A stretch of DNA of 42,055 bases, taken from positions 1-42,055 of the forward strand of contig CANHRE010000002.1 of the NCBI GenBank assembly GCA_947463095.1, given 5' to 3'. Made by a program: the position numbers and the translations under genes. Below the pieces are notes generated by a model that saw nothing but the letters and a program-made list of their open reading frames with translations, searched no databases and was not told the origin of the DNA. Positions 1-42,055 of the stretch are shown piece after piece. The DNA comes from Flavobacteriales bacterium (GTDB lineage Bacteria > Bacteroidota > Bacteroidia > NS11-12g > UBA955). How positions within the stretch are numbered: the first letter of the stretch is position 1; every line of letters begins with the position of its first letter.

Positions 1-2
1 TA

Positions 3-143
3 TTTGATAATGTAAATCAGTATTGTCCTTGGGGTGGTAAAATAGATTTGAACGGATCCTATATTGAAGGCAAATACAGCATTGGTTTGCCATTTAATAA
101 TACTGAACAAAAGATGAAATTTAAAGGAAGGAAACTAAAATGA
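3..143 (+). CDS. C-terminal end of an unknown protein (cut by window edge)
   Basis: An open frame enters from the left edge and runs 46 codons to a TGA at 141-143. The visible residues (FDNVNQYCPWGGKIDLNG... ending KFKGRKLK) look like ordinary coding sequence, but I do not recognise a family, and the end does not resemble a T9SS sorting domain. Its stop codon overlaps the ATG of the next gene in a four-base ATGA, so the two genes are probably translated from one mRNA and the lost gene may be functionally tied to the secreted protein that follows. The start lies outside the window. Confidence 0.6.
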   Translation, partial: FDNVNQYCPWGGKIDLNGSYIEGKYSIGLPFNNTEQKMKFKGRKLK

Positions 144-3055
144 AAAATACCATAGTTGTTTTATTCATCTTCTGCTTTATGGCAGATTTAAGCGGCCAGT
201 GCCTGAGTGAAACCATCACCAATCCGGCGAACCCGAAGAATACAGAACTTACCTCATTGATACCCATTGGCGGGGTAAACGAGTTCAGAAATACGTACTT
301 CAACTGGGGTTCCAATGCCAATACCTCCTTTAACAGCATTGTGCTGAATATGAATGCCGGCTGGTCTTTTTTGCACAATGGCCTCATGCACTCGCCGTAC
401 AGTCTGACCATGCCTTCTCAGTATAAATATTTGAATCAAAACGGGGCATTGCCTGCTGACTGCGACTGGCAATGGGAAAATGGATGGGAACTGATGTGGC
501 TGAACCTGGGCCGTTACCCCAATGGTGAAGGTATAGAAACGGCCAACAGCCAGCGGATTATTTCCTCAGCAAGGGGTTTGTCCAATGCTTCAACACCCTA
601 TTTTGTGCTGTACAACAGGTACAGTGGTAAGCTGCGTTTTTTTGGTAATTTGTTTCAGGCATTGGGAGGCACAAACAATGATCAGATTAATTTAGCTGTA
701 GGTAATTTAAATAAATTTCCAAATAATGTTAGCGGCGTTTTCCGCCATCTGGGTAGTTATGACCGCGCCCTGGATCAAAAAACAGTTTTTCAATATGCCT
801 CATCGAGCAACGCAAATCCGGGCAACAACAATGCATGGTTTTCCAGTGATTTCCAGTTGGGATTTGACCCCTGCGTGTGCGACTACAAAACCATCTGGGA
901 TCTTGAATACCAGCTTATAACAAGCTGGAAAGTGGATTTACAGGGAAGGTCTGTGAGTGCAACTTTACCGGTTAATGAATTTGACGATAATTTTTTAACC
1001 AATACAAGTATTAGAACAAATAAAACCGAAGGTGGCGGCTCCATCTTGTACAAAAAATTAGGAAGTATGTATGATGACTATGAAGCAGAAATGGCAGCGT
1101 ATGAAAAGAAACTCGCTATATACAACAAGCCTGAAAACCAGATAGCCCGAGAGGTGGTTTCACTCGCCAAGAAACTTGCCGTTGATGGAACGCTGGGGGC
1201 CTTGGTTCCCACGGAAGACGCCAAGAAATTGGTGACAAAATACATGGGTAAATTAGATGGTAATTTTGATCCAAAGATTGCAGAGAAAATGGCTACAGGA
1301 ATCAGATCCACTTCTGAGAGTTTACTGGGTAAGGGCTTTGATTTTTTATCCAAGCAAATCGTAGGTTCAGACTTTATGACCGCCCCGGTGAAGCCAACCA
1401 TGCCTACCGCTACATTTTCTGAAATGACCATTGCAGGTGAAATAACCCACTCGACCCCTGCTTCTATTACTGGCTTGTACAATCCGGGTAGCTTTAAACC
1501 CGGTGTGCACCAGATAGATCCATTTTCATACCCCATTTATAACAAACCGGTTGGCCTCTTTGCACTCTTGCGCACACCCTCAATACAATGGGGAGAGAAA
1601 GGGGTTTATGACAAAAATAGCTCCTGGGTTTATAATACGGGTGACTTTGGACCTTGGTCTGATTGGAAAAATTTAATTTATTGGGAAACCAGAACCAGAA
1701 CTGCACAATATGATGTTGTGCATACCCAGAGTTTTAAACAAGATATTTATTTTAAATTAAAAGAAAATTTGTTGTATAGATTTAACCATAATGTGGATTT
1801 CGATTTCACCAAAACAAAAACGATGGTAACTTTCGAAATAGAGCTCGAGTCTGCCGCTGATGATAAATATTATTATGATGACGCGAATTACGGTGCTGAT
1901 AAATCGCACAAAGTGGATTTAAGTAATACAAATCTAAGCGTGAAAGCGCATTTTGTTAAAACCGATATTAGCAATGAGAAGTTGGTATTGGCTACCGAAT
2001 GGGAGGAAATAAACAATGCTGCTGAGCAGCTGTTTGGTGGTCAAATATTAGTTAGGGCCCAATTTAAAACATCGAGTGGATTAGTGACGCGAAAAGAGAC
2101 AAAATCGCTTTTGGTGCCATGGCCATTTAATCTTACAGCAACCGAAGACATTTATAAGACCACTGATTTTGTTCCAGGAATGTTCAATATGCAGTATAAT
2201 TTAATAGATCAGACATCGCAACTGAAGTACAGTATTAAGAAAATAAAAATGAAACTCATGCCACAAATGCAGTTTCAGCAGTTGGGTAGCAATGGAGGTA
2301 AAATTTCAACGACTCAGGTTTTTACCTATCTCATTTATGACAAGGAAAAAGAAGTGGACCTAATTGAAGCCAAAGGTGAAAGGATTGCCGAAAGCAATTT
2401 ATCTTCATTTGTTAAGTACAAACCGGTCACTTTGGCCATCAATAATGAAGAAATAAAGCCTACAAGTCCATTTGTTACATCCGTTTTTGGTAATATCATC
2501 CATGTCAATGCAGAATACATTAAATTAATGGGCAACATCACAGTGCAATCTGGCTATGAAGCCCATTTAACAGCCTACAAGAATATAGAAACTGCACCCG
2601 ATGCTACTATAGTACCTGAATGTGTATTGGACATTAATTCAAGTTTCTATGGCATTGGATCCACCACTGAGGCAACTGATGCGCAGGTGACAGCGTTCTG
2701 TAAGGGGGTAAATAAGGAGTATGCTGCCGACCAGTCAGCATCCAAAATGGTTCCCATAGGAGATCAAACTTTAGATTCCGCGTACAAGCGCCGGTTTTTA
2801 AAATTACGGTTAAACGCCTATCCAAATCCTGCCGATCAAACTACAGAAATACAATGCCATTCATCTGAGGACGGAGATTACATGGTTACGCTGAGTGATT
2901 TATCAGGACGTCAATTGATTTCCAAATCTTTAAAAATTGTACACGGAAGGGGTGTCACTCTTTTAACTACTGCTCACTTAAGTGATGGAGTGTATTTAGT
3001 CACCCTATCCAACCAAACCCGCCGCATTACCCAAAAACTTTTGGTAAGCCACTAG
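140..3055 (+). CDS. Large secreted protein with T9SS type A sorting domain
   Basis: A 971-residue protein. Residues 1-20 form a signal peptide (Lys near the N-terminus, hydrophobic core IVVLFIFCFMADLSG, then QC). The last ~80 residues, from YPNP at about 894 through a beta-rich segment with DLSGRQ and DGVYLV to the final KLLVSH, match the type A Por-secretion C-terminal domain, which sends Bacteroidota proteins through the outer membrane by the type IX system and is normally cleaved. The ~870 residues between are mostly predicted beta-strand, with one charged helical stretch around 310-400 (DDYEAEMAAYEKKLAIY). I recognise no catalytic motif or named domain, so the function is unknown; a surface or extracellular role follows only from the secretion signals. 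The ATG at 140 overlaps the upstream stop in ATGA, which supports this start. Codon use is more AT-rich than in the genes downstream. Confidence 0.9.
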   Translation: MKNTIVVLFIFCFMADLSGQCLSETITNPANPKNTELTSLIPIGGVNEFRNTYFNWGSNANTSFNSIVLNMNAGWSFLHNGLMHSPYSLTMPSQYKYLNQNGALPADCDWQWENGWELMWLNLGRYPNGEGIETANSQRIISSARGLSNASTPYFVLYNRYSGKLRFFGNLFQALGGTNNDQINLAVGNLNKFPNNVSGVFRHLGSYDRALDQKTVFQYASSSNANPGNNNAWFSSDFQLGFDPCVCDYKTIWDLEYQLITSWKVDLQGRSVSATLPVNEFDDNFLTNTSIRTNKTEGGGSILYKKLGSMYDDYEAEMAAYEKKLAIYNKPENQIAREVVSLAKKLAVDGTLGALVPTEDAKKLVTKYMGKLDGNFDPKIAEKMATGIRSTSESLLGKGFDFLSKQIVGSDFMTAPVKPTMPTATFSEMTIAGEITHSTPASITGLYNPGSFKPGVHQIDPFSYPIYNKPVGLFALLRTPSIQWGEKGVYDKNSSWVYNTGDFGPWSDWKNLIYWETRTRTAQYDVVHTQSFKQDIYFKLKENLLYRFNHNVDFDFTKTKTMVTFEIELESAADDKYYYDDANYGADKSHKVDLSNTNLSVKAHFVKTDISNEKLVLATEWEEINNAAEQLFGGQILVRAQFKTSSGLVTRKETKSLLVPWPFNLTATEDIYKTTDFVPGMFNMQYNLIDQTSQLKYSIKKIKMKLMPQMQFQQLGSNGGKISTTQVFTYLIYDKEKEVDLIEAKGERIAESNLSSFVKYKPVTLAINNEEIKPTSPFVTSVFGNIIHVNAEYIKLMGNITVQSGYEAHLTAYKNIETAPDATIVPECVLDINSSFYGIGSTTEATDAQVTAFCKGVNKEYAADQSASKMVPIGDQTLDSAYKRRFLKLRLNAYPNPADQTTEIQCHSSEDGDYMVTLSDLSGRQLISKSLKIVHGRGVTLLTTAHLSDGVYLVTLSNQTRRITQKLLVSH

Positions 3056-3083
3056 TATGTAAAGCAGGCAAGGATGCGGGCAG

Positions 3084-3416
3084 ATGGAGAATGGATCAAA
3101 TATGAATAGTGAATTGCGCGGTAACCTTCGTTGCTCGAAACTTACCGTCAACGCCAAATGGTGGCCCGATGGAGTGTTTGCCGATGAATACCGCCTGATG
3201 CCATTGACTGAGGTTATAAGTCCCCCCGAAAATCGGACTGGTTATAAGTTGCCAAAACAGCCACAAGTGCACAGTAGAAATAGCGACCCGATTGTAAGAC
3301 GTCTAATCTTTAGAGTTCTGGTCACAAAGGAAAAAGAACGGCTTGTAGCCTCGTATTGTGCAGGATTTTATCCCAACCGAGGCAGCTCCTTTGGATACTA
3401 CCCCTTCTCAAAATAA
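3084..3416 (+). pseudogene. Decayed fragment of a tail-fibre-like (S74-type) C-terminal domain
   Basis: The 342-base gap between the T9SS gene and rsmD holds one 110-codon frame. Around codons 17-45 it contains KLTVNA directly followed by WWPDGVFADEYRLMPLTEV. Many Bacteroidota surface and phage-like proteins end with a block of the form KLTVNGxI(linker)xWPDYVFxxxYxLxxLxEVExxIxxxxHLPxxPS. Here the linker is missing and the expected continuation after LTEV is replaced by unrelated sequence. The frame has no signal peptide or upstream body and its end overlaps the 3' end of rsmD by 19 bases. I therefore read it as a remnant of a lost gene. A short expressed protein is possible but less likely. 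Confidence 0.45.
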
Positions 3417-3925
3417 CTCAGGGCGCTGCGGCCGTATTGACGGTGTTCCAACGGTTTCGGCTCCGGGAACAGGATGTCCGGTCGGTGTTCCAGGATAAAC
3501 AAACCTCCCGGCTTCAGCAGGGGCAGCACCATAGCGGGCAGGAGTTGTATGCCTGGTAAATCATAGGGTGGATCGGCAAACACCAGGTCGAAGCTTTCCG
3601 GCTGAAAGTGGGTAAGTTCCTGCAACACATCCCCGCAGTGCAAGGTCCATTCGTCCAGCGCCCATTCCTTCTTCATCTGCTGCCAGATCCTGAAATTCTT
3701 GCGGTCGCGGTCCACCGACGCCACGCGGCTGCCCCGCGACATGAACTCCAGCGAAACGATGCCCGAGCCGGCAAACAGGTCCAAAACCTGAAGGCCGTCC
3801 AGCGGCATCTGCAGCTCCAGGCGACTGAACAGCGCCTCGCGCATCAAATCGGTGGTGGGTTTCACCTGCTCCGGAAATACCGTGTTCAGGGTTTTCCCCG
3901 CCAGCCGTCCGCCTATGATGCGCAT
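3398..3925 (-). CDS. rsmD: 16S rRNA (guanine966-N2)-methyltransferase RsmD
   Basis: A 175-residue S-adenosylmethionine-dependent methyltransferase that modifies G966 of 16S rRNA in the 30S subunit. It begins MRIIGGRLAGK, the usual N-terminus of this family. The SAM-binding loop is DLFAGSG (residues 49-55) and the catalytic DPPY is at 118-121. The open frame extends 55 codons upstream, but that part is antisense-like sequence overlapping the neighbouring gene, so I place the start at the ATG at 3925. That start lies 13 bases inside the end of the DUF3822 gene, implying coupled translation; DUF3822 next to rsmD is a recurring Bacteroidota pair. The 3' end is convergent with the decayed fragment. 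Confidence 0.93.
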   Translation of the reverse strand: MRIIGGRLAGKTLNTVFPEQVKPTTDLMREALFSRLELQMPLDGLQVLDLFAGSGIVSLEFMSRGSRVASVDRDRKNFRIWQQMKKEWALDEWTLHCGDVLQELTHFQPESFDLVFADPPYDLPGIQLLPAMVLPLLKPGGLFILEHRPDILFPEPKPLEHRQYGRSALSYFEKG

Positions 3926-4650
3926 GCCGGTGTTTTGGCCATCAGGTACAGCATCAGCGGGTCGGGTGGCAGGGATTCCCCCACCAGCGCACGGATGCCG
4001 TCGTATGAAAAGGCCCCGAAAAAGCGGAAATATGAGGTGAAGTTGCGGTAGGCTTTGAAATCGTCGGGGTTGTTGAGCAGCAACTCGCACACGGCGTCTT
4101 CCACCGGAATCCCCAGGTCGCGCAGGGAGGCCACCAGAAAATACAGCACGGCATGCTCGTTTTCCGCATGGTGCTTCTGATAATAGGCCAGGCGGGCATT
4201 GCTGAAAACCAACACATGCACTTCCTGCGCCAACAGCATCACCAGGCTGTAGTTGGGCGTTCCGGCATGGGCAGCGCGTTCTTTGGCTATGTGGTACAAT
4301 ACCTCGGCAACTGGGATGCTGTGCTCCGTTTCTGATGGTGGAAATGCGGTAACCAGCAGCACATCGTCCATCAGTTTTTCCCTCAGCACAGCGTCCGTTT
4401 TCCAGGGAAGGGCATGAAGGCCTGAAAAAGCGGCCGGGATAAAACTGCTCTCCGCTTCCAGGTTTAGGCTTGGCGCTTCGTGTGCATCGGAGGTTTGTTC
4501 CGTGATCTCATAGTAGGAGGGATGACCGTCTGCATCCCAGCCCAGGCAGTAGAATTTGTCCTCAAAAGTTGCGGTACATAATTGGAGCGCTGCGCTGCGG
4601 TCCCTATACTGCCAATAAACTTTCTTTGATTCCGGCCCCGTTTCTGCCAT
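3913..4650 (-). CDS. DUF3822 family protein
   Basis: A 245-residue cytoplasmic protein with no signal peptide or membrane segment. The length, the position just before rsmD, and motifs such as NYSLVMLLAQEVHVLVF and FTSYFRFFGAF fit the Bacteroidota-specific family DUF3822, whose biochemical role is not established. It overlaps rsmD by 13 bases and must share its mRNA. A TACCTTTG box lies five bases upstream of the ATG, so transcription probably starts at or next to the start codon. The family name is recalled from sequence and context, not from a search. Confidence 0.8.
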   Translation of the reverse strand: MAETGPESKKVYWQYRDRSAALQLCTATFEDKFYCLGWDADGHPSYYEITEQTSDAHEAPSLNLEAESSFIPAAFSGLHALPWKTDAVLREKLMDDVLLVTAFPPSETEHSIPVAEVLYHIAKERAAHAGTPNYSLVMLLAQEVHVLVFSNARLAYYQKHHAENEHAVLYFLVASLRDLGIPVEDAVCELLLNNPDDFKAYRNFTSYFRFFGAFSYDGIRALVGESLPPDPLMLYLMAKTPACAS

Positions 4651-4655
4651 TTAGG

Positions 4656-4663
4656 CAAAGGTA
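4656..4663 (-). promoter_or_regulatory. Bacteroidota -7 box (TACCTTTG) for DUF3822-rsmD
   Basis: On the minus strand TACCTTTG matches TAnnTTTG exactly. The G is five bases from the ATG at 4650, so the transcript would be leaderless or nearly so. I found no TTG at the usual -33 spacing. Confidence 0.5.
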
Positions 4664-4800
4664 AATCCAAATCATGCATCACCGCTACGCGCATCACCGG
4701 AAGTCTTTATGCGCAAATGGAACCGTGCGTTCCAAAACTGAAAAGCAGGTTGTTTACAATTGTTCGGTCGGAACATCAAACGACTGCAGGAAAATATCCT

Positions 4801-4808
4801 CAACTTTG
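4801..4808 (+). promoter_or_regulatory. Possible -7 box (CAACTTTG) for the ABC exporter
   Basis: CAACTTTG differs from TAnnTTTG only in its first base and ends eight bases before the ATG at 4817. This is the same close spacing seen at several other genes here. No -33 match is visible, so support is weak, but the position favours the ATG at 4817 over the upstream TTG. Confidence 0.3.
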
Positions 4809-4816
4809 CCGGCCTT

Positions 4817-6583
4817 ATGCCGAAAACTCCATTTTGGAAGCAATTAGACTGGTCGCTGCTGCGCAGGGTGCTGCGTATTGCCGCGCCATTTCGTTCGCTG
4901 CTTTGGATTTCGGCCCTGCTCACCATTGTTCAGGGCTTACTGGTAGGCTTGCAGCCTTACCTAATCCAGCAAACCCTGGATGTTCAGGTGGCCAATCGCG
5001 ATATCTCCGGTATAGCCCGCATGAGCCTGATCCTGCTTGGCTTGATCCTGTTTCAGGCATTCATTACTTTTTTATCCGGGTATTTCAGTGCCAGGGCAGG
5101 GCAAGAAGTGGTACGTACCCTGCGCAATTATGTGTACGAGCACCTGGTGACACTGCGCATGAAGTTCTACGATAAAACACCGGTAGGCACCCTGGTTACC
5201 AGAACCATCAGCGATATAGAAACCATTGCCGACCTGTTCTCGGCTGGCCTGATTACCATTGCTGGCGATATCTTCCAGCTGCTGGTCATCCTGTTCTTTA
5301 TGCTCTGGATGAACTGGAAGCTTACCCTCGTTTCTTTATCCGTATTGCCCCTCCTGTTGTATGCCGCCCAGAAGTTTCGCATCGGCGTGCGCGACAGTTT
5401 CCAGGAAGTAAGGTCGCAGGTGGCGCGCCTGAACGCCTTTGTGCAGGAAAGGATTACCGGCATGCAAGTGGTGCAATTGTTCCACAGGGAAGATGCCGAA
5501 TACCGCCGCTTTGAACGCATCAACCGAGACCACCGCGAAGCGCATGTGAAAGGGGTGTTCTATTATTCGGTGTTCTTTCCGGTGGTGGAAGTCATTGTGG
5601 CGCTCACTTTTTCCCTGCTGGTATGGTACGGTACCAAAGGGATGCTGGCTGGTACCGTAGCCTTCGGTGAAATTACCGCCTTCATCCTATTTATCAATTT
5701 ATTCTTCAGACCGGTGCGCGCTGTGGCCGATCGCTTCAACAACATTCAAATGGGGCTTGTTGCCGTAGAGCGTATCTTCAAACTCATGGATGAAACGGAA
5801 AACCGCGAACAGGATGGTACCCTTGATGCAGCAGCCATCAAAGGTGAGATTGCCTTCGAGCATGTCAACTTTGCATACGACCCCTCCACGCCTGTGCTCC
5901 ATGACCTGAGTTTTCATCTGGAACCGGGCAAAACATTGGCCATTGTGGGCCCTACCGGGGCAGGGAAAACCTCCATCATCGGGTTGCTCAGTCGGTTTTA
6001 CGAATACCAGCAGGGTCGGATTCTGCTGGATGGCAAACCTATTGAAGACTATCGCCTGGAGGCCATCCGAAGCCGCATAGCAGTGGTATTGCAGGATGTG
6101 TTCCTGTTTTCAGGCTCCGTATTCGACAACATGCGTATGAAGGATCAGGAAATATCGGAGGAGAAAGTGGCCGGCGTTGCGCGTGCCATCGGCGCCTATG
6201 ATTTTATTGAGCAATTGCCGGGAGGCTTTTCCTTCAATGTAATGGAACGCGGCTCCGCGCTCTCCGTAGGGCAGCGGCAGCTGATCAGCTTCATCAGGGC
6301 CCTGAGTACAGATCCGGCCGTCATCATCCTCGATGAGGCCACCAGCAGCGTGGACAGCGAAACGGAACTGCTGATCCAGAAGGCCATCACCACCATGCTG
6401 GAAGGCCGAACAGGTATTGTGATTGCCCATAGGCTTAGTACCATTAAACACGCCGACTACATCATGGTACTGGATCATGGACGCTGTGTTCAATGGGGTA
6501 CACACGATCAATTAATGCAGGAGGAAGGCATGTACCAAACCCTCTACCGCAGCCAGTTCGGTATGAAACAGTCAGAAGCCTGA
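4817..6583 (+). CDS. ABC exporter, fused permease and ATPase (MsbA/multidrug type)
   Basis: A 588-residue half-transporter that would act as a homodimer, or heterodimer, in the inner membrane. Residues about 1-310 hold six membrane helices (for example LLWISALLTIVQGLLVGL and LLVILFFMLWM). The ATPase domain has Walker A GPTGAGKT (378-385), signature LSVGQ (482-486), Walker B VIILDE (502-507) and the H-loop His538 in IAHR. Family members export lipids, drugs or peptides; the substrate cannot be told from sequence. I chose the ATG because the nucleotide context fits and 588 residues is typical; a TTG at 4760 would add 19 residues. It is divergent from DUF3822-rsmD and 49 bases upstream of the M1 peptidase gene. 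Confidence 0.9.
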   Translation: MPKTPFWKQLDWSLLRRVLRIAAPFRSLLWISALLTIVQGLLVGLQPYLIQQTLDVQVANRDISGIARMSLILLGLILFQAFITFLSGYFSARAGQEVVRTLRNYVYEHLVTLRMKFYDKTPVGTLVTRTISDIETIADLFSAGLITIAGDIFQLLVILFFMLWMNWKLTLVSLSVLPLLLYAAQKFRIGVRDSFQEVRSQVARLNAFVQERITGMQVVQLFHREDAEYRRFERINRDHREAHVKGVFYYSVFFPVVEVIVALTFSLLVWYGTKGMLAGTVAFGEITAFILFINLFFRPVRAVADRFNNIQMGLVAVERIFKLMDETENREQDGTLDAAAIKGEIAFEHVNFAYDPSTPVLHDLSFHLEPGKTLAIVGPTGAGKTSIIGLLSRFYEYQQGRILLDGKPIEDYRLEAIRSRIAVVLQDVFLFSGSVFDNMRMKDQEISEEKVAGVARAIGAYDFIEQLPGGFSFNVMERGSALSVGQRQLISFIRALSTDPAVIILDEATSSVDSETELLIQKAITTMLEGRTGIVIAHRLSTIKHADYIMVLDHGRCVQWGTHDQLMQEEGMYQTLYRSQFGMKQSEA

Positions 6584-6620
6584 AGCAGCAGCACGTAGTC
6601 GAATATTCATTCAATTGCTG

Positions 6621-6628
6621 CATTTTTG
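6621..6628 (+). promoter_or_regulatory. Possible -7 box (CATTTTTG) for the M1 peptidase
   Basis: CATTTTTG differs from TAnnTTTG in the first base and ends four bases before the ATG at 6633. No -33 element is evident. It may give the peptidase its own start within the ABC-to-peptidase gap. Confidence 0.28.
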
Positions 6629-6632
6629 TTGC

Positions 6633-9600
6633 ATGCGCCTGTTTGCCCTTTTCTGCCTGTTTTGCGCCTCAGGAAACCTCCTGGCTCAATGGCCCGCCTC
6701 GGATGCCTTCGCCCTGCAATGGCAGGTGCGCAACCCGTACCGCAGCGCCGGTAATCCTCATTACTGGAAAAACAAGATGCCCGCTCCCGGATACTGGCAG
6801 CAGGATGTCCACTACCGCATCAGGGCAGCCTTAAATGATACAGCAGAGCGCATCGACGGCAAGATGGAGCTGGTGTATTACAACAACAGTCCGGATACCC
6901 TAAGGCAGGTGTTCTTTCACCTGTATCAAAATGCCTTTCAGCCGGAATCTTACCTCGACAAGCTATTTGCCTCCAATAAAGTGAAACCTCAATGGGGTCC
7001 TTATGAAGCACAAAAGCTGGGCACACGGGTGAACATGATTGCCTGCACCCATGGCAGCGATTTGCGCCAGACCTTTATAAGGTTAACCCCCTGGTTCGAC
7101 AATACCGTGATGGGTATGAATCTGCCCTTTAACCTGAATCCTGGCGACAGCATGGTGTTCCGCCTGGATTTCAATACATGGTTCGACCGTGGTTCCGTGC
7201 GCCGCAGGATGAAGGTGTATGATGTGGACAGCGGCTATAAGCATTTCAACACCGTACACTGGTACCCGCGCATCAGCGTGTATGACCGCAAGTTCGGCTG
7301 GGATGTGCAGCAACACCTGGAACATGAATTCTATGGCGACTTCGGCACCTACGATGTAGAACTCGATTTGCCCGCCCACTATGTGAACGAGGCTACCGGA
7401 ACCCTGATTAACCCGGAACAGGCTTATGCCGATGGCCTTCGGGAGAAAGCGGATATGTCGCGTTATAAAACCCCGGAGCAGGCCAAAGCGCTGCCCCTGC
7501 TGCTTGCCAATCCACGTCAGCGCCGCATCTGGCGCTACCACGCTGAAAATGTGCACGACTTCGCCTGGACGGCAGACCCTACCTACCGCATCATGGAAAC
7601 CGACTGGGAAGGGGTGAAGTGTGTGGCTATTGCCGAACAGCAGCATGCACCCAAATGGCAGCCCACCGCAGACTTCGTAGCCTTTGTGGTCAGTACCTAT
7701 TCCCGCGATTTCGGCCGCTATGCCTACCCCAAGATGGTGGCTGCCGATGCCCGCGATGGCATGGAATATCCCATGCTTACCCTGGATGGCGGTGTGTGGC
7801 CTTCGCATCAAGGACTGATTGCCCATGAAGTGGGTCACAACTGGTTTTTTGGTATGGTGGGCAACAATGAAACCTACCGGGCAAGCCTCGATGAAGGTTT
7901 TACCCAGTTCCTCACCAGCTGGTGCATCCGGAGGTACCGGAATGAATTCAAACACCCCAACAACGTGGACGACGGAACCGTTTATGGCCGCTACCTCTAC
8001 GATGCCATGGATCAGGTTGATCCCATCCTGAATACCCACAGCGACGACTTCAGCGGCGCCCTAGGCCACGGTGGCGGATACAGCCATGTGTACATGAAAA
8101 CTGCGACCATGCTGTATAACATGGAATATGTGTTGGGGAAGGAGCGCTTTTCGGAAGCCATGAAGTATTACTTCAACACCTGGAAAATTGCCCATCCCTA
8201 TGTGGAAGACTTCCGTCAGGCGGTGCATGAATCTTCAAAGACCGACCTGGTATGGTTCTTTGACCAGTGGTTTGAAACAACCAAAACCGCCGACTACGCT
8301 ATTAAAAAGGTGAAACAGGTAAATAAGGACGAACAAGGATATGAATACAACATCACCCTGCGCCGCAAAGGCGAGATGGTAATGCCGGTGGATTTACTCA
8401 TTCAGACTAAATCCGGTGAGAACCGAATGGTGCTGATTCCCAATACCTATTTCCGGAAAGAGTATGTGCCTTCCTATGAATCCGCGCTGATACCCGTGCA
8501 GAAGTCCGTTCCGGCAAAAGATGTCTGGTCCGGCTGGGCCAATATCAACCGAGAATACACGCTGAAGCTTGAAACCACAAGCCCCATCAGTAATGTGATT
8601 ATTGACCCGTCTCAGCGCCTCGCCGACGTATACCAGATGGACAACAGGCTGAAAGATCGCTGCATCAGGCTTAAATCGCTGTACTGGAATAAATCCGGCG
8701 ACATGCACCGCTATGTGTGGAGGATTAATCCCGACATCTGGTACAACAAGGTGGACCGCGTAAAACTGGGTATCAGTTTTTCTGGCAACTATGCCATGCG
8801 CAAGCACCGCCTCGACGGGTTCTTCTGGGTAAACTCCACCGCAGCACTCGATCCTGAGTCGCCCAAACGCTCCGGTAACCTCTTTTCTTTGTCGCTGGAT
8901 TACCACAACCGCGTGGGCCGGCTGTTCGAATACAACCTGCGCCATGAGTGGCTGGACGGTCTTCAAGTGGCCCAGGCAGGAATTTCAAAAAAATGGGCCG
9001 GCAATACCGCCTATGCCAACTACCGCTACATGAAGCGCTGGGATATGCGCTATGTGTTCGGCGGTACCCTGCGCGACCAGTACGGCACTTTGCCCGGTTG
9101 GTGGGATGATGGCCGCTGGGGAAGCGAGCGGAATGCGAGCTTCAACTTCGGACTAAAACATGACTATCGCTATGTAAAAGGAACCGGACAGATCCATCTG
9201 TTCGCCCGCAGCAGCGCGCCCGGAAGTCAGGTGAATTACAACTGGCTCGGCATGGAAGTCATCAACAGAAATAACCTGGGCAAGCTGGACCTGCATACCC
9301 GCTTCTTCGGCCAGTTTTCTGCACAAACATTACCCTTCGAAAGTGCCTTGTATGCATCAGGCGCCAATCCCGAACAAATGTGGCACGACAGCAAGTTTAC
9401 ACGCGCCGACTGGCACAACAACTTCGGAAGGGCCCAAAATCAGAACCTGGTTTGGCAGCAGGGTGGGGGATTGAATCTGCGCGGCTATGCCAATTCCCTG
9501 GCACCACAGAATTTTGGGGACAGCACCGTGTCCCTTTTGCGCGGCAACTCAGGCCTTTCCGCTTCTGCCGAACTGGACTTGGATAAACTACTGCGCTTCG

Positions 9601-9878
9601 CCCCCAAATTCACCCGCAACTGGCTGAAGGCCGATGTGTACCTGTTTGCAGATGCCGGATTGATGAGGCCAACTCAAGCTTCCAAGGGCTATCCGGCGGT
9701 GGTGATGGCCAATGCGGGGGTAGGCAGCGCCTGGACCATCAGCAACTTGTTTGGCCGACGCGGTGCCGCTCCCATCACGCTTCGATTTGATGTACCCATT
9801 GTGCGCAACATTACAGCAAACGGAACACCCTTCCTGAATAAGCGATTTTTGGTGTTTGGGGTGAACCGCAGCTTCTGA
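6633..9878 (+). CDS. M1 family zinc metallopeptidase with C-terminal outer-membrane barrel-like region
   Basis: A 1081-residue protein with signal peptide MRLFALFCLFCASGNLLAQ. Residues about 20-620 are an M1 (aminopeptidase N-like) module. The zinc site is HEVGH (398-402) followed by Glu421, which is the family's HEXXH-X18-E spacing, with the characteristic DEGFTQF around it. Residues about 680-1081 differ: alternating aromatic and polar strands (NWLGMEVINRNNLGKLDLHT, ADVYLFADAG) end in a C-terminal Phe (VFGVNRSF), as in outer-membrane barrels of the surface-antigen/BamA type. The protein is therefore probably a periplasmic or surface peptidase tethered by its own barrel; this is inference. 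The start is the ATG just before the signal peptide; an upstream in-frame TTG at 6615 would disturb it. Confidence 0.9.
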   Translation: MRLFALFCLFCASGNLLAQWPASDAFALQWQVRNPYRSAGNPHYWKNKMPAPGYWQQDVHYRIRAALNDTAERIDGKMELVYYNNSPDTLRQVFFHLYQNAFQPESYLDKLFASNKVKPQWGPYEAQKLGTRVNMIACTHGSDLRQTFIRLTPWFDNTVMGMNLPFNLNPGDSMVFRLDFNTWFDRGSVRRRMKVYDVDSGYKHFNTVHWYPRISVYDRKFGWDVQQHLEHEFYGDFGTYDVELDLPAHYVNEATGTLINPEQAYADGLREKADMSRYKTPEQAKALPLLLANPRQRRIWRYHAENVHDFAWTADPTYRIMETDWEGVKCVAIAEQQHAPKWQPTADFVAFVVSTYSRDFGRYAYPKMVAADARDGMEYPMLTLDGGVWPSHQGLIAHEVGHNWFFGMVGNNETYRASLDEGFTQFLTSWCIRRYRNEFKHPNNVDDGTVYGRYLYDAMDQVDPILNTHSDDFSGALGHGGGYSHVYMKTATMLYNMEYVLGKERFSEAMKYYFNTWKIAHPYVEDFRQAVHESSKTDLVWFFDQWFETTKTADYAIKKVKQVNKDEQGYEYNITLRRKGEMVMPVDLLIQTKSGENRMVLIPNTYFRKEYVPSYESALIPVQKSVPAKDVWSGWANINREYTLKLETTSPISNVIIDPSQRLADVYQMDNRLKDRCIRLKSLYWNKSGDMHRYVWRINPDIWYNKVDRVKLGISFSGNYAMRKHRLDGFFWVNSTAALDPESPKRSGNLFSLSLDYHNRVGRLFEYNLRHEWLDGLQVAQAGISKKWAGNTAYANYRYMKRWDMRYVFGGTLRDQYGTLPGWWDDGRWGSERNASFNFGLKHDYRYVKGTGQIHLFARSSAPGSQVNYNWLGMEVINRNNLGKLDLHTRFFGQFSAQTLPFESALYASGANPEQMWHDSKFTRADWHNNFGRAQNQNLVWQQGGGLNLRGYANSLAPQNFGDSTVSLLRGNSGLSASAELDLDKLLRFAPKFTRNWLKADVYLFADAGLMRPTQASKGYPAVVMANAGVGSAWTISNLFGRRGAAPITLRFDVPIVRNITANGTPFLNKRFLVFGVNRSF

Positions 9879-9958
9879 GGAAAAAGCCCGGGGTAATGGC
9901 TTCGGGGATCACGGCATATTCCCTTGTTGCCCAAACCAAGTAGGCCACTATTGGTTAT

Positions 9959-10660
9959 ATGCTTATGCAGGTGAAAAACTACCTCGTTGCCGGTGGCACT
10001 TCTGGAATAGGTAAAGCCATTGCCGAATCGCTGGCTGAACTGGGCCATAACGTGTGGACTATTTCCAGAAGAAGTGATGCCCTTCCCGGTTTCAACCACA
10101 TTTCATGGGACGCCACCGATGGCGCTCAACCCGCTGGCTGGCCTGAGGTACTGCATGGTTTGGTGTATGCTCCCGGATCCATTAACCTACGCTCCTTCAG
10201 GGCGCTGAAGCCCGAGGATTTCCTAGCCGATTTTCAGGTGAACCTGCTGGGTGCCGTGCGCCTGCTTCAGGCAGCCCAGCCTGCCTTACGCGCAGCGCAA
10301 CAGGCCTCGGTGGTGTTGTTCAGCACGGTAGCCGTAGCTCAGGGTATGCCTTTTCACGCTTCCGTTGCGGCTTCCAAAGGTGCTGTGGAAGGTCTTGGCC
10401 GCTCCCTGGCCGCTGAGTGGGCGCCCAACATCAATGTGAACATCATCGCCCCGGGCTTGGTAAATACACCCCTGGCGGCCAAACTGCTGGACAGCGATGT
10501 GAAAAAAGAAAACTCTGCTAAACGTCATCCGCTGGGCAGGGTAGGCAGCCCGGAAGAAATTGCATCCCTGGCCGTATTCCTCCTTTCAGAACAAGCCTCC
10601 TGGATTTCCGGGCAGGTTATCGGTGTGGATGGTGGCTTAAGTTCTTTGCGCCTTGCCTGA
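9959..10660 (+). CDS. SDR-fold protein lacking the catalytic tyrosine
   Basis: A 233-residue short-chain dehydrogenase/reductase fold. The nucleotide-binding loop GGTSGIG follows the first strand (residues 12-18) and the C-terminus has the usual SxxASWISGQVIGVDGG block. The active site departs from the classical YxxxK: Lys140 is present, but the residue four before it is Val136 (HASVAASK), and the usual catalytic Ser region reads FSTVAV. It can probably bind NAD(P)(H), but ordinary SDR oxidoreduction is doubtful. The last base of its stop codon is the first base of the next gene's ATG (TGATG), so it is coupled to the flavin reductase-like protein and the two may work together. The start ATG could also be at 9965. 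Confidence 0.85.
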   Translation: MLMQVKNYLVAGGTSGIGKAIAESLAELGHNVWTISRRSDALPGFNHISWDATDGAQPAGWPEVLHGLVYAPGSINLRSFRALKPEDFLADFQVNLLGAVRLLQAAQPALRAAQQASVVLFSTVAVAQGMPFHASVAASKGAVEGLGRSLAAEWAPNINVNIIAPGLVNTPLAAKLLDSDVKKENSAKRHPLGRVGSPEEIASLAVFLLSEQASWISGQVIGVDGGLSSLRLA

Positions 10661-11295
10661 TGAAGTTCTTTTCTGCAGATGATATCGCCGGAATGGAGCA
10701 GCGCTACCGCGCGCAGCTGATTAATTCAGCACCCGGCTTCAAAAACCTGTGTATGGTAGGAACCCGAAGTGCTTCAGGCGAATGCAATCTAGCGGTGTTT
10801 AACTCCCTATTCCATGTAGGTGCAAATCCTCCTCTGCTGGGTTTGGTATTCAGGCCTGATTCCGTCGATCGCCATACGCTCATGAACATACGTTCCGGCG
10901 GCTTTTATACCTTGAATGCAGTATCGGAAGGGATGGAGGCCGCAGCGCACCAGACATCGGCGCGTTATCCGGTTCAGGTTTCCGAGTTCGAAGCCGTTGG
11001 GTTAACGCCCTGCTTTCCCGATGCCTTCTATGCCCCGGCTGTGGCAGAATCACCTCTGCGCATGGGATTGACCTTGGAAGAAGAAATCCAGGTTGCGCTG
11101 AACGGCACCGTCATCATCATTGGACGTCTCTGCTGGCTGGAATGTAGCGAAGCGGCATTGGGTGAAGATGGTTTTGTAGATCCGGTTGCCACACACCTGA
11201 TGACCGTTTGTGGCCTCGATGCCTACTATAAACCGGAATTGACCGGGCGTTATGCCTACGCCAAACCTGATAAAAAACCCACTTTACTTTTGTAA
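10660..11295 (+). CDS. Flavin reductase-like FMN-binding split-barrel protein
   Basis: A 211-residue soluble protein resembling the flavin reductase domain family: an early APGFKNLCMVGTRSASGECNL segment, then NSLFHVGANPPLLGLVFRPD and a HTLMNIRSGGFYTLN stretch, which in this family line the FMN pocket. Members reduce flavins with NAD(P)H or use bound FMN directly. The exact substrate is unknown. It overlaps the SDR gene by one base and is the last gene before the B12 region; a weak hairpin follows its stop. A redox partnership with the SDR protein is likely from context but not shown. Confidence 0.8.
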   Translation: MKFFSADDIAGMEQRYRAQLINSAPGFKNLCMVGTRSASGECNLAVFNSLFHVGANPPLLGLVFRPDSVDRHTLMNIRSGGFYTLNAVSEGMEAAAHQTSARYPVQVSEFEAVGLTPCFPDAFYAPAVAESPLRMGLTLEEEIQVALNGTVIIIGRLCWLECSEAALGEDGFVDPVATHLMTVCGLDAYYKPELTGRYAYAKPDKKPTLLL

Positions 11296-11326
11296 AGGGC
11301 CCAGCCTTTAGGTACTTTTATTTTTG
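11293..11326 (+). terminator. Weak hairpin and T-rich tract after the flavin reductase gene
   Basis: TAAAGG (11293-11298) pairs with CCTTTA (11305-11310) around a six-base loop, followed by a T-rich run to about 11325. The stem is short and AT-rich, so termination is probably partial. The T-rich run overlaps a candidate promoter for the B12 operon. Confidence 0.35.
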
Positions 11327-11371
11327 TTCAACATTTTCTTATTTTGTTTAACTTTTTCGTTCGTAACCTTG
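11319..11371 (+). promoter_or_regulatory. Candidate promoters of the B12 operon
   Basis: Two boxes lie upstream of the riboswitch. TATTTTTG at 11319-11326 matches TAnnTTTG exactly but its nearest TTG (11290-11292) is too far upstream. TAACCTTG at 11364-11371 has one mismatch and a TTTG at 11343-11346, 17 bases away, close to the usual -33 spacing. Only the first would transcribe a little sequence ahead of the aptamer; either one would include the whole riboswitch. Confidence 0.35.
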
Positions 11372-11377
11372 CAGCGG

Positions 11378-11555
11378 ATTCAGGTGACTGAGGTGGAGCA
11401 ATCTGCCGCAGGCTGAAAAGGGAATCCGGTGAAATTCCGGAACAGTACCCGCTGCTGTAAGTTCCGTGTAGCGCATCCTCTTAAATCCACTGACGTAACG
11501 CAATACGTCGGGAAGGAAGGATGCAGGGAATAAGTCAGAAGACCTGCCTGATTCT
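11378..11555 (+). ncRNA. Cobalamin (B12) riboswitch
   Basis: The conserved aptamer core is clear: GGGAATCCGGTG at 11420-11431, the pairing TTCCGG at 11435-11440, CCCGCTGCTGT at 11448-11458, and the B12 box GTCAGAAGACCTGCC at 11534-11548. TCAGG (11380-11384) can pair with CCTGA (11547-11551) to close the structure. Riboswitches of this class bind adenosyl- or methylcobalamin and usually shut off the downstream gene. The gene 88 bases downstream is a BtuB-like receptor, which fits. There is no strong terminator after the aptamer. A GTGGA/TCCAC hairpin at 11587-11612 lies ahead of the start codon, so control may act on translation; that part is inference. Confidence 0.93.
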
Positions 11556-11642
11556 GAAGTATAACGGCTTTCGGGAACAAAAGCGCGTGGACATAACTCG
11601 TTGTGATTCCACCAATTCCTGTTCGCCTGTCAACGAAGAACT

Positions 11643-13745
11643 ATGAACAGGATGAACCATACCCTTTGCCTGCTGCTGTTGCTGATGAACAGTGTATTGC
11701 TTTCCGGGCAAACCGCACTGAACGACACCGGCAGTATGCTGGATCAGGTTACCGTTTCCTCGGCCAGAACACCGGAGCGGATTCAGGAAGTGCCCCGCAT
11801 GGTAACGGTGCTTACTTGGCGTGATATTGCCGCATCACAGGCTCAGTCTTTAGGTGAGTTTTTGTCCATGCAACTGGGTGCATCTGTGGTTGGGGCCGTG
11901 CAGAATCCGGGTGCCAACCAGTCGTTGTTCTTGCGTGGGGCCGGCAGCAACCAAACCACCATCATGGTGGATGGGATGCGGATTTCCGACCCTTCTACAC
12001 CAAATGGCGCCATCGACCTTTCCGAACTTTCACTAGCCGATATTGAACAAATCGAAATTGTTCAGGGCGGCCACAGCGCCATGTTTGGCACCGGAGCCCT
12101 CGGAGGTTTGGTGAACATCATCACCAGAAAGGGAGCGCAAAAAGCGAGCAGCAACCTCAACATACACGCAGCCAGGTTCGGGCCAGGACATGCTTTTGGC
12201 GGAAGTGCCAATACCCAGCGCCTATATAAATCAGGATTCCTCACAGCGCAGGGTCAACATTATCGCTCCGGCGGGATGAACAGCACGCTGCCTTCGCCAA
12301 CCCCGGGATATCTGGCGTCTGAAGCGGATGGCTTCAGCAAAACAGATTTATCCCTGCGCGGCGGATGGAATGGAAAGAATGCCAACGTCTGGGCAGGCTG
12401 GAGACACAACAACCAACATACCGATATTGATGCCGGCGCGTTCCGCGACGACGAGAATTACCGCCTGCGCATGAAACGCCAAACACTGCATGGCGGTGCC
12501 GAATGGAAACTGAACCAGCACTATAGCCTGAACCTTACCGGAGGATGGAGTAAGTTGCAGCGCAAGTCTGACAATGATTCTTCGCTGATTGGCCCCGGTA
12601 CCTATGATGGTTTCATCGGGCGTGATGTGTTCAGCGGTACCAATTCAAGCGCCGATCTGTTCATGCACGGCAATCATGGGAATGCGCAATGGACCGGAGG
12701 CATCAGCTTTTACGCAGAAGCAGCTTCCGTTAATACCTATTCATACAGCCGCCCCTGGAGCTTTGAAAGTGCTTCCAATTACGATACCGTGGGCCTGAAC
12801 AGCCGCATCCTTGCCGCTTACGGCCAGGCCAGTTTATTCACCAAACACAAAGTATCCCTGGCCGTGAGCGGTCGGATTAGCAGACATAACCTTTTTGGAA
12901 ACGTGTGGAACGCCGCGTTTAATCCCTATTGGAACATCAACAGGCGTGCTATGCTCTACGGCAACCTGAGCACCGGTTTTAACACACCGTCGCTGTATCA
13001 GATGCTGGCCCCGGAACGCTCTTTTGCCGGCCTGCGTCGTGGCAATCCCAACCTGAAACCGGAACATGGCAGCACCGCCGAGGTAGGGTTCAAACACAAA
13101 AGTGCTACATTCAGCCTGCAGGCTTCTCTGTTCCACCAAAGGACGAGCCAGGTTATTCAATATGTATATGCCTGGAGCGACAAACATCCCGATAGTGTAT
13201 CATTTGCAGATTATCTCGGCGATACCTACATCAACAATGGTAAATCCATTCAAAACGGCTTTCAGGTAGAATATAATGCCATCTTGCCGTTGGGTTTCCA
13301 ATTGTCCGGAAATGCCACCATGCTGGCAGGCAAGCAAATCCTAAACCTTGGGGAACCTGCGGGCCGCCTGTATCAGGCCTTTGAAAGCGGTATATTCCTG
13401 AATCAGAAGCATGAACTCAGTAAACTATCCAGAAGAGCTTCAACGGCAACCATCATGCTCGCACACAACTTAGGAAAATCAGGTGTGCTGTCAATAAGGG
13501 CTCGTTCTGTTTCTAAAAAGTATGATGTAAGCTATGACGACATGCTCGGTCCCTTTGGCGCATTAAACTACTTGGACGTTCAATCCTATACGCTGCTGGA
13601 TCTTTTGTTCCGCACCAGTCTTGGGCAGCATTGTACCCTAGGATGTGCTGTGCAGAACCTGACCAATAGAACGTATACCGACATTGCCGGATTCACTACC
13701 AGGCCGCGCAGTTTTTCTCTGAACCTGAGTTTCAAACTGCCCTGA
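11643..13745 (+). CDS. btuB: TonB-dependent cobalamin receptor, BtuB-like
   Basis: A 700-residue outer-membrane receptor. Residues 1-23 are a signal peptide ending SGQ. A TonB-box-like segment (DQVTV, 34-38) is followed by a plug domain of about 110 residues (SLFLRGAGSNQTTIMVDGMR, GGLVNIITRKG) and a 22-strand type barrel ending FSLNLSFKLP. TonB receptors of this kind import corrinoids across the outer membrane using the proton motive force. Cobalamin is assigned because the gene sits under a B12 riboswitch and ahead of a binding protein and FecCD-type permease; sequence alone would not exclude another chelate. The start could be the ATG at 11652. Its stop TGA overlaps the apparent start of the next gene. 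Confidence 0.9.
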   Translation: MNRMNHTLCLLLLLMNSVLLSGQTALNDTGSMLDQVTVSSARTPERIQEVPRMVTVLTWRDIAASQAQSLGEFLSMQLGASVVGAVQNPGANQSLFLRGAGSNQTTIMVDGMRISDPSTPNGAIDLSELSLADIEQIEIVQGGHSAMFGTGALGGLVNIITRKGAQKASSNLNIHAARFGPGHAFGGSANTQRLYKSGFLTAQGQHYRSGGMNSTLPSPTPGYLASEADGFSKTDLSLRGGWNGKNANVWAGWRHNNQHTDIDAGAFRDDENYRLRMKRQTLHGGAEWKLNQHYSLNLTGGWSKLQRKSDNDSSLIGPGTYDGFIGRDVFSGTNSSADLFMHGNHGNAQWTGGISFYAEAASVNTYSYSRPWSFESASNYDTVGLNSRILAAYGQASLFTKHKVSLAVSGRISRHNLFGNVWNAAFNPYWNINRRAMLYGNLSTGFNTPSLYQMLAPERSFAGLRRGNPNLKPEHGSTAEVGFKHKSATFSLQASLFHQRTSQVIQYVYAWSDKHPDSVSFADYLGDTYINNGKSIQNGFQVEYNAILPLGFQLSGNATMLAGKQILNLGEPAGRLYQAFESGIFLNQKHELSKLSRRASTATIMLAHNLGKSGVLSIRARSVSKKYDVSYDDMLGPFGALNYLDVQSYTLLDLLFRTSLGQHCTLGCAVQNLTNRTYTDIAGFTTRPRSFSLNLSFKLP

Positions 13746-14806
13746 ACCGCTTAGCTGCCATATGGTTCCTGTTGATCCTGTCGGCATGTTCACCTGCCGG
13801 AAGTGGTAAAGCGAAGCCGGGAACAGCACCGCGTTACGCAGGGTTTTTTAGTACGGGTGGAGATTCGCTCCTTTGGGTATCTTCTGTTCATGACAAGGAT
13901 CAGGTGGTGGCCACCCTACAACAGGGCATCCTGAACCGGCAATCTCGGATTGTTTGCCTTTCATCGGTCATAGTGGCCTTCCTTGAAGAACTTGGCCTGG
14001 CAAATACCATCGTTGCCGTAGACCAAACGGCTTTCATCAGCAGCCCCGCGCTGCTCAGGCGGATTCAGGAAGGATTGGTTGCTTCCGTGAAGCCCGGCGC
14101 ATCGCTTGATGTAGAACGCGTCCTCAGTATGCAACCAGATGCGGTTTTTTATTACGAGGGTGCAGGTGGTGAAGATCCGTCATTTTCCCTGCTCAAAAAG
14201 AATGGGATAAAGTTGATTCCAGTGAACAATTACAAAGAACAGCATCCCTTGGGCAGGGCTGAGTGGATTCGCTTTGTTGGAAGAATATTCGGCATAGCTT
14301 CACAAGCTGATTCCTTATTTGATGCGGTTGCCCGTTCATATGAAGATCAAAAAAACATGGCGGATCAGCAGCCCCTCAGGCCAACGGTATTTTGCAATGC
14401 CCCTTTTAGCGGAGTATGGGATCAACCTCAGGGTGGAAACTATATGGCTATGCTGATCAAAGATGCAGGGGGCGTTTACCTGTGGGCGGAAACATCAGGA
14501 AGCGGAACAATAAGTCTGCAGCCGGAGGCAGTATTGCTGAAAGCCCAAAACGCCGATATCTGGATCAACTGCAACGATTACACAGAGCGGCGGCAATTGC
14601 TGTCGGAAGATCCGCGGTTGTCCAGATTTAAAGCCTTCAGCCAGGGTCGCGTTTTTGCTGCCAATGCCGTGAAAAGGGAAGGGGGCGCCAATCCGTTCTG
14701 GGAGCTCGGCGTGGTAAGGCCAGATTTGGTACTGCACGACCTCAGGCAGATTTTTTCTGCCGCCGGCGACACCCTCAGCATGTATTTTTACCGCAAACTT
14801 CGTTGA
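13742..14806 (+). CDS. btuF: Cobalamin-binding lipoprotein of an ABC importer, BtuF-like; apparent CTG start
   Basis: A periplasmic substrate-binding protein of the helical-backbone (BtuF/FhuD) family, about 354 residues, which would deliver corrinoid to the permease. Conserved blocks include RIVCLSSVIVAFLEELGLA and LSMQPDAVFYYEG. The start is the notable point. The first standard start in frame is TTG at 13772, in the middle of the hydrophobic stretch. Reading back gives NRLAAIWFLLILSAC, a complete lipoprotein signal with positive residue, core and LSAC lipobox (Cys at codon 16), directly preceded by CTG at 13742. That CTG overlaps the btuB stop as CTGA, as ATGA would. No ATG, GTG or TTG lies between the upstream in-frame stop at 13667-13669 and 13772. 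If TTG were used, the lipobox would remain but the signal would be too short. Confidence 0.85.
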   Translation: MNRLAAIWFLLILSACSPAGSGKAKPGTAPRYAGFFSTGGDSLLWVSSVHDKDQVVATLQQGILNRQSRIVCLSSVIVAFLEELGLANTIVAVDQTAFISSPALLRRIQEGLVASVKPGASLDVERVLSMQPDAVFYYEGAGGEDPSFSLLKKNGIKLIPVNNYKEQHPLGRAEWIRFVGRIFGIASQADSLFDAVARSYEDQKNMADQQPLRPTVFCNAPFSGVWDQPQGGNYMAMLIKDAGGVYLWAETSGSGTISLQPEAVLLKAQNADIWINCNDYTERRQLLSEDPRLSRFKAFSQGRVFAANAVKREGGANPFWELGVVRPDLVLHDLRQIFSAAGDTLSMYFYRKLR

Positions 14807-15783
14807 AACGCAAGCCCATCATTGCCCTTGCCTGGCTTTGTCTTTGCCTGGTTTTTGGTGCTGCCCTGATGCAGGGCAGTGGGGGCTTGTTGTGGCAAAT
14901 GGAGCCGGCACTGGCAAAACTGTTGCTCCTTGAATATCGTTTGCCCGCAGCGGTCATGGCTGTTCTGGCAGGTGCTTCGCTTGCATTGAGCGGATTGTTC
15001 ATGCAGAATGTGTTTCGCAACCCGCTGGCAGGCCCTTTTGTGCTGGGAATCAGTTCCGGCGCAAGTCTGGGAATTGCATTGGTTGTGCTGGCCGGAGCTG
15101 GTTTGCCTTTTGCTTTCAGTGGGGCGCCGATAAAGGCCTTGGCAGCCATCGGCGGTGCGCTCCTGATGTTAATGCTGAATGTTGTGGTGTATGGTCGACT
15201 GAAAAGCACAGTTGCCCTGCTCATTTTTGGAATCCTTGCCGGACACTTCGTTTCGGCCATCGTTGAATCACTTCAGTATATGGCCTCAGGCGCCGATATA
15301 AGGAATTTCTTACTCTGGGGTATGGGCAATCTACAGGTTGCCGGTTGGGTACCTCATTTCATGATAGGTTTGGTACTGCTTGCCTCCTGGTACACGGGCC
15401 AACGAGTTCATGGGGCCATGGATGTTTATCAGCTTGGCGACGATTACGCCCGCAGTCTGGGCTTAAATTTAAATGGCTACAGGAAATCGCTGATGTGGCT
15501 CACAGCATTGATGGCAGGCTGCGTTACTGCCTGGTGCGGTCCTTTGTCGTTTGTTGGCTTGGTGGTACCTCACCTGGCACGAATGCTGCTAGGAACGGCC
15601 CTGCATCGATACCTGATTACAGGTACAGCCTTGCTGGGGGCATTGTTTATGCTCACAGCACACCTGATTAGCCTGTTACCTCTTTCCAATACTGAATTAC
15701 CTGTCAATGTGATTTGTTCCATATTAGGTGCACCTTTGGTGATGCTGTTGCTGCTCCGTAATAAAAATCTGTTGCTGGAGTGA
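14803..15783 (+). CDS. btuC: FecCD-family permease of the B12 importer, BtuC-like
   Basis: A 326-residue inner-membrane permease with about ten hydrophobic helices and the family block GLFMQNVFRNPLAGPFVLG; its length equals that of E. coli BtuC. It would form the translocation pore as a dimer with a BtuD ATPase. It starts at TTG (14803), overlapping the btuF stop in TTGA; the residues after it (KRKPIIALAWLCLCLVFG) form a normal first helix, and no ATG is available nearby. No ATPase gene follows: 191 bases later the ribosomal operon begins. The importer must borrow an ATPase encoded elsewhere. Confidence 0.88.
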   Translation: MKRKPIIALAWLCLCLVFGAALMQGSGGLLWQMEPALAKLLLLEYRLPAAVMAVLAGASLALSGLFMQNVFRNPLAGPFVLGISSGASLGIALVVLAGAGLPFAFSGAPIKALAAIGGALLMLMLNVVVYGRLKSTVALLIFGILAGHFVSAIVESLQYMASGADIRNFLLWGMGNLQVAGWVPHFMIGLVLLASWYTGQRVHGAMDVYQLGDDYARSLGLNLNGYRKSLMWLTALMAGCVTAWCGPLSFVGLVVPHLARMLLGTALHRYLITGTALLGALFMLTAHLISLLPLSNTELPVNVICSILGAPLVMLLLLRNKNLLLE

Positions 15784-15875
15784 ATTTTACCCGATGCCGG
15801 AAACCGAGGCCTCAAAGCGCCTTTTACCGCCATGGACATGTAATGACGGTTTAAAATGAGATGATCATATTCGCC

Positions 15876-15917
15876 TTACGCAAATCCTCCAAAAAAGTCT
15901 GAAGGAGTGTTGCGTAA
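15876..15917 (+). repeat. Inverted repeat upstream of rpsL, overlapping the -33 box
   Basis: TTACGCAA (15876-15883) and CTCC (15887-15890) are mirrored by GGAG (15904-15907) and TTGCGTAA (15910-15917), giving twelve paired bases with a small internal bulge and a 13-base loop. The right arm contains the TTG of the -33 element. It lies upstream of the predicted transcription start, so it would act as a DNA operator or, in read-through RNA from btuC, as a hairpin. No T-run follows it, which argues against a classical terminator. Confidence 0.6.
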
Positions 15918-15940
15918 CCCGAATAATAATCGTAATTTTG
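15910..15940 (+). promoter_or_regulatory. Main promoter of the ribosomal superoperon
   Basis: TTG at 15910-15912 (-33) and TAATTTTG at 15933-15940 (-7) are separated by 20 bases, the spacing expected for the Bacteroidota housekeeping sigma factor. Transcription would begin near 15945, leaving a leader of about 30 bases before rpsL. Confidence 0.7.
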
Positions 15941-15974
15941 CCGTCCTTTTTAGGAAGAATACGCAAATAACAAA

Positions 15975-16361
15975 ATGCCAACCATACAACAATTGGTAAG
16001 AAAAGGCCGGGAAACGCTGGTTAACAAAAGCAAGTCTCCAGCCCTGGATGCATGCCCTCAGCGGAGGGGTGTTTGTACCCGTGTGTACACTACCACGCCG
16101 AAGAAACCGAACTCAGCGATGAGAAAGGTTGCCCGTGTGCGCTTGAGCAACGGTAAAGAAGTGAACGCCTATATCCCCGGAGAAGGCCACAACCTGCAGG
16201 AACACTCGATAGTTCTGGTTAGGGGCGGCAGGGTGAAAGATTTGCCCGGTGTTCGTTACCACATTGTGCGCGGTGCACTTGATACCGCCGGTGTAGAAGG
16301 TCGTAATCAGCGCCGCTCCAAGTATGGAACTAAGCGTCCTAAAGCCAAGGATAAAAAGTAA
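15975..16361 (+). CDS. rpsL: 30S ribosomal protein S12
   Basis: 128 residues, first gene of the superoperon. S12 sits at the decoding centre and controls accuracy. The loop [10 protein letters not shown] carries Lys43 and the second loop [13 protein letters not shown] carries Lys88 and Pro91, in E. coli numbering and all wild type, so nothing here predicts streptomycin resistance. The leader has no Shine-Dalgarno sequence; the bases before the ATG are A-rich. rpsG follows after 11 bases. Confidence 0.98.
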
Positions 16362-16372
16362 GCTGAACTGAA

Positions 16373-16840
16373 ATGAGAAAATCACGCCCGCACAAGCGCA
16401 TCACAGCCCCTGACCCCAAGTTTAACGACCCGCTCGTTACTCGCTTCGTCAATGGCTTGATGTGGGATGGTAAAAAATCTACCGCCTTCGCCATTTTCTA
16501 TGACGCTCTGGATTTGGTTGCCAAAAAAACTGAAGAAGAAGGTCTGGAAGTTTGGAAAAAAGCTTTGAATAACGTTATGCCTGCCGTGGAAGTGAAAGCT
16601 CGCCGCGTAGGTGGTTCCACCTTCCAAATACCAATTGAAGTGCCTCCGGCAAGGAAAATCGCCGTTGGAATGAAATGGATGATTTCCTATGCCCGTAAGC
16701 GCAATGAAAAATCCATGGCTTCTCGCCTGGCTGGAGAAATCCTTGCAGCAGCCAAAGGTGAAGGTGCAGCAGTGAAGAAAAAAGAAGATACTCATAAAAT
16801 GGCCGAAGCAAACAAGGCCTTCAGTCATTTCAGGGTATAA
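16373..16840 (+). CDS. rpsG: 30S ribosomal protein S7
   Basis: 155 residues, the usual bacterial length. S7 starts assembly of the 16S 3' major domain and lines the E site. The family features seen are the N-terminal [18 protein letters not shown] and [17 protein letters not shown] in the middle. In enterobacteria it is the translational regulator of the str operon; whether that holds here is not visible. fusA starts 19 bases downstream. Confidence 0.98.
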
Positions 16841-16859
16841 CTGTCAGGGTTTATATTAC

Positions 16860-18974
16860 ATGTCACGCGATTTAGCACTCACAAGAAATATCGGTATTGC
16901 CGCGCATATTGATGCCGGTAAAACCACCACTACGGAACGCATCCTGTATTATTCAGGTGTGAACCATAAAATTGGCGAAGTTCACGACGGCGCCGCTACT
17001 ATGGACTGGATGGTTCAGGAACAGGAGCGCGGCATCACCATTACTTCTGCCGCTACCACAGTTTTCTGGAATTACCGCGGTAACAGATACCATATCAATA
17101 TTATTGACACTCCGGGTCACGTGGATTTTACCGTTGAGGTTAACCGCTCCCTGCGTGTTTTGGACGGATTGGTGTTCCTGTTCAGCGCCGTTGATGGTGT
17201 TGAACCCCAATCTGAGACCAACTGGCGCCTTGCCAACAACTATAATGTTGCCCGTATCGGCTTCGTGAATAAGATGGATCGTGCAGGCGCTGATTTCCTG
17301 AACGTGGTTAAACAGGTTCGAGATATGCTCGGAAGCAATGCAGTGCCGCTGCAACTGCCCATCGGTGCAGAGGATAACTTCCGCGGTGTTGTTGACCTGA
17401 TTAACTTCCGTGGTATGATTTGGAATGAGGCCGACAAAGGAATGACCTATGAGGTGATTGACATTCCTGCTGATATGTTGGAAGAGGCTACCGAATGGCG
17501 TGAAAAACTTCTGGAAGCTGTTTCTGAATATGATGAATCGCTGATGGAGAAGTTCTTTGACAATCCAACCTCCATCACGGAACGCGAAATCCTTGACGCC
17601 TTGCGCAAAGCAACCTTGGAAATGAAAATTGTTCCTATGGTTTGCGGTTCTTCTTTCAAGAACAAAGGCGTTCAAACCATGCTTGACCTTGTGATGGAAC
17701 TTATGCCCAGTCCGCTGGATAAGGATAACATCACTGGCATAAACCCCGATACTGACGAGCCCGTTGTTCGTAAACCAGACTTTAATGAACCTTTTTGCGC
17801 ACTGGCTTTCAAAATTGCTACCGACCCATATGTAGGTCGTCTGGCCTTCATGCGGGCCTATTCTGGTAAATTGGATGCCGGTTCGTATGTGTTGAATACC
17901 AGAAGCGGTCAGAAAGAACGTATCTCACGCATATTCCAGATGCATGCAAACAAGCAGAATCCTATTGAATTTCTGGGAGCTGGTGATATCGGTGCTGCTG
18001 TAGGCTTTAAAGACATCAAAACCGGAGATACGCTTTGCGCTGAGAATAAACCCATTATTCTGGAAGCCATGAACTTCCCTGATCCGGTAATCGGATTGGC
18101 CATCGAGCCTAAAACACAGGCTGATGTTGATAAATTGGGTACCGCACTGGCGAAACTGTCTGAAGAAGATCCAACGTTCCGTGTGCATACCGACCAAGAC
18201 ACAGGTCAAACCGTGATTTCAGGTATGGGTGAATTGCACCTAGAGATTATTGTGGATCGTCTGAAGCGTGAATTCAAAGTAGAATGTAATCAGGGTGCGC
18301 CCCAGGTTGCCTATAAAGAAGCTATCACCAGGAACTACACCCACCGCGAAGTGTACAAGAAACAAACCGGTGGTCGTGGTAAGTTTGCAGACATTCAGTT
18401 CGAACTCGGCCCTGCTGACGAAGATTTTGTTGGAGAAGGCCTGCAGTTTGTAAACGAAATTGTGGGTGGTTCCATCCCACGTGAATTCATTCCATCAGTA
18501 GAAAAGGGCTTCAAAGCTGCAATGGTAAACGGTGTACTCGCCGGTTATCCCATCAGCCGAATGAAGGTGAGGCTTTTTGACGGTTCTTACCACAACGTAG
18601 ACTCTGATTCGCTTTCGTTTGAAGTAGCCGCACGAGGTGGCTTCCGCGAGGCAGCAAGAAGCTGTGGTCCTGTGTTGTTGGAGCCCATCATGAAACTTGA
18701 AGTGGTAACTCCCGCAGAGAATACCGGAGATGTAATGGGTGACCTGAATCGCCGCCGCGGACAGCTTGAAGGTATTGATGAGCGCGCAGGTTCACAGGTA
18801 GTGAAAGCCAAAGTACCGCTGAGTGAAATGTTCGGTTATGTAACCACGTTGCGTACCATCACTTCAGGCCGTGCAAGTTCAAGTATGGAATTCAGTCACT
18901 ATTCAGAAACTCCTCGCAGCATTGCAGAAGATGTGCTGAAGAAGGTTAATGGTAAATCGTCATCTAACTCTTAA
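16860..18974 (+). CDS. fusA: Translation elongation factor G
   Basis: 704 residues, a full-length GTPase that drives ribosomal translocation and, with RRF, recycling. G1 is AHIDAGKTT (15-23), G3 is DTPGH, G4 is NKMD; domain IV carries [15 protein letters not shown] and the C-terminal domain V ends with [17 protein letters not shown]. In many bacteria tuf follows fusA in the str operon, but here rpsJ comes next after 14 bases, which is the usual Bacteroidota arrangement. It could be one of several EF-G copies; its operon position marks it as the canonical one. Confidence 0.97.
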
Positions 18975-18988
18975 AAGTAATTAAATCA

Positions 18989-19297
18989 ATGATCAGCCAT
19001 AAGATCAGGATAAAGCTCAAGTCATTCGATCACAACCTGCTTGATAAAAGTGCGGAGAAGATTGTGAAGGCTGTAAAACAAACCGGCGTAGTGGTGAGCG
19101 GGCCCATCCCGTTGCCTACCCGTAAGAAAGTGTTCACCGTTCTTCGTTCACCACACGTGAACAAGAAGGCTAGGGAACAGTTCCAGGTTTGTTCTTACAA
19201 ACGTCTTATTGACATTTATAACAGTTCTACTAAAACCGTTGATGCACTCATGAAACTTGAGTTGCCCAGTGGTGTAGACGTTGAAATCAAAATATAA
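18989..19297 (+). CDS. rpsJ: 30S ribosomal protein S10 (NusE)
   Basis: 102 residues. S10 belongs to the 30S head and also acts as NusE in transcription antitermination and transcription-translation coupling. The central loop region [23 protein letters not shown] is conserved. It opens the S10 cluster but has no promoter of its own that I can see; the 14 bases after fusA are AT-rich and lack a Shine-Dalgarno sequence. Confidence 0.98.
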
Positions 19298-19305
19298 AGA
19301 TCATC

Positions 19306-19932
19306 ATGCAAGGATTAATCGGTAAAAAGTTGGGCATGACCAGCATCTTTGACGAAAACGGCCGCAGTGTGGCATGTACCGTCATTCAAGCTGGTCCCTG
19401 TGTTGTAACCCACGTGAAAAAACAAGAAAAGGACGGATACAGTGCCGTCCAAATTTCCTGGGGCGACCTGAAACCCAAGCATGCCTCCAAAGCCATTACC
19501 GGGCATTGCGCCAAAGCGAATACGGCTCCCAAAAAGGAGTTTCACGAATTTCGCAACCCAGAAGGTGCTGAGGCCGCTGCAAATATCGGCGATGTGTTCG
19601 ATGTGAACATTTTCAACGCCGGCGATTTTGTGGACGTCATCGGAACTTCTAAAGGTAAAGGTTTCCAGGGAGTAGTAAAGCGTCATGGCTTTGCGGGTGT
19701 GGGTGAATCTACCCACGGTCAGCACAACCGTCAGCGCCACCCTGGTTCTATTGGAGCTTGCTCGTTTCCGGCTCGTGTGTTCAAAGGCATTCGTATGGCC
19801 GGACGCACAGGAGGAAGCAGGGTTAAAGGAGTGAACCTCCAGATTTTAAAAGTAGTTGCGGACCAAAACCTTTTAATCATTAAAGGAAATATTCCCGGCT
19901 ACAATGGTTCCACCGTCATCATTGAACGCTGA
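19306..19932 (+). CDS. rplC: 50S ribosomal protein L3
   Basis: 208 residues. L3 is an early assembly protein whose extension approaches the peptidyl-transferase centre. It begins [17 protein letters not shown], and the extension [20 protein letters not shown] and [15 protein letters not shown] are present. It ends one base before the rplD start codon. Confidence 0.98.
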
Positions 19933-19933
19933 A

Positions 19934-20563
19934 ATGGAATTTAAAGTATTAAACAAAGAAGGAGCAGAAACGGGTAGAACCGTACAACTGCCATCGGCCA
20001 TATTTGGGATTGAACCCAATGACCATGCCATCTATCTGGATGTAAAACAATTCCAGGCCAATCAGCGTCAGGGCACGCATAAATCCAAAGACCGCAGCGA
20101 AATCAGCAAAAGTACCAGAAAGCTGTTTCGTCAGAAAGGTACTGGAGGAGCGCGCCACGGTAGCATCAAAGCTGGTATTTATGTTGGTGGCGGTAGAATT
20201 CATGGCCCTCGTCCTAGGAATTATAGCTTCAAACTGAATAAAAAATTAAAGAGGTTGGCTCGTTTTTCAGCACTTAGCTATAAAGCTAAAGAACATCAGA
20301 TTACCGTTCTGGAAGACATAAACATGGATGTGCCAAAAACCAGCGAGTTTAACCGCATGCTGGGTAACCTTAAGGTTTCTGGACGCACGCTGTTTGTTAC
20401 TCCTGCTCTGAACCGCAACGTATACCTGTCAGGAAGGAACATTCCTAACAACAGGATTATGAACGCTACGGATCTGAACACCTATGAAATTATGAAGGCC
20501 CACAACCTGATTCTTTTTGAATCTGCGGTGAAGGCTATTGGGGACTCTTATAACAACGATTGA
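19934..20563 (+). CDS. rplD: 50S ribosomal protein L4
   Basis: 209 residues from the ATG at 19934 ([10 protein letters not shown]). An in-frame start ten codons earlier lies inside rplC and is rejected. The long loop [20 protein letters not shown] reaches the narrow part of the exit tunnel, where macrolides bind. In E. coli L4 represses its own operon; no such leader structure is evident here because the S10 cluster has no separate leader. Confidence 0.97.
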
Positions 20564-20564
20564 G

Positions 20565-20849
20565 ATGGTACTGAAAAAACCACTGATTACAGAAAAAATG
20601 ACCGGCCTCACCGAAAAGAGGCAGCAATATGGCTTCATAGTTGACCCCAAGGCTACTAAAGATGAAATTCGGAAGGCTGTAGAAGAGTTCTACAATGTGC
20701 AGGTAGACCGCGTTAACACCATGATATCTCGTGGAAAATCGCGCAAAAACAGGCGCTCCGGGTTGATTTCTGGCTACAATAAAGCCCTCAAAAAAGCAAT
20801 CATTACGCTGAAGGAAGGTTCTACTATTGATTTTTACGAAAATATCTAA
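20565..20849 (+). CDS. rplW: 50S ribosomal protein L23
   Basis: 94 residues from the ATG one base after the rplD stop; a longer frame starting at 20538 overlaps rplD and is rejected. L23 lies at the tunnel exit and is the docking site for trigger factor and SRP. It begins MVLKKPLITEKMTG, the normal family start. Confidence 0.97.
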   Translation: MVLKKPLITEKMTGLTEKRQQYGFIVDPKATKDEIRKAVEEFYNVQVDRVNTMISRGKSRKNRRSGLISGYNKALKKAIITLKEGSTIDFYENI

Positions 20850-20855
20850 AGAGAA

Positions 20856-21695
20856 ATGGCACTGAACAGATTACGTCCGGTAACTCCGGGAACGCGCTTC
20901 CGAATAGCGAATGCGTTCTCTGAGCTTACTTCAGATAAGCCGGAAAAATCCCTGCTTGTTCCCATCAAGAAAACCGGTGGAAGGAACAATACAGGTAAAA
21001 TGACGATGCGCTACATTGGCGGTGGCCACAAGCGCAAATACAGGATAATTGATTTCAAAAGGGACAAGATGGGCATGGCCGCCGAGGTTCAGTCTATCGA
21101 ATATGATCCTAACAGGACTGCATTCATTGCTCTTGTATCTTATACCGATGGTGAAAAACGCTACATTGTAGCGCCCACCGGTTTAAAGGTAGGCATGAAG
21201 GTAGAAAGTGGACCAGGCTCAGCTCCCGAAGTAGGCAATGCCTTGCCCATGAATCAGATTCCGCTGGGTTCTATGATCCACAATATTGAAATGCAGCCCG
21301 GCCAGGGTGCCCGTTTGTGCAGAAGTGCAGGATCATCTGCACAGCTGCTGGCACGTGAAGGCAAGTATGCTGCCATCAAATTGCCTTCAGGTGAATCGCG
21401 CCTGGTACTGGCAAATTGCCTGGCAACCATAGGCACTGTTTCAAACAGCGACCATAGCAATACCAGAAAAGGGAAAGCAGGCCGTTCACGTTGGTTGGGA
21501 ATCCGTCCACGTGTTCGTCCGGCAGCCATGAACCCTGTCGATCACCCTATGGGTGGTGGCGAAGGCCGGAACAAAGGTGGACAATCTCGCTCCCGTAATC
21601 TTATCTATGCTCAGGGTCAAAAAACCCGCAGCACTAAGAAGGGTAGCAGCCGCCTGATTATTGAACGCAGAAAGAGCAAACGTAACAGCAAATAA
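20856..21695 (+). CDS. rplB: 50S ribosomal protein L2
   Basis: 279 residues. L2 is needed for subunit association and peptidyl-transferase activity. The conserved loop [16 protein letters not shown], containing the key histidine, is intact, and the C-terminus [18 protein letters not shown] is highly basic. Confidence 0.98.
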
Positions 21696-21700
21696 GATAC

Positions 21701-21958
21701 ATGGCACGTTCCCTGAAAAAAGGCCCGTTCGTAGATTTTAAACTCGACCGGAAGGTGGCCAAATTGAATGAATCAAATAAAAAGAGTGTGATTAAGACCT
21801 GGTCAAGGCGCAGTTTGATAATTCCTGACATGGTTGGACATACCTTTGCCGTTCATAACGGTAACAAATTCATTCCGGTGTATGTAACCGAAAACATGGT
21901 AGGACACAAACTCGGAGAGTTTGCACCAACCCGTACATTTAAAGGTCACAGTAAGTAA
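21701..21958 (+). CDS. rpsS: 30S ribosomal protein S19
   Basis: 85 residues, slightly shorter than the common ~92 because the C-terminal tail is trimmed; the conserved core [29 protein letters not shown] and [12 protein letters not shown] is complete. S19 is in the 30S head and contacts the A-site tRNA. rplV follows after seven bases. Confidence 0.97.
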
Positions 21959-21965
21959 AAGCAGG

Positions 21966-22364
21966 ATGGAAGCGAAAGCAATATTAAGAAACTGCCCTAT
22001 GTCACCCCGTAAGATGCGTCTTGTGGTGGATCAGATTCGCGGCGAGAACGTAGATAAGGCTCTGAACATCCTGCAGTTTAGCCAGCGCCCTCTGTATGCT
22101 CAATTTGTTAGCAAACTGCTGCGCAGCGGCATAGCCAACTGGGCACAGATTAACGATGGCAGGCGCATTGAAGAAAGTGACTTGTTTGTGAAAACCATCA
22201 TGGTTGATGCGGGTTTTACAATCAAACGTCTTCGCACTGCACCCCAGGGAAGAGGTAACCGCATCAGCAAGCGCAGCAACCACATCACGTTGATAGTGGA
22301 CAGTCGCCAGGATGTCGCTAAATCGTCATCAAAAGAATCATTAACCGAAGAGACAAACGCATAA
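21966..22364 (+). CDS. rplV: 50S ribosomal protein L22
   Basis: 132 residues from the ATG at 21966 ([20 protein letters not shown]); a longer frame from 21921 overlaps rpsS. The tunnel-lining hairpin is [20 protein letters not shown]. An acidic, Ser-rich C-terminal tail ([13 protein letters not shown]) extends the protein about 15 residues beyond the E. coli length. rpsC starts one base after the stop. Confidence 0.97.
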
Positions 22365-22365
22365 A

Positions 22366-23142
22366 ATGGGACAAAAAGTAAACCCGGTAGGTCTGAGGTT
22401 GGGTATTATCCGCGGTTGGGATTCCAACTGGTACGGAGGTAGAAATTACAGCGATAAGCTGGTGGAGGATGAAAAGATCCGCAAATACCTTCGCGTCCGG
22501 ATTCCCAAAGGTGGAATCAGCAAAGTGGTGATAGAACGCACCATGAAACGGATTACCATCACCATCAATACCGCTAGACCGGGGATTGTTATTGGAAAAG
22601 GTGGTCAGGAAGTTGACACCATCCGCGAAGAAATCAGAAAGATTACCAAGAAGGACGTTCAAATCAACATCAATGAAATTAAGCGTCCTGAATTGGATGC
22701 GAAATTGGTGGCTGACAGCATAGCAAGCCAGATTGAGGGTCGTATTTCCTTCAAGCGTGCGCTGAAAGGAGCCATAGGTAGTTCGATGAGAATGGGCGCT
22801 GAAGGAATCAAAATTCGCATCAGCGGACGATTGAATGGTGCTGAAATAGCCCGTACTGAACAATATAAGGACGGTCGTACACCGCTGCACACCTTGCGCT
22901 CTGATATAGATTATGCGCTGAGTGAAGCTCAAACGGTATATGGAAAAATCGGTATCAAAGTTTGGATTTGCCGCGGGGATATCTTCGGTAAAGTAGATTT
23001 GGCGCCGGTTCATGAGAAATCCGACCGACGAGAAGGTCATGGCGGTGGACGTGGTCCAAACCGTCGCGATCAAGGTGGAAATGACAACAGGCGTCGTCGC
23101 ACGGGTGACCGTGACCGTGGGCCAAGGAGGGATAACCGATAA
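22366..23142 (+). CDS. rpsC: 30S ribosomal protein S3
   Basis: 258 residues. S3 forms part of the mRNA entry channel and has helicase activity. The KH domain GxxG is in [12 protein letters not shown]. About 40 C-terminal residues are an Arg/Gly/Asp-rich, low-complexity tail ([14 protein letters not shown] and [17 protein letters not shown]) beyond the usual core; such tails are seen in other Bacteroidota and are probably RNA-contacting and disordered. Confidence 0.97.
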
Positions 23143-23153
23143 TTAATGGAGCT

Positions 23154-23579
23154 ATGCTGAGTCCAAAAAGAACCAAATTTCGCAAAATGCACAAAGGCCG
23201 TGTAAAAGGTCTTGCAACACGCGGTCATCGTTTAAATTTCGGCACATGCGGCCTGAAAAGTCTTGAACCTGCCTGGATAACTGCCCGTCAGATTGAAGCT
23301 GCCCGTATTGCCCTCACGCGTTATTTGAAAAGGGAAGGTCAGGTATGGATCCGGATATTCCCAGATAAGCCTGTAACCAAGAAACCAGCTGAAGTGCGGA
23401 TGGGTAAAGGTAAAGGTGCACCAGAATACTGGGTGGCCATTATTAAACCTGGTACCATCATGTTCGAAGTTGCCGGTGTACCCCTGGATATTGCTCAGGA
23501 GGGTATGCGTTTGGCCGCCATGAAGCTTCCCGTACAAACGAAATTTGTTGTAAAACCTGACTTTTCAGAGGAAAACTGA
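23154..23579 (+). CDS. rplP: 50S ribosomal protein L16
   Basis: 141 residues beginning [17 protein letters not shown]16 organises the A-site region of the 50S. The loop [23 protein letters not shown] is intact. It ends two bases before rpmC. Confidence 0.98.
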
Positions 23580-23581
23580 TC

Positions 23582-23812
23582 ATGAAATACGAGGAAATAA
23601 AATCAACGCCAACGCGTGAACTAATAGAGCGCTATAAAGAGGAAAAAGTGCGCTTACAAAAGCTGTGCTTCACCGATGCGGTTTCCAAACTCGATCAGCC
23701 AAGTAAGCTGAAAGAAGCCCGCAGGAACGTGGCCAGGTACCTCACAGAATTAAATGCTCGCCGTATCTCTTTTGAATTGGCGGCAATGAAACGTAAAGAA
23801 GAACAGGATTAA
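23582..23812 (+). CDS. rpmC: 50S ribosomal protein L29
   Basis: 76 residues, mostly two helices ([21 protein letters not shown] and [19 protein letters not shown]), a little longer than the E. coli protein. L29 sits near the tunnel exit beside L23. Its TAA shares its last base with the rpsQ ATG (TAATG). Confidence 0.95.
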
Positions 23813-24072
23813 TGGAAGCCAACAGGAACGCCCGCAAAGAGATTGTGGGACGCGTAACCAGCGCCAAAATGGATAAAACCATCTCCGTTGCCGTGGTGCG
23901 CAGTGTGAAGCACCCTAAATACGGGAAGTACTTTAAGAAGACAAAAACCTTCTATGCTCATGACGATAAAAATGAATGCGGTGAGAATGACATCGTTCGC
24001 ATCATGGAAACGCGTCCGCTGAGCAAAATGAAGCGTTGGAGGCTTGTAGAAATTGTTGAAAAGGCTAAGTAA
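23812..24072 (+). CDS. rpsQ: 30S ribosomal protein S17
   Basis: 86 residues, OB fold ([46 protein letters not shown]). S17 is a primary 16S 5'-domain binder. It is linked to both neighbours by one-base TAATG overlaps, so rpmC, rpsQ and rplN should be made in fixed proportion. Confidence 0.97.
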
Positions 24073-24440
24073 TGATACAGCAGGAAACCAGACTCAAAGT
24101 AGCCGATAACAGCGGCGCAAAAGAAGTATTGTGCATCCGCGTACTCGGTGGTACCGGCAGACGTTATGCCAGTGTAGGAGATAAAATTGTGGTAAGTGTT
24201 AAATCTGCCATGCCTTCCTCCGGTATGAAAAAAGGAGCCGTTTCTAAGGCTGTTGTGGTACGCGTAAAAAAAGAAGTACGCCGCCCTGATGGATCTTACA
24301 TCCGCTTCGATGAAAACAGTTGCGTATTGCTCAATAACTCAGACGAACCCAGAGGAACCCGTATTTTCGGACCCGTGGCTCGCGAGCTTCGTGATAAACA
24401 ATTTATGAAAATCGTTTCTCTGGCACCGGAAGTACTTTAA
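24072..24440 (+). CDS. rplN: 50S ribosomal protein L14
   Basis: 122 residues starting [21 protein letters not shown]14 lies at the subunit interface and is the target of the silencing factor RsfS. Length and conserved core are standard. Confidence 0.98.
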
Positions 24441-24444
24441 AAAT

Positions 24445-24756
24445 ATGAAACTCAAGATTAAGAAAAACGATACGGTGAAGGTTATCGCCGGTGACGAAAA
24501 AGGTAAAACCGGTAAAGTGATACGGGTGATTCCTGCGTCTAACCGCGCCGTGGTGGAAGGTTTAAACCTGGTAACCAAACACTACAAGCCCACTGCCCAA
24601 AATACCAGTGGTCGCATCGAGAAAATTGAAGCTCCCATGCACATGAGTAACCTCATGGTAATGGAAGGCAGCGATGTAGCTAAAGTAGGCCGTAAACTTG
24701 ACCAGGATGGCAAGAACAAGCGTTTCAACAAGCGCACAGGTTCATTCATTGATTAA
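24445..24756 (+). CDS. rplX: 50S ribosomal protein L24
   Basis: 103 residues with the N-terminal KOW motif KKNDTVKVIAGDEKGKTGKV. L24 is an assembly initiator of the 50S and sits at the tunnel exit. Four bases separate it from rplN and 12 from rplE. Confidence 0.98.
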   Translation: MKLKIKKNDTVKVIAGDEKGKTGKVIRVIPASNRAVVEGLNLVTKHYKPTAQNTSGRIEKIEAPMHMSNLMVMEGSDVAKVGRKLDQDGKNKRFNKRTGSFID

Positions 24757-24768
24757 ACATAGAAATAC

Positions 24769-25320
24769 ATGAGCTACTCACCAAGGCTTAAATCGCACTA
24801 TAAAGAAGCAGCTGCACCTGCCATGATGCACAAATTCGGCTACCAGAATCCTATGGAGGTGCCGAAAATCACCAAGGTATCCCTGAATCAGGGCGTTGGA
24901 GCCGCAGTTTCTGATAAGAAAATGATTGACGCTGCTGTTGATGAAATGTCACGCATCGCCGGTCAAAAAGCCCAAGCAACCATATCGCGGAAAGCGATTA
25001 GTAACTTTAAACTTAGGGAGAACATGCCTATCGGCGCTAAGGTAACGCTTCGCGGAGACCGCATGTATGAATTCCTGGAGCGCCTTACCGCTGTGGCATT
25101 GCCTCGCGTGCGTGACTTCCAGGGTTTGGCAGTGAAAGGCTTTGACGGCCGTGGGAACTATACCCTGGGCATCACAGAGCAAATCATTTTCCCTGAAATT
25201 GATATCGATAAAGTAAGCAGGATCAATGGTATGGATATTACCATTGTTACTACAGCCAAAACAGACGAAGAATGTTTGGAACTGCTGCGCAACATGGGAT
25301 TCCCTTTCAAGAGCAAATAA
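24769..25320 (+). CDS. rplE: 50S ribosomal protein L5
   Basis: 183 residues. L5 binds 5S rRNA and contacts P-site tRNA and S13. The stretches [17 protein letters not shown] and [19 protein letters not shown] are typical. rpsN follows after four bases. Confidence 0.98.
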
Positions 25321-25324
25321 TTCA

Positions 25325-25594
25325 ATGGCAAAAGAGTCAATAAAAGCAAGACAGCGGAAAAGGGAACAAATGGTTGCCCGTTTCGCAGAGAAGCGCAAGG
25401 CGCTGATTGAAGCCGGTGACTATGTGGGTTTGCAAAAGCTTCCCCGCAACGCATCACCCGTGCGTCTGCGCAACCGTTGTAAAATCACCGGTCGCCCAAG
25501 AGGTTACATCCGTACGTTCGGTCTGTGTAGAAACATGTTCCGCCAAATGGCAAACGATGGTAAAATACCTGGCGTAACTAAAGCGAGCTGGTAA
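25325..25594 (+). CDS. rpsN: 30S ribosomal protein S14, zinc-independent long form
   Basis: 89 residues from the ATG at 25325 ([16 protein letters not shown]); a longer frame from 25226 overlaps rplE. Zinc-binding S14 is ~61 residues with two CxxC pairs. Here each pair has lost a member (RCKITGR and LCRNMF), so no zinc site is possible. This is the long form common in many phyla. Confidence 0.96.
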
Positions 25595-25614
25595 ATATTT
25601 AAGAAAAAAGAATC

Positions 25615-26013
25615 ATGACTGACCCAATAGCAGATTACCTGACACGACTGCGAAATGCGATCCACGCAAGTCACCGCATCGTGGAAATACCGGCCAGCAG
25701 TATCAAGCGTGAAATTACACGTGTGCTGTACGAGAAAGGTTACATCCTGAAATACAAATTCGAAGAAACTGAAAACCATCAGGGTGTAATTAAAATTGCA
25801 CTCAAATACCACCCTGTTACCAAAGAATCCGCAATACGTGATTTGATACGCATCAGTAAGCCAGGTTTGCGCAAGTATGCCGGTAAAGATGCGCTTCCAC
25901 GCGTTCTGAATGGCTTAGGGGTGGCTATCCTCACAACCAGTAAAGGTGTTATGACCGATAAAGAAGCACGTCAACACAATATTGGTGGTGAAGTTTTGTG
26001 TTACGTTTCTTGA
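25615..26013 (+). CDS. rpsH: 30S ribosomal protein S8
   Basis: 132 residues ([21 protein letters not shown]-terminal [21 protein letters not shown]). S8 is a primary binder of the 16S central domain and in E. coli represses the spc operon through rplE mRNA. A 20-base gap precedes it, one of the larger ones in this stretch. Confidence 0.98.
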
Positions 26014-26032
26014 TAAATAGAAAAAGAAAAAG

Positions 26033-26587
26033 ATGTCACGCGTAGGAAAATCAATCATTAAACTGCCTTCAAAAGTGGAGGTAAGTATTGATTCAGCAAA
26101 TCTTGTAACCGTAAAAGGTCCTAAGGGATCTTTAACCCAACAAATGAACCCCGGTTTCTCCCTGTCTCAGGAGGATGGTAACCTCACCGTTACTCGTCCA
26201 GGAGAAAGCAAGCAGGATAAAGCACTTCATGGTCTTTACCGCTCACTGATCAACAATATGGTCATCGGCGTAAGCGAAGGTCATTCTGTTAAACAGGAAT
26301 TGGTAGGTGTTGGTTACAAGGTGAGCAATCAGGGTAATATTCTTGACTTTTCTTTGGGTCACTCCCACAGAATCGTTCTGGAAGTTCCTTCTGAAATTCA
26401 GGTAATCACTGAAACTGTTAAAGGTCAGAATCCATCCATTACCATGTCCAGCACTGATAAGCAGCTGCTTGGTCAAATTGCGGCTAAAATCCGTTCTTTC
26501 AGGAAACCTGAACCCTATAAAGGTAAAGGTATTCGTTTTGCTGGCGAACAGCTGAGAAGGAAAGCCGGTAAATCCGCATCTAAATAA
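26033..26587 (+). CDS. rplF: 50S ribosomal protein L6
   Basis: 184 residues, two repeated L6 domains. L6 stands near the factor-binding site. The conserved C-terminal KPEPYKGKGIRFAGE and the central ELVGVGYKV are present. Confidence 0.98.
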   Translation: MSRVGKSIIKLPSKVEVSIDSANLVTVKGPKGSLTQQMNPGFSLSQEDGNLTVTRPGESKQDKALHGLYRSLINNMVIGVSEGHSVKQELVGVGYKVSNQGNILDFSLGHSHRIVLEVPSEIQVITETVKGQNPSITMSSTDKQLLGQIAAKIRSFRKPEPYKGKGIRFAGEQLRRKAGKSASK

Positions 26588-26600
26588 TCGTTAAAGAGCA

Positions 26601-26957
26601 ATGGCAACGAGAAAAACGTCCAGGAGAGATAAAATCCGCAGTCGCATACGCGGGAAAATTCAAGGAACGCAGTTAAGGCCTCGGCTGAATGTATTCCGCA
26701 GCAATACCGATATCTATGTTCAAATTGTAGATGACCATAAAGGTCATACGCTTTGCGCAGCATCCTCGAAAGAGAAAGATATTGCCACAATTAAAGATAC
26801 CAAAACTGCCAAAGCTGCTTTGGTAGGTAAAAAGATTGCGGAAAAAGCAATCGCGGCAGGTATTACCTCAGTTGTTTTCGACAGGGGAGGTTATCTGTAT
26901 CACGGTAGGGTAAAAAGCCTGGCTGATGCAGCCAGGGAGGGAGGTCTTCAATTCTAA
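26601..26957 (+). CDS. rplR: 50S ribosomal protein L18
   Basis: 118 residues. L18 binds 5S rRNA together with L5. The N-terminus is very basic ([20 protein letters not shown]) and the end [19 protein letters not shown] is characteristic. Confidence 0.98.
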
Positions 26958-26966
26958 AGAACAGTA

Positions 26967-27488
26967 ATGTCCAATCAGAATATCAAACGCGTTAAGTCCA
27001 GCGACCTGGAACAACTTACCGAAAAAGTAGTATCCATCAACCGAGTAGCAAAAGTTACCAAAGGTGGGCGTACGTTCAGCTTTACTGCCATTGTGGTTGT
27101 GGGCAACGGAAAAGGTGTTGTAGGACATGGCCTCGGAAAAGCTTCCGAAGTTCAGGATGCAGTTACTAAAGGTATTGAAGATGCTAAAAAGAATCTTATC
27201 AAGGTACCCGTAATTAATGGAACAGTTCCTCATGCGCAGCATGGAAAATTTTGTGGAGGTATGGTTTTCTTGAAGCCTGCGGCACACGGTACCGGTGTTA
27301 TTGCCGGTGGTGCTATGCGTGCAGTTCTTGAAAGCGCCGGCATCCATGACGTATTGGCAAAGTCCAAAGGAAGCTCTAACCCGCACAATGTGGTGAAAGC
27401 AACTTTCGACGCCCTGACCAAAATGAGAGATCCTTTTACCGTGGCTCAGTTGCGCGGTGTGAACCTGAAGAAAGTTTTTAACGGTTGA
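26967..27488 (+). CDS. rpsE: 30S ribosomal protein S5
   Basis: 173 residues. S5 helps decoding fidelity and forms part of the mRNA entry site. It has the N-terminal dsRNA-binding-like domain ([20 protein letters not shown]) and the second domain with [20 protein letters not shown]. Confidence 0.98.
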
Positions 27489-27492
27489 AGCA

Positions 27493-27675
27493 ATGTCAAA
27501 AGTGAAAATCACCTTGGTGCGCAGCGCCATCGGTCACCCCAAAAACCAGAAAGCTACCCTGGAAGCACTCGGATTGCGTAAACTTCACCGCAGCCGTGAA
27601 CTTGAACTCAACCCTCAACTGGAGGGTATGATCAACACCGTGAAGCATTTGTTGACTATAGAAAAAGCAGATTGA
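27493..27675 (+). CDS. rpmD: 50S ribosomal protein L30
   Basis: 60 residues, the usual small bacterial form (KVTLVRSAIG-like start KITLVRSAIGHPKNQKATLE, then LGLRKLHRSREL). L30 is a small 50S protein near the 5S region. Gaps of four bases on each side place it firmly within the operon. Confidence 0.97.
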   Translation: MSKVKITLVRSAIGHPKNQKATLEALGLRKLHRSRELELNPQLEGMINTVKHLLTIEKAD

Positions 27676-27679
27676 ATTT

Positions 27680-28129
27680 ATGAACCTCAGCAATCTTAAA
27701 CCGGCCCCGGGCTCGGTTAAAAAATCAAAGCGTATAGGCAGGGGACAAGGTTCCGGAAAGGGCGGTACCTCTACCAAAGGACATAAAGGAGCTCAGTCAC
27801 GTACCGGTTACTCCAGGAAAGTTGGTTTCGAAGGTGGTCAGATGCCTCTTCAACGACGTATCCCTAAAGGTGGATTTAAAAACATCAACCGTGTGGAATA
27901 TGCAGCAATCAATTTGGATGTTCTTCAGCAAATAAGCGAAGAGAAGAAACTCTCTAAAATAGATCGCGACGTGTTGATCCAGCGCAACATCCTGGGTAAA
28001 TCAGAACTCGTGAAAATCCTTGGACGCGGAACCCTTACCGTAGCTCTGGAGATCCACGCTCATGCTTTTTCTTCTTCCGCCAAAGAAGCCATCGAAAAGG
28101 CCGGCGGTTCAGCACATTTAATAAACTAA
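27680..28129 (+). CDS. rplO: 50S ribosomal protein L15
   Basis: 149 residues. The glycine-rich N-terminal extension that penetrates the 50S core is visible (RIGRGQGSGKGGTSTKGHKG), followed by GFEGGQMPLQRRIPKGGFKN. It ends one base before secY, coupling ribosome and translocon synthesis. Confidence 0.98.
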   Translation: MNLSNLKPAPGSVKKSKRIGRGQGSGKGGTSTKGHKGAQSRTGYSRKVGFEGGQMPLQRRIPKGGFKNINRVEYAAINLDVLQQISEEKKLSKIDRDVLIQRNILGKSELVKILGRGTLTVALEIHAHAFSSSAKEAIEKAGGSAHLIN

Positions 28130-28130
28130 A

Positions 28131-29504
28131 ATGCGACGTCTGATCGACAAGATCAAGGATATTTGGCGTATCGAAGAACTTCGTACGCGAATAAAAAATA
28201 CCGCCCTGTTCCTCTTGGTTTACAGGTTAGGAACTTTTGTGATTCTTCCTGGTATTGACTCGGAAATGCTCGCGGGCCTTCAGCAGCAGTCTAGCGACTC
28301 TCTGTTAGGTCTGGTGAATATTTTCGCAGGTGGTGCTTTTGCCCGTGGTGCAATTCTCGCATTGGGCATCATGCCCTACATTTCTGCATCGATCTTTATG
28401 CAATTGGTATCATTGGCTATTCCGGCCTTTGCCCGTATGCAAAAAGAAGGAGAAGAAGGTAGAAGAAAAATAAACCAGTATACCCGTATTCTTACCATAG
28501 CCTTTACAGCTGTGCAGGCCATAGGATACCTGAACAACATGATTACTACCCCTAGCAATCAGAAGGCACTCCTGATGTTCACCAATCCTGATGCGATGTC
28601 TCAAGGCTGGTTCATGTTTACTAACGTGATTCTACTTACTGCCGGTACCATGTTTACAATGTGGCTGGGAGAACGCATCACGGATAAAGGTTTGGGTAAT
28701 GGAATTTCCTTGATCATTATGGTCGGCATCATTGCTCGCCTGCCAACAGCTTTTGTTTTTGAACTTGAGTCTACCTTTAACAAACGCGGACCTTTCATAT
28801 TCTTAATTGAAATGTTCATTTGGATAGCGGTTATTCTCACAGTAATTCTTCTTACTCAAGGAACCAGAAAGATTCCGGTGAACTACGCAAAACGAGTTGT
28901 AGGTAACAGGCAGTATGGCGGGCAGCGCAATTACATACCCTTGAAAGTGCTGGGTGCCGGTGTAATGCCAATCATTTTCGCACAGGCCATCATGTTCCTC
29001 CCTGCATCATTCATGGGACTGTATAAAAGTGGTAACATTCCCGCCTGGCTATTGAATCTGGCAGACACTACCTCCATAACGCACAATGGTATTATGGTGT
29101 TGCTGATTGTATTGTTTACCTATTTCTACACAGCAATCATCTTTAATCCGATGCAAATTGCAGACGATATGAAGCGCAATAATGGATTCATACCCGGCAT
29201 AAAGCCTGGTAAGAAGACATCAGAATTTATAGATGATGTTATCAGCAGAATTACACTACCTGGTGCATTGTTTATATCGGCTGTGGCCATCATGCCTGCA
29301 ATTGCTCAGGGTGGAATACTCGGAGTTAATCCTGAATTTGCTCAGTTCTACGGCGGTACAAGCTTGCTAATTTTGGTAGGCGTAGTACTTGATACGCTGC
29401 AGCAAATAGAAAGTTTCCTGTTGATGCGGCATTACGACGGATTGATGCGTAGTGGCCGAATTAAAGGCAGGATGGGTATGTATCAGCAACAGGTTGGAAA
29501 TTAA
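28131..29504 (+). CDS. secY: Protein translocase subunit SecY
   Basis: 457 residues, ten predicted membrane helices. SecY is the channel of the SecYEG translocon, passing unfolded proteins across or into the inner membrane. Conserved segments include GIMPYISASIFMQLV (plug/second helix) and the cytoplasmic loop around NNGFIPGIKPGKKTSEF. In many Bacteroidota map follows secY; here the next gene is infA, after 33 bases that carry a promoter box. Confidence 0.98.
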   Translation: MRRLIDKIKDIWRIEELRTRIKNTALFLLVYRLGTFVILPGIDSEMLAGLQQQSSDSLLGLVNIFAGGAFARGAILALGIMPYISASIFMQLVSLAIPAFARMQKEGEEGRRKINQYTRILTIAFTAVQAIGYLNNMITTPSNQKALLMFTNPDAMSQGWFMFTNVILLTAGTMFTMWLGERITDKGLGNGISLIIMVGIIARLPTAFVFELESTFNKRGPFIFLIEMFIWIAVILTVILLTQGTRKIPVNYAKRVVGNRQYGGQRNYIPLKVLGAGVMPIIFAQAIMFLPASFMGLYKSGNIPAWLLNLADTTSITHNGIMVLLIVLFTYFYTAIIFNPMQIADDMKRNNGFIPGIKPGKKTSEFIDDVISRITLPGALFISAVAIMPAIAQGGILGVNPEFAQFYGGTSLLILVGVVLDTLQQIESFLLMRHYDGLMRSGRIKGRMGMYQQQVGN

Positions 29505-29524
29505 AGTAAGATAACCTATTTTTG
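29494..29524 (+). promoter_or_regulatory. Internal promoter before infA
   Basis: TTG at 29494-29496 and TATTTTTG at 29517-29524, separated by exactly 20 bases, match the Bacteroidota -33/-7 promoter as well as the one before rpsL. It overlaps the end of secY. Transcription would start near 29529, a few bases before the infA ATG, adding a second entry point for infA to rplQ. Confidence 0.65.
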
Positions 29525-29537
29525 CAGCCCTTTAAAA

Positions 29538-29756
29538 ATGCCTAAACAAGACGCAATCGTACAGGACGGAGTAATCATGGAAGCGCTTTCTAATGCGATG
29601 TTCCGTGTAAAGCTCCAGAATGGCCACGAGGTGATTGCGACCATCTCAGGCAAGATGAGGATGCATTACATCAGGATACTTCCGGGTGACAGGGTAAAGG
29701 TGGAGATGTCCCCTTACGACCTGACCCGCGGACGAATCTCATACAGATATAAGTAA
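29538..29756 (+). CDS. infA: Translation initiation factor IF-1
   Basis: 72 residues, a single S1/OB fold ([60 protein letters not shown]). IF-1 occupies the A site during initiation. It is the first gene behind the internal promoter, so it and the alpha cluster may be set apart from the upstream genes. Confidence 0.98.
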
Positions 29757-29761
29757 ACGAC

Positions 29762-29878
29762 ATGAAAGTAAGGACTTCTGTAAAAAAGCGTAGTACCGAC
29801 TGCAAAATTGTGCGCAGAAAGGGTAAAATCTACGTAATCAACAAGAAAAACCCCAAGTTTAAGCAAAGACAGGGATAA
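29762..29878 (+). CDS. rpmJ: 50S ribosomal protein L36, zinc-free form
   Basis: A 38-residue protein found by reading the gap between infA and rpsM: it begins [19 protein letters not shown] and ends FKQRQG before TAA. The zinc-binding version has three Cys and one His (Cys11, Cys14, Cys27, His33 in E. coli); here these are Ser11, Cys14, Asn27 and Phe33, so zinc cannot be bound. Gaps are five bases to infA and four to rpsM. Confidence 0.95.
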
Positions 29879-29882
29879 GAAC

Positions 29883-30260
29883 ATGGCTAGGATAGCAGGT
29901 ATAGACCTTCCCAAAAACAAACGAGGTGTAATCGGCCTCACCTATATCTTCGGAATAGGACGCAGTACGGCAGAGAAAATTCTGACGGACAGCGGCATTG
30001 ATGAAAGCAAAAAAGTATCCGACTGGAATGACGACGATTTGTCTAAAATCAGGGGTTTTATCACCAACAATCTGAAGGTTGAAGGTGAACTTCGCTCTGA
30101 GACTCAGTTGAATATCAAACGCTTAATGGATATTGGATGTTATCGTGGTTTGCGACATCGTAAAGGCCTGCCTTTGCGTGGCCAGCGTACCAGAACCAAT
30201 GCCCGCACCCGGAAAGGCAAACGTAAAACCGTTGCCGGCAAGAAAAAAGCAACTAAATAA
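29883..30260 (+). CDS. rpsM: 30S ribosomal protein S13
   Basis: 125 residues, opening the alpha cluster. S13 in the 30S head forms bridges with L5 and touches the P-site t[18 protein letters not shown] and the C-terminal [20 protein letters not shown] tail are standard. Confidence 0.98.
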
Positions 30261-30281
30261 TTAAGAAGAACTGACTGACAC

Positions 30282-30668
30282 ATGGCGAACCAGAAAAAGG
30301 TAACCAAAAAGAAAGTTAAAGTTGACCCGAACGGTCAGGTGCATATCCAGGCCACGTTCAGCAACCTTATTATATCCATCACCAATACCGAAGGCCAGGT
30401 TATTTCATGGTCAAGTTCGGGGAAGATGGGTTTCCGTGGATCCAAGAAAAATACACCATACGCCGCGCAGGTGGCAGCTATTGATTGTGGCAAGGTGGCT
30501 TTTGATGCCGGTCTTAGGAAAGTAGATGTATGGGTGAAAGGTCCAGGATCGGGGCGCGACAGTGCCATCCGTAATCTACAGGCCGTTGGTCTGGAAGTGG
30601 CAACAATCACAGATATCACTCCACTTCCTCATAATGGTTGTCGTCCAGCTAAACGCCGCAGAGTTTAA
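30282..30668 (+). CDS. rpsK: 30S ribosomal protein S11
   Basis: 128 residues; the platform protein next to the mRNA exit. [20 protein letters not shown] and the end [20 protein letters not shown] are highly conserved. A basic N-terminal stretch ([12 protein letters not shown]) precedes the core. Confidence 0.98.
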
Positions 30669-30690
30669 TTCATTTTTGACAAGATAATCA

Positions 30691-31296
30691 ATGGCTAGAT
30701 ACAGAGGTCCAAAATCCAAAGTCGCCCGCAGGTTTAAAGAACCTATTTTCGGCCGCGACAAGGCACTGGAAAAAAAGAATTATGGTCCGGGTCAGCACGG
30801 AAATGCACGTCGCCGTCCCAAACAATCAGAATACGCAGTACAGTTGGCTGAAAAACAAAAAGCCAAATACATCTACGGAGTTTTGGAACGTCAGTTCTCA
30901 AACACTTTTAGGCGTGCTGCAGCGAAAAAAGGTATTACCGGTGAAATTTTGCTGAAATTGCTTGAAGCAAGATTGGACAATACTGTTTTTCGTCTGGGCA
31001 TTGCTCCTACACGCAGGGCTGCCAGACAATTGGTAAGCCACAAACATATTACGGTGAATGGAGATGTGGTAAATATTCCATCTTACAGCCTGAAGCCTGG
31101 TGATGTTGTTGGTGTTCGCGAAAGATCAAAATCCCTGGAGGCTATTGGAAACAGTACTGCCAATTCAAGGAAGCGTTTTAACTGGCTTGAGTGGGATGCT
31201 TCAGATTATAATGGTAAATTCCTGAACTATCCGGAAAGGAATGAAATACCAGAGAACATCAAGGAGCAGCTGATTGTAGAATTGTACAGTAAGTAA
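30691..31296 (+). CDS. rpsD: 30S ribosomal protein S4, cysteine-free form
   Basis: 201 residues. S4 starts 16S 5'-domain assembly, and in E. coli also represses the alpha operon. The S4 RNA-binding domain is [20 protein letters not shown] followed by [11 protein letters not shown]. The protein contains no cysteine, so the N-terminal zinc knuckle found in some S4 proteins is missing. Confidence 0.98.
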
Positions 31297-31317
31297 TAGA
31301 ACTAAGAACGTAAAAAG

Positions 31318-32310
31318 ATGGGTATTATACCATTTCAAAAACCTGATAAGGTGGTCATGCAAAAGGCCGACGATTTCCAGGGGCTGTTCGAATTTGGCCC
31401 GCTGGAAAAAGGCTACGGTGTGACCATCGGGAACACTCTTAGGCGCATTTTGCTCTCCTCTTTGGAAGGTTATGCCATCACCGGTGTGAAAATCATTGGT
31501 GTGGATCATGAATTCTCTACCATAAAAGGTGTAATTGAGGATGTTGTTGATATTGTTTTGAACCTGAAGCAGGTTAGGTTTAAAAAGACCTCAAGCGCTG
31601 ATGATTCAGAGAAAATATACATCTCTATCAAAGGCAAGGATCAATTCACCGCCGGAGATATTAGCCGCTATACCAATAGCTTCACGGTGCTCAATCCTGA
31701 GTTGGTTATCTGTAATTTGGAACCAACGGTAAATATGGAAATTGAGCTTGTGGTTCAAAAAGGTAGGGGTTATGTTCCCGCCGATGAGAATAAGCCAAAA
31801 GATGCAGCCATTGGGTTTATTTCGGTTGATGCCATCTTTACACCCATACGCAACGTCAAGTTCACCGTAGAAGATTTTCGCGTAGAACAGCGTACGGATT
31901 ATGAAAAGTTGGTTCTGGAAATCAGTACTGACGGAAGCATTCATCCGGAAGAGGCTTTGAAAGAAGCGGCAAACATTCTGATTCAGCATTTCGTGCTTTT
32001 CAGTGATGAGCGTATGATTCCCAATCCTCATGAAGTTGTTTCTTCAGAAGAAGTAGACGAAGGATATTTACACATGCGTAAGATCCTGAAAACACCTTTG
32101 GCAGATTTGGATCTTTCGGTTCGCGCCTACAATTGCCTGAAAGCTGCTGAGATCAAAACGCTTGGTGAATTAGTAAGTTATCATATCGAAGACCTGTTGA
32201 AGTTCAGGAACTTCGGAAAGAAATCATTGAGCGAACTTGAAGAGTTTGTTCGTGAAAAAGGTCTGAATTTCGGTATGGACGTGGCCAAATATAATTTAAC
32301 AGAAGATTAA
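31318..32310 (+). CDS. rpoA: RNA polymerase alpha subunit
   Basis: 330 residues. The N-terminal domain (about 1-230: [34 protein letters not shown]) dimerises and assembles the polymerase. The C-terminal domain (about 265-325: [32 protein letters not shown]) contacts upstream DNA and activators. Both are complete. Its place between rpsD and rplQ is conserved in bacteria. Confidence 0.98.
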
Positions 32311-32336
32311 GTAGCTGCCGCTAAAGTAAGAAGACG

Positions 32337-32798
32337 ATGAGACACGGAAAAAAAGTAAATCACCTCGGCAGAACTGCCCCACATAGGAAAGCCATGCTTT
32401 CTAATATGGCAGCAAGCCTTATTAAGAGCAAACGCATAGTTACTACAGTAGCAAAAGCTAAGGCGTTGCGTGTGTATGTTGAACCGCTGATTACCAAATC
32501 AAAGGATGACAGTACCCACAATCGCAGGACAGTGTTCGCTTACCTACGCGATAAAGATGCTATAAAGGAACTGTTCGGTGCAGTTTCTGAGAAAGTGGCA
32601 TCGCGCCCAGGCGGATATACCCGTATATTGAAGTTGGGTAATCGAATGGGGGATAATGCTGAAATGGCTATGATTGAATTGGTTGACTTCAATGAATTTT
32701 TTGAAGGTTTCGGCAAAGAAAAAGCTGCAGCCAAGAAAACAACAAGAAGAAGTCGTTCCAGAGCAAAAGGCACGACCGAAGCCGCTGAAGTTGCCTAA
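32337..32798 (+). CDS. rplQ: 50S ribosomal protein L17
   Basis: 153 residues; last gene of the superoperon. The core ([37 protein letters not shown]) is followed by a Lys/Arg/Ala-rich tail of about 28 residues beyond the E. coli length. The stop codon lies within a 14-base palindrome, and a strong terminator follows. Confidence 0.98.
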
Positions 32799-32809
32799 TC
32801 AGCTGATTA
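32796..32809 (+). repeat. Perfect 14-base palindrome at the rplQ stop
   Basis: TAATCAGCTGATTA is fully self-complementary and includes the rplQ TAA. It lies 21 bases before the terminator stem. No function is evident. Confidence 0.5.
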
Positions 32810-32822
32810 ACGTTTTACAATT

Positions 32823-32856
32823 AAAAAAAAGCCGGTCCCAAAGACCGGCTTTTTTT
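32823..32856 (+). terminator. Strong terminator after rplQ
   Basis: GCCGGTC (32831-32837) pairs with GACCGGC (32843-32849) around CCAAA, preceded by a run of eight A and followed by seven T. The flanking A and T tracts would make it work in both directions. It closes the ribosomal superoperon. Confidence 0.93.
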
Positions 32857-32899
32857 CTTTTATGGAAAATTTGTGTCTTATACTGAGCCTTATCCCATA

Positions 32900-32907
32900 T
32901 AAATTTG
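32900..32907 (+). promoter_or_regulatory. -7 box (TAAATTTG) for carA-eno
   Basis: An exact TAnnTTTG match nine bases before the carA ATG at 32917, just after the terminator. A TTTG at 32870-32873 is six bases further than the usual -33 position, so only the -7 box is well supported. Confidence 0.5.
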
Positions 32908-32916
32908 CACTCCCAG

Positions 32917-35321
<2,405 letters not shown>

Positions 35322-35342
35322 TTCTAGGTACACTGAATAATT

Positions 35343-35370
35343 AAAAGCCCTGCCAAGCGGGGTTTTTTTT
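35343..35370 (+). terminator. Terminator after eno
   Basis: CCCTG (35348-35352) pairs with CGGGG (35358-35362) around CCAAG, with A residues before and eight T after (35363-35370). The stem includes one G-T wobble pair. It separates carA-eno from the tube-protein gene. Confidence 0.75.
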
Positions 35371-35454
35371 GTTTATTTGTGTATGCTGCCGCAGAATCTG
35401 ATTTGGATAATCATCCTGCCGGCGGCATGTATATTATTATTGATCATCATCACC

Positions 35455-35961
35455 ATGGCAGGTTTTACAGTAAACGTGCATCGCGCAGACCCTTACAAGA
35501 ACTTTAAGTTCCGTATTGTCTGGGATGGTCGGGTTATAGATGGAATTGAACGCATATCAGGTTTGCGAAGGGAAACCGAAGTTGTGGAACATCGCACGGG
35601 TAGTGACCCCAGCATGGTAAGGCGTTCTCCGGGTATTACTCAGTACAATCCCATCGTGCTCGAGCGCGGACGTACCCATGACAACGCTTTTGAAAGCTGG
35701 GCAAATCTGGTATTCAGCATCGGTGCACCGGCAGGCGAAGAAATGAGTCTGAAAACCTTCCGCAAGGACATTGAATTAAGTTTGCTTAATGAGTCAGGGC
35801 AGGTGGTAATGAGTTTCCGTGTATTTCGCTGCTGGCCCAGCGTGTATGAACCCCTTGCAAATCTGGACGGCAATGGACACGACGTGATGCGCGAGAAACT
35901 GGTACTGCAACACGAAGGCTGGGAGCGCGACCTGTCTGTGCAGGAACCGGTAGAGCGGTAG
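35455..35961 (+). CDS. Contractile-tail tube protein (T4 gp19 / eCIS tube family), orphan
   Basis: 168 residues beginning MAGFTVNVHRADPYKNFKFR. The sequence shows the pattern of inner-tube proteins of phage tails and extracellular contractile injection systems: VWDGRVIDGIERISGL, EVVEHRTGSDPSMVRRSPG, VLERGRTHDNAFESWANLV, LKTFRKDIELSLLNESGQVV and the end HEGWERDL. Such proteins polymerise into the hollow tube inside a sheath. No sheath, baseplate, spike or ATPase gene is within the window, so the gene stands alone between eno and truA. The frame stays open upstream to an ATG at 35383 and would add a strongly hydrophobic 24-residue segment; I prefer the ATG at 35455 because family members usually begin there. 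A domesticated remnant or a tube used with parts encoded elsewhere are both possible. Confidence 0.85.
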   Translation: MAGFTVNVHRADPYKNFKFRIVWDGRVIDGIERISGLRRETEVVEHRTGSDPSMVRRSPGITQYNPIVLERGRTHDNAFESWANLVFSIGAPAGEEMSLKTFRKDIELSLLNESGQVVMSFRVFRCWPSVYEPLANLDGNGHDVMREKLVLQHEGWERDLSVQEPVER

Positions 35962-36013
35962 GATGGAGTTTTGGAGTCGGTTCTGACTCCTGAACGCTAC
36001 ACACCCCAGTCCC

Positions 36014-36739
36014 TTAATAATTCACCCCTGTTAAAAACAATCCTTTTGCAGGCACACTTTGTCCGGCGTCGGATCTTGTTCCTCCTTCGAGAAGGCCTTG
36101 GAACCAGTAAGGCGGTTGTTGTCCGTATCCTACTTCCAGTAAGCTGCCAACTACAGCCCGGACCATATTTCTCAGGAAGCGGTTCGCTTCAATGGTAAAC
36201 ACCAGTTGCTCATCCTGTTCTTCCCAAAAGGCCTGGTAAATATGGCATTCATAGCCGTAATGTGCGGGTTCTTCACCTTTCGTAAAGCTCTTACAGTTTC
36301 TGATACCTGGAAGCAATGCTGCACAGGTATTTAATAAGTGCAGATCAGGTCGTTTATGCTGCATCCATGTCAAATGGGGTGAAAATGGATTTTTTGCAAA
36401 TGAAAGCTCGTATCGGTAGGTACGCGATAAGGCGCTGAATCGAGCATGGAAGCTGTCTGATACCGGCATGCAGTTCATGGCGGCTATGTCATCAGGCAAC
36501 AGGCTGTTCAGTCTATGCAGAAAGCGATTGGGTAGAGGTTGATTGCTGTCGAAGTGCAAAGGGAAGAAGCGGGCATGTACTCCGGCATCGGTTCTGCCGC
36601 AACCTATTGTTTCCACCGGCATTCTCAGCAGGATGGCTATGATTTCTTCTAAAGTCCCTTGAACGGTAGCCTTGCCAGGCTGCTTTTGCCATCCGTGGTA
36701 GGCGGTTCCATTAAAGCTGATGTCCAGCCGGAACCTCAT
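36014..36739 (-). CDS. truA: tRNA pseudouridine(38-40) synthase TruA
   Basis: 241 residues. TruA makes pseudouridine at positions 38-40 of the tRNA anticodon arm. It begins MRFRLDISFNGTAYHGWQKQ; the catalytic Asp51 is in GCGRTDAGVHA; SRTYRYEL and FLRNMVRAVVGSLLEVG follow as expected. It overlaps the thiolase gene by four bases (ATGA at 36736-36739) and is translated from the same mRNA. Length is near the family minimum. Confidence 0.96.
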   Translation of the reverse strand: MRFRLDISFNGTAYHGWQKQPGKATVQGTLEEIIAILLRMPVETIGCGRTDAGVHARFFPLHFDSNQPLPNRFLHRLNSLLPDDIAAMNCMPVSDSFHARFSALSRTYRYELSFAKNPFSPHLTWMQHKRPDLHLLNTCAALLPGIRNCKSFTKGEEPAHYGYECHIYQAFWEEQDEQLVFTIEANRFLRNMVRAVVGSLLEVGYGQQPPYWFQGLLEGGTRSDAGQSVPAKGLFLTGVNY

Positions 36740-37935
36740 GCCATGTTTTCATATACAATGGCAACACCCTGGCCTACGCCCACGCACATGGTGGCCACAC
36801 CGTATTTGTAGCCCTTTTGTTGCATGAGGTGCAGTAGGGTGGTAGAGATACGCGCTCCGGAAGCACCCAAAGGATGCCCGATGGCAATGGAACCACCCCG
36901 CATGTTCACCTTTTCTCTGGGTATTTCCAATTGCCTCATGCTGGCTAAAACCTGCGAAGCAAAGGCTTCATTTAATTCAAACACATCAACATCATTCACC
37001 GTTAGCCCCGCTTGTTTCAGGGCTTTACGGACTGCCGGAACCGGGCCTATGCCCATAATAGCGGGATCTACGCCGGCGGCTGCCACGGATACCACACGGG
37101 CCAGCGGCATGGTGTTCATGGACTTCAACATGGATTCACCCGCCAGGATTAGGCATGCAGCTCCGTCGTTAAGGCCGCTGGAATTCCCTGCCGTTACGCT
37201 GCCGTCTTTTCTGAAGGCAGGCTTAAGGGTTGCCAAGGTTTCCGTTGTGCTCAGCCGGGGATGTTCATCTGCCGAGAACATAACAGGATCCCCTTTTTTC
37301 TGCGGAAGGGGTACCGGAGCCAATTCAGGCTGAAACAGCCCCGCCTCCTGGGCGTTTTTCCAGTTCAACTGAGTTTCATAGGCAAACTGGTCTTGGTCTG
37401 CGCGGTTGATGCCGAACTGTTCGGCCACATTCTCGGCAGTTTCACCCATGGAATAGGGGTGATATAATGCTGCCAGCCTTGGATTGGTGAAGCGCCAGCC
37501 AATGGTGGTGTCATAAATTTCTACATTTCGGGAAAAAGCCTGTTCGGATTTAGCCATAACAAAAGGCGCACGGGTCATGCTTTCTACCCCGCCTGTCAGG
37601 TATAGGTTTCCCAGTCCGCTGCGTATGTTCGCATAACCATTGATGATGCTTTGCAGCCCTGAAGCACATAAACGGTTTACGGTATATGCAGGGATTTCTA
37701 CCGGTAATCCGGCAAGCAGTAAAGCCATGCGTGCTACGTTCCTGTTGTCTTCGCCGCTTTGATTGGCAGCTCCGAAGATTACTTCATCAATTTGATGCAC
37801 ATCCAGCCCTGGATTGCGCTTCAGGATGGAGCTGATAATATGCGCGGCCAGGTCGTCAGGACGCACACCGGAAAGGCTTCCACCGAATTTACCCACCGGG
37901 GTACGCAGCGCGTCAATCACAAAAACATCTTCCAT
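36736..37935 (-). CDS. Thiolase (acetyl-CoA C-acyltransferase, PcaF-like)
   Basis: 399 residues. Thiolases cleave 3-oxoacyl-CoA with CoA, or condense two acetyl-CoA. The nucleophile Cys90 (NRLCASGLQ), His354 (GHPLGASGAR) and the second Cys384 (TMCVGVGQG) are present. The stretch DTTIGWRFTNP and the Met-Gly-Glu-Thr-Ala-Glu-Asn block resemble 3-oxoadipyl-CoA thiolases, but no aromatic-degradation genes are near, so beta-oxidation or acetyl-CoA acetyltransferase activity is equally possible. It is the first gene of the thiolase-truA mRNA, divergent from DUF4293, with a TAACTTTG box seven bases before its ATG. Confidence 0.93.
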   Translation of the reverse strand: MEDVFVIDALRTPVGKFGGSLSGVRPDDLAAHIISSILKRNPGLDVHQIDEVIFGAANQSGEDNRNVARMALLLAGLPVEIPAYTVNRLCASGLQSIINGYANIRSGLGNLYLTGGVESMTRAPFVMAKSEQAFSRNVEIYDTTIGWRFTNPRLAALYHPYSMGETAENVAEQFGINRADQDQFAYETQLNWKNAQEAGLFQPELAPVPLPQKKGDPVMFSADEHPRLSTTETLATLKPAFRKDGSVTAGNSSGLNDGAACLILAGESMLKSMNTMPLARVVSVAAAGVDPAIMGIGPVPAVRKALKQAGLTVNDVDVFELNEAFASQVLASMRQLEIPREKVNMRGGSIAIGHPLGASGARISTTLLHLMQQKGYKYGVATMCVGVGQGVAIVYENMA

Positions 37936-37942
37936 GTGGCTG

Positions 37943-37950
37943 CAAAGTTA
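37943..37950 (-). promoter_or_regulatory. -7 box (TAACTTTG) for thiolase-truA
   Basis: Exact TAnnTTTG on the minus strand, with the G seven bases before the ATG at 37935. A TTTC about 20 bases upstream could be a weak -33 element. Confidence 0.5.
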
Positions 37951-37979
37951 TCCAACCACACGCAGTTTGAAACCGTACT

Positions 37980-37987
37980 TATCTTTG
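37980..37987 (+). promoter_or_regulatory. -7 box (TATCTTTG) for DUF4293
   Basis: Exact TAnnTTTG ending four bases before the ATG at 37992, implying a leaderless transcript. The nearest TTTG (37966-37969) is too close to be a normal -33 box. Confidence 0.5.
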
Positions 37988-37991
37988 CCTT

Positions 37992-38453
37992 ATGATACAG
38001 CGCATCCAATCGCTTTTCCTTCTGCTGGTGGCCCTGCTTGCCGCCCTGGCTTTGTTCGGTGGCTGGTCGTTTTATTCTGCCAGCGGAGTAAAATCGGCCT
38101 CCCTGACCTATACGTCTTCTACCATTAACGATGTGCGCATCACTGAAGTGTTCAGCCTGCTGCTGATGGCTGCCGTGATGGGGCTTTCTATGGTCATCAT
38201 ATTCCTCTACAAAAACCGAAAGTTGCAGTTGCTCTATTGCTGGCTGTTGATGGCGCTGGTGTTGCTAACGGCCATCATGGCTTTTCTGCGCTATAGAAAT
38301 CTGTCGGCTCAACTACTGGAACAAACCGGTGTTGAGGGCAGGATTGGTATTATGTTTCTGTTCCCTTTGCTCATGTTGGTAGCCATATCGCTGGCCATGC
38401 GCGGTATCTGGAAGGATGAATTGCTGGTGCGGAACATGGACAGATTACGTTAA
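37992..38453 (+). CDS. DUF4293 family membrane protein
   Basis: 153 residues with four hydrophobic helices (about 5-25, 52-72, 77-97 and 118-138). It begins MIQRIQSLFLLLVAL and ends WKDELLVRNMDRLR, as in the Bacteroidota family DUF4293, whose function is unknown and which is often found near truA. The basic C-terminus after the fourth helix is probably cytoplasmic. It ends one base before the start of the M14 peptidase gene, so the two are cotranscribed. Confidence 0.85.
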   Translation: MIQRIQSLFLLLVALLAALALFGGWSFYSASGVKSASLTYTSSTINDVRITEVFSLLLMAAVMGLSMVIIFLYKNRKLQLLYCWLLMALVLLTAIMAFLRYRNLSAQLLEQTGVEGRIGIMFLFPLLMLVAISLAMRGIWKDELLVRNMDRLR

Positions 38454-38454
38454 C

Positions 38455-40257
38455 ATGACCTTACGCACTCTTGCTCTTGGGCTCTTTTTGCCCCTTCAGG
38501 CATTTGCCCAATCTCTGATAACCCCTTTCGAACAGGATTCAGGCCATACAGCAACCTATGAGGAAGTGAATCACTTCTACAGGAGCCTTGCCGAACGAAA
38601 CAAAAGGCTTAAAGAACTCAAGCATCTGGGGGCGCGCTTTTTTTCCATCGGTAAATCGGATGGGGGGCTGGATATCAACGTTTTTGCCCTAAATGCATGG
38701 AGGGGGAAAACACCTGTTCCGCATCCGGTACTTCTGATTAATAATGCCATACACCCGGGAGAACCGGAGGGGGTGGATGCCAGCATGATGCTGATGCGGG
38801 ATATCCTGGAACATCAGGAAGCGTGGGGTGAATTGCTGCGCACGTTTACGGTTTATGTCATTGCCCAATACAATGTGGACGGAGTGGCAAACAGATCCTG
38901 CTGCAGTCGCGCCAATCAGAACGGACCCGACCATTACGGATTTCGGGGGAATGCCCGAAATCTTGATCTGAACCGCGATTTCATCAAGGCCGATAGCAGA
39001 AATGCACAAGCGTTTATCCGCTTTTTTAGCACCGTAAAACCCGACTTGTTTATTGACAACCACACAAGCAACGGGGCAGATTATCAATATACCTTAACCT
39101 ACTTTGCCAGTCATCCGGCCAAGCTTGATCCTGCGTTGCGCAATTGGATGGATCTATTAAAACCGAAACTGGATACGGCGCTGAACCAAGCCGGATGGAA
39201 GGTTTGTCCGTATGTGGAAACCAGAAGTGAAATCCCCGACAGCGGCATTGTAGGCTTCTTCGAAACCGGGAGATACGCCACCGGTTTTGCCGCTTTGCAT
39301 CATTGCCTCGGTTTTACGGTTGAAACCCATATGCTCAAGCCCTTCCCACAGCGTGTGAAAGCTACGTATGATTTCATGCGTGCATTTATGGAACTCATTC
39401 CTGCTACCGTTACGCGGCGCAAGAGGATGGGACTGTATTCGCCAGCGGCTCAGGCCGGACAACACAAGGCGGGTTCTATGCTGCCGGTGCGTTGGAAACT
39501 GAATCCCCGGGCTGCTGATTCTATTTTGTTTCATGGTTATGAAGCGGCATACATCCCGAGTGAGGTTACGGGGCATCGCCGCTTGGCTTATCTGCGAAAC
39601 CGTCCGTTCACTAGAATTATTCCATACTACAACAGCTATGACCCTGTCGATTCGATTTCTATTCCCTTCGCTTATTTGATTCCACAGGCCTGGCGCGAAG
39701 TCATTGAACGACTGGAATGGAATGGCATCCCAATGAAGCGATGCACAGAACCATCAATACTGGAGGCAGAAGTAAGTTATATAGAAACCTGGGAGTCGTT
39801 AAGGAATCCTTATGAAGGACATTTTCTGCATCATAACGTAAAAACCCGGGATTCCCTGATGAATGTGCGCATTCTTCCGGGCGACATCATTATTCCGGTA
39901 ACGCCCACAAATGCCGTATTTCTGGCCAATGTGTTAACGGCCAGAGCCCCTGATTCCTATTTCAGCTGGAACTTTTTTGATGCCGTTTTGCAACAGAAAG
40001 AAGGGTACAGCGCCTATGTGTTTGAAGATGTAGCTGCACGCTTGTTGAAGGAGGACAGCACACTGGCCGAAGCATTTGCCCTGCAAAAATCCCATAATCC
40101 ACTTTTTGCCGCTGACCCTCAGGCACAACTGAACTGGATTTATCGGAAGTCCGGCTATTATGAGCCTACGCATCGCCTTTATCCTGTTTATCGCATTAGG
40201 GATGAAGGGTTGATGAGGGGATTAGTTCCGGTTGTAAATCCTCAAGCGGGTAAATAA
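38455..40257 (+). CDS. M14 family zinc carboxypeptidase
   Basis: 600 residues from the ATG at 38455, which gives a proper signal peptide (MTLRTLALGLFLPLQAFAQS); the longer frame from 38416 overlaps DUF4293. The M14 zinc ligands are His100 and Glu103 (HPGEPEG) and His203 (IDNHTSNGAD); the catalytic Glu is probably Glu290 (FTVETHML). The enzyme is predicted to be periplasmic or exported and to trim C-terminal residues from peptides. About 300 residues after the catalytic domain have no recognised motif and may be a separate beta-rich module. No T9SS sorting domain is seen. Confidence 0.88.
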   Translation: MTLRTLALGLFLPLQAFAQSLITPFEQDSGHTATYEEVNHFYRSLAERNKRLKELKHLGARFFSIGKSDGGLDINVFALNAWRGKTPVPHPVLLINNAIHPGEPEGVDASMMLMRDILEHQEAWGELLRTFTVYVIAQYNVDGVANRSCCSRANQNGPDHYGFRGNARNLDLNRDFIKADSRNAQAFIRFFSTVKPDLFIDNHTSNGADYQYTLTYFASHPAKLDPALRNWMDLLKPKLDTALNQAGWKVCPYVETRSEIPDSGIVGFFETGRYATGFAALHHCLGFTVETHMLKPFPQRVKATYDFMRAFMELIPATVTRRKRMGLYSPAAQAGQHKAGSMLPVRWKLNPRAADSILFHGYEAAYIPSEVTGHRRLAYLRNRPFTRIIPYYNSYDPVDSISIPFAYLIPQAWREVIERLEWNGIPMKRCTEPSILEAEVSYIETWESLRNPYEGHFLHHNVKTRDSLMNVRILPGDIIIPVTPTNAVFLANVLTARAPDSYFSWNFFDAVLQQKEGYSAYVFEDVAARLLKEDSTLAEAFALQKSHNPLFAADPQAQLNWIYRKSGYYEPTHRLYPVYRIRDEGLMRGLVPVVNPQAGK

Positions 40258-40261
40258 TGTT

Positions 40262-40278
40262 TGCTCAGCATTTGAGCA
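40262..40278 (+). other. Small hairpin between convergent genes
   Basis: TGCTCA (40262-40267) pairs with TGAGCA (40273-40278) around GCATT. No T-run follows on either strand, so it is at best a weak terminator for the M14 gene. Confidence 0.3.
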
Positions 40279-40323
40279 TGATTTCCTAAATCTCATTTAA
40301 GCCCATAACGCTGTTCACCCCCT

Positions 40324-41319
40324 TCAGCTGAGGTGATGGTTCAAAGCATTCCAGGTTTCTGCAACGGGGTGCTTCCCGTAAATTATGTGGTAAACAGCTT
40401 CAAGCAGGGGCATATGAACGCCAAGCTCCTTGTTTAGGGTGTATACGCTGTCGGTTGCATAGTAACCCTCGGCAATCATATTCATTTCCAGTTGGGCATT
40501 GGCTACGCTGTAACCTTTGCCCAGCATGGTGCCAAAGGTGCGATTTCTGCTGAATTGAGAATATGCAGTTACCAGCAAATCGCCCAGGTAAGCTGATTCT
40601 TTCACATCACGATGTACTTCGTGAAGTGCATCCAGAAAGCGTTCCATTTCACGGATGGCAGAGGCTACAAGCACGGCCTGGTAGTTATCACCATAGCCAA
40701 GTCCGTGCGCAATACCGGCGGCGATGGCATAAATGTTTTTCAGCACAGCGGCATACTCGGCTCCATAAAGATCATGGCTCACTGAGGTGCGGATATACCG
40801 ACATGTGAGCAGGGCAGCAATGGCTTGTGCCGGTTCTTCTTCCAGAGATGCAATGGTCAGGTAGCTGAGCTTTTCGAGGGCTACTTCTTCGGCGTGGCAA
40901 GGCCCGGATAAGATGGCCATATTCATAGGATGGATGCCGTGTTGCGATTCGAGGTAACGCGCCACCACTTGCCGTGATTCCGGAACCATGCCTTTAATGG
41001 CCGAAAGGTAATAGGTATCGGTGGGCAGTGCTACTTGATGCAAGGCCCGGTGTAAAAAGGCGCCGGGAATGGCCAAAACTATGAGGTCCGCATTCCGGCA
41101 GGCTTCAGTAATATTGGTCAGGGCCAGCACCTGCCTTGTATTGATGGCTACCGAACTAAGGTATTTAGGATTATGACCGAACTGATTGATGTGCCGGGCA
41201 TCATCTTCGTTTCTCAACCACCAACGAATGTTCAGAATTTGTTGTTCACCCAGAATTTTAACCAGGGCCGTAGCCCAGCTGCCACCGCCAAGAATGCAGA
41301 TGTTCTTGATTACTTTCAA
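40324..41319 (-). CDS. gpsA: Glycerol-3-phosphate dehydrogenase [NAD(P)+]
   Basis: 331 residues. GpsA reduces dihydroxyacetone phosphate to sn-glycerol 3-phosphate, the backbone of phospholipids. The nucleotide loop GGGSWA is at 11-16, SAIKG with Lys109 follows, SGPCHAEEVA is at 138-147 and the catalytic Lys194 is in AVLKNIYAIAAG. The start is TTG at 41319: there is no ATG before residue 111, and the TTG puts the Rossmann motif at the usual distance from the N-terminus. It follows the efflux adaptor gene by 22 bases on the same strand and converges with the M14 gene. Confidence 0.95.
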   Translation of the reverse strand: MKVIKNICILGGGSWATALVKILGEQQILNIRWWLRNEDDARHINQFGHNPKYLSSVAINTRQVLALTNITEACRNADLIVLAIPGAFLHRALHQVALPTDTYYLSAIKGMVPESRQVVARYLESQHGIHPMNMAILSGPCHAEEVALEKLSYLTIASLEEEPAQAIAALLTCRYIRTSVSHDLYGAEYAAVLKNIYAIAAGIAHGLGYGDNYQAVLVASAIREMERFLDALHEVHRDVKESAYLGDLLVTAYSQFSRNRTFGTMLGKGYSVANAQLEMNMIAEGYYATDSVYTLNKELGVHMPLLEAVYHIIYGKHPVAETWNALNHHLS

Positions 41320-41341
41320 AGTACTTATGCCTTCAAAAAAA

Positions 41342-42055
41342 TTATTGTTTTTCGAATAATTTGCTGCGGTCTGATTTCACCACCTTGTTGCCATCCCGCA
41401 GCGTTTTGGAGATGAGCAATCCGGGGGCCGTGATTAACTCATCACCTTCCTTAATGCCTTCTGTGATCTGGAAGTATTCGGTATCCTGCAATCCGGTTTT
41501 CACTTTCACTGCAACGGCCTTACCCTGCACATATTTAAATACCCAGGTAGCTTTTTCTCCGGAATTTACAGAGCCCTGTTCGTTGTCATCATCGGCAGGA
41601 TTTCTGGTGGTAACGCTGGAAATAGGAACGCAAAGTGCGTTCGGGGCTGTTTCTGTTTCGATGTCCACGGTTGCGGTCATGCCGGGCCTGAAGGGGTGGT
41701 CTTTAAGCATCAGGAGGTCTTTGTAGGAATCACGTAGAATACGGACTTTGACCGTGTAGTTGGTTACCTGGTCACTCATTACCTGTGCAGCATTGAATTT
41801 TGCCGAGTTGGCAATTTCGGTGACCACGCCCCGGAACACCTTATCCGGGAAGGCGTCAATCTTCACCTGCGCGCTGTCGCCGTTGTGTATGCGGATGATG
41901 TCATTTTCATTCACATCCACCTGCACTTCCATGGTCCTCAAGTCGGCGACACGCATAATTTCAGTGCCGGCCATTTGGGCTGTGCCCACAACGCGTTCTC
42001 CTTTTTTACTGTTCAGTTGTGATACTATACCCGACACCGGAGCATAGATGCTGGT
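41342..42055 (-). CDS. RND efflux periplasmic adaptor (HlyD/MFP family), C-terminal part
   Basis: The last ~237 residues of a membrane-fusion protein whose beginning lies beyond the right edge; the first codons visible read TSIYAPVSGIVSQL, the end of the lipoyl/barrel-sandwich domain. VADLRTMEVQVDVNENDI and GDSAQVKIDAFPDKVFRGVV belong to the beta-barrel domain, and VPISSVTTR to the membrane-proximal domain. Such adaptors link an inner-membrane RND pump or MacB-type ABC pump to an outer-membrane channel. The partner genes are outside the window, so the substrate is unknown. The in-frame codon at 42037 is an internal Val, not a start. Confidence 0.93.
   Translation of the reverse strand, partial: TSIYAPVSGIVSQLNSKKGERVVGTAQMAGTEIMRVADLRTMEVQVDVNENDIIRIHNGDSAQVKIDAFPDKVFRGVVTEIANSAKFNAAQVMSDQVTNYTVKVRILRDSYKDLLMLKDHPFRPGMTATVDIETETAPNALCVPISSVTTRNPADDDNEQGSVNSGEKATWVFKYVQGKAVAVKVKTGLQDTEYFQITEGIKEGDELITAPGLLISKTLRDGNKVVKSDRSKLFEKQ

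Follow-up and report, generated by a model that had tools for sequence, protein, structure and literature searches.

Organisation of the btu operon

The window, a stretch of 42,055 nucleotides from contig CANHRE010000002.1 of a Flavobacteriales bacterium (assembly GCA_947463095.1; genome G000 below), carries a small B12-type uptake operon composed of a cobalamin riboswitch, a TonB receptor, a binding protein, and a FecCD permease (Table 1). The gene names of the original prediction stood at the family level (PF01497, TonB receptor, and FecCD), but the Btu-specific NCBIfam models were not reached: the best NCBIfam match of the receptor was TIGR01779, under its cut-off, the BtuC models also remained below their cut-offs, and BtuF had no NCBIfam match. 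Hence, the substrate was named from the riboswitch and the best family matches. A search by sequence found no relative of BtuF with a solved structure. The next gene after btuC was, by eye, a ribosomal protein S12-like ORF at 15975, and the ORF list contained no btuD-like ATPase gene directly 3′ of btuC (window 15783–15975).

Table 1 Features of the btu operon in the window.
Feature	Position	Strand	Evidence
Cobalamin riboswitch aptamer (RF00174), 5′ of the operon	11365..11565	+	Rfam, 107.9 bits, E 3.1e-26
btuB-like TonB-dependent receptor gene, C-terminus ...SFKLP, stop TGA 13743-13745	11643..13745	+	PF00593 and PF07715
CTGA stop/start overlap, proposed btuF CTG start over btuB TGA stop	13742..13745	+	Sequence; same CTGA in G001
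Predicted lipoprotein signal (L/M)NRLAAIWFLLILSAC, lipobox LSAC, Cys 13787-13789	13742..13789	+	Translation; equivalent signal in G001
btuF-like substrate-binding lipoprotein gene, proposed CTG start, 354 codons	13742..14806	+	PF01497, E 1.9e-21
TTG, first canonical start, rejected (signal left too short; absent in G001)	13772..13774	+	
btuC-like permease gene, TTG start in TTGA overlap with btuF stop	14803..15783	+	PF01032, E 2.5e-64

At the btuB–btuF junction, CTG 13742–13744 overlaps the btuB stop in the −4 geometry, and the two frames differ by −1. Following a TAG, the btuF frame is open from 13670 onward; its translation from 13742 was LNRLAAIWFLLILSAC-SPAG, in which the Cys is encoded by TGT. 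By reading, this N-terminus consists of a charged n-region, a hydrophobic core, and a lipobox with Cys (NR-LAAIWFLLI-LSAC); a full lipoprotein signal therefore lies upstream of TTG 13772, as had been predicted. This TTG, ten codons after the CTG, is the sole ATG, GTG, or TTG (canonical starts) in the btuF frame before the Cys, and the prediction that only a CTG forming a CTGA precedes it proved exact in the sequence. The btuF–btuC junction is also an NTGA overlap (TTGA, 14803–14806), so that two non-ATG junctions of this kind follow each other in the operon.

Common gene callers generally admit only ATG, GTG, and TTG, and NCBI table 11 includes CTG as a possible start. In line with the expectation that standard callers would miss the btuF start, finders limited to the three canonical codons would lose the signal peptide; the mechanical ORF list began btuF at TTG 13772. 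A simple caller relying on the coding score alone put the start 77 codons in. With a coding score of only 4.1 (7th of 336 genes), the signal stretch did not stand out, and the RNA folding energy at the junction (−8.0 kcal/mol) was ordinary compared with that of 69 ATGA junctions (mean −9.9).

Start of btuF within the genus

The btuF gene was present in all three genomes of the genus, namely G000 and those of the second (G001) and third (G002) species. The latter two are fragmented drafts, and btuF of G001 is split across two contigs. Between G001 and the window, btuB was 75% identical and BtuF 56–68% identical. The G001 junction read ...AGT TTT AAA CTA CCC TGA in the btuB frame and TAA ACT ACC CTG AAG TAT TTT CTG CCA ATA TGG ATC CTG CTG CTG AAC GCC TGC in the btuF frame, which opens two codons 5′ of the CTG. 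Comparison of the homologous junctions, which the original prediction had proposed as a check, thus showed CTGA kept in G001 with no canonical start before the lipobox Cys; the first one was an ATG 24 codons after the CTG, beyond the Cys. The G001 signal is one codon (3 bases) shorter than that of the window, so the reading frame was kept, and recurrence of CTGA, the open frame, and the lipobox signal despite this in-frame change is more than chance. In G002, the btuF start is an ATG that lies one codon past a TAA, indicating that the CTG start is not universal in the genus.

A start at TTG 13772, with either a short MILSAC peptide sufficing or BtuF not being lipidated, would use the first canonical codon of the frame, and TTG starts 37 of the 363 called genes of G000. 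It leaves, however, five residues before the Cys without a charged n-region, and the codon is not conserved in G001, which has no start codon at that position. Because G001 combines CTGA with the lack of a canonical start before the Cys, the TTG start is very unlikely.

The signal stretch also contains an in-frame ATA at 13760 and an out-of-frame ATG at 13762–13764. Initiation at the ATA, at a downstream CTG, or at this ATG followed by a frameshift could draw on the conservation of ATA-TGG, and thereby of the ATG, in G001, but the match is explained by conservation of the Ile-Trp pair in the protein. All of these codons lie in or beside the hydrophobic core, so that the charged residues would be lost, whereas the K/R residues before the core directly follow CTG 13742. 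Neither the ATA nor the ATG is a plausible start, and the chance that any of these codons serves is as slight as that of the TTG. The out-of-frame ATG within the motif ATATGG was conserved in G001 probably only through the same Ile-Trp conservation.

Even less probable is that btuF has no separate start and is joined to BtuB by stop read-through and a −1 frameshift. Such a shift would connect the two frames, and stop suppression with frameshift was reported beside reinitiation at the mycobacterial uORF-ppe2 overlap (PMC11260477). By inspection, however, CTG CCC TGA has no slippery heptamer, fusion of a barrel to a signal peptide would be hard to justify functionally, and the in-frame TAA of G001 means that the frames could be joined by no shift other than one within the overlap. 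A sequencing or assembly error with a true A at 13742 would restore ATGA, the commonest overlap of the genome, yet the same C in the independently assembled G001 and the recurrence of CTGA at other junctions, also in G002 and G064, make it hardly conceivable. As both the base error and the TTG start fail in G001, as far as sequence can tell, the non-AUG start suggested for btuF was supported.

We surveyed btuF starts at 43 loci (53 minus 10 duplicate or C-terminal loci). An ATG well 5′ of the lipobox was found in 21, only GTG or TTG in 13, and no lipobox matching the pattern used in 5. The remaining four had no start in range: the window, G001, one locus whose ATG narrowly missed the range, and one truncated at the end of its contig. 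Some btuF loci of genus g7 showed GTGA, TTGA, or ATGA overlaps with another upstream gene.

CTGA overlaps at other genes of the lineage

The overlap codon of btuC was TTGA in G000 and G001 and CTGA in G002, so TTG and CTG alternate at one start site. In G002, the sole canonical codon within the first 40 was a TTG 11 codons on, which by eye falls inside the first membrane helix. This site gives the clearest indication that CTG serves as a start in NTGA overlaps of the lineage, and CTG is probably one of several interchangeable NTG codons tolerated there.

An Omp85-like gene (C6:2449) carried CTGA in G000, G002, and G064, the last belonging to another family of the order, where the CTGA follows the same CBS-domain gene. 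This gene had no Pfam match, and its name was therefore guessed from its appearance and from its relatives within the order. In G002, no canonical start occurred within its first 40 codons; in G000, the gene opens CTG-AAG-CGG-AAG, and an ATG 10 codons on would lack a charged n-region. Among 29 other loci examined (excluding the one in G000), the CBS-domain gene lay upstream in 13; two of these (G002 and G064) had CTGA, and the other 11 had TAA or TAG stops with mostly GTG or TTG candidates. When it follows a CBS-domain gene, the Omp85-like gene seems to start with GTG or TTG instead of ATG in most of the examined genomes of the order (loci L164, L170, L171, L172, L177, L178, L179, L183, and L184), as though a weak start were conserved.

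A membrane-protein gene (C14:17297, contig C14; weak ALG3 match below cut-off) had CTGA in G000 and G001, with the first canonical start at codon 23 in G001 and a TTG at codon 12 in G000. By reading, btuF, C6:2449, and C14:17297 are the three CTGA genes of G000 in which none of the canonical starts yields a sound N-terminus, and each was kept as CTGA in another genome. For btuF of G000 and G001, btuC of G002, and the Omp85-like gene of G002, no canonical start gives the conserved N-terminus.

Two more genes were observed with CTGA: a porin-like gene (C10:36147, L063 and L106 joined) in all three species, and a BamA-like gene (C10:37728) in G000 and G001 and not in G002. Both are ambiguous because of a TTG 3–6 codons on. 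For a minus-strand gene on C4, the G001 locus included no clear junction, and G002 showed no such overlap with a long upstream gene. CTGA sites such as L067:3962, L062:12704, C4:18988, and C11:37635 were set aside, as a nearby ATG gave a better N-terminus.

Frequency of CTG starts

Genes were called with a simple purpose-made caller on 442 kb and then on 1.16 Mb of the genome (44%). The larger sample yielded 962 genes and 675 same-strand adjacent pairs, 313 of them with a TGA stop. NTGA overlaps that lay close to the downstream gene and shared its phase numbered 82 with A, 38 with C, 11 with T, and 4 with G among the 675 pairs. btuF is missing from the 38 (39 with it), since the caller placed its start 77 codons in and the nearness filter excluded it. 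When a third is expected by chance, 38 of 134 C-TGA pairs were in phase as against 82 of 105 A-TGA pairs; in these pairs, ATGA was in strong excess and CTGA showed no excess over chance, which argues that a CTG start is not a general habit. Most CTGA cases had a good ATG a few codons downstream, and the called −4 overlaps started with ATG in 69, TTG in 6, and GTG in 4 cases (n = 79).

As a control, 172 pairs from a 332 kb sample of G009, which belongs to another genus, contained no CTG-only case. In G002, 212 pairs were examined in a 400 kb sample, outside which its Omp85-like and btuC cases fall, and no CTGA case lacked a nearby ATG, GTG, or TTG. On these counts, CTG starts remain rare.

Discussion

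Judging from the junctions compared, btuF almost certainly begins at the CTG that overlaps the btuB stop. In the mechanism we propose, the ribosome would end btuB at UGA 13743–13745 and then step back one base, which would bring CUG into the P site opposite an ordinary initiator fMet-tRNA. Translation would restart in the −1 frame by termination-reinitiation, giving fMet-NRLAAIWFLLILSAC..., and the BtuF precursor would be exported and lipidated at the Cys, with a yield presumably lower than that of the receptor. The joint account of a CTG 13742 start by reinitiation, fMet at CUG, export, and lipidation is, in our estimation, very probable. The four-base overlap points to the reinitiation route; together with the scarcity of Shine-Dalgarno motifs in Bacteroidetes, even in overlaps (10% of overlaps; PMC6728339), it makes termination-reinitiation the natural one.

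There are precedents both for native CTG starts and for stop/start reinitiation. The −4 geometry and operon logic at btuB–btuF match those of the ATGA, GTGA, and TTGA reinitiation overlaps (Huber et al. 2019, PMC6728339), but btuF starts with CTG, and neither CUG nor CTG occurs in the main text of that study. The rep gene of an E. coli FIB replicon has, like btuF, a native CTG start, in that case proven and misannotated at a canonical codon 14 codons downstream; it is plasmid-borne with a good ribosome-binding site, whereas the btuF CTG lies in a stop/start overlap of a Bacteroidota operon (PMC11983097). The GTC start of Streptomyces sigR is likewise a rare, mis-annotated native start, and it determines how much of one operon member is made; it differs from btuF in its codon, its strong RBS, its experimental proof, and its partly coupled partner lying downstream (PMC5472188). 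Annotated genes starting with CTG numbered 20 of nearly 85,000, as cited in PMC11983097, and ancestral AUG starts switched to CUG in 2 of 61,358 cases in one reconstruction (PMC5622118). In the open-access literature searched, we found no description of CTGA overlaps as starts or of CTG starts in Bacteroidetes, and no precedent for recurrence of conserved CTGA starts within one lineage.

CUG very seldom serves as a native start codon in bacteria, and annotation that disallows CTG would hide cases, while in this lineage CTG starts appear to recur at several orthologous stop/start overlaps. As the terminating ribosome is already present and there is no reliance on Shine-Dalgarno pairing, reinitiation may relax the choice of start codon. 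For annotation, CTGA overlaps should be inspected where a signal peptide sits 5′ of the called start.

A broader proposal, that CTG is a regular fourth start codon at stop/start overlaps in the lineage and is kept as a brake on the downstream protein, seems doubtful to us. It would have the downstream coupled protein made in smaller amounts than the upstream, often outer-membrane, protein, and two species do keep CTGA at btuB–btuF. Damping of BtuF is plausible because the preceding btuB codon is CCC, and a silent change to CCA would give ATGA. As a sign of selection for CTG, however, retention of C at the CTGA site was not significant in this comparison, since C is retained at about half of the fourfold sites anyway (53% in G001 and 51% in G002).

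The translation machinery of G000 was also inspected. In the draft genome, 32 tRNAs were found, and all Met tRNAs (30 loci scanned) had a CAT anticodon. One of them (L132) had a GGG/CCC anticodon stem, and by the rule for initiator-type stems we take it to be the initiator tRNA. An altered initiator tRNA was rejected, as the CAT anticodon is normal and the Leu-CAG tRNA looks ordinary. IF3 was present once.

Follow-up and report, generated by a model that had tools for sequence, protein, structure and literature searches.

A conserved solitary tube protein of the contractile injection system family with a probable membrane anchor in a genus of Flavobacteriales

Introduction

Tube subunits of contractile machines can be encoded away from the genes with which they work: an orphan Hcp of the T6SS lies apart from the main cluster and usually serves a T6SS of the same genome. 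Contractile machines can also be tied to membranes. The thylakoid-anchored contractile injection system (tCIS) of Anabaena is a membrane-anchored CIS, and the helix is found in its tail-fibre protein, Cis13 (PMC8894136). Extracellular contractile injection systems (eCIS) have been surveyed by accepting linked groups of at least 10 core genes (PMC8213781), a threshold by which solitary tubes are passed over by construction. A literature search, with subscription journals mostly outside its reach, found no paper on solitary eCIS-type tubes.

Can a tube protein be kept without the machine to which its family belongs? If so, what would it do? The window analysed here, a stretch of 42,055 nucleotides from a Flavobacteriales bacterium, contains a candidate. 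An earlier note on this DNA had described an isolated gene between eno and truA, preceded by a terminator and encoding a member of the T4 gp19-like tube family, and had offered three options: a domesticated tube, a subunit that serves an injection locus far away, or the final remnant of a system since lost. Here we compare the gene with its relatives, follow it through its genus, and search its genome and others for the rest of the machine.

Results

The gp19-type tube domain lies at 35455..35961 on the forward strand, stop codon included (coding to 35958), and comprises 168 amino acids from the ATG at 35455. The frame matches the Pfam profile PF06841 over its full length (E 6.6e-35, 120.3 bits against a cut-off of 28.2) and also TIGR02241 (E 6.3e-34, 116.8 bits against a cut-off of 62.4). 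The nearest solved structures are the tubes of AlgoCIS and of the Anabaena CIS (2e-17 and 1e-16; PDB 7adz, 2.2e-17). An AlphaFold2 (AF2) model built from 30 sequences has a mean pLDDT of 73, and Foldseek pairs it with the CIS tubes 7b5h and 7adz at E values of 7e-11 to 9e-11 and a TM-score of 0.76 by target length. The product is a gp19-type CIS tube protein with a predicted tube fold, and the family assignment of the earlier note is upheld by these matches. As to a phage origin, the sole phage matches, tail tubes of Streptomyces phages, are 27% identical and thus indicate no recent phage link.

Upstream of the tube gene are, in order, a ribosomal-protein supercluster, carA and eno (enolase; 34032..35321, forward strand); downstream are the convergent truA (36014..36739, reverse strand) and a thiolase gene, with eno and truA named from their translations. 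The intrinsic terminator of eno, a stem-loop followed by a T run (predicted at 35343-35367 and delimited as 35343..35372, forward strand), separates the tube gene from eno and ends about 11 nt before an ATG at 35383, and an alignment shows the stem and T run in both congeners as well. No injection-system gene was found elsewhere in the window; the isolation of the tube gene stands as first described. A sigma-70 promoter scan near the gene returned 2 sites where 1.0 was expected and is uninformative.

Is the gene stable at this position? Our sample of the genus consists of three species, represented by the genome that contains the window (G000) and by G001 and G002. The order eno-tube-truA, which the earlier note had proposed to check, is kept in all three, with tube identities of 85% and 77%. 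When the window is compared with G002, a pair whose synonymous sites are saturated, the tube has a dN of 0.21, which lies between the values for eno (0.13) and truA (0.43). Low dN across the three species, and the absence of decay, answer the question of selection that had likewise been raised: the tube domain is under purifying selection and slowly evolving. Its shared position and low dN mean that the gene is neither decaying nor strain-specific. A complete injection cluster at this spot in relatives, or confinement to a single decaying strain, would each have spoken against the earlier view; we looked for both and found neither, and in particular no complete cluster occupies the eno-truA spot in either congener.

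Where does the protein begin? The earlier note had placed its start at 35455, but the frame is open to the ATG at 35383, and 35455 is probably not the sole start. The 24 in-frame codons at 35383..35454 (forward strand) encode MLPQNLIWIIILPAACILLLIIIT ahead of the tube domain, a hydrophobic segment and probable membrane anchor. The reading frame thus probably starts at ATG 35383, adding a hydrophobic helix. An equally long hydrophobic segment, free of indels, precedes the tube domain in both congeners. The dN/dS of the segment is 0.50 and 0.87 in comparisons with G002 but 0.22 for the closest pair of species; AF2 places a helix at residues 7-23 with low confidence, and a simulation of chance hydrophobicity gave P values of 0.06-0.13, which are weak alone. 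Given the ratios against G002 and the simulation, the segment's own evidence is moderate. In the congener alignment a Bacteroidota-like -7 box, TATCTTTG in G002, lies just upstream of ATG 35383, and transcription starting from it could leave only ATG 35455 usable.

If the latter start were the one used, the product would be a soluble solitary tube, cytoplasmic or released, and the upstream frame would be leader or promoter DNA. The -7-like box in G002, the weak hydrophobicity test and the higher dN/dS ratios against that species are consistent with this, as is the fact that most homologues begin exactly at MA[EQ]F. A gp19-domain protein has also been reported in the granule secretome of Ca. 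Accumulibacter, where it was the most abundant of its cluster and was read as a tubular-protein subunit (PMC12019908). Against a soluble tube stand the 24 hydrophobic codons kept in three species without an indel, and two N-termini elsewhere in the Bacteroidota, described below: an unmistakable helix in the lineage f2 g16 and a signal-peptide-like start in G373. We regard it as quite unlikely that the soluble form is the whole account.

Among Bacteroidota, a hydrophobic N-terminal segment is present in 7 of 10 solitary tubes and in none of 43 cluster tubes (Fisher P 8e-7). Related species inflate the count of seven, and three lineages is the fair number: the window genus, the lineage f2 g16 (G066, G068, G071), and G373. 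The solitary tubes of f2 g16 (L037:9889-10416, L249:5995-6525, L250:5998-6522) are of another CIS type and carry an unmistakable N-terminal membrane helix with a dN/dS of 0.15-0.24, while in that of G373 (L212:670-1299) the tube domain is preceded by a signal-peptide-like start, MKIFKGILVFVIAIGFVCTTQEAVAQ. The solitary tubes of two complete genomes, G151 and G413 (L219:5989-6468 and L230:5983-6465), bear N-terminal extensions that are short, basic and amphipathic. The solitary Bacteroidota tubes of G472 and of Mucilaginibacter (L130) have no N-terminal hydrophobic extension, nor do the solitary tubes outside Bacteroidota. Judged at the level of sequence, this comparative evidence for a hydrophobic N-terminus is stronger than that of the segment itself, and membrane anchoring of the window tube is probable.

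Which tubes are the closest relatives? A scan of GTDB genomes yielded at least 511 relatives of the window tube, and the best 80, chosen by closeness to the window, were kept. Sixty-three of the 80 belong to eCIS clusters and have a sheath gene nearby, to which the tube is usually the immediate 3' neighbour. The remaining 17 have no sheath in the stretch examined, 'solitary' being judged from at most 6 kb on each side of the tube, with some stretches ended by a contig edge. Outside the genus, the nearest homologues within the best 80 are 55-62% identical, solitary, and drawn from several phyla, and most of the relatives closest to the window are solitary tubes; identity to tubes within eCIS clusters of many phyla is 52-56%. 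In a tree of 87 tubes, which includes the 17 solitary relatives and three tubes of the window genus, a single branch separates these 20 from the 63 sheath-adjacent tubes (support 77/88, 1 change). Mapped by itself, the solitary label requires 2 changes on the tree, against 15.8 in shuffles. The solitary tubes, those of the window genus included, would accordingly group as a cross-phylum clade, on a branch of moderate support that is not starred. Solitary and cluster tubes also differ at several positions, and the window genus has R38, P66, L110 and E147 in common with the solitary type. Neither this clade nor the N-terminal extension had been noticed in the first reading of the locus.

These relationships bear on whether the gene is a remnant of an eCIS lost from the lineage, its tube surviving by chance. 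The tube family is indeed an eCIS family, the same taxonomic family and order include other genera with full clusters, and a DUF4255 copy interrupted by two stops is present in G068. A remnant would nevertheless have to account for low dN in three species, the same single-gene unit at the same position without decay, and nearest relatives that are solitary tubes of other phyla and not cluster tubes of the same family. We consider a remnant very unlikely; as a recent event, the remnant option of the earlier note is not supported by the congeners, which show neither a cluster at the spot nor decay.

No conserved functional neighbour of the solitary tubes was seen by eye, except for two tubes with a Cis7-like gene downstream. 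In a Verrucomicrobia MAG (L094:6001-7056) and a Bathyarchaeota MAG (L120:6001-7373), the solitary tube is followed by this gene and no sheath is present. Plasmids were considered as a source of solitary tubes; all three plasmid matches inspected have a sheath directly upstream, and plasmids are therefore not shown to be that source.

Does the genome encode the rest of the machine elsewhere? G000 is 95.7% complete and contains one sheath gene (G000:C4:6654-8219; L032:6654-8219), solitary and on a different contig from the tube, so that the linkage of sheath to tube by which an eCIS is recognised is absent. The sheath frame is open and intact (521 amino acids) and has SirB1-like and topA genes (identified by their translated products) downstream of it, in an order shared with G001 (L033); dN/dS between the two sheaths is 0.19. 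Its eCIS class is that of the cluster sheaths, and it matches the Mucilaginibacter L139 sheath with a phmmer E value of 5e-146. The sheath search did not find this type in G002, whose sheath is instead of the AlgoCIS type, 655 amino acids long and also solitary (L034:714-2681). For gp25 (PF04965) there was no match in G000-G002, while the cluster-bearing controls G117 and G118 were positive; the DUF4255/Pvc16 cap protein (PF14065), found in G009, G056, G117 and G118, likewise had no match in the three genomes. Baseplate_J (PF04865) gave no match in G000-G002 either, with a model that also missed the cluster-bearing G056. Most comparison genomes are MAGs, and absences therefore carry some risk. 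The lack of machine genes noted at the outset concerned the window, and it holds there; in the genome, the search for machine genes that had been called for found no gp25, DUF4255 or Baseplate_J match and one intact solitary sheath. The option of a subunit serving a distant injection locus is weakened by the former, and the latter leaves room for a dispersed two-gene device.

Across 26 solitary-tube genomes, 18 have no sheath match (G066, G109-G112, G114-G116, G373, G413, G472, G514-G520), and one of them, G413, is a complete single-contig genome. Sheath matches occur in the other eight (G000, G001, G002, G068, G071, G108, G113, G151). G113 has gp25 elsewhere in its genome in addition to the sheath match, so its solitary tube may serve a real machine. 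In G068 the sheath is solitary, 449 amino acids long and placed between unrelated genes (L036:9226-10575); a match to the cap protein DUF4255 in the same genome is interrupted by two in-frame stops (G068:C14:8553-8939) and is possibly a decayed CIS gene.

Could solitary tube and solitary sheath still assemble into a dispersed, minimal contractile device, anchored by the tube helix and lacking a classical baseplate? An intact sheath of the same class in G000 and G001, in the same context and with a dN/dS of 0.19, means that the two may still work together, and in G068 and G071 a tube with a helix likewise coexists with a sheath gene carried on a different contig. The missing gp25, DUF4255 and Baseplate_J matches in G000-G002 argue against such a device, as do the different kind of sheath in G002 and the tubes kept by G066, G413, G472 and G373 with no sheath match. 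With so many members of this last sort, the class in general is less likely to work in this way, and we think the device unlikely here. A lone tube or sheath match does not in itself prove an injection system.

Discussion

That the gene encodes a conserved stand-alone tube protein is well supported. Domestication, the first of the three original options, is favoured by its retention at one spot in three species, its slow evolution, its solitary nearest relatives across phyla and the many solitary-tube genomes with no sheath match. A well-conserved lone tube, together with a scattered family in many phyla, suggests a part that was given a separate job. More specifically, we put at about even chances that it is a domesticated eCIS-type tube, produced in part or in full as a membrane-docked ring, and neither a needle nor a fresh remnant.

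How might this have come about, and how might it work? From translation start through membrane location and topology to ring formation and any function, the scheme is one that we infer. The tube gene would have left a sheath-tube operon and been kept as an independent single-gene unit. In the window genus, initiation at ATG 35383 would yield, at least in part, an N-terminally membrane-anchored form, and the retained internal ATG at 35455 could also give a soluble one. The tube domain would keep its fold and form hexameric rings. These may sit at the inner membrane on its cytoplasmic side, the side being proposed from the basic residues after the helix, and could provide a collar for docking or a platform for a pore instead of a propelled needle. 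More broadly, domesticated cross-phylum tubes may have acquired a membrane helix or signal peptide on several occasions in Bacteroidota, with rings acting at the membrane as collar, pore or scaffold without sheath, baseplate or spike; this extension we hold tentatively, as somewhat less than an even proposition.

A membrane-held subunit with a retained fold could alternatively be a decoy or immunity factor, capping or poisoning contractile tubes that arrive from phages, tailocins or eCIS. The likely membrane location and the patchy spread across phyla would suit such a role, but the gene is surrounded by housekeeping genes and lies in no defence island, and its slow evolution is not that of an arms race. 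We consider this highly improbable, and return to the domesticated, partly membrane-docked tube. If such tubes work alone, one component of an injection machine has turned into a membrane protein with a task of its own, and the repeated gain of hydrophobic N-termini would show that attachment to the membrane is what matters.

How, then, does the protein compare with known systems? It shares sequence family and predicted fold with the Cis1/Afp1-type inner tube of eCIS, as in AlgoCIS and the Anabaena tCIS, and differs in that no sheath, baseplate or cap cluster is adjacent, in its probable N-terminal membrane helix and in its solitary-type residues. As in the tCIS, a component of contractile systems would be attached to a membrane; there the anchor is Cis13 within a full machine, whereas here it is probably on the tube subunit itself and the machine is absent. 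Similar to an orphan Hcp, it is a tube subunit encoded away from any main cluster, but it belongs to the gp19/eCIS family and not to Hcp, and no complete machine was found in its genome for it to serve.
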